From Pseudomonadota bacterium (lineage in GTDB: Bacteria; Pseudomonadota; Gammaproteobacteria; Burkholderiales; Chitinibacteraceae): 64,000 nt of DNA. Of this stretch, positions 1 through 64,000 are shown in pieces. Numbering within the stretch: position 1 is the first letter of the stretch; each line of letters starts with the position of its first letter. Where the stretch lies: contig JAGTRM010000020.1 in NCBI GenBank assembly GCA_018261735.1, positions 1 through 64,000 on the forward strand, read 5' to 3'. The notes beneath the pieces were generated by a model. That model was not told the DNA's origin. It saw nothing but the letters and a program-made list of their open reading frames with translations, and made no database searches. The position numbers were made by a program, and so were the translations under genes.

Positions 1-123
1 GCGCTGCCCGACTTGGGCGCGTACGGTGATAAAATCCGGGTTTTGCCGGTTTCTGCCCGGCTCGAGCCCGATCTGACCGACTGGCTGATAGGAAAATTGA
101 ATCATGGACGCCAAACTGCTTGA
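1..123 (+). CDS. lpxK: Tetraacyldisaccharide 4'-kinase, C-terminal end (partial)
   Basis: The first 40 codons of the window are open from base 1 and end at a TGA at 121-123. The peptide, with a segment reading [15 protein letters not shown], resembles the C-terminal tail of LpxK, the inner-membrane kinase that phosphorylates the lipid A disaccharide precursor. The stop lies 20 bases inside the following trm112-like gene. LpxK followed by a Trm112-family protein and kdsB is the usual proteobacterial order and supports the call. The catalytic part lies outside the window, so only context and the tail are available. Confidence 0.75.
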
Positions 124-289
124 AATCCTGGTCTGCCCGCTGTGCAAGGGGCCGCTGATCTTCAATAAAATCCGCCAGGAATTGGTCTGCAAGGGCGACC
201 GACTGGCTTATCCGGTCAAGGATGGCATTCCGGTGATGCTGGAAGCGGAAGCGCGCGAACTCGCCGCCGATGAGGAGGCCGAGCAATGA
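104..289 (+). CDS. Trm112 family protein (YcaR-like)
   Basis: A 61-residue protein starting [16 protein letters not shown], with Cys11 and Cys14 and a third cysteine near residue 29. This matches the small Trm112/YcaR zinc-ribbon-like family that sits between lpxK and kdsB in many proteobacteria. Eukaryotic Trm112 activates methyltransferases; the role of the bacterial form is not established, so no specific function is assigned. The gene overlaps the end of lpxK by 20 bases and the start of kdsB by four (ATGA), so it is probably translated as part of one lipid A/Kdo operon. Confidence 0.9.
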
Positions 290-1050
290 GCTTTGTCGCC
301 CTGATCCCGGCCCGATTGAAATCGACTCGCTTGCCGGATAAGCCGCTGGCCGATATCCATGGCCAGCCGATGATCGTGCGCGTGGCCGAGCGCGCCAAGC
401 TCTCCGGCGCCAAGCGCGCCGTGGTGGCCACCGACGATGCGCGCATTCTGGAAGCGGTGCTGGCTTGCGGTCATGAAGCCGTGATGACGCGCCCCGATCA
501 TGCCTCCGGCACCGAGCGCCTCGCCGAAGCGGCCGATATCCTGGGTCTGCCGGATGAGGAAATCGTGGTCAACGTGCAGGGCGACGAACCGCTGATCGAT
601 CCGCGGCTGGTCGATGCCGTGGCTGCCAAGCTCGCTGGCGATGCGTCTCTGGTGATGTCCACGGCCGCGCACCCGATCGTGTCGGCCGCCGATTTCTTCA
701 ATCCGAACGTGGTCAAGGTCGTGCTCGACAAGACCGGGCGCGCGCTGTATTTCAGCCGGGCGCCGATTCCCTGGGCCCGCGATGCGTTTGCTGTTGACAA
801 GAGCGTGCTGCCGGCCAACCTGGGCGCGCTGCGCCATGTCGGCATCTATGGCTACCGCGCCGGTTTCCTGCGCGCCTACCGCGATCTGGCCGTGTCGCCG
901 ATCGAGGGCATCGAGGCGCTGGAGCAGTTGCGCGTGCTGTGGCACGGCCATGCCATCGGCGTGTTCGTCACCGACCATGCCCCGGCTGCCGGCGTCGATA
1001 CGCCGGAAGACCTGGCGCGCGTGCGCGCGGTGTTCGGCCAGACGGCCTGA
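286..1050 (+). CDS. kdsB: 3-deoxy-manno-octulosonate cytidylyltransferase
   Basis: A 254-residue protein of normal length for KdsB, which activates Kdo with CTP to give CMP-Kdo for the lipopolysaccharide inner core in the cytoplasm. The N-terminus [17 protein letters not shown] is the nucleotide-binding signature of the family, and [11 protein letters not shown] in the middle is the second conserved block. The start codon overlaps the preceding trm112 stop in an ATGA arrangement, which indicates translational coupling. Position after lpxK and before adk agrees with envelope biosynthesis. Confidence 0.95.
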
Positions 1051-1761
<711 letters not shown>

Positions 1762-1809
1762 TTCCCGGTGAGGGAACGTGTTGCTAACGCTTTCCCTCAC
1801 AACTCCCCC

Positions 1810-2976
1810 ATGAAAAATTTCGATGCAGATGTGCTGATTGTCGGCGGCGGCCTGGTCGGGGCCGCGCTGGCGCTGGCCTTGAAGGACACGCCGCTTTCCG
1901 TGCTGCTGCTGGAAGGGCGCGAGCCTGCGTTTGATTGGCCGGCCGATTCCTGGGATACGCGCATTTATGCCGTCAGCGGCAGCAGCCGAAAACTGCTGGA
2001 GCAGACCGGCGTCTGGGCGCAGCTCGACGCGGCGCGTCTGCAAGCGGTGCAGACCATGCTTATCTTCGGAGATAGTGGTCCGGAATTGCGTTTCGACGCA
2101 CCCGAAGCCGGGCTGGAGCGACTGGCGACGATCCTGGAAAGCCGCGAATTGCAGCGTGCGCTGTGGCAGGCGTTGCAGGCTTGCCCGAATGTCACGCTGC
2201 TTACGCCGGCGGAACCCGCTCAGCTTGCCGTCGATGCCGATGCGGCCACGCTCACACTGGCGGACGGCCGCACCCTGTCCGCTCGGTTGCTGATCGGCGC
2301 CGACGGCGCGCAATCCTGGGTGCGCCGGCAGTGCGCGATCGAACCCCAAACCCATGATTACCGGCAGTTCGGCGTGGTGGCGAATTTCAGCGCAGAAAAG
2401 CCGCATCGCGCGACCGCTTTCCAGTGGTTCCGCACCGATGGCGTGCTGGCCTGGCTGCCGTTGCCGCAGGATCGCATCTCGATGGTCTGGTCCTGCCCGG
2501 CGGCGTTGAAGGATGAACTGCTGGCGCTCGATGCGCTGCAGCTCGCGGCACGGGTGGCGGCAGCCGGTGGCGAGCGGCTGGGCGCGTTGCAGACGATCAC
2601 ACCGGCGGCGGCTTTTCCGCTGCGCCTCAATCATGTTCCCAAGCTGGTCGCGCCGCGCGTGGCGCTGGTCGGCGATGCCGCTCATACCGTGCATCCGCTC
2701 GCCGGTCAGGGGGTGAATCTGGGTTTTGGTGATGTGGCGGAACTTGCTGGCATACTGTCTGCCGTACTGCCTGCTCGCTGCGGCGATCTCGATATCTTGC
2801 GGCGCTACGAGCGCGCACGGCGCGAGCCGGTCTATTTGATGCAGGGCGTGTGTCACGGACTGCAGCAACTGTTCAACAATAACAACCCCTTGCTCAAGGC
2901 CGCACGCAATTTCGGGCTGGGGGCGACCAATCAATCGGCATGGCTGAAGCGACAACTGATTCGCCAGGCTTTGTAA
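1810..2976 (+). CDS. UbiH/UbiF/Coq6 family FAD-dependent hydroxylase
   Basis: A flavoprotein monooxygenase of about 388 residues. It has an N-terminal dinucleotide-binding motif (IVGGGLVGAALA), a middle GADGAQSWVRR motif and the diagnostic UbiH-family block GDAAHTVHPLAGQGVN near residue 285. Members hydroxylate the ubiquinone ring; which position this one modifies cannot be told from sequence alone. The frame extends upstream to 1768, but the ATG at 1810 places the FAD motif at the usual distance from the N-terminus. It is followed after 22 bases by dsbC, a recurrent betaproteobacterial pairing. Confidence 0.9.
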   Translation: MKNFDADVLIVGGGLVGAALALALKDTPLSVLLLEGREPAFDWPADSWDTRIYAVSGSSRKLLEQTGVWAQLDAARLQAVQTMLIFGDSGPELRFDAPEAGLERLATILESRELQRALWQALQACPNVTLLTPAEPAQLAVDADAATLTLADGRTLSARLLIGADGAQSWVRRQCAIEPQTHDYRQFGVVANFSAEKPHRATAFQWFRTDGVLAWLPLPQDRISMVWSCPAALKDELLALDALQLAARVAAAGGERLGALQTITPAAAFPLRLNHVPKLVAPRVALVGDAAHTVHPLAGQGVNLGFGDVAELAGILSAVLPARCGDLDILRRYERARREPVYLMQGVCHGLQQLFNNNNPLLKAARNFGLGATNQSAWLKRQLIRQAL

Positions 2977-2998
2977 CCAACTGGGCAAAGGATATTCC

Positions 2999-3745
2999 AT
3001 GCAATTCAAGCAAATCACCCAAACACTGCTTGCCGCCGGGCTGATTGCCCTGACCGCATGTTCCGCATCGGCCGATACCGCCAGCAGCAAGCAGCTGGCC
3101 GAGGTCAAGGCCCGGGTCACCAAACAGTTGCCGGGCAAGGAAATCACTTCGGTGAATGCCACGCCGATGAAGGGCATTTTCGAGGTCGTCATGGCGGGCA
3201 ACATGATTGTCTATACCGATGCCAAGGCCGATTTCCTGATCTTCGGCGATATGGTTGACGTGGCCAAGCGCGCCAGCGTGACCGAGGCGCGCCTGTCCGA
3301 GTTGCGCAAGGTGGATTTTGCCAAGCTGCCGCTGGAAACCGCGATCAAGGAAGTGCGCGGCGATGGTTCGCGCAAGCTCGCCGTGTTCTCCGATCCGGAT
3401 TGTCCGTTCTGCAAGCAACTGGAACGGCAAGGGCTGAAGGACATGACCAACATCACCATCTACACCTTCCTGATGCCGCTGGCGCAATTGCACCCGGATG
3501 CCGCGCGCAAGTCGCGCGTGATCTGGTGTGCGCAGGACCGCACCGCAGCCTGGAAGGAATGGATCATCAATGAAAAGTTGCCGGAAAACAGCAAGGGCGA
3601 TTGCGAAAACCCGGTGGAAAGCACGGTGCAACTGGGTACCCGGCTCGGTATCAACGGCACACCGGGCCTGATTTTCCCAAGTGGCCGCATGGTGCCGGGC
3701 GCGATTCCCCGGGCCGAGATCGAAAAGCTGCTGGCCGAGAAGTAA
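2999..3745 (+). CDS. dsbC: Thiol:disulfide interchange protein DsbC family
   Basis: A 248-residue exported disulfide isomerase. It has an N-terminal signal segment, a dimerisation domain (about residues 30-100) and a thioredoxin-like domain with the catalytic CPFC at Cys135/Cys138. The cis-proline loop appears as NGTPGLIFPSG near residue 220. DsbC reshuffles wrong disulfides in periplasmic proteins and is kept reduced by DsbD. The signal contains LTAC ending at Cys21, which fits a lipobox, so the protein may be membrane-anchored rather than free. RBS AAAGGA precedes the ATG. Confidence 0.93.
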   Translation: MQFKQITQTLLAAGLIALTACSASADTASSKQLAEVKARVTKQLPGKEITSVNATPMKGIFEVVMAGNMIVYTDAKADFLIFGDMVDVAKRASVTEARLSELRKVDFAKLPLETAIKEVRGDGSRKLAVFSDPDCPFCKQLERQGLKDMTNITIYTFLMPLAQLHPDAARKSRVIWCAQDRTAAWKEWIINEKLPENSKGDCENPVESTVQLGTRLGINGTPGLIFPSGRMVPGAIPRAEIEKLLAEK

Positions 3746-3751
3746 TCAGCC

Positions 3752-4288
3752 ATGGCGGCAGCTCTGCTGATCGTCGATGTGCAGGTGGGCCTGTTTTGCC
3801 ATGCGCCTTTTCCGCTCGATGCGAGCGGCGTGATCGAGCGGATCAACCTGTTGATCGGCCGGGCGCGCGCGGCGCAGGTGCCGGTGATCTTCATCCAGCA
3901 TGAAAGCGGCCCGGAAGACGGGCTTGAACGAGGCAGCCCGGACTGGGCGCTGCATCCGGATCTGGCGCGCCTGCCGCACGATCGGGTGATTGCCAAGACC
4001 GCGTGCGACGGATTCTGTCGCACCGAATTGAAGGCCGTGCTGGATGGCTTGCGGGTGACCGAACTGATCGTGGCCGGCTATGCCACGGATTTTTGTCTGG
4101 ATACCACGCTGCGCCGCGCAGCGAGCGAAGGCTATGCGGTAACGGTGGCTGCTGACGCCCATACCAGCAAGAACCGGCCGGTGCTCAAGGCCACCGATAT
4201 CGTTGCGCATTACAATTGGGTCTGGGCGAATTTCATAGCGCCCGTTCCGATCCGGGTGCGGCCGGCGGCAGGCCTGCTCCTGGCTTGA
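3752..4288 (+). CDS. Isochorismatase-like cysteine hydrolase
   Basis: A 178-residue single-domain protein of the isochorismatase superfamily. The likely catalytic triad is visible: Asp9 in LLIVDVQ, Lys82 in VIAKTACDGF and Cys115 in GYATDFCLDTT. Family members hydrolyse amide or vinyl-ether bonds (nicotinamidase, isochorismatase, pyrazinamidase and others), and the substrate here cannot be assigned. The start lies six bases after the dsbC stop, so the two are probably cotranscribed, although no functional link is known. Confidence 0.9.
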   Translation: MAAALLIVDVQVGLFCHAPFPLDASGVIERINLLIGRARAAQVPVIFIQHESGPEDGLERGSPDWALHPDLARLPHDRVIAKTACDGFCRTELKAVLDGLRVTELIVAGYATDFCLDTTLRRAASEGYAVTVAADAHTSKNRPVLKATDIVAHYNWVWANFIAPVPIRVRPAAGLLLA

Positions 4289-4304
4289 TGGTGGGGTAGA
4301 CAAG

Positions 4305-4337
4305 ACGGCGGGTCCGGGCAGACCCGCCGTAGTTTAT
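4305..4337 (+). terminator. Putative terminator after the cysteine hydrolase
   Basis: A perfect 10-bp stem (ACGGCGGGTC at 4305-4314 with GACCCGCCGT at 4321-4330) and a 6-base loop, followed by a T-containing but interrupted tail (AGTTTATT). It lies 17 bases past the stop of the cysteine hydrolase gene and would separate it from the GGDEF gene. Confidence 0.5.
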
Positions 4338-4505
4338 TCGGCTTCTTCCTTCATGAATTCTTCCCGTTGGCGCGACGACTGACCGGAATGGCCATCCACA
4401 TCTGGCACGTTTCGAAGACGCCATGCCGCCCATCGCCCCCCAGACTTGGGTGCCGGCCCATCCCGTACGATAATTTAAGTATCTGTTTCCATTATGTGAT
4501 TCCAG

Positions 4506-6341
4506 ATGCGACCAGGTTTGTGCGCCGCCGTGGTTTCTCCGGTTTGTTCCCTCATCGCTTCCCTGCCCGGATCGAGGGGCGCGCTGCGGGCGGTTTTGCG
4601 GCTGATCGTTTTGCTGTTCGTGGTCTGCGCCGGTGGCAGTGTCCTGGTACCGGCTGCGGACAGCCAGCCGGACCGGGTGCTCTATCTTAATTCCTATCAC
4701 CGCGGATATCCCTGGAGCGATGGCATCGAGCAGGGCTTGCGCGAGCGGCTGGATGCCTCGGGCAAAATGATCGAGTTTTCCGTGGAGTATCTGGATAGCC
4801 GCCGCTTTTCGTTTGCCTCGCAGATCGGGCCCCTGGCTGAATCGATGACGATCAAGTATGCGAAATATCGCCCGAACCTGATCGTGGTTTCCGACAATGC
4901 CGCTTTCGAATTCGCCATCAAGTATCGCCAACGCTTGTTCCACGGCCTGCCCATTGTCTTTTGCGGGTTCAACGATTTCCGGCCGGGCATGCTCAAAGGC
5001 CTGCGCAATATCACCGGCGTGAACGAGGAGGTCAGCATCCTGGCCACGGTCGATATGGCATTGAAGGTGCATCCGGATACCCGCACCCTGGTTTTTATTA
5101 CCTCGACCGGCGATGCCAGCAGCAAGCGCAACCATGATGCGGTGGAGCGAACGGCCATCCCGAAACTGCACACGCAATACAAGCTGGTCATTCTGAAAGA
5201 TGCCTCGATCGAGGAAGTTCACCATCGCCTGGAAAAACTGCCACCCGAGACCCTGGTCTTCATCGCGGGCCAGACGAGGGACCGGGGCGCAGGCCGCGCG
5301 CTGACGCCCGAAGAGAACGGCCGGCTGATCAGTGCCGCCAGCCCGTATCCCACCTATTCGTTCTGGGATATCTATCTCAAAACGGGCGTGGTCGGCGGCC
5401 ATGTCCTGACCGGAATCGACCAGGGACGTGCCGCTGCGGATCTGGTGTTGCGCATTCTGGATGGCACGCCCGCCGATGCCATTCCGGTGGTCATGGATAC
5501 GCCAAGCACCAATATGTTCGATTATCAGGTCATGCGGCGATTCGATATCTCGCCCTCGGATCTGCCGCCGGACAGCGTCATCATCAACCGGTCTTTTTCA
5601 GTCTGGCATGCCTATCGCTGGCAGATATTGGGTGTCGTCGGCTTGCTTGGCGTGGAGACGGTGCTGGTGCTGGTGCTGATCCACATGATCCGCGCGCGGC
5701 GCCACGCACTGGCGGCCCTGGCTCTGGAACGTGTGTTGCTGGAATCCAATGTCGAGACGCGCACGGCGGAACTGAAGGCCGCCAATGACCGGTTGGCCTT
5801 GCTCAGTTACAGCGATGGCCTGACCCGGCTGGCCAACCGGCGCTGCTTCGACAAGGTGCTCTCCACCGAGATATCGCGCCTGCACCGCACCGGCGCCCCT
5901 TTGTCCCTGATCATGCTGGATATCGATTTCTTCAAGAATTTCAATGATACCTACGGGCATGTGGCCGGCGACGAATGCTTGCGGAAACTGGGTGCCTTGC
6001 TGGAACACCTGGTGAATCGCCCGGCCGATCTGTCTGCACGTTACGGCGGGGAAGAGTTCGCGGTCATCCTGCCCGAAACGGATGCGCAAGGTGCGCTGAC
6101 GCTGGCTACGCGCATCCACGAAGGCATAGCCGCGCTGGCGATTGTGCACGCCGCTTCCCTCGTTGCGGACCATGTCACGGCCAGCCTGGGCGTGGTCACC
6201 ATCGATACGGCCAAGCCGATGCCGTTGGCGGAGATCATCGGCCTGGCGGACGAGCAGCTCTACAAGGCTAAATCCAACGGCCGCAACCAGGTGGCTGCGC
6301 TGGATCTGTCTGATCCTGCCCATGGGACGCATCACGCCTGA
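4506..6341 (+). CDS. Diguanylate cyclase with periplasmic substrate-binding-type sensor domain
   Basis: A 611-residue membrane protein. An N-terminal hydrophobic segment (about residues 35-50) is followed by a periplasmic domain resembling the ABC substrate-binding protein fold (LYLNSYHRGYPWSDGIEQG). Next come a transmembrane helix near residues 370-393, a short coiled coil and a GGDEF domain. The active site is GGEEF at 514-518, and the inhibitory RxxD motif (R505-D508) sits exactly five residues before it, so the enzyme should make cyclic di-GMP and be feedback-inhibited. The ligand is unknown. The exact start is uncertain because no strong RBS is seen. Confidence 0.9.
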   Translation: MRPGLCAAVVSPVCSLIASLPGSRGALRAVLRLIVLLFVVCAGGSVLVPAADSQPDRVLYLNSYHRGYPWSDGIEQGLRERLDASGKMIEFSVEYLDSRRFSFASQIGPLAESMTIKYAKYRPNLIVVSDNAAFEFAIKYRQRLFHGLPIVFCGFNDFRPGMLKGLRNITGVNEEVSILATVDMALKVHPDTRTLVFITSTGDASSKRNHDAVERTAIPKLHTQYKLVILKDASIEEVHHRLEKLPPETLVFIAGQTRDRGAGRALTPEENGRLISAASPYPTYSFWDIYLKTGVVGGHVLTGIDQGRAAADLVLRILDGTPADAIPVVMDTPSTNMFDYQVMRRFDISPSDLPPDSVIINRSFSVWHAYRWQILGVVGLLGVETVLVLVLIHMIRARRHALAALALERVLLESNVETRTAELKAANDRLALLSYSDGLTRLANRRCFDKVLSTEISRLHRTGAPLSLIMLDIDFFKNFNDTYGHVAGDECLRKLGALLEHLVNRPADLSARYGGEEFAVILPETDAQGALTLATRIHEGIAALAIVHAASLVADHVTASLGVVTIDTAKPMPLAEIIGLADEQLYKAKSNGRNQVAALDLSDPAHGTHHA

Positions 6342-6433
6342 ACGGGTTCTTGCCGATCTTTGCGCGGGCGAATTGACCGGCGCATTGGCCGCAGCAGGCA
6401 CCTATATTGGAACAAGACCCATGGGGAGAAAAA

Positions 6434-8830
6434 ATGACAAGCCTTCCTTCCTTGTCCACGCCGCAACTTTACTCGCCTTGCGACCCCGCGCAGTTTGATT
6501 TCCAGACCACGGCGGAGCTGGATGATCTGACCGAAATCATCGGCCAGGCGCGCGCCATGCAGGCCGTGCACTTTGGCGCCGGTATCCAGCAGGATGGCTA
6601 CAATCTCTTCGTACTGGGCCCGGCCGGCATGGGCAAGCGCAGCATGGTCCGGCAGTTTCTTGAAGGCAAGGCCGGTAGGGAGCCTGAACCCGATGACTGG
6701 TGCTACCTGAACAATTTCACCGAACCGCACAAACCGCAGGCGCTGCGCCTGCCCAGTGGCAAGGGGCCGGAATTGCGCCAGCGCATGGCGCAACTGGTGG
6801 ATTACCTGCGCACGGCGATTCCCGCGCTGTTCGATAGTGACGAGTACCGCGCCAAGCTCAGCGCCATCCAGGATGAGTTCAATACCCGGCAGGAACAGGC
6901 ATTCAAGGAACTGGGCGAGGATGCCGAACGGCAAGAAATCGTGCTGCTGCGGGTGGCCGATGGCTTCGCGTTTGCCCCCACCCGCAACCACGAGGTGGTG
7001 CCGCCGGAAGAATTCGAAAAGCTGCCCGAGGAAGAAAGAAAACGGCTGGGCGCGCTGATCGCCGCACTGCAGGCGCGGCTGGAGAAAATCCTGCGCCACG
7101 TGCCGCAGTGGCGCAAGGAGCGCAGCGAGCGTATCAAGCAGCTCAACCGCGAAACCACGCTGTCGGTGGTCGAGCACATGCTGAACGAGTTGCGGGCGAG
7201 CTACGCCGATCTGCCCGCAGTGCTGAAATACCTCGATGCCGTGCAGCACGATATGGTCGAGCACGGCGACGAGTTTCGCAAGCAGGAGGAGCCGGCCAAT
7301 CTCGCCGACATGGGTACGCGGCATAGCTTTCAGCGCTACCAGGTGAATGTGCTGGTGAGCAACGGCAAGCATGAAGGCGCGCCGATCATCAGCGAAGACA
7401 ACCCGTCCTACAGCAACCTGGTGGGCCGGGTCGAACATATCTCCCAGCTCGGCGCGCTAGTAACCGATTTCACTCTGATCAAGCCCGGCGCCTTGCATCT
7501 GGCCAACGGTGGCTACCTGCTGCTGGATATCCACAAGGTGCTGATCCAGCCGTTTGCCTGGGAAGGCTTGAAGCGGGCCTTGCAGGCGCGGGCGATCCAC
7601 ATCGAATCGCTGGGGCAGATGTTCAGCCTGATCAGCACCGTCTCGCTCGAACCCGAACCGATCCCGCTTGATACCAAGATCGTCCTGTTCGGCAACCGGA
7701 TGCTCTATTACCTGCTGCAGGAATACGACCCGGATTTCGGCGAACTCTTCAAGGTGGCGGCGGATTTCGAGGACCGGATCGAGCGCAGCCCGGAAACGCA
7801 CCTGTTGTATGCGCGCCTGATCGCCACACTGGCGCGCAAGGAAAAGCTGGCGGCTTTCAATCGCCGCGCCGTGGCCCGGGTGATCGAATACAGCGCGCGC
7901 CTGGTGGGCGATGCCGAACGCCTGTCGACCCACATGCGCAGCGTGACCGATCTATTGCACGCCGCTGATTACTGGGCGCGCGAGGCCGGCCATGCGGTCG
8001 TGGATGTGGTTGACGTGCAGCAGGCCATCGATGCCCAGATCCACCGCCAGGACCGGCTGAAATCCAGGCTGCACGAGGAAATCCTGCGCAATACGTTGAT
8101 GATCGATACCGCCGGCGCGGTGGTGGGCCAGATCAACGCGCTCTCGGTGATTGAACTGGGCAATTTTGCTTTCGCGTTGCCCACGCGGATCACGGCCACC
8201 ACGCGGCTGGGCGACGGCGAACTCGTCAATATCGAGCGCGAGGTGAAGCTTTCCGGCGCGTTCCATTCCAAGGGCGTACTGATCCTCTCGGCCTTCCTCG
8301 CTGCACGCTACGCCCGGAACCAGCCGCTGGCGCTGGCGGCGAGCCTGGTGTTCGAGCAATCCTATTCGTTTGTCGATGGCGACAGCGCCTCGCTGGCCGA
8401 GCTGTGCGTGTTGCTCTCGAACCTCGCCGAGACGCCGATCCGGCAAGCGCTCGCGGTCACCGGCTCGGTCAATCAGTTCGGCCAGGTTCAGGCCATCGGC
8501 GCGGTGAACGAGAAGATCGAAGGCTTTTTCGACATTTGCACCGCGCGCGGGCTGACGGGCGAGCAGGGCGTGCTGATCCCTGCCGCCAATGTCAAACACC
8601 TGATGCTGCGCTGGGACGTGGTCGCCGCCGCCGATGCCGGCAAGTTCCGGATCTACGCGGTGGAAACCGTCGACCAGGCGCTGGCCCTGCTGACCGGCAT
8701 CCCCGCCGGCGAGCTGGACGCCAATGGCGCCTACCCGGAAGACAGCGTGAACTACAAGGTGGCGGCACGCATCGTCGCGCTGGGCGAGATCAGGAAATCC
8801 TTTATGCGGCGGGCGGAGAAGAAGTCTTGA
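6434..8830 (+). CDS. Lon-like ATP-dependent protease (AAA + Lon proteolytic domain)
   Basis: A protein of about 798 residues of the LonB-like/Lon-related family without the classical Lon N-domain. An ATP-binding loop GPAGMGKRS lies near residue 60, followed by a coiled-coil insertion (about 150-270) and a second AAA portion. The C-terminal protease domain has Ser651 (DGDSASLAEL) and Lys694 (VNEKIEGF) spaced 43 residues apart, as in Lon. It probably degrades cytosolic proteins; substrates are unknown. The frame opens at 6407, but GGGGAG six bases before the ATG at 6434 makes that the better start. Confidence 0.9.
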   Translation: MTSLPSLSTPQLYSPCDPAQFDFQTTAELDDLTEIIGQARAMQAVHFGAGIQQDGYNLFVLGPAGMGKRSMVRQFLEGKAGREPEPDDWCYLNNFTEPHKPQALRLPSGKGPELRQRMAQLVDYLRTAIPALFDSDEYRAKLSAIQDEFNTRQEQAFKELGEDAERQEIVLLRVADGFAFAPTRNHEVVPPEEFEKLPEEERKRLGALIAALQARLEKILRHVPQWRKERSERIKQLNRETTLSVVEHMLNELRASYADLPAVLKYLDAVQHDMVEHGDEFRKQEEPANLADMGTRHSFQRYQVNVLVSNGKHEGAPIISEDNPSYSNLVGRVEHISQLGALVTDFTLIKPGALHLANGGYLLLDIHKVLIQPFAWEGLKRALQARAIHIESLGQMFSLISTVSLEPEPIPLDTKIVLFGNRMLYYLLQEYDPDFGELFKVAADFEDRIERSPETHLLYARLIATLARKEKLAAFNRRAVARVIEYSARLVGDAERLSTHMRSVTDLLHAADYWAREAGHAVVDVVDVQQAIDAQIHRQDRLKSRLHEEILRNTLMIDTAGAVVGQINALSVIELGNFAFALPTRITATTRLGDGELVNIEREVKLSGAFHSKGVLILSAFLAARYARNQPLALAASLVFEQSYSFVDGDSASLAELCVLLSNLAETPIRQALAVTGSVNQFGQVQAIGAVNEKIEGFFDICTARGLTGEQGVLIPAANVKHLMLRWDVVAAADAGKFRIYAVETVDQALALLTGIPAGELDANGAYPEDSVNYKVAARIVALGEIRKSFMRRAEKKS

Positions 8831-8913
8831 TAACCTGCCCACGATCGCGCTTTTCGGCACCTGCCAAGGCCAGGGCATACTTCTCGTGATCACCGCCTAA
8901 TCCGGTATGCCAC

Positions 8914-8952
8914 AAAACAAAAATGCCGTTCACCTGTTAAATGAACGGCATT
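8914..8952 (-). terminator. Rho-independent terminator of the aldo/keto reductase gene
   Basis: An 11-bp perfect stem (8922-8932 with 8942-8952) with a 9-base loop. Read on the minus strand it is followed by a T-rich run, the complement of the A-rich stretch at 8914-8921. It lies just downstream of the minus-strand aldo/keto reductase stop and also separates it from the convergent Lon-like gene. Confidence 0.8.
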
Positions 8953-8989
8953 GGGATAGCGCACCCGGGTTAGATCAGCGCATCTTCCC

Positions 8990-10039
8990 TCATCCCCCTT
9001 GGGAATCCACCAGCTGCTGGCGCCGGTAGACGCCCTGGCGCTCCAGCATCCAGCCCGGATATTCGCGCGGCAAGGCGCTGACCTGGTCGAGTACGGCCAG
9101 TTCTTCGGCACTGAGCTTGATCGCTGTGGCGGCGAGGTTGTCGTCCAGTTGCGCCACGCGCTTGGCGCCGATGATCACGCTGGTCACCACCGGCTGGTGC
9201 AGCAGCCAGGCCAGCGCGATCTGCGCCACCGAAACGCCGCGCAGTTCGGCGATCATGCGCATCACGTCGACGCAATCGAAGGCGCGCTCCTTGTCGATCA
9301 GCGGGAAATCAAAGGTGATGCGGCGGCTGCCGGCTTCGGCCTGGCCGTCGCGCGTGTACTTGCCGCTGAGCAGCCCGCCCGCCAGCGGGCTCCACACCAT
9401 CAGGCCGACCTTTTCGCTTTGCAGCATCGGCACCACCTCGCGCTCCAGATCGCGCCCGGCCAGCGTGTAGTAGGCTTGCAGCGATTCAAAGCGCGCCAGT
9501 CCCAGCCGCTCCGAAATGCCCAGCGCCTTCATGATCTGCCAGGCGGCCCAGTTCGATACGCCCAGGTAACGCACATGGCCCTGCTGCACCAGCGTATCGA
9601 GCGCGCGTAGCGCCTCTTCGATCGGCGTGGCCGGGTCGAAACCGTGGATCTGGTAGAGGTCGATATGGTCGAGTTGCAGGCGCTGCAGGCTGGCTTTCAC
9701 CGCATCCATGATGTGAAAGCGCGACATGCCGCGTGAATTAGTGCTTTTGGTGCCGGCCTCGCCGAAAACCTTGGTCGCAACCACCACGTTCTCGCGCGGC
9801 ACTTTCAGGTTCTTCAGTGCCTGGCCGGTGATGATTTCGGAGCGGCCATCCGAATAAACGTCGGCGGTATCGATGAAGTTGATGCCGGCATCGAGCGAGC
9901 GGCCGATCAGCGCTTCCGCCTCGCCCTGCTGCAGCTTGCCGATCTGCCCCCACATGCCTTCCTCGCCGCCAAAGGTCATGGTACCCAGGCACAGCTCGGA
10001 AACGAAAAGACCGGTATTGCCGAATTTCCTGTAACGCAT
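8990..10039 (-). CDS. Aldo/keto reductase
   Basis: A 349-residue NADPH-dependent oxidoreductase of the aldo/keto reductase superfamily. The N-terminus (RKFGNTGLFVSELCLGTM) is typical of the Tas/YghZ-type group. The catalytic tetrad is present: Asp and Tyr in FIDTADVYSDG, Lys in VVVATKVFG and His in LYQIHGFDP. The C-terminal cofactor loop SVIIGAKRVAQLDDN is also conserved. The natural substrate cannot be predicted. RBS AAGGAG lies before the ATG. It appears to be a single-gene unit with its own terminator. Confidence 0.93.
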   Translation of the reverse strand: MRYRKFGNTGLFVSELCLGTMTFGGEEGMWGQIGKLQQGEAEALIGRSLDAGINFIDTADVYSDGRSEIITGQALKNLKVPRENVVVATKVFGEAGTKSTNSRGMSRFHIMDAVKASLQRLQLDHIDLYQIHGFDPATPIEEALRALDTLVQQGHVRYLGVSNWAAWQIMKALGISERLGLARFESLQAYYTLAGRDLEREVVPMLQSEKVGLMVWSPLAGGLLSGKYTRDGQAEAGSRRITFDFPLIDKERAFDCVDVMRMIAELRGVSVAQIALAWLLHQPVVTSVIIGAKRVAQLDDNLAATAIKLSAEELAVLDQVSALPREYPGWMLERQGVYRRQQLVDSQGG

Positions 10040-10335
10040 GTCAAAAGCTCCTTGTAGAGATACCGCTGCAGTATAGAAGGCAAAATTGGCGGCCGTGGCG
10101 GCGGGTGTTGATAGCTTGTCGCGTCGTGAACTTGCGGAAATCGCCAGCGCCAGCAGGAAGCAGGTTGTCGGCTAAGCCCTACCATCGACGAGAAAAAGGT
10201 GTCGGCTTACATTGCGGCCAAAGTTTCGTTCTTCGGTCGCCGGACGTCCCGGAAGCTGACCGACCTTTATCGGCACCGTTAAATGATATTTTCTGATATG
10301 CCTGTTCCCGTCGTGTTCGCTAATCCCGGATAAAT
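10040..10335. other. Intergenic region upstream of the aldo/keto reductase
   Basis: About 296 bases between the AKR start and the AEC transporter stop, both on the minus strand. It must hold the AKR promoter, but no clear -35/-10 pair, terminator or RNA gene was recognised. Short open frames here have no family resemblance. Confidence 0.5.
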
Positions 10336-11319
10336 TCAAAAAAGCAAAGAGAACCACTCACCCCACACCGACACATGCTTCAAAGCCCAAAGCAAGCCGC
10401 TGAGCGTGAAGAAAGACGCGGTCGTGGTGACCAGCAACGCCGGAGCGCTGAAATCTTCTCCGCCGTAGGTCTGGGCCAGGATCGGATAGATGCTCATCAT
10501 CGGCATGGCGGCGAGCAGCACGACGGCCATGCGCAGCGACGGATCCAGCGCCGGCAGGCCCAGCAGGGGCAGTGCGAACAGGGCGAGCAGCACGGCCAGC
10601 GGGTGGAACAACAGCTTGCCGGCCACGATCGGCGCCACGCGCGGCCCCATTCCCCGCATCGGCAGCCCGACCAGCGTGCCGCCAATCACGAACAGCGAAA
10701 GGGCGCTGCTGGCCGTTGCGAACAGGGTGACGCTGCGCGCCACAGGATCGGGCAGTTTCCCGTCCAGAACGGAGACCGTGAACCCGGCAAGCACGCCGAT
10801 GATCAAGGGGTTGGTGACGAGCCGTTTCAGCGCCGGGCCGATCTGACGCTGCCACGACCCCGCGTCGCCGCGCCCGCGTTCGGCCAGTGCCAGCAGCAGA
10901 GGCAGAATGACGATGTTTTCCACGATCATGTTAAGCGCCAGCGCCACGCCGGCAACGGGTGCCAGCGTCAGCAGCAGGATCGGGTAGCCGACAAAGCCGC
11001 TGTTCGGGCAGGTCATGCCCATCACGTAAACGATGCTGGTGGTCGGATTCAAACCGGCGAAGCGCCGGCACCAGCAATAGCCCAGGCCGACCACGGCCAG
11101 CGTGCCCGCCAGGTAGGCCAGCAGATAGCTGCCATTGAGAATCTCGCCGATCTGGCGCTGAGCCAGTGCGTTGAACAGCAAGGCAGGTAGCGCGAGGTTG
11201 ATCACGAACTTGCCGAACACGCGCATGTCCGCCTTGCTGAAGAGGCCAAAACGGGTTGCCAGGAAGCCGACCCCGATGGTGATGTAGATGGGACCGGTGA
11301 TCGCCAAAATATCAAGCAT
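10336..11319 (-). CDS. AEC family (auxin efflux carrier-like) permease
   Basis: A 327-residue integral membrane protein with about ten hydrophobic segments arranged in two halves, as in the AEC/malonate transporter family. The conserved segment GMTCPNSGFVGYPILL in the first half is characteristic (Asn-Ser-Gly-Phe-x-Gly-x-Pro). Characterised bacterial members carry malonate, malate or other small organic anions; the substrate here is unknown. The gene stands alone between the AKR gene and the repeat element, with no regulator next to it. Confidence 0.88.
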   Translation of the reverse strand: MLDILAITGPIYITIGVGFLATRFGLFSKADMRVFGKFVINLALPALLFNALAQRQIGEILNGSYLLAYLAGTLAVVGLGYCWCRRFAGLNPTTSIVYVMGMTCPNSGFVGYPILLLTLAPVAGVALALNMIVENIVILPLLLALAERGRGDAGSWQRQIGPALKRLVTNPLIIGVLAGFTVSVLDGKLPDPVARSVTLFATASSALSLFVIGGTLVGLPMRGMGPRVAPIVAGKLLFHPLAVLLALFALPLLGLPALDPSLRMAVVLLAAMPMMSIYPILAQTYGGEDFSAPALLVTTTASFFTLSGLLWALKHVSVWGEWFSLLF

Positions 11320-11396
11320 GGGCAGTCCTTGCGCAGCGCGGCAGGGCGGTGAGTATCTGGGGCATGGATTGTTGTGAGCCCTTCCTGTTTAGCTTA

Positions 11397-11543
11397 AGAG
11401 CCTATCTCAGTAGGCGAGCGAGCCAAAGCAGGTGGCAGGAGGGCGGAGCACAGGAACCGGAATGTACATGTGAGTACATGAGGATTCCGAGCACCGCCTG
11501 ACTGCCAGATGCGAAGGCGCAGCCGCCTAATGGGATAGGCTCT
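11397..11543. repeat. 147-bp MITE-like element with 20-bp terminal inverted repeats
   Basis: The ends 11397-11416 and 11524-11543 are inverted copies of each other, matching at 18 of 20 bases (core AGAGCCTATC). Inside, 11459-11490 folds into a nested hairpin (CGGAAT pairing with ATTCCG, and CATGT with ACATG). There is no coding capacity for a transposase, so it would need help in trans. The right end touches the yedF stop codon: TAG at 11542-11544 uses two bases of the element. No second copy was noticed in this window, and no clear target-site duplication is visible. Confidence 0.75.
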
Positions 11544-11892
11544 AAACCGTGATCACCTTGTCGGCCACGCCCTGCGCCTCGACTATCCGCAGCATGTTGC
11601 CGATCTCGCCCACTTCGACGCAATCCATCAAGCCGTAGTAGTCCAGGCAAGTGCGGCAGGCGATCAGCGGCACGCCGGTGGCGGCGAGTTCCCTCAATTC
11701 CGAAAGGCAGGGCGAGCCGGTGGCGACCAGCTTCACGCCGGCGGCATAGAACAGGATCGCCTGCGGGCGCTGGCCGAGTTCCAGCAGCGTGCGCAGGTAG
11801 TTGGTGGCGAGCTTGTAACGCAGCGCCTCGTCGGCGTGGCCCAGGCCATCGTGGTTGAAGACGATGGCGGTGCTGGCGAAATCGGTATTCAT
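11542..11892 (-). CDS. yedF: YedF/DsrE-like sulfurtransferase (selenium-associated)
   Basis: A DsrE/DsrF-like protein of about 116 residues starting MNTDFASTAIVFNHDGLG, with the conserved block LIACRTCLDYYGL near residue 80 whose cysteines could carry persulfide or selenide. DsrE-like domains next to selD are found in the YedF selenium-metabolism family, and here the gene follows selD by 10 bases on the same strand. GGGAG before the ATG at 11892 supports this start rather than the longer frame to 11922. The N-terminal TusA-like domain of full-length YedF is absent. The stop codon is formed at the edge of the repeat element. Confidence 0.8.
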   Translation of the reverse strand: MNTDFASTAIVFNHDGLGHADEALRYKLATNYLRTLLELGQRPQAILFYAAGVKLVATGSPCLSELRELAATGVPLIACRTCLDYYGLMDCVEVGEIGNMLRIVEAQGVADKVITV

Positions 11893-11902
11893 CCTGGCTC
11901 CC

Positions 11903-12946
11903 TTATTGCACGACGGAAACAATGGGCGCGCCGGTCTGCATCCGGCCGATCACGCTGGCAGCGGCAAAGCCTTGCGCGCGGAACAGCGCCAATACCTCGT
12001 CCACGCATTCCGGTGCAACGCTGGCGAGCAGCCCGCCGCTGGTCTGCGCATCGGCCATGATGCTGCGCTGCCAATCGGGTACGGATTCGGCAAAGGACAC
12101 ATCCGCGCCAAAGCTCGCCAGATTGCGCCCGATCGCGCCGGGGCCGATGCCTTGCTGGGCAAAACCGATGGCGGCAGGCAAGAGCGGCAGCTTGCCGGCT
12201 TCGATCGTCGCGCCCAGATTCGCACCGCGGCAGAGTTCGAGCAAGTGCCCGAGCAGGCCAAAGCCGGTGACATCGGTCAGCGCGTGCACGCCATCGAGAG
12301 CAGCCAGATCGGCGCCGACGGTGTTGAGCTGGGTGGTGGTGTCGATCAGCTGGCGGTAGCCCTCGGCGGCGAGCATGCCCTTTTTCATCGCGCTGCCCAG
12401 AATCCCCACGCCCAGCGGCTTGCCCAGGATCAGCACGTCGCCCGCTTGCGCGCTGCTGTTGCGCTTTACCTTGTCCGGATGCACCAGGCCGAGCGCCACC
12501 AGGCCATAGATCGGCTCCGGCGCGTCGATCGAATGGCCGCCGGCCAATGGAATCCCCGCTGCTGCGCAAACGCTTGCGCCGCCTTCCATGATTTTCTGGA
12601 TCGCTTCCAGCGGCAGCGTATTGATCGGCATGCCGACTATCGCCAGCGCCAGGATCGGCTTGCCGCCCATTGCGTAGATGTCGGAGATCGCGTTGGTGGC
12701 AGCGATGCGGCCGAAGTCGAACGGGTCGTCGACGATGGGCATGAAGAAATCGGTGGTCGCGACCAGCGCCTGTTCGTCGTTCAGGCGGTAGACCGCTGCA
12801 TCGTCGGCGGTTTCGGTGCCGACCAGCAGGTTGGGGAACAGCGCCGTCTGCGGCAGGGTCTTGAGCATGTCGGCCAGCATGGCCGGGGCGATCTTGCAGC
12901 CGCAGCCGCCGCCGTGGGAAAGCTGGGTCAGGCGAATGTTATCCAT
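11903..12946 (-). CDS. selD: Selenide, water dikinase (selenophosphate synthetase)
   Basis: A 347-residue SelD, which makes monoselenophosphate from selenide and ATP. The N-terminus reads LSHGGGCGCKIAP with Cys15 and Cys17; Cys17 is the active-site position, so this is the cysteine and not the selenocysteine form. Following motifs include DDAAVYRL and TTDFFMPIVDDPFDFG. The frame continues upstream to 13252, but ATG 12946 aligns with known SelD starts. It is divergent from selU with only 49 bases between, so the promoters overlap. It should supply selenophosphate to SelU. Confidence 0.96.
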   Translation of the reverse strand: MDNIRLTQLSHGGGCGCKIAPAMLADMLKTLPQTALFPNLLVGTETADDAAVYRLNDEQALVATTDFFMPIVDDPFDFGRIAATNAISDIYAMGGKPILALAIVGMPINTLPLEAIQKIMEGGASVCAAAGIPLAGGHSIDAPEPIYGLVALGLVHPDKVKRNSSAQAGDVLILGKPLGVGILGSAMKKGMLAAEGYRQLIDTTTQLNTVGADLAALDGVHALTDVTGFGLLGHLLELCRGANLGATIEAGKLPLLPAAIGFAQQGIGPGAIGRNLASFGADVSFAESVPDWQRSIMADAQTSGGLLASVAPECVDEVLALFRAQGFAAASVIGRMQTGAPIVSVVQ

Positions 12947-12995
12947 GGGGATGCCCTCGTTTACAATGCTGCCATTATCCGTTGTTTGGCGCCCC

Positions 12996-14054
12996 ATGAA
13001 AAACCAGCTTGCCTCCCTGGCCGAAATCGGCCGCTTCGACTGTATCATCGACGTGCGCACGCCGCTGGAATTCGCCGAGGACCATATCCCCGGCGCGATC
13101 AATGCCCCGGTGCTCACCAACGAAGAGCGCGTGCTGGTCGGCACCATGTACAAGCAGGTGTCGCCGTTCGAGGCCACCAAGTTCGGTGCAGCGCTGGTCG
13201 CCAAGAATATCGCGCACCACCTGCAAACGATTTTTGCCGACAAGCCGATCAACTGGAAGCCTTTGATCTACTGCTGGCGCGGCGGCAAGCGCTCCGGTTC
13301 GATGACGGCCTGGTTCAACCTGATCGGCTGGAAGGCGCGCCAGCTCGAAGGCGGCTACAAGGCCTACCGCCATCAGGTGCTGGAGCAACTGGAAAGCCTG
13401 CCCGGCCGCTTCGATTACCGCGTGCTGGCCGGGATGACCGGCAGTGGCAAGACGCGCCTGCTGCGCGCCCTGGCCCAATGCGGCGCTCAAGTGCTCGATC
13501 TGGAAAAGCTGGCGCGCCATCGCGGCTCCCTGCTGGGTGCGTTGCCGGGCGAAACGCAGCCCAGCCAGAAAGGCTTCGACAGCCAACTAATACTGGCGCT
13601 GGCGCAGCTCGATCCGGCGCGGCCGGTGTTCGTCGAGGCGGAAAGCAAGAAGATCGGCCAGGTTCAGTTGCCGGCAGCCATGATGCGGGCACTGGCAGGT
13701 GCCGACTGCATCCGCGTGGAGGCCGGTCTGGAAGACCGCGTGGATTTTCTTTGCGACGACTATGCCGCACTGTTTGCCGAACCGGCGGCATTCAAGGATC
13801 TGCTTGTCCGCTTGCTGGAATTGCACGGGCGGCAGACCATTGTCCGCTGGCACGGCTTGATCGATGCAGGGGCCAAGGCCGAATTGTTCCGCGAGCTGAT
13901 CGAACAACACTACGACCCGGCCTACCAGCGCAGCAGCCATGGCCTCTACCCCAAACTGCCGCAGGCGCTGCCGTTCGTCTTCCACCCCAATGCCGGCGAT
14001 CTGGCGGCCGAGGCGGGCAGGCTGCTGGCGCTGCTTGCGATGCAAAAGGACTGA
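12996..14054 (+). CDS. mnmH: tRNA 2-selenouridine synthase
   Basis: A 352-residue SelU/MnmH (formerly YbbB). An N-terminal rhodanese domain carries the catalytic Cys93 in LIYCWRGGKRSGS, and a C-terminal P-loop domain has AGMTGSGKTRLL near residue 145. The enzyme geranylates and then selenates 2-thiouridine at wobble position 34 of certain tRNAs using selenophosphate. The frame is open from 12816, but the ATG at 12996 begins the rhodanese domain correctly. The divergent selD/selU pairing shows that selenium in this strain is used at least for tRNA. Confidence 0.95.
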   Translation: MKNQLASLAEIGRFDCIIDVRTPLEFAEDHIPGAINAPVLTNEERVLVGTMYKQVSPFEATKFGAALVAKNIAHHLQTIFADKPINWKPLIYCWRGGKRSGSMTAWFNLIGWKARQLEGGYKAYRHQVLEQLESLPGRFDYRVLAGMTGSGKTRLLRALAQCGAQVLDLEKLARHRGSLLGALPGETQPSQKGFDSQLILALAQLDPARPVFVEAESKKIGQVQLPAAMMRALAGADCIRVEAGLEDRVDFLCDDYAALFAEPAAFKDLLVRLLELHGRQTIVRWHGLIDAGAKAELFRELIEQHYDPAYQRSSHGLYPKLPQALPFVFHPNAGDLAAEAGRLLALLAMQKD

Positions 14055-14140
14055 GTTCGACGCCTGGCGGGGCAGGCTCGAATAGTGGGCTGCAATGGTT
14101 TATAAAGGTTCTCTAGACCTTGCCGGAAGTCGGAGGCTGC

Positions 14141-16252
14141 ATGCAACGCCCTGTTTTCCCAAGAACGCCCTTGCTGGCGGGCGGTGACCGCGAGCAAAAA
14201 AGGGCGGAAATCCTCCGTTATTTCCATGCGACCTTTGACCGCTACGAGCAATTGTTCGAGGTGCTGACCGGCGACGAGGCGTATTTCAAGAAGCCCATTT
14301 CGCTCCGCCACCCGCTGATTTTCTACCTCGGCCATACCGCCACTTTTTTCATCAACAAGCTGCTGCTGGCCGGTCTGATCGACCAGCGTATCAATCCCGC
14401 GTTTGAATCGATGTTCGCCATCGGTGTCGATGAAATGAGCTGGGACGATCTGGGCGATGCCCGTTATGACTGGCCCAGCGTCACCGCGGTCAAGGCCTAT
14501 CGCCAGCTGGTGCGCACGACCGTCAACCAGCTGATCCGGACCCTGCCGTTGCAGCTGCCGATCGGCTGGGACCACCCGTGGTGGATCATCCTGATGGGCA
14601 TCGAGCATGAGCGCATCCACCTGGAAACCTCGTCGGTGCTGATTCGCCAGCACCAATTGCAGTACGTGGCGCCACACCCGGCTTGGGAGCCCTGTCGAGC
14701 CACCGGCAGGGCACCGGCGAACGAGCTGATCTCCGTTCCTGCGACTGAAGTGCACATCGGCAGAGACCTCAACAACCCGGTGGTTTACGGTTGGGACAAC
14801 GAATTTGGCCGGCACGCCGCCCACGTCGCGCCGTTTCAGGCCAGCCGCTATCTGGTCACCAATCAGGAATATCTGGCTTTCGTCGAGGCGGGTGGATATG
14901 CCGACGAAACGCTGTGGCAGGAAGAAGGCGCGGCCTGGAGAAAATTCACGCAAGCGGAATATCCGACTTTCTGGATCAAGGACGGCGCGCAGTGGCGCCT
15001 GCGCCTGATGCTGGAAGAAGTGCCGATGCCGTGGGATTGGCCGGTGGAAACGAATTATCACGAGGCCAAGGCGTTCTGCCAGTGGAAGGCGCGCGTGAGC
15101 GGCCAGCCGGTGCGCCTGCCGACCGAGGACGAGTGGCAAGCGCTCTGCCGATTTGCCGGCATGACCAGCCCTCTGGGTGAGGAGATCGTGCCCGCGAACA
15201 TCCAGCTCGATCACTACGCCTCGTCCTGCCCGGTCACCGAATTCGCGCACGGACCGTTCTTCGATGTGATCGGCAACGTTTGGCAGTGGACCGAAACGCC
15301 GACCTATCCGTTCGATGGCTTCCGCACGCATCCGATCTACGACGATTTCACCGTGCCCACCTTCGACGAGCGACACAACCTGATCAAGGGCGGTTCGTGG
15401 ATAGCCTGCGGCAACGAGGCCCTGACCGAATCGCGCTACGCCTTCCGCCGCCATTTCTTCCAGCATGCCGGGTTCCGCTACGTGGTCAGCGATGCGCCGG
15501 CCACCCTGCCAGCCTCGCGCTATGAAACGGACCAGCTGGTTTCCGAATATGCCGAATTTCACTACGGCGACGAGTATTTCGGCGTGCCCAACTTCCCGCG
15601 TGCGCTGGCCCAACTGGCCATCACCGCGATGGGCGACAAACCAGCGCGGAAGGCGCTGGATCTGGGCTGCGCCGCTGGCCGTGCTTGTTTCGAGCTGGCA
15701 CGCCACTTTGAACGGGTGACCGGCATCGATTTTTCCACCCATTTCATCCGTCTGGGCGTGCAACTGGCCGAGCAGGGCCGGCTGCGCTATACGCTGGTCG
15801 AGGAGGGTGAACTCGTTGCCTTCAAGGAGCGCAGCCTGGCCGAGCTCGGCCTCGACCGGTTCGCTCAAAAGGTCGAGTTCTTCCAGGGCGACGCCTGCAA
15901 TCTCAAACCGGTATTCAGCGGCTACGATCTGATCCTCGCCGCCAACCTGATCGACCGCCTGTACCGCCCGGCCAAGTTCCTCGAATCGGTGCACGAGCGG
16001 CTGAATCCCGGCGGCTTGCTGCTGATCGCCTCGCCCTACACCTGGTTACCTGAACACACCAAGCGCGAAGAATGGATCGGCGGCTTCAAGAAGGACGGCG
16101 AAAATTTCAGCACGCTCGACGGCCTGAAGGCGATCCTGGGCAAACGCTTCCGTCTGCTGGGCGAGCCGGTGGAAGTGCCCTTCGTGATTCGCGAAACCCG
16201 GCATAAATTCCAGCACACGCTGTCCGAAGTTACCGTGTGGGAACGTTTGTAA
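14141..16252 (+). CDS. ovoA: 5-histidylcysteine sulfoxide synthase, ovothiol pathway
   Basis: A protein of about 703 residues with three parts: a DinB-like iron-binding domain with His65 and the HX3HXE motif (His156, His160, Glu162), a central FGE-sulfatase-like domain (about 200-460), and a C-terminal SAM-dependent methyltransferase (LDLGCAAGRACFE near 505-520). This architecture is that of OvoA, which joins cysteine to histidine C5 with oxygen; the methyltransferase part later N-methylates the product. GGAGG four bases before ATG 14141 supports this start over an upstream TTG. No ovoB-type PLP lyase is adjacent. Confidence 0.9.
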   Translation: MQRPVFPRTPLLAGGDREQKRAEILRYFHATFDRYEQLFEVLTGDEAYFKKPISLRHPLIFYLGHTATFFINKLLLAGLIDQRINPAFESMFAIGVDEMSWDDLGDARYDWPSVTAVKAYRQLVRTTVNQLIRTLPLQLPIGWDHPWWIILMGIEHERIHLETSSVLIRQHQLQYVAPHPAWEPCRATGRAPANELISVPATEVHIGRDLNNPVVYGWDNEFGRHAAHVAPFQASRYLVTNQEYLAFVEAGGYADETLWQEEGAAWRKFTQAEYPTFWIKDGAQWRLRLMLEEVPMPWDWPVETNYHEAKAFCQWKARVSGQPVRLPTEDEWQALCRFAGMTSPLGEEIVPANIQLDHYASSCPVTEFAHGPFFDVIGNVWQWTETPTYPFDGFRTHPIYDDFTVPTFDERHNLIKGGSWIACGNEALTESRYAFRRHFFQHAGFRYVVSDAPATLPASRYETDQLVSEYAEFHYGDEYFGVPNFPRALAQLAITAMGDKPARKALDLGCAAGRACFELARHFERVTGIDFSTHFIRLGVQLAEQGRLRYTLVEEGELVAFKERSLAELGLDRFAQKVEFFQGDACNLKPVFSGYDLILAANLIDRLYRPAKFLESVHERLNPGGLLLIASPYTWLPEHTKREEWIGGFKKDGENFSTLDGLKAILGKRFRLLGEPVEVPFVIRETRHKFQHTLSEVTVWERL

Positions 16253-16254
16253 GC

Positions 16255-16282
16255 CCAGGAACTCAAAAGAAATAGTTCCTGG
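16255..16282 (+). terminator. Possible terminator hairpin after ovoA
   Basis: An 8-bp perfect stem, CCAGGAAC with GTTCCTGG, and a 12-base loop two bases past the ovoA stop. There is no U-tract, so termination here is uncertain. Confidence 0.35.
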
Positions 16283-16409
16283 ATTGGGCAGACGTGTCGA
16301 GGCTTGTTTTTCTGGCTGCTTTTAGCCGAAAACCTTGATGGTTCCCCAAGCTGACAGTCGGAATTTTCCCCTGCCGGTGTTAAACAAACCCTGAAAGCAG
16401 GAGGCTAAA

Positions 16410-16793
16410 ATGAAAAACACTCTCGGTTTCCAACAACTCAAAGTGGTCGCGCTGGCGGTGAATGATCTGGTGCGGGCCGAGCGGTTCTACCGCGATACGC
16501 TTGGACTGGCGCCGGCCTTTGAAGGTGAACGGCAGATGGGTTTCACGCTGGGTAATGTCACCATCATGCTCAAGCCGGTCACGGATGGCTGGTATGCCCG
16601 GCCCAGCGCTGAGCTCAATCCGCGTCTTACCTTCGCAGTCGAGAATGCGCTGCAAACGGAAACAGCGCTGATGGCGCGTGGCGTGACGATCAGCGACCCG
16701 GTGCGAGTGTATCCGCCGGACAATTTTCACATCGGCGCCTTTCTTGATAGCGAAGGCAACAAGCTCTGGTTCTGCTCGGCAATCGCCAAATAG
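16410..16793 (+). CDS. VOC family (glyoxalase/bleomycin-resistance fold) protein
   Basis: A 127-residue protein with the repeated beta-alpha-beta-beta-beta layout of the vicinal oxygen chelate family. It opens with QLKVVALAVNDLVRAERFYRDTLGL and ends with GAFLDSEGNKLWFCSAI, both common in small uncharacterised glyoxalase-like proteins. Such proteins bind metals and act on diverse substrates or sequester drugs, so no specific reaction is assigned. A strong RBS (AGGAGG) precedes the ATG, and a terminator follows, so the gene is probably a single unit. Confidence 0.88.
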   Translation: MKNTLGFQQLKVVALAVNDLVRAERFYRDTLGLAPAFEGERQMGFTLGNVTIMLKPVTDGWYARPSAELNPRLTFAVENALQTETALMARGVTISDPVRVYPPDNFHIGAFLDSEGNKLWFCSAIAK

Positions 16794-16818
16794 CGCTGCG
16801 AGTGGTTCTGCATGAAGC

Positions 16819-16855
16819 AAAAAGGCCGGCGAAACAACGCTGGCCTTTTGTTTTA
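16819..16855. terminator. Bidirectional terminator between the VOC gene and a convergent small gene
   Basis: The stem AAAGGCCGGCG/CGCTGGCCTTT is flanked by an A-run on the left and TTTTGTTTT on the right, so it can stop transcripts from both sides. It lies 25 bases past the VOC gene and 4 bases from the end of the convergent small membrane gene. Confidence 0.8.
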
Positions 16856-16858
16856 TGT

Positions 16859-17128
16859 TCAATGGACTGTAACGATCGTGCGTGCGATACCAATCAGCCC
16901 AACCAAGATCCAGAATGCGTTGAGCAGGGTATAGGCCGAGTCTTTTTTCAATGCCGAGCACCAGGTCAGCATCACGGCATCAATCGTGTTAACAACCCAG
17001 ACCAACATGAAGGGGCTTTCTGCCCCCATCCAGCTCACCAAGGTAAAACTGAAAATCCGCATCAGAACCCCTGTCATCTCGATGTACTTGAGATTGGCCC
17101 AGACAAAGGTATTGGTCCACTTGATCAA
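16859..17128 (-). CDS. Small unrecognised membrane protein (TTG start)
   Basis: An 89-residue protein starting with TTG at 17128 (MIKWTNTFVWANLKYIEMTG). AAGGAG lies six bases upstream of the TTG and a credible promoter lies before it, so this start is preferred over a longer frame with atypical residues. Two hydrophobic segments are visible, about residues 37-56 and 68-85, the second near the C-terminus. I do not recognise the family. It sits between two terminators and is therefore an independent transcription unit. Confidence 0.7.
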   Translation of the reverse strand: MIKWTNTFVWANLKYIEMTGVLMRIFSFTLVSWMGAESPFMLVWVVNTIDAVMLTWCSALKKDSAYTLLNAFWILVGLIGIARTIVTVH

Positions 17129-17163
17129 AAGAAACTCCTTGGGTGCAGCATTCAAAGCACTGG

Positions 17164-17193
17164 AATATATAACGCTGCGCCCGCCGCTGTGAA
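17164..17193 (-). promoter_or_regulatory. Predicted sigma-70 promoter of the small membrane protein
   Basis: On the minus strand, TTCACA (17188-17193) is followed after 18 bases by TATATT (17164-17169), 35 bases before the TTG start codon. Both hexamers are close to consensus, and they lie between the upstream gene's terminator and the small gene's RBS. Confidence 0.5.
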
Positions 17194-17214
17194 ATCCTGC
17201 ACACGTCGGTTGAT

Positions 17215-17243
17215 AAAAAAGGGGAGCCCGCAACGGGCTCCCC
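17215..17243 (-). terminator. Strong rho-independent terminator of the RpiB/LacAB-type gene
   Basis: A perfect 10-bp GC-rich stem (GGGGAGCCCG 17221-17230 with CGGGCTCCCC 17234-17243) and a 3-base loop, followed on the minus strand by six T residues. It ends the transcript of the sugar-phosphate isomerase gene about 155 bases after its stop codon. Confidence 0.88.
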
Positions 17244-17399
17244 AGATTGATGGCTTGCAACGCAAGGTTTCCCCTCAGGGAGGGGACGGAAGGGGTGGGA
17301 ATAAATCCAGAAGGCTGCCGAACCACCAATTAAGCCAAATAGCCACGGCTTTGCCGGGGCTTAAAACCTCAGGCCGACCACTTTGTTAGCAGCCTGAAA

Positions 17400-18041
17400 T
17401 CAGGCGGCCAGGACCGATTTCAGGTAGGCAGCGATTTCGGCATCCTGGCAGTTCGCGAAGAACAGTTCCTGGAATTTCTCGCCGCTGATCGCATCCTTGA
17501 GGAACTGCTGGTCGATGTTCTTGAGGATGGTGAGCATGTCGGTGTGGGTAACCTTCTTCACCTGGCTGAGGATGCCGCGGTTGCGCTTCATGATCTCGGC
17601 GCGCTCACGCGGATAGCCCAGACCGCGCTCGCCTTCGAACAGGTTCTTGTAGACATACTGCAGATTCAGATCCGCGCCCCAACCGAAGCCTTTGGCGTAG
17701 GGCATGGAAATCGCATTGCCATCGTTGATCTGGCCGAACATGTAGGCATCCGACGGATCGATTACCAGCCCGCACTGCACGTTCGGGAAGGAATTCGCAG
17801 CCAGCATGGCGCCCACGCCGGTGCCGCAGCCGGTGATGACGAAATCAGCCGCCTTGGTGTTGAGCAGAATCGCGGTCAACAGGCCGGCTTGCACATAGGT
17901 GAGCTGCGCCTTGTCGTCGGCACTGTACATGCCGTAGTTGAAAACGGTGTGGCCCATCGGCTCGACCACGCTCTTCAGCGTCTTGCTGATGATTTCGTTC
18001 TTGGCGGCCTGGCTGTTTTCGTTGATCAGAGCAATCTTCAT
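17400..18041 (-). CDS. RpiB/LacA/LacB family sugar-phosphate isomerase
   Basis: A 213-residue protein beginning MKIALINENSQAAKNEII. It contains the family signature VITGCGTGVGAMLAANSFPNV near residue 70, which corresponds to the active-site cysteine region of RpiB. Length and C-terminal extension match the larger subgroup annotated as RpiB/LacA/LacB-family rather than the 150-residue ribose-5-phosphate isomerase B. It should interconvert aldose and ketose phosphates, substrate unknown. It is not part of an obvious sugar operon. AGAGGG precedes the ATG. Confidence 0.88.
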   Translation of the reverse strand: MKIALINENSQAAKNEIISKTLKSVVEPMGHTVFNYGMYSADDKAQLTYVQAGLLTAILLNTKAADFVITGCGTGVGAMLAANSFPNVQCGLVIDPSDAYMFGQINDGNAISMPYAKGFGWGADLNLQYVYKNLFEGERGLGYPRERAEIMKRNRGILSQVKKVTHTDMLTILKNIDQQFLKDAISGEKFQELFFANCQDAEIAAYLKSVLAA

Positions 18042-18445
18042 TACATTTCCCTCTTTTGATACCGGTAACTAGACATGAGAGTCGCATTCTACCGATCATG
18101 GGGGTGCATGTGTACAAAGGTTGAAACTGAGTTTTTAGGTGATTCCGCCGACGACGGAAGATGTTGCATTGATCGGTTGAATCCGCAGCCGAAACAGGGT
18201 TAATTCTTCCTGCTCTGTGGTGAAAGGCTGCGGTTGAGCTTCGGGATCTTCATGGCCGTCGTCAGTACTCGTATGGATCAGCCGCAACGCGGTGTCCCGA
18301 AAAAGAGATTTCCGTTGGCCGTAATCCGGGTCGCCGTAGGCGATGTGAATACCTGATCCGCAACAATGCGTCGGGCTTCTCACCGCCGGCGCAGTTCGCT
18401 GCGCTCAGCGCGCCCTGCAAATTATGCCGTACGCGGTCAGCCCTT
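18042..18445. other. Gene-free region carrying a duplicated tail fragment of the YihY gene
   Basis: This 404-base gap holds the promoter of the isomerase gene on its left. At about 18222-18260 it carries a near-copy (about 34 of 38 bases) of the 3' end of the yihY gene found at 19850-19888. Translated on the minus strand, the copy reads HEDPEAQPQPFTTE and then runs on for 25 more residues before a stop, whereas the real gene stops after TTE. No complete gene is seen; it is best read as a remnant of a lost paralogue or a partial duplication. Confidence 0.6.
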
Positions 18446-19768
18446 TCAGGGTTTCGCATTCAATTCGGCAAGGTGGCGGCGGAACATCGGGGCAAGCAGC
18501 AGCAAGGTGAACAGCAGCCAAAGCGGCAGCACTTCAATGGCGCTGGCGAAGGCTTGTTCGGAAGATCTCTCGCCGTTCAGGGAGCGCAAGGCGAGGGCAA
18601 ACATCAAGCTGACAAAGCCGTAGCCAAGATTGAAGACCAGCCCCTTGAACGAGAGAACGGTGGCGCGTTGCGCCGAGTGGGCATGGGTGTTCAAGGTGTT
18701 TGAAACGATATAGCCCAGCGCGGTCATGGCCGCGGCAAGCGGAATGGCGAACAGCACGCCCCATAGCGGAATCTTGAGCGCAACGCCCGCAAGCCCCGCC
18801 AGCGTCAACGCTGTGAGAATCATGAAATTACGCAGCAATGAGCTGGATCGGACCAAGCGTCTGGCCAGCGGTGCGACCAGCATCCCCAGCCCGGCCATGG
18901 TGGCGCCGATAAAGCCGAAGCTGGCCTCGGGCAGATCGATCAGGCGGTAGAACGCGCTGCCGAAAGTCAGGAATAAGCGAATCACGCTATCGATCAGCAC
19001 GCCCCCGATGATGACAAAGAGCGCGACGGGCGTTCGCAGGATCCAGGTGCCTGCATCCACGATATCCTGCCAGTCGTTTGCAGCGTGTTGATTCGGCCGG
19101 GGAAGTGCGCTCATCGCGGCCGGCTCGCGCATTCCAACTGCCAGCCACAGCACGATTGCCGCGCTGACCAGATTCAAGGCAATCGGAAACCGCAGCGCAG
19201 TGCCCTGATCGATACGCAGGCCGCTGCCAAGAAACGCCATGAGGCTATTCATCAAATGCGGGTCATACACGGCGGCGCCAATCAGCATGGCCAAACACAG
19301 GCCCAATGACTGCCAGTGCATGACATCGGCCATCACGTCCGGCCACTCGTGGCTGCGGGATTCCGCCGCGAGTGAATCGTAGGCCAGCGATTCGTCCGCG
19401 CCGCTTGCCAGCGCTTCCGCCAGTCCGCTGAGTATCCGGTTCGCCAGGCAGAACAGCAGCAGGGTCAGCCCGCCGTTGCGCGGCGCCGCGAGGAGCAACG
19501 ACATCTCGAGCACCATGCAGGCCGCCGAGGCAATGATCAGGGGGCGTCGTCCGATACGGTCTGCAAGCGCGCCTGCGGGCACTTCAGCCACGACGATGAC
19601 AATGGCCCATACAAAATTGAGCAGCGTGTATTGCGTGGCCGAAAGCCCCAGGTCGAGGAAGAGCACCGCCAATACCGGGTAGTAGAAGCGGGAATTGAAC
19701 AATACGCGAAAGCCAATGAAGCGCTTTCGATTGGAGTCGGCGAGACCTGGAAAGGGCGGAACATTCAC
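18446..19768 (-). CDS. Major facilitator superfamily transporter
   Basis: A 440-residue polytopic membrane protein with twelve predicted hydrophobic segments. The loop after the second helix reads GALADRIGRRPLIIAS, the MFS signature A motif (GxxxDRxGRR). A longer loop with DWQDIVDAGTWIL separates the halves. Substrate and direction are unknown; the motif organisation fits proton-coupled drug or metabolite exporters. It lies 76 bases downstream of yihY on the same strand and may be cotranscribed with it. Confidence 0.88.
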   Translation of the reverse strand: MNVPPFPGLADSNRKRFIGFRVLFNSRFYYPVLAVLFLDLGLSATQYTLLNFVWAIVIVVAEVPAGALADRIGRRPLIIASAACMVLEMSLLLAAPRNGGLTLLLFCLANRILSGLAEALASGADESLAYDSLAAESRSHEWPDVMADVMHWQSLGLCLAMLIGAAVYDPHLMNSLMAFLGSGLRIDQGTALRFPIALNLVSAAIVLWLAVGMREPAAMSALPRPNQHAANDWQDIVDAGTWILRTPVALFVIIGGVLIDSVIRLFLTFGSAFYRLIDLPEASFGFIGATMAGLGMLVAPLARRLVRSSSLLRNFMILTALTLAGLAGVALKIPLWGVLFAIPLAAAMTALGYIVSNTLNTHAHSAQRATVLSFKGLVFNLGYGFVSLMFALALRSLNGERSSEQAFASAIEVLPLWLLFTLLLLAPMFRRHLAELNAKP

Positions 19769-19843
19769 GGTGCTTGGCCTTTCTGTCGACGGGAGTCTAG
19801 GCGATTCTCGCTATGCTGTTTCCACTTCCGGCCGAAATCCGCT

Positions 19844-20770
19844 CTATTCGGTGGTGAACGGCTGCGGTTGCGCTTCAGGGTCTTCATGGCTGGCGCGCTC
19901 ATATTCGGCGATCACCTGGGCGCCGAGCAACAGCAGCGTTGCGCCAATTTCCAGGCTCAGCAAGACTGCAATGGCCGTCGTAAGCGATCCGTAGACGGTG
20001 CCGATCAGTGACAGGGTGGAGAAGTACCACAAGAGCGCATGACGCGAGAGTTCCCACAGCAATGCCGCAGTCACTGCGCCGAGCATGGCATGTTGCAGCG
20101 ATAGCCGGCCCACGGGCATCACGAGGTAGACGGAGGTAAGCACGAAGATTTCGCCGGCGAGGCCGAGCAAATAGAGCAGCACGCCAGACACGCCGCCGAG
20201 CGACCAACTGCGCCCGAATATTTCCAATTGTTCGTGGCCGATCGCTTGCAAAATGCCCGCCACCAGCGTCATGAGCAGCAGCCCGACCCCAAGGAACAGG
20301 ATGTAGCCATACGGGATGAGCGCCGAGATGATGAAGTGGCGCCGCTTGATCGCCACCCGGTGGTAGAAGATCACCGACATCGCGTTCTCAAGCACGGTGA
20401 AGGCCAGCGAGCTGAAAAACAGCATGGAAACCAGCAACACCCAGCCGAGGACTTCACGGTGCGCCATGAAGTTCGCCAATTCCGCCACGATTGCACCGGA
20501 TTGCCCCGGTGCCAGCAATTCGAGGTATCGGCCCAGGGTTACCAGTAACTCGTTCTGGTCGATAACATGCGAGAGCGCGATCACGGCGAGGATGAGCAAG
20601 GGCACGACCGACAGCAGCGCGTAGTACGCAATCGCGCCCGCCATCAACAGGCCCTGATTGGCGCGAAATCCCCTCAGCGTCCGAACGGCGAAAGCCCACG
20701 GGTGCTTGAGGACATGTCCGGCATGAGGGCCAATGAGTTGCATGGATGTATGGGCGCGAAGCCCCCGCAC
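19844..20770 (-). CDS. YihY/virulence factor BrkB family membrane protein
   Basis: A 308-residue inner-membrane protein with about six transmembrane helices. It has family hallmarks such as GAIAYYALLSVVPLLILAVIAL near residue 45 and GSLTTAIAVLLSLEIGATLLLLGA near the C-terminus. The function of YihY/BrkB proteins is not established (the old ribonuclease BN label was withdrawn). The C-terminal tail EDPEAQPQPFTTE is polar and is the part duplicated in the gap near 18.2 kb. The MFS gene follows on the same strand. Confidence 0.88.
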   Translation of the reverse strand: MRGLRAHTSMQLIGPHAGHVLKHPWAFAVRTLRGFRANQGLLMAGAIAYYALLSVVPLLILAVIALSHVIDQNELLVTLGRYLELLAPGQSGAIVAELANFMAHREVLGWVLLVSMLFFSSLAFTVLENAMSVIFYHRVAIKRRHFIISALIPYGYILFLGVGLLLMTLVAGILQAIGHEQLEIFGRSWSLGGVSGVLLYLLGLAGEIFVLTSVYLVMPVGRLSLQHAMLGAVTAALLWELSRHALLWYFSTLSLIGTVYGSLTTAIAVLLSLEIGATLLLLGAQVIAEYERASHEDPEAQPQPFTTE

Positions 20771-21058
20771 GATGGTTGAAACACAATACCAGTCTACACC
20801 GATGCCTGATCGGCAGTGTTACGGGGAAGTGCAGTGAGCTGGGGTGTCAATACGACTGTTCACAATGATGTTTGTTCACGCCTTGTGAACGATCAAAAAT
20901 GCTGAATGCTACGAGATGGGGCCGGATAGAGCACCATGGCGGTGATATGGAAACTGCAAAACGAGCTGGAACTGGATACTTGATTCCCGAAGATGCAACG
21001 AACAGCAAATGCAATAAAGCTGCGTCGGCATTGGGTCGTCACTTTGACGATGGCGGAA
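20771..21058. other. Intergenic region with an operator-like inverted repeat
   Basis: No gene is recognised here. At 20874-20890 lies a perfect inverted repeat, GTTCAC-5 bases-GTGAAC, with an extra TGTTCAC half-site at about 20858-20864. It is about 100 bases upstream of yihY, so it could be a regulator site for that gene. Small open frames in this stretch have no recognisable content. Confidence 0.45.
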
Positions 21059-21098
21059 AAAACAAAGGGTTACGTCGTTAAACGTAACCCTTTGTTTT
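21059..21098. terminator. Strong bidirectional terminator downstream of tRNA-Leu
   Basis: A perfect 17-bp inverted repeat (21059-21075 with 21082-21098) with a six-base loop, A-rich at one end and T-rich at the other. It begins 7 bases past the 3' end of the tRNA-Leu gene and should terminate its transcript. Confidence 0.9.
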
Positions 21099-21104
21099 AT
21101 ATGT

Positions 21105-21189
21105 TGGTGCCCGGGGTCGGACTCGAACCGACACGCCTTTCAGCGGGGGATTTTGAATCCCCTGCGTCTACCGATTTCGCCACCCGGGC
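21105..21189 (-). tRNA. tRNA-Leu (anticodon CAA)
   Basis: The minus strand gives an 85-base tRNA with encoded CCA. The 7-bp acceptor stem GCCCGGG/CCCGGGC, D-arm, anticodon stem GGGGA/TCCCC with loop TTCAAAA (anticodon CAA), long class II variable arm and T-arm with GGTTCGAGTCC are all visible. It decodes UUG. A strong terminator follows immediately. Confidence 0.96.
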
Positions 21190-21267
21190 AGAGGGGCGGA
21201 TTATCCACCAGTGTGCGGCTTCAGGCAAGGGGCAGTTGCGTTATCCGCTAAATTTAAGTGGACGGGT

Positions 21268-21287
21268 CCCGGGGTCGGACTCGAACC
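21268..21287 (-). repeat. 20-bp duplicate of the tRNA-Leu T-arm/acceptor end
   Basis: The 20 bases at 21268-21287 are identical to 21110-21129 inside the tRNA-Leu gene, covering the T-arm and part of the acceptor 3' strand. Nothing else of a tRNA precedes it, so it is a fragment and not a gene. It lies between the tRNA and the rsmI stop, on the 5' side of the intact tRNA. Confidence 0.85.
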
Positions 21288-21301
21288 AATGCTGGTTTTT
21301 A

Positions 21302-22171
21302 TCAGGCGTTGTTGGCGTTTTTAAGTGCCAGTGCCCGTTCGTACAGCGGGTTGCGCGCGGCGCCGGTGATGCTCTGGGCGAGCGCCACGGCTTGTTTCAA
21401 GGGCAGTTCGGCAACCAGCGGGGCGAGTACGTGGTCGTATTCGGAACCTTCCTGGGCTTCTGCGGGCGGGGCGGCATCGATCACCAGCACGATCTCGCCG
21501 CGTTGCTGGTTGCTGTCCGACTTGACCCATTCGGCAAGCTGGCCCAGCGGCAGGCGGCGGATGGTCTCAAAGGTTTTGGTGAGTTCGCGGGCAAGTACGG
21601 CCTGGCGGTCGCTGCCGAAGATTTTGACCATGTCGTCCAGGCAATCCACGATGCGGTGCGGCGCTTCGTAAAAGACGCTCACCCATTCGGCATCCTTGAG
21701 GCTGGTCAGCGTATCGCAGCGTTGCTTGGTCTTGGGCGGCAGGAAGCCGTAAAACAGCGTGTGCGGCGCGGTGAAGCCGGCGGCGCTGAGCGCGGTGGCC
21801 AGGGCCGAGGCGCCCGCGACCGGAATGACCGGAATGCCGGCGGCGTGGGCGCTGGCGGCCAGCACCGCACCGGGGTCGGAGATGGCAGGGGTGCCGGCAT
21901 CGGAAACCTGGGCAATCGCTTCGCCCGCTTGCAGACGGGCGACGAGTTTTTCCGCCATGCCGCGCTCGTTGTGTTCGCGCAGGCTGATCATGGGGGTGCT
22001 GATGCCAAAGTGTTTCAGCAGCTGCCCGGTAACGCGCGTATCTTCGGCGGCGATCAAGTCGACTTGTCCGAGCACGTCGATGGCGCGCGGGGTCATGTCA
22101 TTGAGGTTACCGATTGGAGTGGCCACCACATATAATGTGGACTTCCGGATCGGATGGGGCTCGTGATGCAC
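21302..22171 (-). CDS. rsmI: 16S rRNA (cytidine1402-2'-O)-methyltransferase
   Basis: A 289-residue RsmI, which 2'-O-methylates C1402 in the ribosomal decoding centre using SAM. The N-terminal block LYVVATPIGNLNDMTPRA and the following DLIAAEDTRVT are the family signatures, and SDAGTPAISDPG is the SAM-site motif. It appears to start at GTG 22171, with AGGAG about nine bases upstream. Its 5' end overlaps the 5' end of the divergent lpoA-like gene. The arrangement next to lpoA-yraN-diaA-dolP is widely conserved. Confidence 0.95.
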   Translation of the reverse strand: MHHEPHPIRKSTLYVVATPIGNLNDMTPRAIDVLGQVDLIAAEDTRVTGQLLKHFGISTPMISLREHNERGMAEKLVARLQAGEAIAQVSDAGTPAISDPGAVLAASAHAAGIPVIPVAGASALATALSAAGFTAPHTLFYGFLPPKTKQRCDTLTSLKDAEWVSVFYEAPHRIVDCLDDMVKIFGSDRQAVLARELTKTFETIRRLPLGQLAEWVKSDSNQQRGEIVLVIDAAPPAEAQEGSEYDHVLAPLVAELPLKQAVALAQSITGAARNPLYERALALKNANNA

Positions 22172-23284
22172 GCTGGTGTTCTCCTGGGTAACAGTCGCTG
22201 TTGGGGCAAGCTCTTGCGAAAGCTCGGTATCGCCGCCGTACTATACGGGGCGTGCCTGGCCTGCGCCAGTGCCGTTGCGGCTGCGCCGGCGGAGGGATTC
22301 GTGGCGGTGCTCCTGCCGGGCAAGAGCAAAAGCAAGGCTTTCAAGCTGGCAGCCGATACCGTGAAGAGCGGGATTGTGGCTGCGGCCAAGGTGCATGGCG
22401 ATGCCAAGACTTATCCGCTGCGGGTGTTCGATGTCGGCGATGCCGAGGAAGAAACGCTGGCCGCATTCACGCAGGCGCAAGGCCAGGGGGCCGTCGCCGT
22501 GATCGGCCCGCTGACGCGCAGTGCGACCAATTACCTGGCCGATGCGGCGGATATTGCCATCCCCGTGCTGGCCCTGAATACCTTCGATGAGGCCACGTTT
22601 CGTCGCAACAATCTCTACAGCTTCGGCTTGCCGATCGAGGCCGAGGTGGAGCAGGTGGTGCGCTTGATGCGCAGCCAGAATGTAAGCGCCCCGGTGGTTT
22701 TGAAAACCGATGGCCCGCTTTCGCTGCGGATGCGCCGGGCTTTTGTCGATGCCTGGCATGCGGAAACCGGGCAGGAGCCACCGGTGCTGGAAATTAATGA
22801 TGCACGCAATCAGGCGGCTGAGCTTCAGGTCCGATTGAAAGATGCGGATGCGGTTTTTTTTGCGGCCGATGGGCGTTATGCCAGCCGGATTCGCCCCTAC
22901 GTGCCGGCCCATTGTCTGCTGTATGGCACGTCCCAGCTCGTGACCGGGCGGGTTGTGCCGGTTGATTTGTCCGGAGTGCGTTATGTGGATATGCCGTGGC
23001 TGGCGAATCCGGATGCGCCGGAATATGCCGCCTATGCGCGGCAACGCGTGGTTTCGAACGATGAGGAACGTTTGTTTGCGGTGGGTGTCGATGCCTGGTG
23101 GCTGGCGCAGTTGCTGGCCAAGGGCGAACCATTCGCTGCGGTGGATGGCTTGACCGGCTGGCTGGAACTGGGCGCGGATGGCGTGATCATCCGTGAGCTG
23201 ACCCCTGTGGTCGCCGCCACACGTGGCGCGCTGCCGCCAGCAGATAATGTCGAAGCCTCGCAGCCCGCGGGAGCGGCGCAGTGA
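22154..23284 (+). CDS. LpoA-like penicillin-binding protein activator, C-terminal domain only
   Basis: A 376-residue exported protein. A signal segment (about residues 20-43, AVLYGACLACASAVAAA) is followed by a periplasmic binding-protein fold with AVIGPLTRSATNYLADAADI and IPVLALN. Position between rsmI and yraN is that of lpoA, whose product activates penicillin-binding protein 1A. Compared with the enterobacterial protein (about 680 residues) it lacks the N-terminal TPR-like domain. No canonical lipobox is seen. The start may be 22154 or 22166; both overlap the divergent rsmI start. Confidence 0.75.
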   Translation: MGLVMHAGVLLGNSRCWGKLLRKLGIAAVLYGACLACASAVAAAPAEGFVAVLLPGKSKSKAFKLAADTVKSGIVAAAKVHGDAKTYPLRVFDVGDAEEETLAAFTQAQGQGAVAVIGPLTRSATNYLADAADIAIPVLALNTFDEATFRRNNLYSFGLPIEAEVEQVVRLMRSQNVSAPVVLKTDGPLSLRMRRAFVDAWHAETGQEPPVLEINDARNQAAELQVRLKDADAVFFAADGRYASRIRPYVPAHCLLYGTSQLVTGRVVPVDLSGVRYVDMPWLANPDAPEYAAYARQRVVSNDEERLFAVGVDAWWLAQLLAKGEPFAAVDGLTGWLELGADGVIIRELTPVVAATRGALPPADNVEASQPAGAAQ

Positions 23285-23622
23285 ATTTACGCGGCGCACA
23301 GGCCGAAGCCGCCGCGGCGCAATTCCTGCAGCGGCAGGGGCTGCGCATCGTGGCGCGCAACTGGTCTTGCCGGCTGGGCGAGCTGGATCTGGTTGCCCGC
23401 GATGGCGAAACGCTGGTCTTTGTTGAAGTGCGCCAGCGTGCTTCGGTCGGCTTTGGCGGTGCGGCGGCGAGTATCGGAGCGGCAAAACGCGCTAAACTCA
23501 CTGCCGCTGCTCAGGCCTATCTGCAAACCCTGCCGGTGATTCCGCCTTGTCGTTTCGATGCGATCTGCATCGACGGGGGGCGGACCGAGTGGTTAAAAAA
23601 TTGTATTGATGCGTCCTGGTGA
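23281..23622 (+). CDS. yraN: YraN family (UPF0102) nuclease-fold protein
   Basis: A 113-residue protein with the UPF0102 signature: GAQAEAAAAQFLQRQGLRIV, then NWSCRLGELDLVARDG and LVFVEVRQR. The E-x(n)-D-x(n)-ExK/R-like pattern resembles a Holliday-junction-resolvase-type endonuclease fold, but the function is unproven. It starts at GTG 23281, overlapping the stop of the lpoA-like gene by four bases, so the two are translationally coupled. It belongs to the conserved lpoA-yraN-diaA-dolP operon. Confidence 0.92.
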   Translation: MNLRGAQAEAAAAQFLQRQGLRIVARNWSCRLGELDLVARDGETLVFVEVRQRASVGFGGAAASIGAAKRAKLTAAAQAYLQTLPVIPPCRFDAICIDGGRTEWLKNCIDASW

Positions 23623-23638
23623 CGCGGGAAGGAAAAGA

Positions 23639-24229
23639 ATGGATTTGACCCAACGCATGCAGCAGCATTTTGCCGAAAGCATTTCTGCCAAACAGATCGC
23701 GATGGAAACGCTGTCCCCCTTGATGTCGCAGGCCGCCGAAAAAATGGTGCAGACGCTGGTGACCGACGGCAAGCTGCTGATCTGCGGCAATGGCGGTTCG
23801 GCGGCCGACGCCCAGCACTTCGCGGCAGAGATGGTCGGCCGTTTCGAGCGCGAACGCCCTGGCCTCGGCGCGATTGCGCTGACCACGGATACATCGGCCA
23901 TCACCGCGATCTCGAACGACTACGATTACGACCTGATCTTTTCCAAGCAGGTCCATGCTCTGGGGCGCGCCGGCGATCTGCTGGTGGCCATCTCGACCTC
24001 GGGCAATTCGGACAACGTCATCGCCGCGATTCATGCGGCGCACGATCGCGGCATGAACGTGATTGCCCTGACCGGGCGGGATGGCGGCAAGATCGGTGAA
24101 CTGTTGGCCGGAGACGATGTCCATCTTTGCGTGCCGGTGCAGCGTACCTGCCGGGTGCAGGAAGTTCACATCACCATCATCCACGCCTTGTGCGATGCCG
24201 TTGATTTCATGCTGCTGGGAGGGGAATGA
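23639..24229 (+). CDS. diaA: DiaA/GmhA-type SIS domain protein
   Basis: A 196-residue single SIS-domain protein. GNGGSAADAQHFAAEMVGRF and STSGNSDNVIAAIHAA are the sugar-phosphate-binding loops. Operon position between yraN and dolP is that of diaA, whose product promotes DnaA assembly at oriC. However, the glutamate in AAEMVGRF and the histidine in QEVHITIIHALCD match the catalytic residues of sedoheptulose-7-phosphate isomerase GmhA, so isomerase activity is possible. AAGG before ATG 23639 sets the start. Confidence 0.88.
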   Translation: MDLTQRMQQHFAESISAKQIAMETLSPLMSQAAEKMVQTLVTDGKLLICGNGGSAADAQHFAAEMVGRFERERPGLGAIALTTDTSAITAISNDYDYDLIFSKQVHALGRAGDLLVAISTSGNSDNVIAAIHAAHDRGMNVIALTGRDGGKIGELLAGDDVHLCVPVQRTCRVQEVHITIIHALCDAVDFMLLGGE

Positions 24230-24230
24230 C

Positions 24231-24824
24231 ATGAAGAAACTGATTGCGGCGCTGGTGGCTGCCTCGTGTCTGTCGGCCTGCGTGCCGCTGGTGTTCGTCG
24301 GCGGTGCCGCCGTGGGGCTGTGGGTGGGTTCCGATCCGCGCCGGCCCGAGGTGATCAAGGCAGATTTCGATCTGGATGCCCAGCTCGAAGCCAAGATCAT
24401 CGATACCTACAAAGAGCGCGCCCACGTCAATGTCAGCGTGTTCAACGACGTGGTGCTGCTGACCGGCGAGGTTCCCGATGAAGCGGCCAAGCAGCAAGTC
24501 GAGCAGTTCGCCGGGCAGATGAAGCATAAGCCGCGCAAGGTTTATAACGAGGTGGTCGTCGCGCTGCCGTCGTCCGGCATGAACCGGCTCAACGACAGCC
24601 AGATCGGTGCCCGTGTCAAGACGGCAGTATTGGCCGAAGCGGGGGATACTTCCGCAGTTCATATCATGGTGGTGACCGAGCGCCAGGTGGTTTATCTGAT
24701 GGGCGTTTCCAAACCGGACATCATCGAGCGTGCTGCGCGCGCAGCCAGCCGGGTGAGCGGCGTGAAGCAAGTGGTCAAGCTGGTGGAAATCGAACCGGAC
24801 GGTCCGGCGGACGCAGCGAAATAA
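24231..24824 (+). CDS. dolP: Outer-membrane BON-domain lipoprotein DolP
   Basis: A 197-residue lipoprotein with a clear lipobox LSAC (Cys17), followed by GGAAVGLWVGSDPRRPE and two BON domains (about residues 45-115 and 120-190, with VNVSVFNDVVLLTGEVPDE and VVYLMGVSKPDIIERAA). DolP (YraP) binds anionic phospholipid at division sites and supports envelope integrity. The start is one base past the diaA stop, so it is the last gene of the operon. A terminator follows within a few bases. Confidence 0.93.
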   Translation: MKKLIAALVAASCLSACVPLVFVGGAAVGLWVGSDPRRPEVIKADFDLDAQLEAKIIDTYKERAHVNVSVFNDVVLLTGEVPDEAAKQQVEQFAGQMKHKPRKVYNEVVVALPSSGMNRLNDSQIGARVKTAVLAEAGDTSAVHIMVVTERQVVYLMGVSKPDIIERAARAASRVSGVKQVVKLVEIEPDGPADAAK

Positions 24825-24855
24825 AGCAAAGGGGGCAACGCCCCCTTTGTTATTT
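24820..24855. terminator. Bidirectional terminator between dolP and tesA
   Basis: A perfect 10-bp stem (CAAAGGGGGC 24827-24836 with GCCCCCTTTG 24840-24849) and three-base loop, with T-rich sequence on both outward sides. It serves the converging dolP and tesA genes. Confidence 0.88.
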
Positions 24856-24863
24856 CCGCCTTT

Positions 24864-25472
24864 TTATTTCAGATTCAGGTCTTTCATTACCAGTTGCATC
24901 AGTAGTGGCTGGGCCGCGGCGGTGGGGTGCAGCCCGTCGGCCTGGAAAAGGTGGGTCTGGTTGATGATCGGGGCGAGCAGGAAAGGCGTGAAGCCGGTGC
25001 GGTATTCGTGGGCCAGCTTTTCATACACGGCCGCGAACTTCCCGGTGTAATCGGCGCCATAGTTGCTGGGGATGCGCAGGCCGATCAGGTGTACGCTGGC
25101 ACCGCTGGCCTGGATCAGCCGGATCATTCGGGCGAGGTTTTTTTCCATGTCGGCAATGGGCAGGCCGCGCAGGCCGTCGTTGGCACCCAGTTCCAGAATG
25201 ACTTTGCGCGGCTTGTGCGCCTTGAGCGCGGCCGGCAGGCGGGTCACGCCGCCGGTGGTGGTTTCGCCGGAAACGCTGGCGTTGACCACGCGCCAGGGCT
25301 GCTTGCTGCGGGCCAGCTCGTCCTGAAGCAGCGTAGGCCAGCCGGCGTTGGCAGGCAGGCCGTAACCGGCCGAGAGGCTGTCGCCGAAAATCAGCAGCAC
25401 GGAGGTTTCCCGGGCTTGGGCGCACGGAAGCCATGCCATGAAAAACAACACCAACCAGAGACTGCGTAGCAT
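24864..25472 (-). CDS. tesA: TesA-like arylesterase/lysophospholipase (SGNH hydrolase)
   Basis: A 202-residue exported SGNH/GDSL hydrolase. A signal peptide (LWLVLFFMAWLPCAQA) is followed by block I with the nucleophile serine (IFGDSLSAGYG), block III GAND in LELGANDGLRG and the Asp-His pair in DGLHPTAAA. This matches TesA, a periplasmic thioesterase/protease I/lysophospholipase L1. The frame continues upstream, but ATG 25472 gives the correct signal peptide. Its start touches the divergent ABC transporter start, the arrangement known for tesA-ybbA. Confidence 0.93.
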   Translation of the reverse strand: MLRSLWLVLFFMAWLPCAQARETSVLLIFGDSLSAGYGLPANAGWPTLLQDELARSKQPWRVVNASVSGETTTGGVTRLPAALKAHKPRKVILELGANDGLRGLPIADMEKNLARMIRLIQASGASVHLIGLRIPSNYGADYTGKFAAVYEKLAHEYRTGFTPFLLAPIINQTHLFQADGLHPTAAAQPLLMQLVMKDLNLK

Positions 25473-26184
25473 GCCTGAATCCTTATCTTCGCTTGTGATG
25501 GCCCAGCGCCTGGGTAAGACCGTTTCCACCGAGTACCATTCCCTCGACATTCTGCACGAAATTTCGTTCGACTTGCCTGCGGGCGCAACGCTGGCCGTGG
25601 TCGGCGCGTCCGGGTCGGGCAAATCCACCTTGCTGGCGCTGCTGGCCGGGCTGGATACACCTTCGCGCGGCGATGTGCATTTGGCCGGGCAGGCGCTGGG
25701 GGCGCTGGACGAGGATGGCCGGGCCCAGTTGCGCGCCGATCTGACCGGTTTCGTGTTCCAGTCGTTCCAGTTGCTGCCTGATCTTACCGCGCTGGAAAAC
25801 GTAATGTTGCCGCTGGAACTGATTCCGCGCCCCGGCCGGAGCCGCAGTGCAATGTTGCAAAAAGCGCGAGACTGGCTTGAACGCGTCGGCTTGGGCGACC
25901 GGCTGGAGCATACGCCGCGCCAGCTTTCCGGCGGCGAACAGCAACGCGTGGCGCTGGCACGGGCGTTTGCCCCGGGGCCGCAAATCCTGTTTGCCGACGA
26001 GCCCACCGGCAGCCTGGATTCGGCCACCGGCGAGCGCGTGGCCAACCTGCTGTTCGAGCTGAACCGCGCCACCGGCACCACGCTGATCCTGGTCACCCAC
26101 GATGAAAAACTGGCTGCGCGCTGCGACTGGCGCCTGCGCCTGGAAGCCGGGCGCCTGAGCGAGTTCGTGCGGGTGGTGGCGTGA
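25471..26184 (+). CDS. ABC transporter ATP-binding protein (YbbA-type)
   Basis: A 237-residue ATPase with Walker A GASGSGKST, the Q-loop FVFQSFQLLPDL, signature LSGGEQQRVALARA, Walker B ILFADEPTGSLD and the H-loop LVTHDEKLAA. It belongs to the LolD/MacB-like clade that partners FtsX-type permeases. Start ATG 25471 gives a family-like N-terminus; an in-frame ATG at 25438 would lie inside tesA. No good RBS is visible for either. The stop overlaps the following permease start. Confidence 0.92.
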   Translation: MPESLSSLVMAQRLGKTVSTEYHSLDILHEISFDLPAGATLAVVGASGSGKSTLLALLAGLDTPSRGDVHLAGQALGALDEDGRAQLRADLTGFVFQSFQLLPDLTALENVMLPLELIPRPGRSRSAMLQKARDWLERVGLGDRLEHTPRQLSGGEQQRVALARAFAPGPQILFADEPTGSLDSATGERVANLLFELNRATGTTLILVTHDEKLAARCDWRLRLEAGRLSEFVRVVA

Positions 26185-28634
26185 TGCGGCTGCTCTGGCG
26201 CTTGTTCCGTCGGGATTGGCATGCGCGTGCCTGGCGCACCTTGCTGTACGCGGTGACCATTGCCATTGCCGCGCTGACTGCGGTGGGGCTGCTGGCGAGC
26301 CGCATGGAACGTCTGCTGGCCTTCGAAGCCAACAGCCTGCTCGCCGCCGACGCGGTGATCGTTGCCGATCACCCGGTGCCGGAAGCGTTTGCGCGCATGG
26401 CCGCCACACGTGGTTTGCAGCAGGCCGCGCTGACTACGTTCCCCAGCATGGCGCGCAAGGGCGAGAGCGCCGCGCTGGCTTCGGTCAAGGCCGCGACGCC
26501 GGCTTACCCGCTGCGCGGGCAGTTGAAGATTGCGCCGCAGGGCCAGGTCGGCGCGGTTCCGCAACCGGGCGAGATGGTGGTGGACGCTCGCCTCGCCGCG
26601 TTGCTCGATGCGCAGTCCGGCGATGCGGTGCAGGTGGGTAACCTCAACCTGAAACTGGCCGCGATCCTTGAGCGCGAGCCCGATGGCGCGCTCGATTTTT
26701 CCGGCACGCAGCCGCGCCTGTTGATCAACGCCGCTGATTTGCCGGCGAGCGGCTTGCTCGGATTCGGCAGTAGGGCGCGTTACCGCCTGCTGGTGGCGGG
26801 TACGCCGGCGCAGATTTCGGCGTGGATTGCCGAAGTGAAACCGAAGCTCGGGCGCGGCGAGCGGCTGGAAGATGCACGCGAGGCACGTCCCGAGATCAAG
26901 GCCGCGCTGGAGCGCGCCGAGCGCTTCCTGCGCCTGTCCGCACTGGTGGCCGGCAGCCTTGCGGCGGTGGCGATGCTGCTCGCGGCAAGGCGCTATGCCA
27001 CGCGCCGCTTTGATGAAGTGGCCATCCTGCGCGCACTGGGGGCCACGCGCAAACGCATCGCCGGTTTGCTGTTCGGCCAGTTGTTGCTGCTGATTGCGCT
27101 GGCCAGCGTGCTGGGCGGTCTGCTCGGTTGGGGTGCGGAAGCGGCACTGATCACGCTGGTGCGCGACCGACTGCCGGCCAATGTGCCGCTGCCGGACTGG
27201 CGCGCCTGGCTATTGGCGGCGACCCTGGGTAGCGCACTGCTGCTGGGCGGCGCCGGGCCGATGCTGCATGCCTTGTCGCGAACCCCGCCGCTGCGGGTAT
27301 TGCGGCGCGAGCTGACGCCGCCGGCTTCGGTCTGGCTGCTCTGGTGCACGCTGGCGCTGGCCACCGCCGGGCTGCTGTGGTTGCTGGCTGGTGAAGTGAA
27401 GCTGGCATTGATTGCCGGCGGTGGCATGCTAGGCGCTTTGCTGCTGGCCGGTGGGGCTGGATTGCTGATCCTGCTGGGCGTTCGTCGCTTTGCTCCGGGG
27501 GGCACGGCCGGGCTGGCGGCGCGGCAGGTGCTGCGCCGCAAGGCCTTGGCTTTTGCCCAGCTCGGTGCCTTGGCGGCAGGCTTGCTGGGCGTGTGGCTGC
27601 TGACCGTGGTTGAGAGCGATTTGCTCAGTGCCTGGAAGAGCCGGATGAGCGGCGATGTCCCCAATCATTTCGCGATCAATATCCAGCCCGATCAACAGGA
27701 AAAACTCGCCGCGCTGTTTGCCGGGCAAGGGTTGGCCCGCCCCGTGCTGCAGCCGATGATCCGCGGCCGCTGGATGTTGCATAACGGCCAGCCGGTCGAT
27801 CCGGCACGCTACCCGGACGACCGGGCCCGACGCCTAGCCGAGCGCGAGTTCAACTTGTCCTGGGGCGATGCGCTGCGCAAGGACAACCGGCTGGTTGCAG
27901 GTTCGCCGCTGGATGAAAGCAAACCCGGCCTTTCGGTCGAGGACGGAATCGCCAAGACGCTGGGCATCCGCCTGGGCGATCGACTGGCCTTCGATGTGGC
28001 CGGCACCCGGGTGGAAGCGCCGGTGGTGAACCTGCGGGCGGTCGAGTGGGATTCGTTCCGGGTGAATTTCTTCGTGACCGCCAGCCGCGCGCTGCTGGCC
28101 GATCAGCCGGCCAGCCTGATCACCAGTTTCAACCTGCCGCCGCAAAACCGGGGGCTGGTGCCGCAGCTCGTGCGCACCTTGCCCAATGTCACGGTGATCG
28201 ATGTCGGGCAGATTCTGGGCGAGGTGCAGCGCGTGCTGGATCTGGCCAGCGCCGCCTTGCGGCTGGTGTTTTTCTTCTGCATTGCCGCCGGCATTGCCGT
28301 GCTGTGGGCGGCACTCGATGCCACCGAATCGGAGCGCACGCGCGAGGCCGCGGTGATGCGCGCTCTGGGCGCCTCGGCCCGCCGCCTGCGCCGGGTCTGG
28401 CTGGCGGAAAGCCTGCTGCTCGGTGGCGTGGCGGGTGGTGTGGCGGGTGTCATGGCGAGCCTGACCGGCTGGCTGGTCGGGCGCGAAGTACTGCAGCTCG
28501 CAATCGCCTTTAATCTGTGGCTGCCACTGCTAAGCTGCATTATTGGCGCCCTGGTTTCCGCCGTGGCCGCCTTGCGCCGGCTATCGCGGCTGGCGCATAC
28601 GCCGCCGGTGGATTTGTTGCGGGATGAGGGCTAG
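26184..28634 (+). CDS. FtsX-like ABC transporter permease (YbbP-type)
   Basis: A protein of about 816 residues with two FtsX-like permease repeats: an N-terminal helix, a large periplasmic domain, a cluster of helices near 260-470, and a final group near 690-810. Repeated EVAILRALGATRKRI and EAAVMRALGASARRL segments mark the two coupling regions. It partners the preceding ATPase (TGATG overlap). The ybbAP system next to tesA is thought to act on envelope lipids or extrude hydrophobic molecules, but the substrate is not settled. Confidence 0.9.
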   Translation: MRLLWRLFRRDWHARAWRTLLYAVTIAIAALTAVGLLASRMERLLAFEANSLLAADAVIVADHPVPEAFARMAATRGLQQAALTTFPSMARKGESAALASVKAATPAYPLRGQLKIAPQGQVGAVPQPGEMVVDARLAALLDAQSGDAVQVGNLNLKLAAILEREPDGALDFSGTQPRLLINAADLPASGLLGFGSRARYRLLVAGTPAQISAWIAEVKPKLGRGERLEDAREARPEIKAALERAERFLRLSALVAGSLAAVAMLLAARRYATRRFDEVAILRALGATRKRIAGLLFGQLLLLIALASVLGGLLGWGAEAALITLVRDRLPANVPLPDWRAWLLAATLGSALLLGGAGPMLHALSRTPPLRVLRRELTPPASVWLLWCTLALATAGLLWLLAGEVKLALIAGGGMLGALLLAGGAGLLILLGVRRFAPGGTAGLAARQVLRRKALAFAQLGALAAGLLGVWLLTVVESDLLSAWKSRMSGDVPNHFAINIQPDQQEKLAALFAGQGLARPVLQPMIRGRWMLHNGQPVDPARYPDDRARRLAEREFNLSWGDALRKDNRLVAGSPLDESKPGLSVEDGIAKTLGIRLGDRLAFDVAGTRVEAPVVNLRAVEWDSFRVNFFVTASRALLADQPASLITSFNLPPQNRGLVPQLVRTLPNVTVIDVGQILGEVQRVLDLASAALRLVFFFCIAAGIAVLWAALDATESERTREAAVMRALGASARRLRRVWLAESLLLGGVAGGVAGVMASLTGWLVGREVLQLAIAFNLWLPLLSCIIGALVSAVAALRRLSRLAHTPPVDLLRDEG

Positions 28635-28679
28635 GTTCTGTTGATCTGGTTGGATCAAATTCAAGCAGGAGCTGCGAAC

Positions 28680-29570
28680 ATGACAACCCCTTCGATCGTG
28701 GTGTTTGGCGGCAGTGGTTTTATCGGGCGCAGCCTGGCTGTGCAACTGACGCAGATCGGGGCCAGGGTATTGATCCCGACGCGGCGTCTAGGCTCGGTCA
28801 AGCCCGCGTTGCGCGCCTTGCCCGGAATCGAATGCCGGGGCGCGGATGTTCATGATCCGGCTGAGCTGGCCCAGTTGGTGGCCGGCAGGGATGTCGTGAT
28901 CAATCTGGTGGGTATCCTGCAGGGCAGCCCGGCCGATTTTCAGCATGCCCATGTCGAACTGACCCGGAAAATCATCGCCGCTTGCCAACAGGCCGGCATT
29001 CGGCGCTACCTGCACATGAGCGCGCTCGGCGCCGATTTGGCCGGCCCTTCTCATTACCAGCGCAGCAAGGCCGCTGCGGAATCCCTGGTGCGCGATTCGC
29101 AACTCGACTGGACGATCTATCGGCCCTCAGTCGTTTTCGGTGCCGAAGATCAATTCCTGAACCTGTTTGCCCGCATGTTGCGCTTTTTGCCGATGCTGCC
29201 GCTGGCGCGGGCGCAGACCCGCTTCCAGCCAGTGTGGGTTGACGATGTGGCACGAGCCTACGTGGCGGGCGTGCAACGATCCGATCTGATCGGCCAGACG
29301 CTGTCGTTGGTCGGGCCCAAGGTGTATACGCTGGCCGAACTGGTGCGCCTAGCGGGCAAGTATGCCGGGGTTGCGCGCCCGGTGATTCCCTTGCCGGATT
29401 GGGCGGCGCGCCTGCAGGCTTCCATGATGAGTGTTCTGCCGCATCCGCCGATGACGCACGACAACATGGATTCGCTCACCGTGGATAATGTCGATCCGGC
29501 CGGCTTCCCGGCGCTGCTGGGTTGGGAACCGACGGCGCTGGAAAATATTGCGCCAGGGTATCTGCGCTAA
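28680..29570 (+). CDS. NDUFA9-like NAD(P)H-binding atypical SDR protein
   Basis: A 296-residue protein of the extended/atypical short-chain dehydrogenase superfamily. It has an N-terminal VFGGSGFIGRSL nucleotide-binding loop and YLHMSALGADLAGPSHYQRSKA holding the conserved Ser and Tyr-like region. Such proteins are annotated as complex I NDUFA9-subunit-like in bacteria; they are not true complex I subunits, and substrates are unknown. AGGAG eight bases before ATG 28680 sets the start. It lies 45 bases past the permease, possibly in the same transcript. Confidence 0.85.
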   Translation: MTTPSIVVFGGSGFIGRSLAVQLTQIGARVLIPTRRLGSVKPALRALPGIECRGADVHDPAELAQLVAGRDVVINLVGILQGSPADFQHAHVELTRKIIAACQQAGIRRYLHMSALGADLAGPSHYQRSKAAAESLVRDSQLDWTIYRPSVVFGAEDQFLNLFARMLRFLPMLPLARAQTRFQPVWVDDVARAYVAGVQRSDLIGQTLSLVGPKVYTLAELVRLAGKYAGVARPVIPLPDWAARLQASMMSVLPHPPMTHDNMDSLTVDNVDPAGFPALLGWEPTALENIAPGYLR

Positions 29571-29666
29571 GCATCAACAGAGCCTGACGGTCGCGCGCAA
29601 CGCGCGGCCGGATGTTCCGTCATGGCATATGCTGAATTATCAAGGCTATTGCCGCGGAGCCGGTCC

Positions 29667-30029
29667 GTGAATCCCTCGTTCAAAGAAGAGCAGATCATCG
29701 CCGAGTGGGCCAAGCGCCATGCGCAGTATGAGCGGCGCTGCGGTGTTTTTCTGGCGATCGAGGATTACGCCCCGTTCGCGCTGGCATTCATGCTGATCTT
29801 TGGCGCGGTTTTCGAATCCGGCCTGGCCTGGTTGGTCTTTTACGGACTGGGTTTGTTCTACTGGTTCAGTTCAAGATACTGCATCCGCCAGGCGCGGCAA
29901 TGGGCAACCTGCCCTTGCTGCGGGAAAGTGCCTTTTCTGGATGATGACGGGCGCATCGTCGCCGACTCCGATCCCGAGTTTTGCCACCATTGCCAAGTCC
30001 GCTTGAATCCGCCGGGTTTGGCCAAGTAA
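29667..30029 (+). CDS. Unrecognised membrane protein with C-terminal zinc ribbon
   Basis: A protein of about 120 residues, starting at GTG 29667 (GGAG seven bases upstream) or possibly at ATG 29622. A basic N-terminus (EWAKRHAQYERRCG) is followed by two hydrophobic segments (about residues 30-45 and 50-65). A cytosolic zinc-ribbon-like tail with CPCCGK and CHHC separated by about 20 residues ends the protein. I do not recognise the family. The layout suggests a small inner-membrane metal-binding or regulatory protein. Confidence 0.7.
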   Translation: MNPSFKEEQIIAEWAKRHAQYERRCGVFLAIEDYAPFALAFMLIFGAVFESGLAWLVFYGLGLFYWFSSRYCIRQARQWATCPCCGKVPFLDDDGRIVADSDPEFCHHCQVRLNPPGLAK

Positions 30030-30062
30030 GTAATTGATAAATTGAACATGACGGCAAGTTGA

Positions 30063-30100
30063 TGAAAAGGGCGCAATCCTTCTGGATCACACCCTTTTTC
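30063..30100. terminator. Bidirectional terminator between the zinc-ribbon gene and fba
   Basis: An imperfect stem with AAAAGGG/CCCTTTTT at the base and ATCC/GGAT near the loop, flanked by an A-rich and a T-rich side, between two converging genes. Confidence 0.65.
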
Positions 30101-30127
30101 AACTTGCCGAGGCAGGAGTTTTGCTGA

Positions 30128-31204
30128 TTACAGTGTATTTACCGCGTTCAGTTCCTTGAATGCCTGTTCCAGACGGGCAATCATGGATTCCTGACCCTTG
30201 CGCAGCCACATGCGCGGATCGTAGTACTTCTTGTTCGGGCTGTCCGGGCCTTCCGGGTTGCCCAGTTGGCCTTGCAGGTAGCCTTCGTTTTTCTTGTAGT
30301 AGTTCAGTACACCTTCCCAGGTGGCCCATTGCGTGTCGGTGTCGATGTTCATCTTGATTACGCCGTAAGAAACGGATTCTTCGATCTCGGCAGCCGTGGA
30401 GCCCGAACCGCCGTGGAACACGAAGTTCAGGGTGTTGGCCGGCACGCCGAATTTTTCGGATACGTACTTCTGGGAGTTGTCCAGGATCTTCGGGGTCAAC
30501 TTCACGTTGCCGGGCTTGTACACGCCGTGCACGTTGCCGAAGGATGCGGCGATCGTGAAGCGCGGGCTGACCTTTGAGAGGTGCTCGTAAGCGTAGGCCA
30601 CGTCTTCCGGCTGGGTGTACAGCGCGGATTGGCCTGTGCCGGTGTTGTCTACGCCGTCTTCTTCACCGCCGGTGCAGCCCAGTTCGAGTTCCAGAGTCAT
30701 GCCCATCTTGGACATGCGCTGCAGATACTTGCAGCAGATCTCGATGTTTTCTTCCAGGGGTTCTTCGGAGAGATCCAGCATGTGCGAGGAAAACAGCGGC
30801 TTGCCGGTTTCGGCAAAGTTTTTTTCGCCTGCGTCCAGCAGGCCGTCGATCCAGGGGAGCAATTTCTTGGCGGCGTGATCGGTGTGCAGGATGACGGGTA
30901 CGCCGTAGGCTTCGGCCACGGCGTGAACATGCTTGGCGCCGGAAACCGCGCCGATGATGGCGGCTTGCTGGCCTTCGAGTTTCAGACCCTTGCCGGCGAA
31001 GAATTGCGCACCGCCGTTGGAGAACTGGATGACAACGGCAGACTTGGCCTTGGCAGCGGCTTCGATCACGGCGTTGACGGAGTCGGTACCGATGACGTTC
31101 ACTGCCGGTAGCGCAAACTTGTTGGCCTTGGCGATTTCAAAAATCTTCTGAACATCGTCGCCGGTGACGACACCAGGTTTCACAGCATCAAAAATCTTGG
31201 TCAT
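30128..31204 (-). CDS. fba: Class II fructose-bisphosphate aldolase
   Basis: A 358-residue class IIA aldolase, zinc-dependent, which splits fructose-1,6-bisphosphate into dihydroxyacetone phosphate and glyceraldehyde-3-phosphate. Zinc-ligand and active-site segments include VILHTDHAAKKLLPW, LELELGCTGGEEDGVDN, GNVHGVYKPGNVKL and FHGGSGSTAAEI. AGGAG precedes the ATG. It lies downstream of the LacI-family gene on the same strand, 150 bases away. It completes the route from fructose made by the divergent fru operon. Confidence 0.96.
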   Translation of the reverse strand: MTKIFDAVKPGVVTGDDVQKIFEIAKANKFALPAVNVIGTDSVNAVIEAAAKAKSAVVIQFSNGGAQFFAGKGLKLEGQQAAIIGAVSGAKHVHAVAEAYGVPVILHTDHAAKKLLPWIDGLLDAGEKNFAETGKPLFSSHMLDLSEEPLEENIEICCKYLQRMSKMGMTLELELGCTGGEEDGVDNTGTGQSALYTQPEDVAYAYEHLSKVSPRFTIAASFGNVHGVYKPGNVKLTPKILDNSQKYVSEKFGVPANTLNFVFHGGSGSTAAEIEESVSYGVIKMNIDTDTQWATWEGVLNYYKKNEGYLQGQLGNPEGPDSPNKKYYDPRMWLRKGQESMIARLEQAFKELNAVNTL

Positions 31205-31356
31205 TTCTTGCTCCTGTTTTGATGAATCGGCACTGGTTCAAGGTGCCGGTGAGGACAACATTGCCTTTTCGCCAACCTGTCGGACTTAAGCCGTCTGCAG
31301 GGAAAACCCAAAAATTTGTGCTATCTACGCCAAAAAAATCGCCAAAGAAATCCTCT

Positions 31357-32349
31357 TCACGCCGTTGTCAGCATCCGGCTTGAGCCGCGTTTGATCAGTG
31401 TTCCGGCGAGTTCGATTACCCGCACCGGCCGCTCCGGGCTTTCTCGCCGCTGCAACAGCAATTCCATCGCCGTGCGCCCGATTTCATAAGTGGGCTGGGC
31501 GATGACGGTCAAGCCCGGTTCCACCAGCGCCGTCCACGGATCATCGTCGAAGCCGACCAGGGCCACATCCTCCGGAATGGAGAGTCCTGCCGCGCGAACG
31601 GCCTGCAACGCACCCAGCAGGAACAGGCCGTTGCTGACCAGCAGCGCTTCGGGCCGGTTGGGGCTGGCCAGCCAGCGTTCGATTTCCTGCTGGGCGGCGG
31701 CCACCGTCGGGGCGAGCAATTGGCTGCTGCCCGTCAGCCCGTACTGCTGCAAGGCTTGATGGAAGCCTTCGCGCCGGGCCAGACCCGTGCCGCTGGCCGA
31801 GCCGAAGATGCCGCCAATATGACGATAACCCTGTGCGACCAGGTGATCGACCAAGGCACGGGCGGCCGCCCGGTTGTCCAGCACCACGGCATCCACAGCG
31901 CCCACCGCGACCGGGCGATCGATCATCACCACGGGGAAAGGGTAGGCCGTGGCATCGAACTGGCGCGCGGTGCCCAGCGTGGGGGAGAAGATCACGCCGC
32001 AGACGTTTTCGTCTTCCATCAGGCCCAGGTACAGCGCTTCCTTCTTGGGGTCTTCGTCCGAATTGCACAGCATCACGCGCATACCTTGCTGGTAGGCCAT
32101 GTCTTCGACCGCGCGGCTGATATTGGTGAAGAACGGGTTGCGTACGTCCGACACGATCAGGCCTATAGTTTCTGTACGGCTTGAGCGCAGTCGGCGTGCT
32201 GCGAGGTTGGGCCGGTAGCCGAGCGCGGCCACGGTTTCGAGCACCTTGTCGCGCAGCTCCTTGCGCACCGGTCCGCTGCCGGAAAGTACCCGCGAAACCG
32301 TTGCGGTCGAAACGCCGGCAGCGAGTGCAACATCCTTGATCCGAGCCAT
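31357..32349 (-). CDS. LacI family transcriptional regulator (probable fru regulator)
   Basis: A 330-residue repressor. The N-terminal helix-turn-helix IKDVALAAGVSTATVSRVLS is followed by a hinge region and a periplasmic-binding-protein-like effector domain (from about residue 60). It is divergent from fruBKA, with two LacI-type palindromes between, one close to its own start. It therefore probably represses itself and the fru operon, with a phosphorylated fructose as likely effector (inference from Cra/FruR relatives). GGAGAG precedes ATG 32349. Confidence 0.9.
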   Translation of the reverse strand: MARIKDVALAAGVSTATVSRVLSGSGPVRKELRDKVLETVAALGYRPNLAARRLRSSRTETIGLIVSDVRNPFFTNISRAVEDMAYQQGMRVMLCNSDEDPKKEALYLGLMEDENVCGVIFSPTLGTARQFDATAYPFPVVMIDRPVAVGAVDAVVLDNRAAARALVDHLVAQGYRHIGGIFGSASGTGLARREGFHQALQQYGLTGSSQLLAPTVAAAQQEIERWLASPNRPEALLVSNGLFLLGALQAVRAAGLSIPEDVALVGFDDDPWTALVEPGLTVIAQPTYEIGRTAMELLLQRRESPERPVRVIELAGTLIKRGSSRMLTTA

Positions 32350-32364
32350 TTTTCTCTCCGGATT

Positions 32365-32378
32365 TGAAAACGTTTACA
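32365..32378. promoter_or_regulatory. Putative LacI-family operator near the regulator gene
   Basis: TGAAAACGTTTACA, a near-palindrome centred on CG as is usual for LacI-family sites. It starts 15 bases upstream of the regulator's ATG and matches the site at 32516-32529, suggesting autoregulation. Confidence 0.65.
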
Positions 32379-32502
32379 TGTATTTGTTACTGATAAATCG
32401 TACATGTCAGCGCTAAATATACCCCAATGACTTGGCTTTACACCATAAAGCTGCAGTTTTTCTATGGGAACTTGCCGATTAGCGGTAATTTTCATTCAAC
32501 TG

Positions 32503-32531
32503 TTGACACGTAAAATGTAAACGATTACAAA
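32503..32531 (+). promoter_or_regulatory. Predicted fruB promoter
   Basis: A consensus -35 TTGACA (32503-32508) is followed after 17 bases by TACAAA (32526-32531), a four-of-six match to the -10 hexamer. It is 30 bases before the fruB ATG and overlaps the operator, so repressor binding would block RNA polymerase. Confidence 0.6.
32516..32529. promoter_or_regulatory. Putative LacI-family operator over the fruB promoter
   Basis: TGTAAACGATTACA, a CG-centred near-palindrome that lies between the -35 and -10 of the fruB promoter. It shares its spacing and most bases with the site near the regulator gene. Confidence 0.7.
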
Positions 32532-32560
32532 TAAAGTAGTCGGCATACAGGAGTTACAAA

Positions 32561-35053
32561 ATGAGTTCGTCCCTGCACCCCATCATTCAGCTTGCTGCTT
32601 CTCCTGCCAACAAGGAGGCGGCTATCCGTCAGGCCAGTCGGCTGTTGCTCGAAGCCGGCTGCATCGAGGCCGGCTACGCCGACAGTTTCTTCGCCCGCGA
32701 GGCGATGGCCGATACCTATCTGGGCAGCGGCGTGGCCATTCCGCACGGCACGGTGCAAGACCGGGGGCTGGTGCGCAAGACGGGTGTCGCGGTGTTGCAG
32801 GTACCCGACGGGCTGACCTGGAACGAGGGCCAGACCGTGCGTCTGGTGGTGGCGATTGCCGCGCAATCCGACGAGCACATCGACCTGCTGCGCCGGCTTA
32901 CCCGTCTGATGCGCGATGAAGCGCGCCTCTCGGCACTGTGCACCACCGGCAATGCCGCCGATATCGTCGCGGCGCTGACCGATCAATCCGCACCGGCTCC
33001 GCAGGCCGTCGCGAGCGTTGCCGGGCCGGCCGACGCGGCCAACAGCATCACGCTGGTGATCAACTATCCGAGCGGACTGCATGCCCGCCCGGCGGCTTCC
33101 TGGGTGACGACGGCCAAGCGTTTCAAGGCCAATGTCCGTATCTACAACGCGGAAGAGGGTGCCGATGCCAAAAGCCTGGTCGGACTCTTGAGCCTGGGCA
33201 TCAAGGCCGGGCATACCATCCGCATCACGGCCGAAGGCGAGGATGCCGCCGAGGCGCTCGTCGCGGTCAAGAGCACCATCGAGGCTTTGTACGCCGAGGA
33301 AGTGGCGCAAGCCCAGGCACAGGCACTGCAGGCCAGCCGCAAGACCGGCACCGGCTGGGCGCCGCAGCAGGCTTGCGATGCGATCCGCGGCGTGGCGGCG
33401 AGTCCGGGCCTGACCATCGGCGTGACCCGCCAGCATGTGACGCAAACACTGGAGGTGGCCGATGCCCCGCACGGGGTGGAGGCCGATGGCGTGTTGCTGG
33501 ATGCGGCGCTGGTAGCAGTGAAATCCGAGCTGGAAGCGCTGGCGGCATCGACTGCCAGCCGGCTGGGCGAAGCGCAGGCCGCCATCTTCCGCGCGCAAAA
33601 CGAGCTATTGTCCGATCCGGCGCTGCTGCGCAAGGCCATCACGGCCATCTTTGCCGGGCACGGCGCGGCCTGGGCCTGGCAGCAGGCGTTCAATGCCGAG
33701 GCCGATCAGCTCGCCGCGCATCCCGATCCGTTGCTGGCCGGCCGCGCGGCCGACTTGCGCGACATGGGCCAACGCGTGCTGCGCCAGTTGCTGGGCGTCA
33801 ACCAGGCGGGCGAGACCTTCGCGCGCGGCACGATCCTGCTGGCCGAGGATCTGTTGCCCTCCGATACCGTGGGGCTGGACCCGAAGCAGGTGGTCGGCCT
33901 GGCCACGGCGGTGGGCGGCCCCACCAGCCATACCGCGATCCTGGCACGCACGCTGGGCATGCCGGCGCTGGTGGCCGGTGGCCCGGCACTGAAAGAGATC
34001 CCCGATGGCACGCTGGTGATCCTAGATGGCCATGCCGGCTGCCTGTACCTGAACCCGAGCGAGGCCGACCTGCAATCGGCCCAAGCCGCCGCCGAGCGCG
34101 AAGGCCAGAAACGCGAAGAAGCGGCGGCCGAGCGCGAGCTGCCGGCTGTCACCACCGATGGCTTCCGGGTTGAAATTGCTGCCAACATCACGTCGGCGCA
34201 GCAAGCCATGGCCGCGCTGGAGGCCGGCGCGGAAGGCGTCGGGCTCATGCGCACCGAATTCCTGTTCATGGACCGGCTCACCCCGCCCGATGAAGAAGAG
34301 CAATACCAGACCTACCGCAGCCTGGTCGAAATCATGGCCGGCCGGCCGCTGATCATCCGCGCGCTGGATATCGGCGGCGACAAGGGCGTGCCCTACCTGA
34401 ATCTGCCGGCGGAAGAGAATCCGTTTCTTGGCGTACGCGGCTTGCGCCTGCTGTTGCGCCGGCCAGAACTGCTGCATACCCAGCTGCGCGCGCTGTATCG
34501 CGCCGCCCGGCATGGCACGCTCTCGATCATGTTCCCGATGGTGACCGATGTGGCCGAGGTAATCCGCGTGCGCGAAATCGCCGAAGCGGTGCGGCTGGAA
34601 GTCGGCGCGCCGGTGGTGCCGCTCGGCATCATGGTCGAAGTGCCCAGTGTGGCGGTGATGGCCGAAGCGTTCGCGCCGCATGTCGATTTCTTCTCGATCG
34701 GCACCAACGATCTGACCCAGTACACCTTGGCCGTGGACCGCCAGCATGCCGAACTCGCGCCGATGGCCAACAGCCTGCACCCGGCGGTATTGCGCCTGAT
34801 CGACAGCACCGTCAAGGGCGCGCAGCAGCATGGCACCTGGGTCGGCGTGTGCGGCGGGTTGGCGGGCGATCCGCTCGGCGCGGCGATCCTGGCCGGGCTG
34901 GGCGTGAACGAGCTTTCCATGACCGCGAGCGATGTTCCCGGCGTGAAAGCCGCGCTGCGTGCCGGTTCGCATGAACAGATGCAGGCGCTGGCGCAACAGG
35001 CGCTGGCTTGCCGCAGCTTCGAGGAAGTCAAAGCCTTGGGAGTTGCAGCATGA
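32561..35053 (+). CDS. fruB: Fused fructose PTS protein EIIA-HPr-EI
   Basis: An 830-residue phosphotransfer protein with three fused modules: EIIA-Fru (about 1-145, phospho-His62 in GVAIPHGT), HPr (about 160-245, His174 in SGLHARPAAS) and enzyme I (about 275-830, His457 in GGPTSHTAILA, catalytic cysteine in VGVCGGLAGDP). It takes phosphate from phosphoenolpyruvate all the way to FruA without separate general PTS proteins. AGGAG lies before the ATG. It is first in an operon whose next gene overlaps by four bases. Confidence 0.95.
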   Translation: MSSSLHPIIQLAASPANKEAAIRQASRLLLEAGCIEAGYADSFFAREAMADTYLGSGVAIPHGTVQDRGLVRKTGVAVLQVPDGLTWNEGQTVRLVVAIAAQSDEHIDLLRRLTRLMRDEARLSALCTTGNAADIVAALTDQSAPAPQAVASVAGPADAANSITLVINYPSGLHARPAASWVTTAKRFKANVRIYNAEEGADAKSLVGLLSLGIKAGHTIRITAEGEDAAEALVAVKSTIEALYAEEVAQAQAQALQASRKTGTGWAPQQACDAIRGVAASPGLTIGVTRQHVTQTLEVADAPHGVEADGVLLDAALVAVKSELEALAASTASRLGEAQAAIFRAQNELLSDPALLRKAITAIFAGHGAAWAWQQAFNAEADQLAAHPDPLLAGRAADLRDMGQRVLRQLLGVNQAGETFARGTILLAEDLLPSDTVGLDPKQVVGLATAVGGPTSHTAILARTLGMPALVAGGPALKEIPDGTLVILDGHAGCLYLNPSEADLQSAQAAAEREGQKREEAAAERELPAVTTDGFRVEIAANITSAQQAMAALEAGAEGVGLMRTEFLFMDRLTPPDEEEQYQTYRSLVEIMAGRPLIIRALDIGGDKGVPYLNLPAEENPFLGVRGLRLLLRRPELLHTQLRALYRAARHGTLSIMFPMVTDVAEVIRVREIAEAVRLEVGAPVVPLGIMVEVPSVAVMAEAFAPHVDFFSIGTNDLTQYTLAVDRQHAELAPMANSLHPAVLRLIDSTVKGAQQHGTWVGVCGGLAGDPLGAAILAGLGVNELSMTASDVPGVKAALRAGSHEQMQALAQQALACRSFEEVKALGVAA

Positions 35054-35997
35054 GCGCCATTGATATCGTGACCGTGACACTGAACCCGGCCGTGGACCAG
35101 ACACTGCAGGTGCCGGGTCTGCAGTTGGGGCAGGTGAACAACGCGCTCAGCCTGCGTTTCGATGCCGGCGGCAAGGGCGTGAATGTCGCCAGTGTGCTGG
35201 CCGATCTGGGCCATGCCTGCGCGGCCACCGGGCTGCTGGGCGAAGACAATGCCTACATTTTCGAGAACCAGTTTGCCGCGCGCGGCATCGCCGATCACTT
35301 TATCCGCATGCCAGGTGCGACGCGCATCAACGTCAAACTGAACGACCCGCAGACCGGCAATACCACCGATATCAACATGACCGCCGAAGAGCCCGCCGCC
35401 GCGGCCTTGCAGCTGCTACGCGCCGAAATCGCGGCCCTGAGCGCGGGGCCGGCACGCGTATTCGTGCTCGCGGGCAGCCTGCCGCCCGGCGTGCCCGCCG
35501 ATTATTACGCCACGCTCACGCGCGATCTGAAGGTTGCCGGCAAGACCGTCGTGGTCGATACCAGCGGTGCGCCGTTTGCTGCCGCACTGGCCGGTGCGCC
35601 GGATCTGGTCAAACCCAACCGTCACGAACTGGAAACCTGGCTGGGCCGGGCATTACCCGACAGAGCCTCGGTCATTGAAGGCGCCCGCGCGCTGCGCGCT
35701 GCCGGGCCTGCTAATGTGATTGTATCCATGGGCGAAGAAGGGGCATTTCTGCTGACCGATCAGGGCTGTTGGCATGCCCGGCCGCCCAAAGTGAATGTTG
35801 TGAGCACCGTCGGCGCTGGCGATTCCATGGTGGCCGGCTGGATTTCCGCCACGCTGCAAGCGCTGGCGCCGGATCAGGCCTTGCGTCTGGCCACGGCCAG
35901 TGCCGCTGCCCGGGTCAGCAGCCCCGAAGGCGCCCTGCATCGGGCCGGGCTGGCGCAATTGGCCGCCGGGGTGCAGGTAGAAGTCATCGAGATTTGA
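35050..35997 (+). CDS. fruK: 1-phosphofructokinase
   Basis: A 315-residue PfkB-family sugar kinase that converts fructose-1-phosphate to fructose-1,6-bisphosphate. It begins with [17 protein letters not shown], has the substrate-binding [14 protein letters not shown], and near the C-terminus the PfkB signature [14 protein letters not shown] with the catalytic aspartate. The ATG overlaps the fruB stop (ATGA). Its product feeds the class II aldolase encoded about 4 kb upstream on the other strand. Confidence 0.96.
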
Positions 35998-36107
35998 ATC
36001 TTGTGAAGCAAACGGCAGAAATGTCGCGATTGGCAGCAGGTGAGGGAGCAGTACCGCAAGCATTATTCAAACGACGCACAGTCGTCCAACCGGAGGTGGA
36101 GAACATC

Positions 36108-37520
36108 ATGGCAAACATTGTTGCAATCACATCCTGTCCCACAGGCATCGCGCATACCTTTATGGCTGCGGAAGGTCTGGAGCAAGGGGCTAAAAGCCTG
36201 GGGCACACGATCCAGGTCGAAACCCAGGGATCGGTAGGCACACAAAACACGCTCAGCGCGGAGACGATTGCCGCCGCCGATATCGTGCTCATCGCGGCCG
36301 ATACCAATGTCGACCTGTCGCGCTTTGGCGGGAAACGCATTTACGAAACCAGCACCAAGGCAGCGATTTCCGATGGCGCCGCCGTCGTCCAGAACGCGCT
36401 GCAACAAGCCGCGCCCAAGAGCGGCGGCAAAGCGGCCCCGGCAGGCAACCTCGCCGACCAGGCGCTCGCCGCCAAGGCTGCGCAAAGCGCCGCGCGCACC
36501 GGCGCCTACAAGCACCTGATGACCGGCGTTTCCTACATGATTCCCTTCGTGGTGGCCGGTGGTTTGCTCATCGCCATCGGCTTCGCGCTGGGCGGCATTT
36601 ATGTGTACGACGACGCACACAAGGGAACGCTCGCGGCCAACCTGTTCTGGATCGGCAAGGGCGCCTTCGGCCTGATGGTTCCGATTCTTGCGGGTTACCT
36701 TGCCTACTCGATCGCTGACCGCCCCGGCATCGCCCCCGGCATGATCGCCGGCGGCATCGCTGGCACGATTGGTGCCGGTTTTCTGGGGGGGATCGTCGGC
36801 GGTTTCATTGCCGGTTACACCGTCAAATGGCTCAATGACACGATCAAGCTGCCGCGCACGCTGGAAGGCCTGAAACCCGTGCTCATCCTGCCGCTGCTCG
36901 GCAGCACCATCGTCGGCCTGCTGATGTACTACGTGGTGGGCGAACCCGTTGCCGCGGCGCTCACCGCGATCTCCGGCTGGCTCAAGGGCATGCAGGGCAG
37001 CAGTGCAATCATGCTCGGCACGATCCTCGGCTGCATGATGGCCTTCGACATGGGCGGCCCGGTCAACAAGGCAGCCTACACCTTCGGCACCGGCCTCTTG
37101 GCGAGCCAGATCTATGAGCCGATGGCTGCCATCATGGCTGCCGGCATGACACCGCCGCTGGGTATCGCGCTGGCAACGCTGCTGTTCAAGAACCGCTTCT
37201 CGGAAGACGAGCGTGAAGCCGGCAAGGCCGCAGCTGCGCTGGGCATCTCCTTCATCACCGAAGGCGCGATCCCCTTCGCGGCAAAGGATCCGTTCCGCGT
37301 GATTCCTTCCATCATGATTGGCTCTGCTGTCGCCGGTGCAATTTCGATGGCCGTGGGCGCCAAACTGCACGTCCCGCACGGCGGCATTTTTGTCCTGCCC
37401 ATGCCCAATGCCGTGGAAGGCCTGTTCGGCTACGCCATTGCGATCGTCGCCGGTACCGTGGTGACCGCCTTTGCCCTGTATCTGCTGAAGAAGCCGGTGA
37501 ACGGCAATGCTGCGGCTTGA
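36108..37520 (+). CDS. fruA: Fructose PTS permease EIIBC
   Basis: A 470-residue membrane permease that imports and phosphorylates fructose at C1. A single EIIB domain has phospho-Cys10 in [16 protein letters not shown]. After an Ala-rich linker (about 105-130) comes an EIIC domain of eight to ten helices, including [12 protein letters not shown] and [11 protein letters not shown]. The enterobacterial protein has an additional EIIB' domain that is missing here. GGAGGTGG precedes ATG 36108, although the frame is open upstream. Confidence 0.95.
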
Positions 37521-37542
37521 TTGAACACTGTCCGCAACAAGC

Positions 37543-37575
37543 AAAAGCCCCGTCTCGGTTGAGGCGGGGCTTTTT
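37543..37575 (+). terminator. Rho-independent terminator of the fruBKA operon
   Basis: AAAAGCCCCG (37543 onward) pairs with CGGGGCTTTT, with a GC-rich stem and a run of five T residues at 37571-37575. It starts 22 bases after the fruA stop. Confidence 0.92.
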
Positions 37576-37640
37576 AATGGGAATTACGAAATTCCGGTGA
37601 ACGTTGGGCTTGGTTCTTCAACCCAACCTGCGCGTGCTTC

Positions 37641-37673
37641 TTGCCTGATGCCGATATTCCAGGCATCAGGCAA
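37641..37673. other. Perfect 12-bp inverted repeat downstream of the symporter gene
   Basis: TTGCCTGATGCC (37641-37652) and GGCATCAGGCAA (37662-37673) form a perfect stem with a nine-base loop, nine bases past the stop of the minus-strand symporter gene. No U-tract follows, so it may be an RNA-stabilising hairpin or a rho-assisted terminator. Confidence 0.6.
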
Positions 37674-37681
37674 GTAATCAC

Positions 37682-39112
37682 TCAATCATCCCCGACCCAC
37701 AGATCGGCATTGGTGATCTTGTGTTCGGTGGCATCGAAACCGATGGGCTCGCCCGCCTTGTGCTTGGATTCCCAATCACGCAATGCCAGCAGCGCCGGGC
37801 GCTGCAGAAACAGGATCGCGATGATGTTGAGCCAAGCCATTACACCCACGCCGATATCGCCCAGCGTCCACGCCAGTTCTGCTGTGCGCACCGAACCGAA
37901 CAGCGTTGCGGCCAGGATAGTGACTTTCAGCAGGAAGCTCAGCCACGGGCGGTTGATCTTGCGGTTGATGTAGGCCACGTTGGTATCGGCGATGTAGTAG
38001 TACGCCACGATCGTGGTGAACGCGAAGAAGAACAGTGCAGCGGCCACGAAAATGCTGCCGAAGCCTGGCAACACGTTTTCCACGGCTGCCTGAGTGAAAC
38101 CGGGGCCGACGCCGACGCCGGGCAGGTGGGTAACGGTGCTGGCCGGGGTAATGCCCTTAACGTTGTAGAGCCCGGTGATCAGGATCATGAACGCGGTGGC
38201 GGAACACACGAACAACGTGTCCACATACACGGCAAACGCCTGCACGATGCCTTGCTCTGCCGGGTGTTTTACCTCGGCGGCAGCGGCCGGGTGGGGACCG
38301 CTGCCCTGACCGGCTTCGTTCGAGAATACGCCGCGCTTTACGCCCCACTGGATGGCCAGGCCGAGCATCGCGCCGAAGCCGGCATCCACGCCAACCGCGC
38401 TGGACACGATCAGGCGCAGCACTTCCGGCACCTTTTCGATATTCAGACCGACGATCACGCAGGCTACCAGGATGTAGCCCAGTGCCATGAACGGCACCAC
38501 GATTTCGGTGAATTTGGCGATGCGCTTTACGCCACCGAAGATGATCAGTCCGAGCAGCACCACCATGACAGCTGCACTGACGGCTGGCTCGATGCCGAGC
38601 GAATTTTGCAAGCCGGAGGCAATACTGTTGGCCTGCACACCCGGCAGCAGCACGCCCATGGAAATGATGGTAGCCAGTGCGAACACCCAGGCATACGGTT
38701 TCCAGCCCAGGCCCTTTTCGATGTAGTAGGCCGGGCCACCGCGGAACAGACCGTCATTCTTTTCCTTGTAGATTTGGGCCAGCGTGCTTTCGATGTAGGA
38801 GGTGGCGGCACCCAGGAAGGCCATCATCCACATCCAGAATACAGCCCCAGGGCCGCCGTAGAAAATGGCTGCGGCCACGCCAGCGATGTTGCCAGTACCC
38901 ACCCGACCCGACAGCGACATGGTCAGTGCCTGGAACGACGACACACCGGCATCGCTGGCCTTGTTGGAAAGCAGCTGCCTGAGCATTTCGGGTACATGAC
39001 GAACCTGCATGAAGCGGGTCCGAATCGAAAAATACAAGCCAACGCCCAGGCACAGCCAGACCAAGGCCGGGCTCCAGACGATGTCATTGATGGTGTTGAT
39101 GATGTCTAGCAT
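37682..39112 (-). CDS. Alanine/glycine:cation symporter (AGCS family)
   Basis: A 476-residue membrane protein with about eleven helices that imports alanine or glycine with sodium or protons. The family signatures SLSGRVGTGNIAGVAAAI near residue 70 and GVKRGVFSNEAGQGSGPHPAAAA near residue 255 are intact. AGGAGGG lies before ATG 39112, which is preferred over an upstream in-frame start. It is a single gene flanked by the fru operon terminator and recQ. Confidence 0.93.
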   Translation of the reverse strand: MLDIINTINDIVWSPALVWLCLGVGLYFSIRTRFMQVRHVPEMLRQLLSNKASDAGVSSFQALTMSLSGRVGTGNIAGVAAAIFYGGPGAVFWMWMMAFLGAATSYIESTLAQIYKEKNDGLFRGGPAYYIEKGLGWKPYAWVFALATIISMGVLLPGVQANSIASGLQNSLGIEPAVSAAVMVVLLGLIIFGGVKRIAKFTEIVVPFMALGYILVACVIVGLNIEKVPEVLRLIVSSAVGVDAGFGAMLGLAIQWGVKRGVFSNEAGQGSGPHPAAAAEVKHPAEQGIVQAFAVYVDTLFVCSATAFMILITGLYNVKGITPASTVTHLPGVGVGPGFTQAAVENVLPGFGSIFVAAALFFFAFTTIVAYYYIADTNVAYINRKINRPWLSFLLKVTILAATLFGSVRTAELAWTLGDIGVGVMAWLNIIAILFLQRPALLALRDWESKHKAGEPIGFDATEHKITNADLWVGDD

Positions 39113-39248
39113 GTACTCCCTCCTGTAGGTGGCTGCGGCGTTGCCGACACAACCAATTTTCAAATGATTGATATTTTTATTTGGGTAAAGCTGCGGTCGA
39201 TGATACAGGTTGAGATCAGGGTTTGAAGTCGGGAAAACCCGATATTCA

Positions 39249-41048
39249 TCAGTTGCTTGCGTGGATTACGGCCAGGAAATCGTCACCGTATTTCTCCAGC
39301 TTGCGGTCGCCCACGCCGGTGAGGCGACCGAATTCGTAGTGGTCGGCCGGGCGCAGGTGGACCATTTCCTTGAGCGTGGCATCGCCGAAGATCACGTAGG
39401 CCGGCACGTTCTGTTCGTCGGCGAGGCGCTTGCGGCAGGCGCGCAGCGCTTGCCAGAGCGCGCGGTCGCTGGCACTGGCAAAGTCGGCGTTCTTGTCGTG
39501 GTAGTGGAATTTCTCGACGCGGGCGCGGCGGAACAGCGGCACTTCGCCGCGCAGAATCGGCTTGGCGGCATCCGACAGCTCCAGCCCGCCGTGGCCATCC
39601 GGGCTCACGCGCAGCGCGCCGCGTGCCAGCAGTTGGCGGAATACGGCGCGCCAGCTGGCTTCGTCCAGATCCTTGCCGATGCCGAAGGTGCTGATCTTTT
39701 CGTGGAAGCAGTCGCGCACCTTGGGTGTGAGCTTGCCTTGCAGCACGTCGACCAGATGGCCGACGCCAAAACGGTTGCCGGTGCGGTAAACGCAGGAGAG
39801 TGCCTTGCGCGCGGCCTCGGTCATCTCGGTCAGTTGTGGCGGGTTCAGGCAGTTGTCGCAGTTGCCGCAGGGCTTGGCTTCTTCGCCAAAGTAGCCGAGC
39901 AGCGTCTGGCGGCGGCAGGCGGTAGCTTCGCACAGGCCGAGCATCGCTTCGAGCTTGCGCCGCTCCACGTCTTTTTGCTCTTCCGGCGCGCCGCTGGATT
40001 CGATCATGCCGGTGAGCTGGATCACGTCGTTGAGTCCATAGGCGAGCCAGGCATTGGCCGGCAAGCCATCGCGCCCGCCGCGGCCGGTTTCCTGGTAGTA
40101 GTTTTCGATGCTTTTCGGCAGATCGAGATGCGCAACAAAGCGCACATCGGGCTTGTTGATGCCCATGCCGAAGGCAATCGTCGCCACCATCACCACGCCT
40201 TCCTCGCGCAGGAAGGTGGTCTGGTTTCTGGTGCGCACTTCCGCATCGAGTCCGGCGTGATAGGGCAGGGCCTTGATTTCCTTGCTGCGCAGCCATTCGG
40301 CGGTGGCCTCGACCCGTTTGCGCGACAGGCAATACACGATGCCGGAATCGCCTTCATGCTCGCGGCGCAGGAAGGTCAGCAGCTGGTCCTTGGAGGTTTT
40401 TTTCTCGACGATGGTGTAGCGCAGGTTCGGCCGGTCGAAGCTCGACACGAACTGGCTGGCCGATGCCAGCCGCAGCTTGTCGATGATCTCGGCGCGCGTG
40501 GCGTGGTCGGCGGTGGCGGTCAGCGCGATACGCGGAATGCCCGGGTATTCGTCGGCGAGCACCGACAATGCCAGGTATTCCGGGCGGAAATCGTGGCCCC
40601 ACTGGCTGACGCAGTGCGCTTCGTCGATCGCGAACAGGGCAATCGGCGCGCGCTTGAGCAGGCTCAGGAATCGAGGCGTGGTCAGCCGTTCCGGTGCCAC
40701 GTAGAGCAGATCGAGTTCGCCCGCGACAAAGGCCTGTTCGACTGCGCGCGATTCGTCCTGGTCGAGCGTGGAATTCAGGAATGCCGCTGCGACGCCCAGT
40801 TCCTTGAGCTGGTCGACCTGATCCTGCATCAGTGCGATCAAGGGCGAGACCACCACGCCGCAGCCGGCGCGCGCCAAGGCCGGAATCTGGTAGCACAGCG
40901 ATTTGCCGCCACCGGTGGGCATCAGCACCAGCGCATCGCCGCCACCAATCAGGTGTTCGACGATGGCCGCCTGTTCGCCGCGAAAGGCGTGGTAGCCAAA
41001 GACGTGCTGGAGGAGGTGGAGCGGATCGGGTGCGGACATGGGCGGCAT
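39249..41048 (-). CDS. recQ: ATP-dependent DNA helicase RecQ
   Basis: A RecQ helicase of about 596-599 residues, 3'-5' unwinding for recombination and repair. Motif [17 protein letters not shown], motif [17 protein letters not shown], motif [12 protein letters not shown], the four-cysteine zinc domain ending KPCGNCDNC, the winged helix and the HRDC domain (from about residue 520) are all visible. The ATG at 41039 is an alternative start nine bases in. It follows the small membrane gene by 12 bases or so and is probably cotranscribed with it. Confidence 0.96.
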
Positions 41049-41060
41049 TGTACCGGAAGC

Positions 41061-41363
41061 CTACTTGATCTCCATCGCCATCATGACCGACGCGAGTCCG
41101 AGCAGGATGAGCGCCATCAGAAAAATGATCTCGGCGAGCTGCTCCAGCCGCGCACCACGAGGCCCGCGGCGCACAGATGCAAACGACAGTACCGAGCAGA
41201 ACACAAACAACACGCTGTCCACGCCCAGCAGTTTGTCGATATACACCCCGACCGTGCCGGCATGCATAAGCCGTACAAGGCCAATCGCCGTAATACAAAC
41301 CCCCACCATCGTGGCGGAAGTGGGCAGGATGTGCGAAGAAATCCGGTTTTCAATCTGTGCCAT
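41061..41363 (-). CDS. Unrecognised small membrane protein upstream of recQ
   Basis: A 100-residue protein with three hydrophobic segments (about 18-38, 47-63 and 78-97) and a basic loop RRGPRGARLEQ. I do not recognise a named family. It begins with ATG 41363 preceded by GGCGAGG and ends just before recQ on the same strand, so it is likely the first gene of a two-gene unit. No functional link with recQ is known. Codon use and composition fit the neighbourhood. Confidence 0.75.
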   Translation of the reverse strand: MAQIENRISSHILPTSATMVGVCITAIGLVRLMHAGTVGVYIDKLLGVDSVLFVFCSVLSFASVRRGPRGARLEQLAEIIFLMALILLGLASVMMAMEIK

Positions 41364-41389
41364 TTAATGGACCTCGCCAAATTTTGGGC

Positions 41390-41415
41390 AAAAAAAGCGG
41401 CGCCAGAGGCGCCGC
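41390..41415 (-). terminator. Rho-independent terminator of degP
   Basis: A perfect 8-bp stem GCGGCGCC/GGCGCCGC with a 3-base loop at 41397-41415, followed on the minus strand by seven T residues. It lies downstream of the degP-like gene and upstream of the small membrane gene. Confidence 0.92.
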
Positions 41416-41559
41416 ATAAACTCTCGCAAGGAGAGGAGGAGGAAGTACAAACAACAAAAATCAGAACTGCTTCACAAGAATCCGGATACTCGCACGGCCG
41501 GCCGTGGCTGGCTGTGGTGCGCTTCACAGCGCATGCTGCAGTGTGGCTTGATCGCGACC

Positions 41560-43035
41560 TTATCCAAGGTCCACCGGCACAAAAATCCGGGAAGAATCGC
41601 GCTGGATCAGCAACGCGGCATGCTTGCCGGCGTTGTCGAGTAGTTTGCGCAATTCATCGACGCTCCTGACCGGGGTGCCGTTCAGGGCCAGCACCACATC
41701 GCCGGGCTGGATGCCCGCCTTGGCGGCCGGGCCGCTGACTTGCTGCACCAAGAGGCCCCCGCGGATGCCGGTTTCGTCCTGTTCATCCGCATTCAGCGGC
41801 CGCACGGCCAGGCCCAGTTTCCCGGGCGGTACCGCAGTGTGTTCATTGGCGGTGACTTTCTCCGCTTTCATTTCGCCGATGGTCAGCGTGAGGGTCTTGT
41901 CCGAGCCCTTGCGGATCACTTCCAGCGCGGTTTTGCTGCCCGGGGCCAACTCGGCCACTAGTGCGGGCAGATCTCCCGAACGCTCGATCACCTTGTCGCC
42001 GAGTTTGACGATCACGTCACCCGGTTCCACGCCGGCTTTTTCTGCCGGGCCGCCCTTGTCCACGCCGCTGACCAGTGCGCCGTGCGGTGTTTTCAGGCCG
42101 AAGGAATCGGCCAGTGCCTGGTTCACATCCTGGACCGTGACGCCGATGCGGCCGCGCGTAACCTTGCCGTGCTTGACCAGCTGATCCTGCACCTTGCTGA
42201 CCACGTTCATCGGGATCGCGAACGACAAGCCCTGGTAGCCGCCGGTCTGCGAATAGATCTGCGAATTGATGCCGATCACTTCGCCGCGCATGTTGAACAG
42301 CGGGCCGCCGGAGTTGCCGGGATTGACCGCGACATCGGTCTGGATGAACGGTACATAGGTGTCATCCTGCAGCGTGCGCGATTTGGCGCTGACGATGCCG
42401 GCGGTGGCGGTGTTTTCAAAGCCGTAAGGTGCGCCGATCGCCAGCACGGGTTCGCCCACCCGGATCTTGCTGGCATCGCCGATTACCACGACGGGCAGGT
42501 TCTTGGCATCGATCTTGATGATCGCTATATCGGTTTTCTTGTCCACGCCCAGCACCTTGGCGCTGAACTCGCGCCGGTCGGTGAGCTTGACGCTGACTTC
42601 CTGCGCGCCATCGATCACGTGGGCGTTGGTCAGGATCAGGCCATCGTTGCGCACGATAAAGCCGGAGCCCTGGCCGCGCACGATTTGCGAGCCTTGCGGG
42701 CGCTTCAGTTGCGGGCCGAAATGACGGAAGAATTCGTAGAAAGGATCGTTTTCATCGCCCAGGTCGGCTTGTTCGACGCGCTTGGCCTTGCCGGTGACGC
42801 TGATGTTCACCACGGCCGGACCAAAGCGCTCGACAATGCCGGAAAAATCCGTGGCGACGGCCATGGCCACGCTGCCGGTGGCCGGTGCCGCCGGGGTGGC
42901 TTCCGTGGCGACGGCGGCCGGTTTGGTCGCCAGTAAAGAAGGGGAAAGACCTTGTGCGCCAACGGCATATCCACCGGCCAGCGCGGCCAGAACTGCGGCG
43001 GCAATACTGCTTCGGATAATCAGTTTGCGATTCAT
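41560..43035 (-). CDS. DegP/HtrA-type periplasmic serine endoprotease
   Basis: A 491-residue HtrA-family protease/chaperone. After a signal segment (residues 1-28) comes a trypsin-like domain with the triad His139 (TNAHVI), Asp169 (KTDIAII) and Ser242 (GNSGGPL), followed by two PDZ domains (about 285-370 and 395-490). It degrades misfolded periplasmic proteins. AAGGAG before ATG 43035 fixes the start. A response regulator and kinase are encoded just upstream on the same strand, suggesting envelope-stress control. Confidence 0.94.
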   Translation of the reverse strand: MNRKLIIRSSIAAAVLAALAGGYAVGAQGLSPSLLATKPAAVATEATPAAPATGSVAMAVATDFSGIVERFGPAVVNISVTGKAKRVEQADLGDENDPFYEFFRHFGPQLKRPQGSQIVRGQGSGFIVRNDGLILTNAHVIDGAQEVSVKLTDRREFSAKVLGVDKKTDIAIIKIDAKNLPVVVIGDASKIRVGEPVLAIGAPYGFENTATAGIVSAKSRTLQDDTYVPFIQTDVAVNPGNSGGPLFNMRGEVIGINSQIYSQTGGYQGLSFAIPMNVVSKVQDQLVKHGKVTRGRIGVTVQDVNQALADSFGLKTPHGALVSGVDKGGPAEKAGVEPGDVIVKLGDKVIERSGDLPALVAELAPGSKTALEVIRKGSDKTLTLTIGEMKAEKVTANEHTAVPPGKLGLAVRPLNADEQDETGIRGGLLVQQVSGPAAKAGIQPGDVVLALNGTPVRSVDELRKLLDNAGKHAALLIQRDSSRIFVPVDLG

Positions 43036-43123
43036 GTTGCGCTCCTTTACGGACGGAATGGGTTGTTCCATGGAGTGCAGTCTAAGAGTCGAAACTTAAA
43101 ACAAACTTAAATGGAAGAGGTTT

Positions 43124-44449
43124 TCATGCCGTACCGGTCAGGGTGGAAATCTGCGCGGGTGGAAACACCACGCGCGCGCTCAGGCCGCCCTCGGCGCGGT
43201 TGGCGAGCTGCAGCGTGGCGCCATGCGCAGCGGCGATCTGCTGCACGATGGCAAGTCCCAGTCCGCTGCCCTGGGTTTCCGTGCCGGCGACCCGGTAGAA
43301 ACGGTCGCGCACGCGCGGCAGCTCTGCTTCCGGAATGCCCGGTCCGCTGTCGTCCACCTGCAGTTCGATGCCTTGCACCGTGCGGCGCAAGCAAACATCG
43401 ATTCGGCCCGGTGCCGGGGTATAGCGCAGTGCGTTGTCGATCAGGTTGCCCAGCAGGATGCGCAAGGCATCGGCGTGGCCGGTCAGGGTGATTTCATCGG
43501 CCTGCTCCAGGCCCAAGTCGAGGCCGCGATCGGCCGCCTGCAGCGCGAAATCGCTGACCGCGTTGCGGACCATGTCGTCCAGCCGGACCGCGGTCCAGGC
43601 TTGCGGAAATGCGCCGGGTTCCTGCCGCGCCAGCGTCAGCAGCTGCTGGACCAGATGCTGGGTGCGCGATAGCCCCGCTTTCAAGCCGGAAAACGCGGTC
43701 CGCCGCTCCTCCTCGGTGGCGGCCCGTTCCGCCAGCTGGGCCTGCAGTTGCAGGGCGGTGAGCGGTGTGCGCAGCTCGTGGGCGGCATCGGCGACAAAAT
43801 CGCGCTGTGCGGCAATCGATTTGTCCAGCCGGGCCAGCAAATCGTTGAGGGCGCCGACCAGCGGGGCGATTTCTGCCGGCAAGGGCTGATTTTCCAGCGG
43901 CGACAGGGCATTCGCATCGCGGCGCTGCACTTCGCCGGTCACGCGCAAAATCGGCTTCAAACCCTGCCCCACGGCCAGCCAGGTCAGCAGCGCCATCACC
44001 GGGAACAGCAGCAAGAGCGGCGCAATCGTGCGCAGGGCGATGCCGGCGGCGATCAGGCGGCGCACGCTCAGTGGCTGGGCGATCTGCACCACGGTTTCGC
44101 CGAGCTGGGCGCCATAGACGCGCCAATCGCCATTGGGTCCGCGTACATAGGAAAAACCGAGCTTGGCCCATTGCGGCACGCCGGCCTCGAGGTGCGAGCC
44201 GTAAATGCGCAAACCGCTGTTATCCCAGATCTGGATCACGATGTTTTCTTCGGGGTCGGGCGCACGCCCCGGTGCCAGCGGGCTGAAAGCGCGGCTGGGC
44301 AGGGAGGCTGCCATTTGCTGCATCTGGTAATCGAATATTTCGTTGGCCTCCTCGCGCGCCTGGCGATAGGTCAGCCAAGCCGTGAGCGCAATGCCGATGG
44401 CGAGACTCCCGGTCAGCCAGAGAAGCAAGGTTGTGCGGATCGATTTCAT
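43124..44449 (-). CDS. Two-component sensor histidine kinase (QseC/TctE-like)
   Basis: A 441-residue membrane kinase. TM1 (about 8-27), a periplasmic sensor domain (28-136), TM2 (137-160), a HAMP-like linker, the H-box with phospho-His224 (DAAHELRTPLTALQ), the N-box NLIDNALRYTP and the G-box DDSGPGIPEAE with GSGLGLAIV are present. The short periplasmic domain resembles QseC-type sensors. It lies seven bases after its response regulator and 88 bases before degP. Confidence 0.93.
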   Translation of the reverse strand: MKSIRTTLLLWLTGSLAIGIALTAWLTYRQAREEANEIFDYQMQQMAASLPSRAFSPLAPGRAPDPEENIVIQIWDNSGLRIYGSHLEAGVPQWAKLGFSYVRGPNGDWRVYGAQLGETVVQIAQPLSVRRLIAAGIALRTIAPLLLLFPVMALLTWLAVGQGLKPILRVTGEVQRRDANALSPLENQPLPAEIAPLVGALNDLLARLDKSIAAQRDFVADAAHELRTPLTALQLQAQLAERAATEEERRTAFSGLKAGLSRTQHLVQQLLTLARQEPGAFPQAWTAVRLDDMVRNAVSDFALQAADRGLDLGLEQADEITLTGHADALRILLGNLIDNALRYTPAPGRIDVCLRRTVQGIELQVDDSGPGIPEAELPRVRDRFYRVAGTETQGSGLGLAIVQQIAAAHGATLQLANRAEGGLSARVVFPPAQISTLTGTA

Positions 44450-44456
44450 GCGGGCA

Positions 44457-45125
44457 TCACTCAGACAGTTCTTTCGGAATCACGTAACCCACGCCGCGCA
44501 CGTTGCGGATCAGGCCGGTGCCCAGTTTCTTGCGCAGGCTGTGGATATAGACTTCGACCGTATTGCTGCCCACTTCGTCATCCCAGCCGTAGATTTTTTC
44601 CTGCAGCTGCGCCACCGAAAGCACCGCGCCCGGATGATCGGCCAGCGCCATCAGCAGTGCGAATTCGCGCGCGGAAAGGGTAACGGGTTCGCTGTCCAGC
44701 AGCGTGGTCTTGGCGATCGGGTCGATGGCGATATGGCCGAGCCGGATCACCGGATCGGCGCGACCGGCCTGGCGGCGCAACAGGGCATGGATGCGGGCGA
44801 TCAGCTCGTCCAGATCGAACGGTTTTACCAGGTAGTCGTCCGCGCCGGTATTCAATCCCTTGATCCGGTCCGCCACCGTATCGCGCGCGCTCAGGATCAG
44901 CACCGGCGTGGTATCGCGCCGGGCGCGCAGCCTGGCCAGTACCGTGCCGCCTTCCTGGCGCGGCAGGCCCAGGTCGAGCAGCACCAGATCGAAAGCATGC
45001 CCGGTCAGCGCAGTATCGGCCGCGATGCCGTCGCGCACCCAGTCCACGGCAAAGCCCTCGCGCTGCAGCGCGGTCTGCACGCTGGCGCCGATCATCGAAT
45101 CATCTTCGACCAGCAGGATACGCAT
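44457..45125 (-). CDS. OmpR/PhoB-type response regulator
   Basis: A 222-residue regulator. The receiver domain has the acidic pocket (LLVEDDS), phospho-acceptor Asp51 (LLDLGLP), Thr/Ser switch residue (LILSARD) and Lys in YLVKPFD. The C-terminal winged helix ends IHSLRKKLGTGLIRNVRGVGYVI. It resembles QseB/PmrA-type regulators. AAGGAGC precedes the ATG. It is the first gene of a regulator-kinase-degP row and the likely direct controller of it. Confidence 0.94.
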   Translation of the reverse strand: MRILLVEDDSMIGASVQTALQREGFAVDWVRDGIAADTALTGHAFDLVLLDLGLPRQEGGTVLARLRARRDTTPVLILSARDTVADRIKGLNTGADDYLVKPFDLDELIARIHALLRRQAGRADPVIRLGHIAIDPIAKTTLLDSEPVTLSAREFALLMALADHPGAVLSVAQLQEKIYGWDDEVGSNTVEVYIHSLRKKLGTGLIRNVRGVGYVIPKELSE

Positions 45126-45252
45126 GATGAAGCTCCTTTATCCCCAGGGCCTATTACGATAATCCATCCCTGCCCTGGCTGTCGAAGCTGCTAAGGTGAG
45201 GGGGGGAAGAAAGCCGGATCAATAAACTGAAAACATCGGAAGGAGTGATGCC

Positions 45253-45600
45253 ATGATTCACCAGGGAAGTTGCCATTGCGGCGCAATCGCCTTCGAGGCT
45301 GACGGCGATTTGGAGCAGGTCATTGCCTGCAATTGTTCGATCTGCAGCAAGCGCGGTGCCTTGCACTGGTTTATTCCCGCCGAGCATTTTCGTCTGCTGA
45401 CCCCGCCGGATCAGATGGGCACCTATACCTTCAACAAGCACATCATCCAGCATCGCTATTGCCTCAAGTGCGGGTGTGCGCCCTACAGCGAAGGCATCGC
45501 GCCCACGGGCAAGGCCGTGGTGGCGGTCAATGCGCGCTGTCTGGACGAGGTCGACGTTTCCACCCTCAAGCAGCTGCCGTTCGATGGGCGCAGTCTTTGA
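45253..45600 (+). CDS. GFA family (CENP-V/GFA domain) zinc protein
   Basis: A 115-residue single-domain protein with the cysteine pattern of the glutathione-dependent formaldehyde-activating family: GSCHCGAIAFE at the N-terminus, CNCSICSKRG near residue 30 and YCLKCGCAPYSEG near residue 75, which bind two zinc ions. Characterised members react with S-hydroxymethylglutathione, but most family members have unknown substrates. GGAAGGAG lies before the ATG. It precedes the DUF2238 gene by 35 bases on the same strand. Confidence 0.92.
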   Translation: MIHQGSCHCGAIAFEADGDLEQVIACNCSICSKRGALHWFIPAEHFRLLTPPDQMGTYTFNKHIIQHRYCLKCGCAPYSEGIAPTGKAVVAVNARCLDEVDVSTLKQLPFDGRSL

Positions 45601-45635
45601 ATCCGCACCGCCAAAACCAGACAGGAGGATTCAGG

Positions 45636-46268
45636 GTGAAAGAGCACTGGTTGATGGGCCTCGGCGGCGCGGTGCTGCTGGCGCTCGTGTTATCCGGCAT
45701 TGCCCCGTATGACCGGCTGACCTGGCTGCTGGAAGTGGCGCCGGTGCTGATCGCCGCGCCGGTCTTGCTGGCCACATATCGCCGTTTTCCTCTGACCACG
45801 CTGCTCTATCTCCTGATTGCCGTGCATGCACTGGTGCTGATCGGCGGCGGCGCCTACACCTACGCGCGCGTCCCTGCTGGGTTCTGGGTGCAGGATCTGT
45901 TCGATCTTGGCCGCAATCCTTACGACAAGCTCGGGCATTTCATGCAGGGCCTGGTGCCGGCGCTGGTGGCGCGCGAAATTCTGCTGCGCCGGGGCTATCT
46001 CGCGAGCCGGGCCATGGCGGGGTTTCTGGCGCTGTGCGTGGCAATGGCGATCAGTGCTTGTTATGAACTGATCGAATGGTGGGCGGCGCTGATCATGGGG
46101 CAGGGTGCGGACGAGTTTCTCGGCACGCAGGGCGATCAATGGGATACGCAATCGGATATGTTCCTGGCGCTACTCGGCGCGAGTTTTGCGTTGGCTTTTC
46201 TGGCGCGCTGGCAGGATCGCCAGATCAAAAAGCTGGATTTGCACAACGCTTTACTCTTTTCGGCGTGA
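45636..46268 (+). CDS. DUF2238 (YjdF-like) membrane protein
   Basis: A protein of about 210 residues starting at GTG 45636, with AGGAGG eight bases upstream. Six hydrophobic segments alternate with conserved polar patches, including NPYDKLGHFMQGLVPALVAREI and the acidic DEFLGTQGDQWDTQSDM, which match the DUF2238/YjdF family. No function is established; the conserved His and Asp residues between helices suggest metal or ligand binding. It may be cotranscribed with the GFA gene. Confidence 0.88.
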   Translation: MKEHWLMGLGGAVLLALVLSGIAPYDRLTWLLEVAPVLIAAPVLLATYRRFPLTTLLYLLIAVHALVLIGGGAYTYARVPAGFWVQDLFDLGRNPYDKLGHFMQGLVPALVAREILLRRGYLASRAMAGFLALCVAMAISACYELIEWWAALIMGQGADEFLGTQGDQWDTQSDMFLALLGASFALAFLARWQDRQIKKLDLHNALLFSA

Positions 46269-46374
46269 TGGGCTTGTGGTTCAGTGCAGGCGGATGTTGA
46301 TCTTTTCCGAGGGGAATGTTTCGACTGGCGCAATGCACCACATCGCTGTATTGCAAATCCGCCGTCCAGAAACG

Positions 46375-46397
46375 AAAACCCCGCCGTCCGGCGGGGC
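46375..46397 (-). terminator. Rho-independent terminator of tctCBA
   Basis: CCCCGCCG pairs with CGGCGGGG across a very short loop, followed on the minus strand by TTTTCGTTT. It lies nine bases past the tctA stop. Confidence 0.82.
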
Positions 46398-46405
46398 TAA
46401 CCTTA

Positions 46406-47932
46406 TTATGCCGATGCCCCTTCCGCAGCAATCAGCTTGGCTTCGGTCAGGCGCCTTTCGATGCGCTTGTGGTTCCAAACTGAAGCGGCCAGGAAAGCTA
46501 CCGCCAGCACCATCAGGCCCACGGCGATCGGGCGGCTGAACAGGATATGCCAATCGCCCCCGGACACAACCATGGAGCGGCGCAGGTTGGATTCGGCCAT
46601 CGGTCCCAAAATCAACGCCAGCAGGATCGGCGATAGCGGATAGTGGTAGCGCTGCATGATGTAACCCACCACGCCGAAACCTATGGTCAGGTATACATCG
46701 AACACGTTCTGGCGCATGGCGTAAGAGCCCACCAGCGACAGCACGAAAATGATCGGAATCAGGATTTCCTTCTGGATGCCGATGACCTTGGCAAAGAAGC
46801 GCACGCCCACTGCACCGACAATCAACATCGCCACGTTGGCCACAATCATTGACGCGAATACGTTGTACACCACATCCAGATGTTCCTTGTAGAGCAGCGG
46901 ACCGGGTTGCAGGCCCTGGATGATGAATGCGCCCAATAGCACCGCAGTCACCGCATCGCCCGGGACGCCCAGAGACAAGAGCGGAATCATCGCGCCGCCG
47001 GAACAGGCGTTATTGGCCGATTCGGTGGCGGCCACGCCCTCGATCAGGCCTGTACCGAACTTTTCCGGATGTTTGGATGAGCGCTTGGCCTCGGCATAGG
47101 AAACGAAAGCGGCAATATCACCACCCGCGCCCGGAATTGCCCCAACGATAGTACCGATCAGGCTGGATTTGCCAATGTTGTTCGCCGATGTTTTGATATC
47201 CGCCCAGCTCGGCAGAAACTGGCCGATCCTGGCTTGTATCTTCTCGGTCACGCCCATTTTTTCGATATTGGAGAATAGTTCGGCCACGGCAAAAAGACCG
47301 ATCAGGGTCGGAATGAAGGCTGGGCCTTCCATCAGATCCATGCGGCCAAAAACGAAGCGCGGGAAGCCGGAGATCGGGTCCATGCCGATGGTGGAAAGCA
47401 GCAGGCCGAAGAAGCCGGACATGATGCCCTTGATGATCGATGTGCCGGAAATCGAAATGATCACCGACAACCCAAACAGCGCCAGTGCAAAATATTCCAC
47501 ATAGCTGAACTCCAGCGCCACGCCGGCTACAAACGGCGAAAGGAAGGTCATGATCAGCGCGCCGATCATGCCGCCGCTGAACGAGGCGAACAGGGCCATT
47601 GCCAGTGCACGACCTGCTTCGCCGCGTTGGCCCATCGGGTAACCTTCCAGTACCGTCGCCGCCGCGGCAGGCGTACCCGGTGTGCGGATCAGGATCGCGG
47701 AAATCGAGCCGCCATACATGCCGCCGCAATAGATGCCCAAGAGCATTGCCAGGCTTTCAACCGGAGGTCGACCAAAGGTAAACGGCACCAGCAGTGCCAC
47801 ACCCATCGTGGCGGTCAGCCCCGGCAATGCGCCAATCGTGATGCCCCCGGTCACACCGATAAAGATCGCCAGCAACACATGCCAATCGAGCATGACGTTG
47901 CCAAAACTGTGAAAGAGAAGTCCGAAATCCAT
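46406..47932 (-). CDS. tctA: Tripartite tricarboxylate transporter large permease TctA
   Basis: A 508-residue membrane protein of the TctA family, which forms the large channel subunit of tripartite tricarboxylate transporters. About twelve helices and the typical segments GALPGLTATMGVALLVPFT, AILIRTPGTPAAAATVLEGYP and AIPGAGGDIAAFVSYAEAKR are present. It begins at ATG 47932 (the frame is open upstream) and follows tctB after 31 bases. With TctB and TctC it should take up citrate or another carboxylate. Confidence 0.95.
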   Translation of the reverse strand: MDFGLLFHSFGNVMLDWHVLLAIFIGVTGGITIGALPGLTATMGVALLVPFTFGRPPVESLAMLLGIYCGGMYGGSISAILIRTPGTPAAAATVLEGYPMGQRGEAGRALAMALFASFSGGMIGALIMTFLSPFVAGVALEFSYVEYFALALFGLSVIISISGTSIIKGIMSGFFGLLLSTIGMDPISGFPRFVFGRMDLMEGPAFIPTLIGLFAVAELFSNIEKMGVTEKIQARIGQFLPSWADIKTSANNIGKSSLIGTIVGAIPGAGGDIAAFVSYAEAKRSSKHPEKFGTGLIEGVAATESANNACSGGAMIPLLSLGVPGDAVTAVLLGAFIIQGLQPGPLLYKEHLDVVYNVFASMIVANVAMLIVGAVGVRFFAKVIGIQKEILIPIIFVLSLVGSYAMRQNVFDVYLTIGFGVVGYIMQRYHYPLSPILLALILGPMAESNLRRSMVVSGGDWHILFSRPIAVGLMVLAVAFLAASVWNHKRIERRLTEAKLIAAEGASA

Positions 47933-47963
47933 TTTGTCTTCTTCCAGAAAAGGTGAGCGGCGC

Positions 47964-48428
47964 TCAGAGCAGGCGTTCGAGAATGCCCATCGGCATGGAA
48001 AGCTTGAGCAGCTTGGCAAAGATCAACCAGATGCCGAATGTCGTGGCCAGCGAAACAATGGCGAGCTCCTTGGGTTGGCGCTTGCCAAGGAGCACCATAA
48101 CGCCGGCGACGAGCAGGATGGTGGCCAGCGGGTAGCCTAGCGGCTCGAACAATGCCGTGTAGGCAATGATCGCCAACAGCGAAACCAGTGCGCGCTGGAT
48201 GCCCTTGTCCTTGAGGCTGATGGCCTCGGCTTCACCCTTGGCGCGGCCAATAAAGGCATAGATGATCAGAATCATGCTGAAAATGATCAGTCCGCTGGCC
48301 AGGATATCCGGGAAGAAGCTGGGCCCGATCTTCATGATCAAATCGGGTGGCATTTTCGAGCCTTCAAAAATGACGTATGCGCCCAGTGCAATGCCGGCAC
48401 TACCGCCAATGAAATCTGCAGTCTTCAT
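47964..48428 (-). CDS. tctB: Tripartite tricarboxylate transporter small subunit TctB
   Basis: A 154-residue protein with four hydrophobic segments, the layout of TctB. The N-terminus (IGGSAGIALGAYVIFEGSKM) and the GPSFFPDILASGLIIFSM segment fit the family. It lies between tctC and tctA on the same strand, in the usual gene order. GGGGG precedes the ATG. Sequence conservation in this family is low, so the assignment rests on both topology and context. Confidence 0.92.
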   Translation of the reverse strand: MKTADFIGGSAGIALGAYVIFEGSKMPPDLIMKIGPSFFPDILASGLIIFSMILIIYAFIGRAKGEAEAISLKDKGIQRALVSLLAIIAYTALFEPLGYPLATILLVAGVMVLLGKRQPKELAIVSLATTFGIWLIFAKLLKLSMPMGILERLL

Positions 48429-48535
48429 GATTACCCCCTGAATATCATGTTGTTTTTATGAAAAATCTGGAATGGCTGAGAAAAGAGGCAAGCCGCATTT
48501 GCGTCTTGCCTCTCCCGTTTTGCCGCCAGGCGCGC

Positions 48536-49495
48536 TTACTTCTTGGCCAGACCCAGACCCTTCATCACGGCTTCGACATCCTTGTAGTTCTGTGCAAGGA
48601 ACTTGCTGAAATCATCCGGGCCAAGATAAGCCGGGTTCAGGGAAGTCTTCTTCAGGAATTCCTTGAAATCCGGTGTTTCCATCGCTTTCTTGAATGAGTC
48701 GGCCAGTTTGGCCTTCACGTCAGCGGGTACCCCCTTCGGTAGACCCAGGCCGCGCCAGGTGTGGAAAGCTACATCCACGCCTTGTTCCTTGAAGGTGGAC
48801 ACTGCCGGGAACAGCGCGTCGCGCTCGGTATCCATCACGCCGAGAATCTTCAGGTTGCCCGCTTGTACCTGGCCGCGCACTTCCGGAATCGACACAGCCA
48901 CTGCCTTGAGGTGACCGCCAACCAATGCGGTTACCGCCGGCGCAGCGCCGTCGAACGGTACGTGTTTGACTTGAATGCCGGTTTTGTCAGCCATCAGACC
49001 GGCAGCGATATGCCATACGGAACCCGGCGCCGAATTGCCGATGGTGATTTCGCTCGGGTTCTTCTTGGCGTAATCCACAAATTCTTTCAGCGTGTTGTAC
49101 GGGGCATCCTTCTTCACGGTCAGCGCTGCCGGATCGGCGTTGACGCGCATCAGTGGATCGAAAGCCTTGTAATCGAATGGAATCAGCCCTTGCGGCGGCA
49201 GAGAATTGAGTTCGAATGTGATCATGCCCACGGTATAGCCGTCCGGCCTTGCTGCACGGATCGCATTGTGGCCAATGGCGCCGGCGCCACCGGTTTGGTT
49301 GACCACGGTGATGCTTTGGCCAAGGAATTTCTCGGCTTCCTTGGAAAGTGCACGCAGCAGTACATCGGTGCCGCCGCCCGGGGACCAGGGGCAAATCACG
49401 GTGATCGGTTTTTCCGGGAAAGCGGCCATGGCCGGAGCTGCAAAGACGCCAGTTACCAGAGCTGCAATACCTACAAGCATTGTCCTGCGTTTCAT
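48536..49495 (-). CDS. tctC: Bug family tripartite tricarboxylate transporter binding protein
   Basis: A 319-residue periplasmic binding protein with a signal peptide ending AAPAMA. The family segments FPEKPITVICPWSPGGGTDVLLR, VVNQTGGAGAIGHNAIRAARPDG and GVPADVKAKLADSFKKAMETP are clear. Bug/TctC proteins bind citrate, other carboxylates or amino acids; the ligand here is unknown. It is the first gene of tctCBA, 107 bases before tctB. GAGGAG lies before the ATG. Confidence 0.94.
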   Translation of the reverse strand: MKRRTMLVGIAALVTGVFAAPAMAAFPEKPITVICPWSPGGGTDVLLRALSKEAEKFLGQSITVVNQTGGAGAIGHNAIRAARPDGYTVGMITFELNSLPPQGLIPFDYKAFDPLMRVNADPAALTVKKDAPYNTLKEFVDYAKKNPSEITIGNSAPGSVWHIAAGLMADKTGIQVKHVPFDGAAPAVTALVGGHLKAVAVSIPEVRGQVQAGNLKILGVMDTERDALFPAVSTFKEQGVDVAFHTWRGLGLPKGVPADVKAKLADSFKKAMETPDFKEFLKKTSLNPAYLGPDDFSKFLAQNYKDVEAVMKGLGLAKK

Positions 49496-50106
49496 GGGTC
49501 GAACTCCTCTCTCTTGCTGCTGTTTTCGGGGTGGGGCGCGGCACAGCTAATTGCCGGGATGTGGCCTTACCATGCGCGCACTGCCATGCACTTTAGGAGG
49601 GGGTATTACGTCCGTCAACTACTTGTTGCGGTAATGTTGTCAGGCCAAAGAAATTACATTTCTGGTTTTTGTTGAGGTGTTTGTGAAAATAAGCAAGAGG
49701 AGTAACGAAAGGTTGGTGGTGAATATTTCACAAAATCAACTTGTTATGGCTGTTTTTATCGATTTTTTCCGCAACGGAATGCCGGGTTTTCAAGGGTGGG
49801 TGGACAGGTTATGCCTTGTATAGGGCAAGGTGTAGTAAAAATAGGTCAACTCCATTATCGAGTTCGCTGTACCTGTCTGGCCAAATCGTCAAGCAGCTTG
49901 AATGTAATTGCGGTATGCCTGTAGAGATGGGGTGGCGGTCTGGATCATCCGAAATATCTAGAATCGCGGGCAGACACCGGTTCTGGATGCCGCTATAAAA
50001 ACAGAATCGCTCACAGGCATGGCGGTTCATTCGGCGCAATTCGCTCCGGCGTGAGCAAACACCAGTCTATCCTGTTAAATCTGTTGCTGTGCATGAGGAG
50101 AAACCG
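49496..50106. other. Gene-poor AT-rich intergenic region
   Basis: About 611 bases between divergent genes, so it carries the tctC promoter on its left and the PQQ dehydrogenase promoter on its right. The section 49600-49900 is clearly richer in A and T than the flanks. Small open frames exist on both strands (for example 49741-49998), but they lack an RBS and family resemblance. No RNA gene or repeat was recognised. Confidence 0.5.
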
Positions 50107-51261
50107 ATGAAGCCACCAATCAGGAACGCCTTGCTGGTCATGGCCGGTGCCTGCAGCAGTGCCGGTTTTGCGAGCGCAGCCGGCGCGATCCCGTGCACTG
50201 CGGTGCCGGTTGCCGTGCCATCGCCCCCTTTGCAGGTTCAAACGGTTGCCAGTGGTCTCGCCAATCCCTGGGGGCTGGTTTTCCTGCCGAATGGCCGCAT
50301 GCTGGTGACCGAGCGCGCTGGCCGCCTGCGCCTGATCGATGCCAATGGGCAGATTTCGCCGCCGATATCCGGTGTGCCGGCCGTGCATGGCAGCGGTCAG
50401 GGCGGTTTGCTGGATATCGCGCTGGCGCCGGATTTTGCCGATAGCCGGCTGGTCTATCTGAGCTACTCCGAGCCCGGCCCGGGAAGAACCTCCGGCACGG
50501 CGGTATTGCGCGCCGTGCTCGACGTCGACAAGCTGGCCCTGTCGAACAGTGCGGTGATCTTCCGCCAGAAGCCCAAAGTCACGGGCGACGGTCATTATGG
50601 TTCCCGGCTGGTTTTTGCCCGCGATGGCGCACTGTTCGTCACGGTGGGCGAGCGCCAGCAGTTCTCTCCCGCGCAGGATCTGGGTCAGCACCATGGCAAG
50701 GTGGTCCGCATCCTGCCCTCGGGCGCGGTTCCGCCCGACAATCCGTTTGTGAAAACGCCCGGCGCCCAACCTGAAATCTGGAGCCTGGGTCACCGTAATC
50801 CGCAGGGCGCGGCGCTGAATCCGGCCAGTGGCGAGTTGTGGATCAGCGAGCACGGCGCGATGGGCGGGGACGAGATCAATATTGCGCAGGCTGGCAGGAA
50901 TTACGGCTGGCCAATCATCAGCTACGGGCGCCATTACGGCGGCGGGAAAATAGGCGAAGGCACGGAGAAACCGGGGCTGGAGCAGCCGCGCTGTTATTGG
51001 GACCCCAGCATCGCGCCGGGCAATATCGCCTTTTACACCGGTAACCGGGTTGCGCAATGGCGGGGGAATCTCTTTGTCACGGCGTTGAAGGACCAGTCGC
51101 TGGTCCGCCTGACCCTCGATGGAGCGCGGATCAGTGGTTACGAAAAGCTGCTGCCCGATCTTGATAAACGGCTGCGTGATGTGCGCCAGGGGCCGGATGG
51201 CTGGCTCTATCTGCTGACCGATTCCAGCCGGGGTGAGGTGCTGCGCGTTCAGCTGCGCTGA
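50107..51261 (+). CDS. PQQ-dependent sugar dehydrogenase (YliI/Asd-type)
   Basis: A 384-residue exported quinoprotein with a six-bladed beta-propeller. The signal peptide (ALLVMAGACSSAGFASA) is followed by LANPWGLVFLPNGRMLVTERAGRL, GGLLDIALAPDF and the PQQ-site regions LGHRNPQGAAL and ISEHGAMGGDEIN. It oxidises aldose sugars in the periplasm with PQQ, passing electrons to the respiratory chain. No PQQ biosynthesis genes are in the window. GAGGAG six bases before ATG 50107 sets the start. Confidence 0.92.
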   Translation: MKPPIRNALLVMAGACSSAGFASAAGAIPCTAVPVAVPSPPLQVQTVASGLANPWGLVFLPNGRMLVTERAGRLRLIDANGQISPPISGVPAVHGSGQGGLLDIALAPDFADSRLVYLSYSEPGPGRTSGTAVLRAVLDVDKLALSNSAVIFRQKPKVTGDGHYGSRLVFARDGALFVTVGERQQFSPAQDLGQHHGKVVRILPSGAVPPDNPFVKTPGAQPEIWSLGHRNPQGAALNPASGELWISEHGAMGGDEINIAQAGRNYGWPIISYGRHYGGGKIGEGTEKPGLEQPRCYWDPSIAPGNIAFYTGNRVAQWRGNLFVTALKDQSLVRLTLDGARISGYEKLLPDLDKRLRDVRQGPDGWLYLLTDSSRGEVLRVQLR

Positions 51262-51299
51262 ACCGGCCAAGCCTGTTCAGGCGCGGTCTCTAAACCAAA

Positions 51300-52550
51300 T
51301 CAGCCGAACTTGCGTTTGGCATCCAGTGCCAGACCAATGCCGATGCTGCCGAACAGGTCGCCCTCGACATGGCGCGCCGCGTGCAGATGCCCGGCCAGCC
51401 GCGCGCGCAGCAGCGGCACGCCGCTGGCACCGCCGGTAAAGAACACGGTATCGACCTGCCCGGCGGCGACACCGGCCTGCAGCAAGACTTCGTCGAGCGT
51501 GGTCTCGATTTTTTGCACCAGCGGGCCAATCGCGGCATCGAATTCGCCGCGCGAGATCGGATGGCTCAGGTCGGGCGCAAGCTGGTCCAGATCGAGCCGG
51601 GTTTCTTCACTGGCCGAGAGGGCGATCTTGGCTTCTTCCACCTGCAGGGCCAGCCAGTGGCCGGCGCGCAGGTTGATCAGGCGGATCAGCCGGTCGATCT
51701 TGTCGCGCTCGCACGCGCTGCGGTAGAGATCCTGCAGGCCCGGCAACACGCCGCGCGCATAGGCAAAGTTGATCGTGTGCCAGGTGGCCAGGTTGAAATA
51801 GTAGCTGGAAGGCATCTCGGCGCCGCTGGCGAGTAGCGTCTTGTAGCCGAGCTGCGGCATCACGGCGGCCAAGCTCAGCGCGCGGTCGAAATCGGTGCCG
51901 CCGATATGCACGCCGCCGTTGGCCAGGATGTCGTCGCGCCGTTCGATCCGGCGAGCGCGCTCGGGCGAGAGCCGCACCAGCGAGAAATCGGACGTGCCGC
52001 CGCCGATGTCGACGATCAGCACCAGTTCTTCGCGCTGCAGTGTAGCTTCGTAATCGAACGCTGCGGCAATCGGCTCGAACTGGAATTCGATCTCGCGGAA
52101 ACCGACCGCACGGGCGATCTGGGCCAGCGTATCCTGCGCCAGTTGGTCGGCGACCGGGTCGTCATCGACAAAATGCACCGGGCGGCCGAGCACCGCCTGC
52201 TCGAACGTCCGTCCGGCAATGGCTTCAGCGCGGGTTTTCAGCTCGCCGATAAACTGGACCAGGAGCTCGCGAAACGGCAGTGCGCGCCCCTGCACCTCGG
52301 TCTTGCCGTCGATCAGCCCGGTGCCGAGAATGCTTTTCAGTGCCCGCATCAGGCGGCCTTCATAACCTTCCAGGTATTCGGCCAGCGCCTGCCGGCCAAA
52401 ACGGGTGTGATCCTCGTCGGCATTGAAAAACACGACCGAAGGCAGCGTGGGCTTGCCGTCTTCCAGCGGCAACAGGCGTGCCTTGCCCTGTTCGACGATG
52501 CCGAGAGTGGAATTGGAGGTGCCGAAGTCGAGGCCGCAGGCGTGGGGCAT
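51300..52550 (-). CDS. Hsp70 family protein (YegD-like)
   Basis: A 416-residue protein made only of the actin/Hsp70 ATPase fold: ACGLDFGTSNSTLGIV at the N-terminus, LVLIVDIGGGTSDFSLVRL in the middle and VFFTGGASGVPLLRARL at the end. It lacks the substrate-binding domain of DnaK, as in YegD, a conserved but poorly understood chaperone-like ATPase. ATG 52550 begins the fold exactly; the longer frame upstream is atypical. It is apparently a single gene, 70 bases after the PfpI-like gene. Confidence 0.92.
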   Translation of the reverse strand: MPHACGLDFGTSNSTLGIVEQGKARLLPLEDGKPTLPSVVFFNADEDHTRFGRQALAEYLEGYEGRLMRALKSILGTGLIDGKTEVQGRALPFRELLVQFIGELKTRAEAIAGRTFEQAVLGRPVHFVDDDPVADQLAQDTLAQIARAVGFREIEFQFEPIAAAFDYEATLQREELVLIVDIGGGTSDFSLVRLSPERARRIERRDDILANGGVHIGGTDFDRALSLAAVMPQLGYKTLLASGAEMPSSYYFNLATWHTINFAYARGVLPGLQDLYRSACERDKIDRLIRLINLRAGHWLALQVEEAKIALSASEETRLDLDQLAPDLSHPISRGEFDAAIGPLVQKIETTLDEVLLQAGVAAGQVDTVFFTGGASGVPLLRARLAGHLHAARHVEGDLFGSIGIGLALDAKRKFG

Positions 52551-52620
52551 GAAAGGTCCGGAAACGCGAAAAAAGGGCGGGATTTTACTGCAAGAGGAGG
52601 GTGGTGTCTGCCGCCAATTG

Positions 52621-53226
52621 TCAGCGGGCGGATTGGCCGGGGCCGCGCACACGCCAGTCATACTCCATGTAGCGAGCAGTTTTCTCTGCCACCTCGATGC
52701 CACACAACTGGCTGACCACGTAGAGCGAGAGATCGATGCCGGCGGAGATACCGGCCGAGGTCAGGATCTGGCCGTTGTCGGTAAAGCGCACGTCGTCGAG
52801 GCAGATCGCGCCTGGCGCGTAGTCGGGCATTTCCGGCAGTACTTCGTGGTGCGTGGTGATGGTGAGCCCGTCGAGCAGATCGGCGCTAGCGAGGATGCGC
52901 GCGCCACTGCATACGCTCAGCACTTTTTCGGCGGCATAGGCCTGATCGCGCACCCAGCCCACCGTGACCTCGTCGCGCATCACCGCACGGCTGCCTGCGC
53001 CGCCGGGGATGATCAGCAAATCGGCTTGCGGTGCGTCGGCCAATGCCAGATCGGGGTTGACCGAAAGGCCGTTCACGGCGCGGACCGAGCGCAGTTCGCG
53101 TGCCACGGTTTTCACCTCAAACAGCGTGTGGGCATGCAATTCGGAAGCCACGGCAAACACTTCGAAAGGCCCGGCGAAGTCGAGCACTTCCACGTCGTCG
53201 AACAGCAGGATCAATACGGTTCGCAT
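52621..53226 (-). CDS. DJ-1/PfpI family protein
   Basis: A 201-residue class I glutamine amidotransferase-like protein of the DJ-1/PfpI superfamily. The nucleophile elbow carries Cys106 in VLSVCSGARILA, with Glu22 in AGPFEVFAVA as its likely partner. The TSAGISAGIDLSLYVV segment matches the group related to the sensor domains of GlxA-type regulators and to isonitrile hydratase. Its role is unknown. Its ATG overlaps the amiC stop (TGATG), so it belongs to the tsaE-amiC operon. Confidence 0.9.
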   Translation of the reverse strand: MRTVLILLFDDVEVLDFAGPFEVFAVASELHAHTLFEVKTVARELRSVRAVNGLSVNPDLALADAPQADLLIIPGGAGSRAVMRDEVTVGWVRDQAYAAEKVLSVCSGARILASADLLDGLTITTHHEVLPEMPDYAPGAICLDDVRFTDNGQILTSAGISAGIDLSLYVVSQLCGIEVAEKTARYMEYDWRVRGPGQSAR

Positions 53227-54533
53227 CAACGCATCGCAATCTTGGTGCCGGCGGCGGCCGGATGTTTGCCGAGATACTTGCGGATACCCTTCATCAATGC
53301 CTGCGCCATCTTTTGCTGATAATCCTCGTCGAGCAGCTTCTTTTCTTCCTGCGGATTGGAGATGAATGCGGTTTCCACCAGGATCGAGGGAATGTCCGGC
53401 GCTTTCAGTACGGCAAAGCCGGCCTGTTCGACGTTGTTCTTGTGCAGGCGGTTGATGCCGCCCAGTTCAGCCAGCATGCTCTTGGCGAGCTTCAGGCTAT
53501 CGCTGATCGTCGCGGTCTGTGTCAGGTCCATCAGGGTATGCGCGAGGTACTTATCCTTGGTGTCGAATTTCACACCGCCGATCAAGTCTGCCTTGTTCTG
53601 ATTGTCGGCCAGCCACTTCGCCGTGGTCGAGGATGCGCCTTTTTCAGACAGCGCGAAAACCGACGAACCGCTGGCATCGGGGCGGACAAAAGCATCGGCA
53701 TGGATCGAGACGAATAGGTCGGCCTTGACCGCGCGCGCCTTGCGCACGCGCATGCCGAGCGGCACGAAGTAATCGCCGTCGCGGGTCATGACCACGCGCA
53801 CGTTCGGATCCTGCTCGAGTTCCTGTTTCAGGCGGCGGGCGATCGCCAGTACCACATTCTTTTCGTAGCTGCCGCTGGCGCCGATTGCGCCGGGGTCTTC
53901 GCCGCCGTGGCCGGGATCGAGCACGATCGTGGTCAGGCGGTCGATCTTGAGTTTGCTGCGATCGGTGCTTTCTTCCGGCACCACCGGTTTGCTCTCGACC
54001 GGCTTGCCCGGGCCGGGGTGCTCCAGGGGGCTGAGCGCAGATTCCTTGTCGCCAAGGAACGCCAACAACGGATCGGCCTGGCCGTCCGGGTAGAGGTCGA
54101 TTACCAGCCGGTGCTTGTATTCGCCCACCGGTGGCAGGGTGAACACCTGCGGCGAGACGACGGATTTCAGATCCAGCACCAACCGCACCACACCAGGTTT
54201 GTTGCGCGCGGCGCGCAGCGCCTGGATGAACGGATCGTCGCTGCCAACCTTGGTGGCGAGGCTTTGCAGTTCGTTGTTGAGGTCGACGCCTTCCATGTCG
54301 ACCACCAGCCGTTCCGGGTTTTTCAGCGTGAACTGGCTGAAAGTGAGTGGAACCGTGGATTCAATGGTCACGCGGGTATAGGCCTGCGCTGGCCAGACGC
54401 GCACGGCGACCACGCTGGCAGCAGGGGCGGCCAAGGCTGTGGGGACAACGCCCAGGAACAGCGAGGCGACCGCGGCGCCCAAGAGCTGGCGGCGGTTCAG
54501 ATCGGGGGCAGATTGTCGAGGTTGCGCAGACAT
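53226..54533 (-). CDS. amiC: N-acetylmuramoyl-L-alanine amidase AmiC
   Basis: A 435-residue periplasmic amidase that cleaves peptide stems from murein at division. It has a twin-arginine-type signal (NRRQLLGAA...), an AMIN domain (about 40-140) for septal targeting, a Pro-rich linker and an Amidase_3 catalytic domain (about 200-425). Zinc ligands lie in DPGHGGEDPGA and SIHADAF, and the catalytic glutamate in LVETAFISN. It overlaps tsaE by 37 bases and the PfpI gene by one. Confidence 0.95.
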   Translation of the reverse strand: MSAQPRQSAPDLNRRQLLGAAVASLFLGVVPTALAAPAASVVAVRVWPAQAYTRVTIESTVPLTFSQFTLKNPERLVVDMEGVDLNNELQSLATKVGSDDPFIQALRAARNKPGVVRLVLDLKSVVSPQVFTLPPVGEYKHRLVIDLYPDGQADPLLAFLGDKESALSPLEHPGPGKPVESKPVVPEESTDRSKLKIDRLTTIVLDPGHGGEDPGAIGASGSYEKNVVLAIARRLKQELEQDPNVRVVMTRDGDYFVPLGMRVRKARAVKADLFVSIHADAFVRPDASGSSVFALSEKGASSTTAKWLADNQNKADLIGGVKFDTKDKYLAHTLMDLTQTATISDSLKLAKSMLAELGGINRLHKNNVEQAGFAVLKAPDIPSILVETAFISNPQEEKKLLDEDYQQKMAQALMKGIRKYLGKHPAAAGTKIAMR

Positions 54534-54985
54534 GAGTTGCCCAGTTCGCTATGCGGTTCAATGCGGAGCCGGCGGCCACTGCCTTCCGGGGAGAGGAAAA
54601 CAATCCAGTCAGGCGGGGGCAGAAAGCCTTCAGCTTTGTCGGCCCATTCGATCAGACAAACCGAGTGCGGATTGAAATAATCCCGAAAGCCGGCGTCTTC
54701 CCATTCGAGTGGATCGTTAAATCTATACAAATCAAAGTGATATAAGTATAAGCTCGAAACTGTATAAGATTCAACCAGCGTGTAGGTGGGGCTTTTCACG
54801 CGCCCGGCAAAACCCAGGCCGCGCAAGATGCCGCGTGTCAGCGTGGTCTTGCCCGCGCCCAGGTCGCCTTCCAGGTAGATCGTCATGCCGGGACGCAGGG
54901 CTTGCGCCAAGGCGGCACCCAGTTGCAGGGTGGCCGGCTCGTCCGGCAGGAAGAAACTGAAGGCGGTATGATCCGGCGTATGCAT
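54497..54985 (-). CDS. tsaE: tRNA t6A biosynthesis ATPase TsaE
   Basis: A 162-residue P-loop ATPase with Walker A GDLGAGKTTLTRG (about 40-52), the family block VKSPTYTLVESY and the Walker-B-like HFDLYR. TsaE works with TsaB and TsaD to form N6-threonylcarbamoyladenosine on ANN-decoding tRNAs. Its ATG (54985-54983) is the complement half of the palindrome ATGCAT that also starts queG. It is the first gene of the tsaE-amiC-PfpI row. Confidence 0.95.
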   Translation of the reverse strand: MHTPDHTAFSFFLPDEPATLQLGAALAQALRPGMTIYLEGDLGAGKTTLTRGILRGLGFAGRVKSPTYTLVESYTVSSLYLYHFDLYRFNDPLEWEDAGFRDYFNPHSVCLIEWADKAEGFLPPPDWIVFLSPEGSGRRLRIEPHSELGNSCLRNLDNLPPI

Positions 54986-56041
54986 AACGAACTCGATTCT
55001 CAACAAATAGCGGTACAGCTCAAGGCGTGGGCCAGGGAGCTGGGCTTTGCGCGTGCGGCGATCAGCGGGGTGGATCTCAGCCATGCCGAGGCCGGTCTGC
55101 AGAACTGGCTCGCGGCCGGTTTTCACGGCGAGATGGATTATATGGCAAGGCATGGGCAGAAACGCGCCCGGCCGGCAGAGCTGGTGCCCGGCACCCGCTC
55201 TATCCTGTCGGTGTTCATGCCGTACCAGCCGCCCGGCACGGCGGACGCCGAGGCGATTCTGGCCGACGGCGAGCGTGCCTATCTGTCGCGTTACGCGCTG
55301 GGGCGCGACTACCACAAGGTATTACGCAACCGACTGCAAGTGCTGGCCGACCGTCTGGCCGCGCTGATCGGCCCGTTCGGCCACCGTGTGTTCGTCGATT
55401 CTGCGCCGGTGCTGGAAGTTGAACTGGCGCGCCAGGCGGGCAACGGCTGGCGCGGCAAGCACACCCTGCTGCTCAACCGCGATTACGGTTCGTTCTTCTT
55501 TCTGGGCGAGTTGTTTACCGATCTAGTCCTGCCGCCCGATCCGCCACTGCCGCAGGAGCATTGCGGCAGTTGCACTCGCTGCCTCGGCGCCTGTCCGACA
55601 CAGGCCATCGTGGCACCGTACCGGCTCGATGCGCGGCGTTGCATCTCTTATCTGACCATCGAATTGCACGGGGCGATTCCGGAGGAATTGCGTCCGCTGA
55701 TCGGCAACCGTGTCTATGGCTGCGACGATTGCCAGCTCGCCTGCCCGTGGAACCGCTTTGCGGTCACGTCGGATGAGACCGATTTCGCCGTACGCAACGG
55801 GCTCGACGACGTGACGCTGGTCGAGCTGTTTGGCTGGAGCGAGGAAGATTTCAAGGCGCGACTGGCCGGTAGCCCGATCTACCGGATTGGTTATGCGCGC
55901 TGGCTGCGCAATATTGCCGTTGGCCTGGGAAATGCGCCGGGTTCGCTGGCCGTGATCGCCGCCTTGCAAGCGCGGCAGGACGACCCCGATCCGCTGGTGC
56001 GCGAGCATGTGGGCTGGGCCTTGGCTCGGCACGGCGTTTGA
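54980..56041 (+). CDS. queG: Epoxyqueuosine reductase
   Basis: A 353-residue cobalamin-dependent iron-sulfur enzyme that performs the last step of queuosine formation in tRNA. Two 4Fe-4S clusters are predicted from CGSCTRCLGACPTQAI and CDDCQLACPWNR. The N-terminal WARELGFARAAIS and LNRDYGSFFFLGEL segments are typical, and HEAT-like repeats end the protein. It starts at ATG 54980, or less likely at ATG 54968 with AAGGCGG upstream; the former gives the family's usual N-terminal length. Confidence 0.95.
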   Translation: MHNELDSQQIAVQLKAWARELGFARAAISGVDLSHAEAGLQNWLAAGFHGEMDYMARHGQKRARPAELVPGTRSILSVFMPYQPPGTADAEAILADGERAYLSRYALGRDYHKVLRNRLQVLADRLAALIGPFGHRVFVDSAPVLEVELARQAGNGWRGKHTLLLNRDYGSFFFLGELFTDLVLPPDPPLPQEHCGSCTRCLGACPTQAIVAPYRLDARRCISYLTIELHGAIPEELRPLIGNRVYGCDDCQLACPWNRFAVTSDETDFAVRNGLDDVTLVELFGWSEEDFKARLAGSPIYRIGYARWLRNIAVGLGNAPGSLAVIAALQARQDDPDPLVREHVGWALARHGV

Positions 56042-56063
56042 GGTTGCGCCCGGGCCAGCCCGT

Positions 56064-57959
56064 TCAGATCAGGCCGCTCTCCAGCAATACGCTGTCGATA
56101 TGAGCCAGGGCCGCATCAATTTGCAGCGGTTTGGTCAGATAGCCGGCATATCCGGCAACGATGGCGTCTTGAATGGCTGAGGGTTCGGCATTGCCGGAGA
56201 GTGCAATGACCGGAATGGCGCGGGTTTCTGCCTGCAAGCGCAGGGTCTTGAAGATTTCGGCGCCGATGCCATCGGGCAGGTGCTGGTCGAGCAGGATCAG
56301 GTCGGGTTTGTTCTCGCGCGCCAAAGCCATGCCGGCGGCGCCGCTGCTGGCCGTCAACAACTTGTATTGCGGGCGCTTGCGGGTAAGCACTGCGCCGAGC
56401 AGCTTTTGCGAGAGCGTGTCATCCTCGATGTAGAGCAGGGTGACCGGCTCGTTCGGCTTGGCAAGTTCAGCCACGGCGGGTTTTACAGGCTCAAGTGCGC
56501 TGCTCCGGGCGCAAGGCAGTTCGATCCAGAAACGGCTGCCGATGCCGATTTCGCTCTGCATCCCCACATTGCCCTGCATCAGTAAGGCCAGCTTGCGCGT
56601 GAGTGCCAGTCCGATGCCCGCTCCTTCGATTTCGGCAGCGTGCGAGCCAATACGGTTGAACGATTCAAACAGTTGCGCACTATCTTCGTCGGCGATGCCG
56701 ATGCCCGTATCGAGCACCGTCAGGCGCCAATGGGTGTCGCCGCTCGCGGTGACTGCGATTTCAACGCGCCCGCCCTCATGGTTGTATTTGATGGCGTTGG
56801 AGAGCAGGTTGATGGTCATCTGCTTGAGCCGGCGTGCATCGGCATGCACCACGAAACGGTCGGTCAGCAAGGGTTTGACGTGCAGGGCGATGTTGCGCGC
56901 TTCCGCCAGCGGCGTCACCAGCGCGACGCAATCGCGGATGGTGTTGACCAGATCCACGGAACGCATGTCCAGGCGCAGCTTGCCGGCCTCGATACTGGCC
57001 AGGTCCAGCACTTCGTTGATCAGGTCCAGCAAATGCTGGCCGGCCTTGCCGATATGGGCTGCCTTGGCCTGTTGCGCACCCAAAAGTTCCTCTTCCAGTA
57101 CTTTACCAAAGCCAAGGATGGCGTTGAGCGGGGTGCGCAGCTCATGGCTCATGTGCGAAAGGAATTCAGACTTGGCCCGGCTGGCTGCCTGCGCCGCATC
57201 GCGCGCTGCAATCAGCTGCGCTTCGGTGGCCTTGAGCGATGTGATGTCGTGAAAGCTGAAGACCCGGCCGATCGGGCGTTCGCGCAAACGCTGCGGGCGC
57301 GAGGCCACGCCGAATACGCGACCATCCAGCAGGCGGCATTCGGTGCTGCCTTCGCTTTGCGCCTGGCTTAGCAGATGGTCGAACCATTCGCGAAAATTGG
57401 CGGGGTCTGCCAGCTTATCCAGCAGGAGATTGAGCGCACGCGGCTCTTCTCCGGTGCCGAACTGCGAGGCGGATAATTGCCACAACTCGGTAAAACGGTG
57501 GTTGAAGTGCTGGATGCCCCCGGCAAGGTTGGTGACCAGAATGCCGTCCACGGTGGATTCCAGCGTGGCCGCGAGCAGGGAGGTGGTGCGGGCAGTTTCG
57601 TCTTCAAGCTGCTTGGCCGCGGTGGTGTCATGCACCGAAAGAACATATAACCGGCTGCCGTCGATGTTGAGCAGGCGGACGGTTTTCTGCACGACGATCA
57701 GGCTGCCGGACTGGTGGCGGTATTCGCCTTCCACGGACTGGTACTCGTCCAGATTGCCATTCTTGACTTCGTCCCAGAAAAACAGGTCCTGAAGGCCGAC
57801 TTCGATATCGGCGATCGGCCGGCCGATCAGATCCTGAACCGAATAGCCTAGCAAGGATTCGGCCTGCCGGTTGGCGGCGACGATGGCAAGGCTGCAGGGG
57901 TCTACGGCGATGACGGTTTCCGCGCAGGCGTTGAGCAGGTGTTCGGCAAGGGGGTTCAA
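56064..57959 (-). CDS. Soluble hybrid sensor kinase (PAS-PAS-HK-REC)
   Basis: A 631-residue cytosolic protein without transmembrane segments. Two PAS domains (about 1-115 and 125-240), a histidine kinase core with His272 (SHMSHELRTPLNA), N-box NLLSNAIKYN and G-boxes DTGIGIADED and GAGIGLALTRK, and a C-terminal receiver with Asp558 (LILLDQHLP) are seen. It starts at TTG 57959, overlapping the stop of the HD-GYP gene by four bases, which points to tight coupling. Input signal and output target are unknown. Confidence 0.9.
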   Translation of the reverse strand: MNPLAEHLLNACAETVIAVDPCSLAIVAANRQAESLLGYSVQDLIGRPIADIEVGLQDLFFWDEVKNGNLDEYQSVEGEYRHQSGSLIVVQKTVRLLNIDGSRLYVLSVHDTTAAKQLEDETARTTSLLAATLESTVDGILVTNLAGGIQHFNHRFTELWQLSASQFGTGEEPRALNLLLDKLADPANFREWFDHLLSQAQSEGSTECRLLDGRVFGVASRPQRLRERPIGRVFSFHDITSLKATEAQLIAARDAAQAASRAKSEFLSHMSHELRTPLNAILGFGKVLEEELLGAQQAKAAHIGKAGQHLLDLINEVLDLASIEAGKLRLDMRSVDLVNTIRDCVALVTPLAEARNIALHVKPLLTDRFVVHADARRLKQMTINLLSNAIKYNHEGGRVEIAVTASGDTHWRLTVLDTGIGIADEDSAQLFESFNRIGSHAAEIEGAGIGLALTRKLALLMQGNVGMQSEIGIGSRFWIELPCARSSALEPVKPAVAELAKPNEPVTLLYIEDDTLSQKLLGAVLTRKRPQYKLLTASSGAAGMALARENKPDLILLDQHLPDGIGAEIFKTLRLQAETRAIPVIALSGNAEPSAIQDAIVAGYAGYLTKPLQIDAALAHIDSVLLESGLI

Positions 57960-59242
57960 TCGTTATCCTTCGGTGCGAAGAAGTAAGTCATTCGCTTGCG
58001 CGGGTTTAGGCACTCCAACGCTTCGCGCGGCAACTGGGCCGGTTTGAGCGATTTGCTGATATTGAGATCATGTTCATGTTCCAGATCGATCAGCGGGGCT
58101 TCGTTGGGCGGGGTTCCCGGTATGTGCACCAGTACCTGCGGCTTCAACGGGCGGCTTGAATTGACCGAAACCACCATGGCATAGCTTTCGTTGGAGAGCA
58201 TGACCAGCGATCCGGGCGGATAGATGCCCATGCAGCGGATAAACACATTCAAGGCTTGGGCATCGAATTTTCCGCGCTGCTGGGCAAACATCAGCGCCAG
58301 GGCTTCGTGGGGCGTGTGCGAGTCTTCCAGGCTGGTCCGGTTGCACAGCTCGTCAAAATAATTGACCAGCGCCAGGGTGCGCGCCAGGGGGTGCATGTCG
58401 CCCTGTTTCAGCTTTTTCGGATAGCCGCTGCCATCCACCATTTCATGGTGCTGGGCGATGGCCATGAGAATATCGCTGGACAGGCCCGCTTTCTGGGTTG
58501 CGTTGGTGCTCCATTCGGCATGCTGTTCATAAAGGGCCTGCTCCGAGCGGTTGAGCGGTTCGGTCTTGAGCAGGATGCGGTCGGGGATTTCGATCTTGCC
58601 GACGTCGTGAAACAGCGCGGCCTGGCCCAGTGCGCAGATCTCTTCGCGCGAAAACTTGAGCTCCTTGCCCAGCATCAGGGCCAGCACGGTGACGTTGAGC
58701 GAGTGGAAGTAAAGGTCTTCGGCACCGGCCCGGTCGTTCATCAGGTGGATGGCGATGTCCTTGTCGGTCATCAGCGAATCGACCAGTTTGTTGACCAGGC
58801 GCTCGCCGGCCAGCGCGCAATCACGCGGGCGCGAAAAAATGGCGCGATCCAGCCCACGCACGGTCCGTGCCGTGGCCATGAAGTCTTTTTCGCAAGCCTC
58901 AATCGCTGCGCGCTGTGCTTTCAGGTGCTCCAGACGCTGGCGCTTGGCATCGAGGATGGCCTGTTCTTCCTGGGAGAGTTCAACCACGGGCACGGCGGCA
59001 GGTACGGGCACCAGCGCTGCGTCTTCCGGCTTGGGAAGTGGGTGTTGATCGCTTTTGGTCGGGGAGTAGCGGATTTTTTCCAGCCCCAGATGCTGCAACG
59101 TTTCGATCTGGTCGGCGCTTTTGATCTTGAAACTGCTGAATGTGAAAGGGTGGTCCATCCAGGAAAGATCCAGATGGATGAAAAGCCCGAGACACAATTG
59201 CTCCGGGCGAATGTAGTAGGTCATCTCTTCTGATTTGGCCAT
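57956..59242 (-). CDS. HD-GYP domain cyclic-di-GMP phosphodiesterase
   Basis: A 428-residue protein with an N-terminal DUF3391 domain (about 8-130) and an HD-GYP domain. Catalytic metal residues include His212-Asp213 (LFHDVGK), and the signature HHEMVDGSGYP at 265-275 is intact, so hydrolysis of cyclic di-GMP is likely. It is the first gene of a pair with the hybrid kinase, whose start overlaps its stop. The start is ATG 59242, preceded in frame by GTG. Confidence 0.93.
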   Translation of the reverse strand: MAKSEEMTYYIRPEQLCLGLFIHLDLSWMDHPFTFSSFKIKSADQIETLQHLGLEKIRYSPTKSDQHPLPKPEDAALVPVPAAVPVVELSQEEQAILDAKRQRLEHLKAQRAAIEACEKDFMATARTVRGLDRAIFSRPRDCALAGERLVNKLVDSLMTDKDIAIHLMNDRAGAEDLYFHSLNVTVLALMLGKELKFSREEICALGQAALFHDVGKIEIPDRILLKTEPLNRSEQALYEQHAEWSTNATQKAGLSSDILMAIAQHHEMVDGSGYPKKLKQGDMHPLARTLALVNYFDELCNRTSLEDSHTPHEALALMFAQQRGKFDAQALNVFIRCMGIYPPGSLVMLSNESYAMVVSVNSSRPLKPQVLVHIPGTPPNEAPLIDLEHEHDLNISKSLKPAQLPREALECLNPRKRMTYFFAPKDND

Positions 59243-59409
59243 CACGGCATCGACAGGAACGGTTGCCTGATTTTAGTACGGGAAGGTGAACTTTCACAAT
59301 TTATTACGGTGTTTCAAGGAGGAAACAGCGTTCTGTGGCAGGGCGGTAACAGTTACGCTCGCCCGGGGCGGAGGGGATCGCTAGAATAGCCGTTAACTTT
59401 GGAGTATCC

Positions 59410-60219
59410 ATGCAAGCATCGCTTCCCTCGCACCCGATCGGGGTGTTCGATTCCGGTGTCGGCGGACTGACAGTGGTCCGCGCACTGATGGATCGGTTGC
59501 CCTTTGAAAACATCATCTATTTTGGCGATACCGCCCGCGTGCCTTATGGGGTGAAGTCGGTGGCGACGATTGGCCACTTTACCCAGCAGATTGCCGATTT
59601 CTTGCTGCAGCAACAGGTCAAGGTGCTGATCATCGCCTGCAATACCATGGCGGCCGTGGCGGCTGACAGGGTGCGGGCAGCCTCGCCAGTGCCCGTGCTC
59701 GATGTGATCGAAGCGGGTGCCAGGCAGGCGGTGCAGGTGAGCCAGTCGGGCGGCATCGGCGTGATCGGCACACCGGCCACCATCAATTCCAATGCCTATG
59801 CCCGGGCGATTCACCAGCTTGATCCACGCTTCAGGGTTTATTCCCAGGCGTGCCCGCTGTTCGTGCCACTGGTGGAGGAGGGCTGGCTGGAGCATCCGGT
59901 AACGCGCCTCACCGCTCAGGAATATCTGAAGCCGGTCTTTGTCGAGCAGATCGATACCTTGGTGCTCGGCTGCACGCACTATCCGCTGCTCAAACCGCTG
60001 TTGCTCGACGTGGTGGGCACGCGCATGAAGCTCGTTGATTCGGCCTTGTCGATTGCCGAGCAGACTGCCGAGTTGCTGCAAAGCAATGGCTTGGCCAACC
60101 CGGTTCATCAGGCGCCGGATTATCGCTATTACGTGACCGACCTGCCGGTGAAATTCCAGACCATCGGTGAACGCTTCCTCGGGCGCAGCCTGAACCGACT
60201 TGAATTGGTGAATCTGTAA
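59410..60219 (+). CDS. murI: Glutamate racemase
   Basis: A 269-residue cofactor-independent racemase that makes D-glutamate for peptidoglycan. The two catalytic cysteines are Cys77 (LIIACNTM) and Cys188 (LVLGCTHYPLL). The N-terminal IGVFDSGVGGLTVVRAL is the family signature. TTGGAG lies before the ATG, and TAGAAT about 27 bases upstream could be a -10 element. It is followed directly by lrgA with a one-base overlap, an unusual link between wall precursor supply and lysis control. Confidence 0.96.
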   Translation: MQASLPSHPIGVFDSGVGGLTVVRALMDRLPFENIIYFGDTARVPYGVKSVATIGHFTQQIADFLLQQQVKVLIIACNTMAAVAADRVRAASPVPVLDVIEAGARQAVQVSQSGGIGVIGTPATINSNAYARAIHQLDPRFRVYSQACPLFVPLVEEGWLEHPVTRLTAQEYLKPVFVEQIDTLVLGCTHYPLLKPLLLDVVGTRMKLVDSALSIAEQTAELLQSNGLANPVHQAPDYRYYVTDLPVKFQTIGERFLGRSLNRLELVNL

Positions 60220-60575
60220 TGCTGTTTGGAATGGTCTCGTTGCTGGCCTGCTGGCTGGCCGGGCAAACTCTTGTCAGCCTGACCGATCTTCCGCTGCCGG
60301 GCAATGTGGCCGGCATGCTGATCCTGCTGGTGATTTGTCTTGCCCAGCGTGAAGTGGCACCGCGCCTGTCGGAAACCAGCTCGCAGCTGTTGTCGCAGAT
60401 GGGGCTGCTGTTCGTGCCTGCCGGGGTCGGTCTGATCGAGCATGGCCCCTTGCTGGCGCGCGAGGGCGTGGCCATGTTCGCGGTGCTGGCCATTTCCGTG
60501 GTGATCACCATGGCGGTGACCGCAGTGACGCTGAAGTGGTTGCTGGGTTTTGGCAAGCAGGAGGGGGCGCAGTGA
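60219..60575 (+). CDS. lrgA: CidA/LrgA family holin-like protein
   Basis: A 118-residue membrane protein with four hydrophobic segments. The segment PLPGNVAGMLILLVICL is the family signature (PxPGxxxGMxxL), and LLFVPAGVGLIEHGPLL also matches. LrgA/CidA proteins resemble holins and influence murein hydrolase activity or, in other species, metabolite transport. It overlaps murI by one base (TAATG) and lrgB by four bases. Confidence 0.92.
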   Translation: MLFGMVSLLACWLAGQTLVSLTDLPLPGNVAGMLILLVICLAQREVAPRLSETSSQLLSQMGLLFVPAGVGLIEHGPLLAREGVAMFAVLAISVVITMAVTAVTLKWLLGFGKQEGAQ

Positions 60576-61273
60576 ACGTCTTGTTGCTGCATCCTGCATT
60601 GTGGCTGACTCTGACCGTGGCGGTTTACCTGCTTGGCGATGGCTTGTTCCGCAAAGCGGGGGGGCTGCCGTTGCTGCACCCGGTTTTCACGTCCGTGGTC
60701 ATTCTGATCGGTTTGCTGAAGTTGACCGGTGTTTCCTATAGCCAGTACTTCGAAAGCGCCCGTTTCATTCATCTGCTGCTGGGGCCGGCAACGGTTGCAC
60801 TGGCGGTACCGCTCTATGCCAATCTTTCCCGGGTGAAACAGATACTGGGGCCACTTTGCATTGCCCTGGTGGTGGGAGGGCTGACCGGAATATTGTCCGT
60901 ATTGGTGCTGGGCAAGGCTTTCGGGCTTTCTTCGAATGTGCTGGTGAGCTTTGCCCCCAAATCGGTGACTACTCCGATTGCCATGGCACTGGCCGACCGG
61001 CTGGGCGGCAGCGCTTCGCTGGCCGCTGCTGCCGTGATTACTACCGGGGTGATGGGCTGCATGATCGTCGAGTGGGTCATGAAGCCGTTGCGGATCAAGG
61101 ATCCCGCTGTGGTCGGTTTTGCACTGGGCTTGTCGGCCCATGGCACGGGCACGGCACGGGCGTTTCAATTGTCGCCGGTTTCGGGCGCGTTTTCCGGATT
61201 GGCAATGGGCTTGAACGGCGTGTTCACTTCGCTGGTACTGCCGTTCATTCTTGGCTGCTGGCCGTGTAACTGA
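60572..61273 (+). CDS. lrgB: LrgB/CidB family membrane protein
   Basis: A 233-residue membrane protein starting at GTG 60572, four bases inside lrgA, with GGAGGG nearby. About seven helices are predicted. The family core VSFAPKSVTTPIAMALADRLGGSASLAAAAV and the ending LGLSAHGTGTARAFQL are intact (shown in parts). LrgB partners LrgA; plant relatives move glycolate/glycerate. Together with murI it forms a three-gene operon. Confidence 0.92.
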   Translation: MNVLLLHPALWLTLTVAVYLLGDGLFRKAGGLPLLHPVFTSVVILIGLLKLTGVSYSQYFESARFIHLLLGPATVALAVPLYANLSRVKQILGPLCIALVVGGLTGILSVLVLGKAFGLSSNVLVSFAPKSVTTPIAMALADRLGGSASLAAAAVITTGVMGCMIVEWVMKPLRIKDPAVVGFALGLSAHGTGTARAFQLSPVSGAFSGLAMGLNGVFTSLVLPFILGCWPCN

Positions 61274-61293
61274 ATGCCGGCCAAGGGCATTCA
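61271..61293 (+). terminator. Possible terminator hairpin after lrgB
   Basis: An 8-bp perfect stem TGAATGCC/GGCATTCA with a 7-base loop, overlapping the lrgB stop codon. There is no U-tract, so its activity is uncertain. Confidence 0.35.
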
Positions 61294-61347
61294 ACGGAGA
61301 TAGAGACAACGCGGTGGCTTGATCGCCAAGTTGCGCTCTTCGTCTTT

Positions 61348-61872
61348 CTAGGCTTCAGTCGCCAACGTGCGCTGAGCGTTATCCTGATTGCTTTGATATT
61401 GATTGACCATGCGTTGCAATAGCCGGTCGCGCTGGGCTGTTGCTGCGGGGGGCTGCAATTCTTCGGATTCGGTTGGTGTGCTTGGTGCTTGGCTGGCCGA
61501 CCCGGCGGGCTGGATTGCATGTGCTTTGGTCAGGATTTCCCTGGGTGTGCGCCCCGATGTGACATCGATCCGGACATCCGCGCCGACGGCGTAACGCTTG
61601 CCGTCCAGCCCTGTTTCCATCCGATAGACCGCGCCATCGGTTGCAGTATTGCCTGTGGCGGACAAGCGGGCCTGTTCACGTTGCCATTTTTGCAGGGCGC
61701 GAACTTCATCTGACCCTGTCACATAAGAGGGCTGCCCCATGCGGCTGACACTGCTTGAGGTGCTTGGGGTTGTTGCAGCGGTGGTTTCTGATTTTGCAGT
61801 AAGTGATTGGCTTTTGTTTGATGCCTTGATCTGACTGATTCTTACATGCAGTTCGGGATATGTCCGGTACAT
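61348..61872 (-). CDS. SprA-like (CJM1_0395 family) protein without protease motif
   Basis: A 174-residue protein rich in Ser, Thr and Gln. The segment LDGKRYAVGADVRIDVTSGRTPREILTKA resembles the conserved region of the putative metalloprotease CJM1_0395/SprA-related family (shown in parts). The upstream HEAAH-type metal motif normally present before it is replaced by LQKWQREQARLSATG, so it should not be an active protease. It may be a degenerate or specialised form. The start at ATG 61872 has a weak RBS; ATG near residue 45 is an alternative. Confidence 0.6.
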   Translation of the reverse strand: MYRTYPELHVRISQIKASNKSQSLTAKSETTAATTPSTSSSVSRMGQPSYVTGSDEVRALQKWQREQARLSATGNTATDGAVYRMETGLDGKRYAVGADVRIDVTSGRTPREILTKAHAIQPAGSASQAPSTPTESEELQPPAATAQRDRLLQRMVNQYQSNQDNAQRTLATEA

Positions 61873-62203
61873 TTTGTAATCCAGATGGTCATTGCTACCA
61901 ATCTAGAGAGGACTTTTCCCGCAGGTGTTACCAAGATGTTTAATTTCCAGACGAACGGTTGATATGCGGTGCCTTTTAACTGCTTGTAACATAAGCTTTA
62001 AATTTTTAACGTCAGCAAGTATTAAAAATACCTGACATTTGTTGTGTGTTTTTGTGTTGAATCGGCGTAGTACCGTGCTTTCAGCTTTCAATGCCCCGGC
62101 TTTGATCTGGGTTGAAGGCACTGCTGGATCAAAAGCAAGTGGAACGCGGCGAGTGCTTGCCGAGCGGTGATATCGCTCACTCGGGATATCCGGCGCGCTG
62201 AAG
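61873..62203. other. AT-rich intergenic region with a small hairpin
   Basis: No convincing gene. At 62011-62036 a two-part stem (GTCAG...CTGAC outside, GTATT/AATAC inside) sits in AT-rich DNA and is followed by a T-rich stretch. A 72-codon open frame on the minus strand (61903-62121) has no recognisable content. The region probably carries the promoter of the SprA-like gene. Confidence 0.45.
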
Positions 62204-62228
62204 AAAAACGCCCCGCATGGGCGGGGCG
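62204..62228 (-). terminator. Rho-independent terminator of the DUF839/PhoX-like gene
   Basis: CGCCCCGC (62209-62216) pairs with GCGGGGCG (62221-62228), loop ATGG, followed on the minus strand by five T residues. It lies 26 bases past the stop of the lipoprotein gene. Confidence 0.9.
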
Positions 62229-62253
62229 CTTGGGCTGCGGGTTGGGGTGGGAG

Positions 62254-63672
62254 TTACTTGGGACTTGCCAGCAGCACCAGTTGGCCGCCTTCTACCAATT
62301 CCGCGTTGGTGTTGTAGTGGGCCTGTACGGTCAGCAGGAAGTAGCGGCGGCCATCGGCGTAGCGGCTGCTGGCTTTGGCGAGCAGGTCGGTCACATCGAT
62401 TACGCCGGAGCTTTCTTCATCTTCGGTCAGGAAGCCGGGCGCGTCCTTGGTGAAGCGGGCCGGATCATGGGCGGCGATTTCGCTCAGCTTCTTGCTGGCC
62501 GGATCAAAGCGCCAAACCTTGCCCAGACGCGGGTTCTTGCCCACATCCTCTTGCAAAATCAGGCTGCCATCGCCGGCCACGGTCATGTTGTCGAGCATTT
62601 CATAACCTTCGGTGCCGGTGAGCAGGGCGTCGATCGTGCCGCCGGCCAGCGGATTCTTGATGTCCTTGAAGGTCAGCCTGTACAGGCGCGATCGGCCTTC
62701 GCCGTCCGCATCCTTGATCGTGGTCAGGCGGTCGGTCGTCAGGAAATAGAACACATTCGGATTCCTGGTATCCCATGCGCCATCTTCCGGACGCAGGAAG
62801 TTGGTGCCGCCGTTATCTACCAGGGTAAAGGCGCCGGACAGGGCCTCCTTGCGCGATTCCAGCCCGCCTTTGCCTACCTGGACAAAATAAGCCTGGCCGT
62901 TATCCAGGCCTGCCTTTTCGATTTCATTACCGGTTTTCAGCTTGCTGCCGACATAGACATAGAGCTTGCCGACTTCCTTGTCGAGCTTGCTCTTGTCGTT
63001 GGCTTTCGGGTGGGTATCGTCCAGGCCGATCAGCACGGTCTTGTCTTGCGGGAACGGGCTGGCGACCACGTTTTCCCAGGATGCCTGCATCATTCGGATG
63101 AGCTCATACGAGGTGCCGGTTTCCGGGCCGGTGGCGACATGTGCAAACGCGCGGCCGATCGGGCCGTTTTCTTCGCCATTCATGAAAATGCGGTTTTGCG
63201 TTCCCGCGCCGGTGGCCGGATTGTAAAAGGCGGTGACGGCGGGCAGATCGGCCGAGCACAAACGGCCAAAGGATTTGGAGCTGCCGAAGAGCACAGGCTT
63301 GCGGATCAGGTCGCGGCCGCTGATCACCTTCAGCGTTGCCGGATCAATGCGCCATTCGGAAACGAAAGCGCCTTTCTCGCCATGTGCGCGCGCGACGCCG
63401 GCATTGCTGCCGAATTCGTGATTCATCAGCAGTACCAGCTCGTTCTGTGCATTCAGATAAGCACCCAGGCCATCCGGAATGCCGGCCATCTTGTAGCCAC
63501 CAGCGCTATCGCCGACGGTCAGCACCGCGCTGGTGGTCCAGCCATCTTTGCCGGTCAGGTACGGCGTTTGCGAAGAGGACGGCGCGGTGGCCGTCAGCGG
63601 CTGGTGGGCCGCGCAACCTGCGAGCAGGGCTGCCGATATGGCAGCAGCAAGGGCGAGGTGTTTGAAATGCAT
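62254..63672 (-). CDS. DUF839/PhoX-like lipoprotein
   Basis: A 472-residue exported lipoprotein with lipobox LLAGC (Cys20). The body has DUF839/PhoX-type segments such as GIPDGLGAYLNAQNELVLLMNHEFG, ARAHGEKGAFVSEWRID and FMNGEENGP. PhoX enzymes are calcium- and iron-dependent alkaline phosphatases, but phosphatase activity has not been shown for this branch and is not claimed. ATG 63672 is chosen because it gives the lipoprotein signal. A c-type cytochrome gene lies 26 bases upstream on the same strand. Confidence 0.85.
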   Translation of the reverse strand: MHFKHLALAAAISAALLAGCAAHQPLTATAPSSSQTPYLTGKDGWTTSAVLTVGDSAGGYKMAGIPDGLGAYLNAQNELVLLMNHEFGSNAGVARAHGEKGAFVSEWRIDPATLKVISGRDLIRKPVLFGSSKSFGRLCSADLPAVTAFYNPATGAGTQNRIFMNGEENGPIGRAFAHVATGPETGTSYELIRMMQASWENVVASPFPQDKTVLIGLDDTHPKANDKSKLDKEVGKLYVYVGSKLKTGNEIEKAGLDNGQAYFVQVGKGGLESRKEALSGAFTLVDNGGTNFLRPEDGAWDTRNPNVFYFLTTDRLTTIKDADGEGRSRLYRLTFKDIKNPLAGGTIDALLTGTEGYEMLDNMTVAGDGSLILQEDVGKNPRLGKVWRFDPASKKLSEIAAHDPARFTKDAPGFLTEDEESSGVIDVTDLLAKASSRYADGRRYFLLTVQAHYNTNAELVEGGQLVLLASPK

Positions 63673-63698
63673 GGTGATCTCCGGGGTGTAAGAATGGG

Positions 63699-63995
63699 TT
63701 ACTGCTGCATGATCCACTGGGCGATGATGCGCAATTCGGCTTCCGGTACCGGTTCGGGCGGCATGGCGACACTGCCGCCCCATTTGCCGGAAGATCCCTT
63801 GCGCAGTGAACTGATCAGATAGGGAACGGCATCCTTGCGGTTGGCATAGCGCTCGGCAACATCCTGAAAACCGGGACCAACCCGGGTTTCATCGACAGCG
63901 TGGCAGCCAAAGCACAGGTGACGAGCGGCCAGTTGCTTGGGAGATTCGGCAGCCCTGCCAGTGGCGCTCAACAACAGCAGCAAGCCGCAGAGCAT
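63699..63995 (-). CDS. Small c-type cytochrome (class I), possibly N-terminally incomplete
   Basis: A 98-residue periplasmic monoheme cytochrome. After a signal peptide (LCGLLLLLSATGRAAES) comes the haem motif CFGCH, a Gly-Pro in VGPGFQDVAERY and the distal Met in GSVAMPPEPVPEAEL, as in cytochrome c551/c552. It carries electrons in the periplasm; the partner is unknown. The frame runs on to the window edge, so an earlier start is possible, though the ATG at 63995 already gives a full signal peptide. It is probably in an operon with the PhoX-like gene. Confidence 0.88.
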   Translation of the reverse strand: MLCGLLLLLSATGRAAESPKQLAARHLCFGCHAVDETRVGPGFQDVAERYANRKDAVPYLISSLRKGSSGKWGGSVAMPPEPVPEAELRIIAQWIMQQ

Positions 63996-64000
63996 GCGCG

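Follow-up and report, generated by a model that had tools for sequence, protein, structure and literature searches.

The element at the 3′ end of yedF

The window, by which we mean the whole stretch of 64,000 nucleotides analyzed, comes from a Chitinibacteraceae genome that was placed in the same genus as Formivibrio citricus DSM 6150 (G002), and it contains a yedF-like gene whose 3′ end meets a short hairpin element (Table 1). When the target duplication is taken to define its limits, the two ends of the element agree at 17 of their first 20 positions. The element strand folds as one nested hairpin with a DNA energy of −46 kcal/mol, compared with −21.9 ± 2.9 kcal/mol for 200 shuffles, none of which (0/200) was as good (z −8.2). 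The covariance model R1 matched the element at 11399–11541 (128.4 bits, E 6e-35) and found this single copy in the window, a second match scoring 13 bits.

Table 1. Features at the junction of the hairpin element and yedF, in window coordinates.
Feature	Position	Strand	Remarks
Left target-site duplication copy, TAA	11395–11397		From sequence; TNA duplications family-wide
Hairpin element, 145 bp	11398–11542	+	Core AACCGG..GAGC on top strand; right end at yedF stop
Left terminal inverted repeat GAGCCTATCTCAGTAGG	11398–11414	+	From sequence
Right terminal inverted repeat GAGCCTATCCCATTAGG	11526–11542	−	15/17 identical to left repeat
Hairpin core AACCGGAATGTAC-n-GTACATGAGGATTCCGAGC	11455–11492	+	Common to elements with differing outer shells
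Right target duplication copy, TAA	11543–11545		Gives T and A of yedF stop
yedF-like gene	11542–11892	−	TAG stop 11544–11542 across right junction of element

MITEs are characterized, in the passages of PMC3733652 that concern them, as elements of 70–300 bp with terminal repeats, a strong hairpin and no coding capacity that lie near genes. By size (145 bp), coding (no long reading frame was found inside it) and ends (15/17 terminal bases identical) the present element is a MITE; it has TAA/TAA flanks as its target duplication, dispersed copies occur in its own genome, and yedF lacks the element in three relatives. It resembles MITEs such as ERIC, NEMIS/Correia and Nezha in size range, terminal repeats, hairpin, lack of coding and gene-adjacent position, but the family to which it belongs differs from these in having one core under unrelated shells, two duplication lengths and a directional docking on stop codons. 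The preliminary description of this locus had proposed a MITE-like mobile element without coding capacity, with an internal nested hairpin and with two mismatches in 20-bp inverted ends; the ends are present where it placed them, by the limits it used, and the other three points are borne out by the fold, the reading frames and the combination of copies, inverted repeats, target duplication and absence at yedF in relatives.

The same description had the element supply two of the three bases of the yedF stop codon, a count that arose because the boundary was set one base further out. The overlap with the TAG codon is real, but with the boundary set by the duplication only the G comes from the element and the T and A from the duplicated target. 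Joined by eye, the flanks read ...GTT TAA at the end of yedF, so that the yedF protein is unchanged; the stop codon before insertion would have been TAA, which insertion would have turned into TAG. The suggestion that insertion had reset the 3′ end of the gene is unsupported because the relatives without the element (G001, G002 and G011), whose yedF C-termini were compared, end yedF at the same last codon. A role of the hairpin as the yedF terminator fared no better, as no T-run follows it and no site of the intrinsic type (GC-rich hairpin plus T-run) was found in 11300–11700 (0 sites). Integron attC core sites have the form GTTRRRY/RYYYAAC; neither strand of the element contains this motif, and an attC identity was rejected. 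The element at 11398–11542 is a real MITE-type transposon, and its effect on yedF is ordinary.

Copies and breadth of the family

The search for other copies proposed at the outset was carried out, and BLAST with the element gave 39 matches in its own genome, of which 12 extend over 110 or more of the 147 bases; because of these copies, a chance origin of the inverted repeat is excluded. Among genomes searched as relatives, 17 of 41 (own included) gave matches. With R1 at E up to 1e-3, the number of copies was 29 in the own genome, 83 in F. citricus, 41 in genome G010, 35 in Xanthomonas hortorum and 64 in Chlorobium ferrooxidans, and at E up to 1e-6 39 of 114 genomes sampled from the class (own included) had at least one copy. 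Exact terminal repeats of the window type are rare in the class (2/369 genomes, own included). Used as a query, the window copy matched 2 of 72,556 plasmid records, 1 of 50,697 phage records (really a Salmonella chromosome contig) and 1 of 5426 E. coli genomes, while the Salmonella copy matched 5375 of the same 5426 genomes at a median of 5 places. The copy that follows yheS in Salmonella (114.9 bits) and those of E. coli between qseE and qseG (90.8 and 85.3 bits) are members of the family. One and the same element copy is also found where an efflux RND transporter gene ends, on dozens of plasmids from Citrobacter, Klebsiella and Enterobacter (L454 and similar loci).

The enterobacterial repeat of E. 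coli and Salmonella, possibly the one named RSA/BEE95 or MITEEc1, shares with the window copy the terminal repeat GAGCCTATCCCATTAGG, a 3-bp duplication (TTA in the enteric repeat), the core and, at Salmonella yheS, the stop-codon position. It differs in its diverged arms and core (70% identity to the window copy) and in its few copies per genome (median 5). The covariance model groups the element with repeats from Beta- and Gammaproteobacteria, Chlorobi, Salmonella and E. coli and with Xanthomonas sX9. The open-licence PubMed Central literature, searched by core letters, terminal-repeat letters and topic, yielded no account of the family as one.

A constant core under variable shells

Matches to the element were of two kinds, full-length ones and ones limited to the core within different outer arms, and a scan for the core pattern over the named genomes found at least 119 stretches in Beta- and Gammaproteobacteria and Chlorobi. 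Nearly all among the matches listed have a common architecture, in which a variable terminal repeat of ~17 bp is followed by a step resembling GTAGCGAG or GTCGCGAG, then by a variable stem, and finally by the core and the return side. The outer inverted repeats vary by lineage and the core is constant, the invariance of the core columns coming partly from the search pattern, outside which the terminal repeats and the core flanks lie. In an alignment of 50 sequences, compensatory changes on both sides were found in 32 of 44 pairs, 93.2% of cells were paired (71.1% after shuffling, no more than 42% when the structure was slid), and the terminal-repeat pairs covary throughout (17/17). A second hairpin module, CGCCCCGYAGGAAGYACCCTTGGGGTG, occurs in the arms of some copies (L012, L014, L019, L021, L025/L028 and L029), one of which, L012 in the own genome (C52:19676–19878), has one such module on each side of the core.

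The two strands of the element are not equivalent. The top strand, which is antisense to the docked gene, folds better (−88.9 vs −78.4 kcal/mol). On this strand G.U exceeded A.C in pairs common to both strands (64 vs 27), most strongly in pairs taken from the top-strand fold (125 vs 27), and also in outer arms paired by position (83 vs 59), with the sign reversing on pairs from the bottom-strand fold (64 vs 77); all of these counts treat cells as independent. Because they depend on the choice of pairs and reverse on the bottom-strand fold, the asymmetry in favor of the top strand is suggestive only. It fits poorly with a function of the bottom-strand RNA.

Target duplications and the search for a transposase

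Target duplications were examined in 123 named elements, of which 35 without detectable ends were omitted. Among the 88 left, 28 had a duplication, against 3 of 88 in a shifted control. The 3-bp duplications (17 elements; shifted control, 2) are all TNA and all belong to GA-ended elements, and the 4-bp duplications (11 elements; shifted control, 1) all belong to GG-ended ones; the same core therefore travels with two duplication lengths. A duplication was detected in 22 copies of F. citricus, and the target consensus of these is CTNAG, which is palindromic. A 3-bp TNA duplication is indicative of IS5/IS1031-type transposases, and with all 17 three-base duplications being TNA the transposase acting on these elements would probably be IS5-like.

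Such an enzyme was sought through two transposase families (PF01609 and PF13340) and through terminal-repeat scans, in assemblies some of which are drafts and may lack the parent. The own genome gave no match to PF01609 or PF13340, and a PF13340 search of 12 genomes gave no transposase with the element's ends. Terminal-repeat scans found no parent transposase in the own genome, no IS with these ends in eight genome entries (F. citricus twice, as G002 and G044) and no parent IS in three genomes reached via Xanthomonas and Dyella loci. The transposase with matching ends that the preliminary description had asked for was consequently not found in the genomes scanned, which counts against the explanation favored below; a parent IS of the family is expected to end in GAGCCTATCYCA, GAACCTGTTCACGATC or GGGCACCTCT. 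Two candidates were rejected, an IS of G010, for its unrelated ends (TAGATGGTGTCGTCACG), and long terminal-repeat pairs of X. hortorum, which enclose other hairpins or a nested IS. In strain jj2001 of the latter species, the terminal repeats GAGCGGCTAACAAAAC of loci L306–L317 flank 330–1700 bp that contain other long hairpins; two of these loci, L306 and L307, also have reading frames resembling IS5-type and IS110-type transposases, as read from their translations, nested between the repeats.

Docking of the right end on stop codons

The position of the elements relative to genes was analyzed with a hexamer gene caller in four genomes, using 133 elements (19 from the own genome, 45 from F. citricus, 23 from G010 and 46 from C. 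ferrooxidans) that remained from 148 model matches after 15 had been dropped (nine from other records and six outside 115–165 bases). Genes running into the right end stopped within −12 to +8 of the boundary in 71 of 85 cases, 49 of the 85 within ±1, as against 8 of 60 genes running into the left end (Fisher p 9e-18). An independent set of 83 named elements, in which docking was counted from longest ORFs with F. citricus and C. ferrooxidans left out, gave 19/30 on the right vs 6/38 on the left (p 1e-4), and six further genomes showed a weaker preference (18/37 vs 6/29, p 0.02). Docking was strong in G076 (right 8/9, left 2/8) and reversed in G110 (right 0/4, left 3/5), where the elements (L507–L513) have ends like ACAGGGTGTT. 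For comparison, the share of in-frame stops expected by chance among intergenic TNA sites flanked by C or G is 7–22% for the two orientations combined, in a null drawn from the loci around the elements rather than from whole genomes.

In Salmonella the yheS copy stands exactly on the stop codon, and in E. coli the copy at qseE follows the stop at a distance of six bases; a Klebsiella plasmid copy is docked by its left end. Where the duplication survives, the duplicated target is often the stop codon itself, so that docking at these sites reflects the site of insertion and not a later deletion. In C. ferrooxidans (L388–L427) the right end also lies near start codons, with 13 of 24 outgoing genes starting within 26 bases.

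Targeted insertion or selective retention

Taken together, we consider, with a probability of roughly 0.6, that the family is a non-autonomous, palindromic transposon of the MITE type with a constant core and changing ends, whose stop-docked copies have been kept according to their orientation. At yedF, insertion would be the work of a transposase that makes TNA duplications, in this case of a TAA overlapping the natural TAA stop, leaving the protein the same and the stop as TAG. Insertion would occur mainly into CTNAG-like sites, which often contain stop codons, and copies with their right end directly after a stop would be preferentially retained. The untranslated 3′ part of the gene's RNA would then begin with the right-docked hairpin, which may be tolerated there or may even be of some benefit, and selection would be the cause of the orientation bias.

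The evidence for retention comes from the age of the copies. Docked copies have a lower identity to their nearest copy in F. citricus (0.944 vs 0.965, p 0.04) and in C. ferrooxidans (0.873 vs 0.937, p 0.012) and were for this reason regarded as older; in these two of the four genomes the age difference favors retention that depends on orientation over insertion by targeting alone. Several observations weigh against it. Neither the own genome nor G010 shows the age trend, the younger halves are already biased when summed (31 right-docked and 5 left-docked of 69), left-end docking occurs in G110 and in the Klebsiella plasmid copy, and the better-folding, G.U-richer strand is antisense to the docked gene, unlike what a benefit borne by the mRNA would call for.

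The most serious competitor, which we hold to be unlikely but worth keeping in view, is that insertion is itself oriented and aimed at stops, the transposition complex sensing some asymmetric feature of gene 3′ ends (DNA, an R-loop, or the ending of transcription or translation). The precision of docking within ±1, the frequent identity of the docked stop with the duplicated target and the bias in the younger halves all speak for it. Against it stand the greater age of docked copies in two genomes, the modest bias among the 22 duplication-bearing F. citricus copies (9 right vs 3 left, with one locus on both sides), the reversal in G110 and the palindromic nature of the CTNAG consensus itself. 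Its boldest form, in which hairpin transposons spread across phyla would insert in an oriented and stop-codon-aimed manner, the duplicated target being the stop so that the host protein stays unaltered, appears somewhat less probable again. If it were true, stop-aimed insertion would be an inherent safe-site strategy, guided by gene ends and not by a fixed DNA sequence.

That the family is at bottom one of sRNA genes, sX9, spread as genes with the repeats incidental, seems improbable to us. The Rfam model of Xanthomonas sRNA sX9 (RF02228) was tested on seven loci from Xanthomonas and Dyella and matches each on the bottom strand, over the left arm and core, with 71–102 bits against a cut-off of 44, and one copy of the own genome reaches 48.4 bits; the window copy scores 31.4 bits, below that gathering cut-off. 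The model spans the left arm and core only and is filed as an sRNA gene, unlike the full element, in which target duplications and covarying terminal repeats are the marks of a transposon. Given these matches, sX9 in the tested Xanthomonas and Dyella genomes is part of a mobile element. A review (PMC9029176) lists sX9 among the most abundant sRNAs, an abundance that may be owed to the hairpin repeat family.

We give slightly less credit still to the idea that the element is a palindrome of the REP/REPIN type, mobilized by a RAYT tyrosine transposase. REPs occur near stop codons, and like REP/BIME sequences the present elements are palindromes behind genes. GTAG or CGTC-like tetranucleotides lie near the stem base in many family members, and passages of PMC3733652 report REP families in related groups. 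The likeness ends there, since the elements are 145 bp long and not 20–40 bp, have 17-bp terminal repeats outside the tetranucleotides and three- or four-base target duplications, and carry GTAG at both ends on the same strand, not inverted, in contrast to a 20–40 bp palindrome ending in GTAG or CGTC. An immobile origin, as a terminator or 3′-UTR hairpin that arose where it now stands, which the strong hairpin directly behind a stop codon might suggest, is already contradicted by the many near-identical dispersed copies with target duplications, besides the lack of a T-run and the three relatives in which yedF has no element, and is the least credible explanation of all.

Significance of the family

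Three things make the family unusual: a core that is conserved, a wide spread, and docking on stop codons. Its recognition as one family would join repeats that are now seen apart, namely a Xanthomonas "sRNA", an intergenic repeat found throughout E. coli and unnamed repeats of Neisseriales and green sulfur bacteria, and the filing of sX9 as an sRNA in its own right would have to be reviewed. A core that stays constant under changing terminal repeats raises the question of what that core does. Finally, docking on stops by one end makes testable the old question of whether small repeats come to lie at gene ends by aim or by survival.
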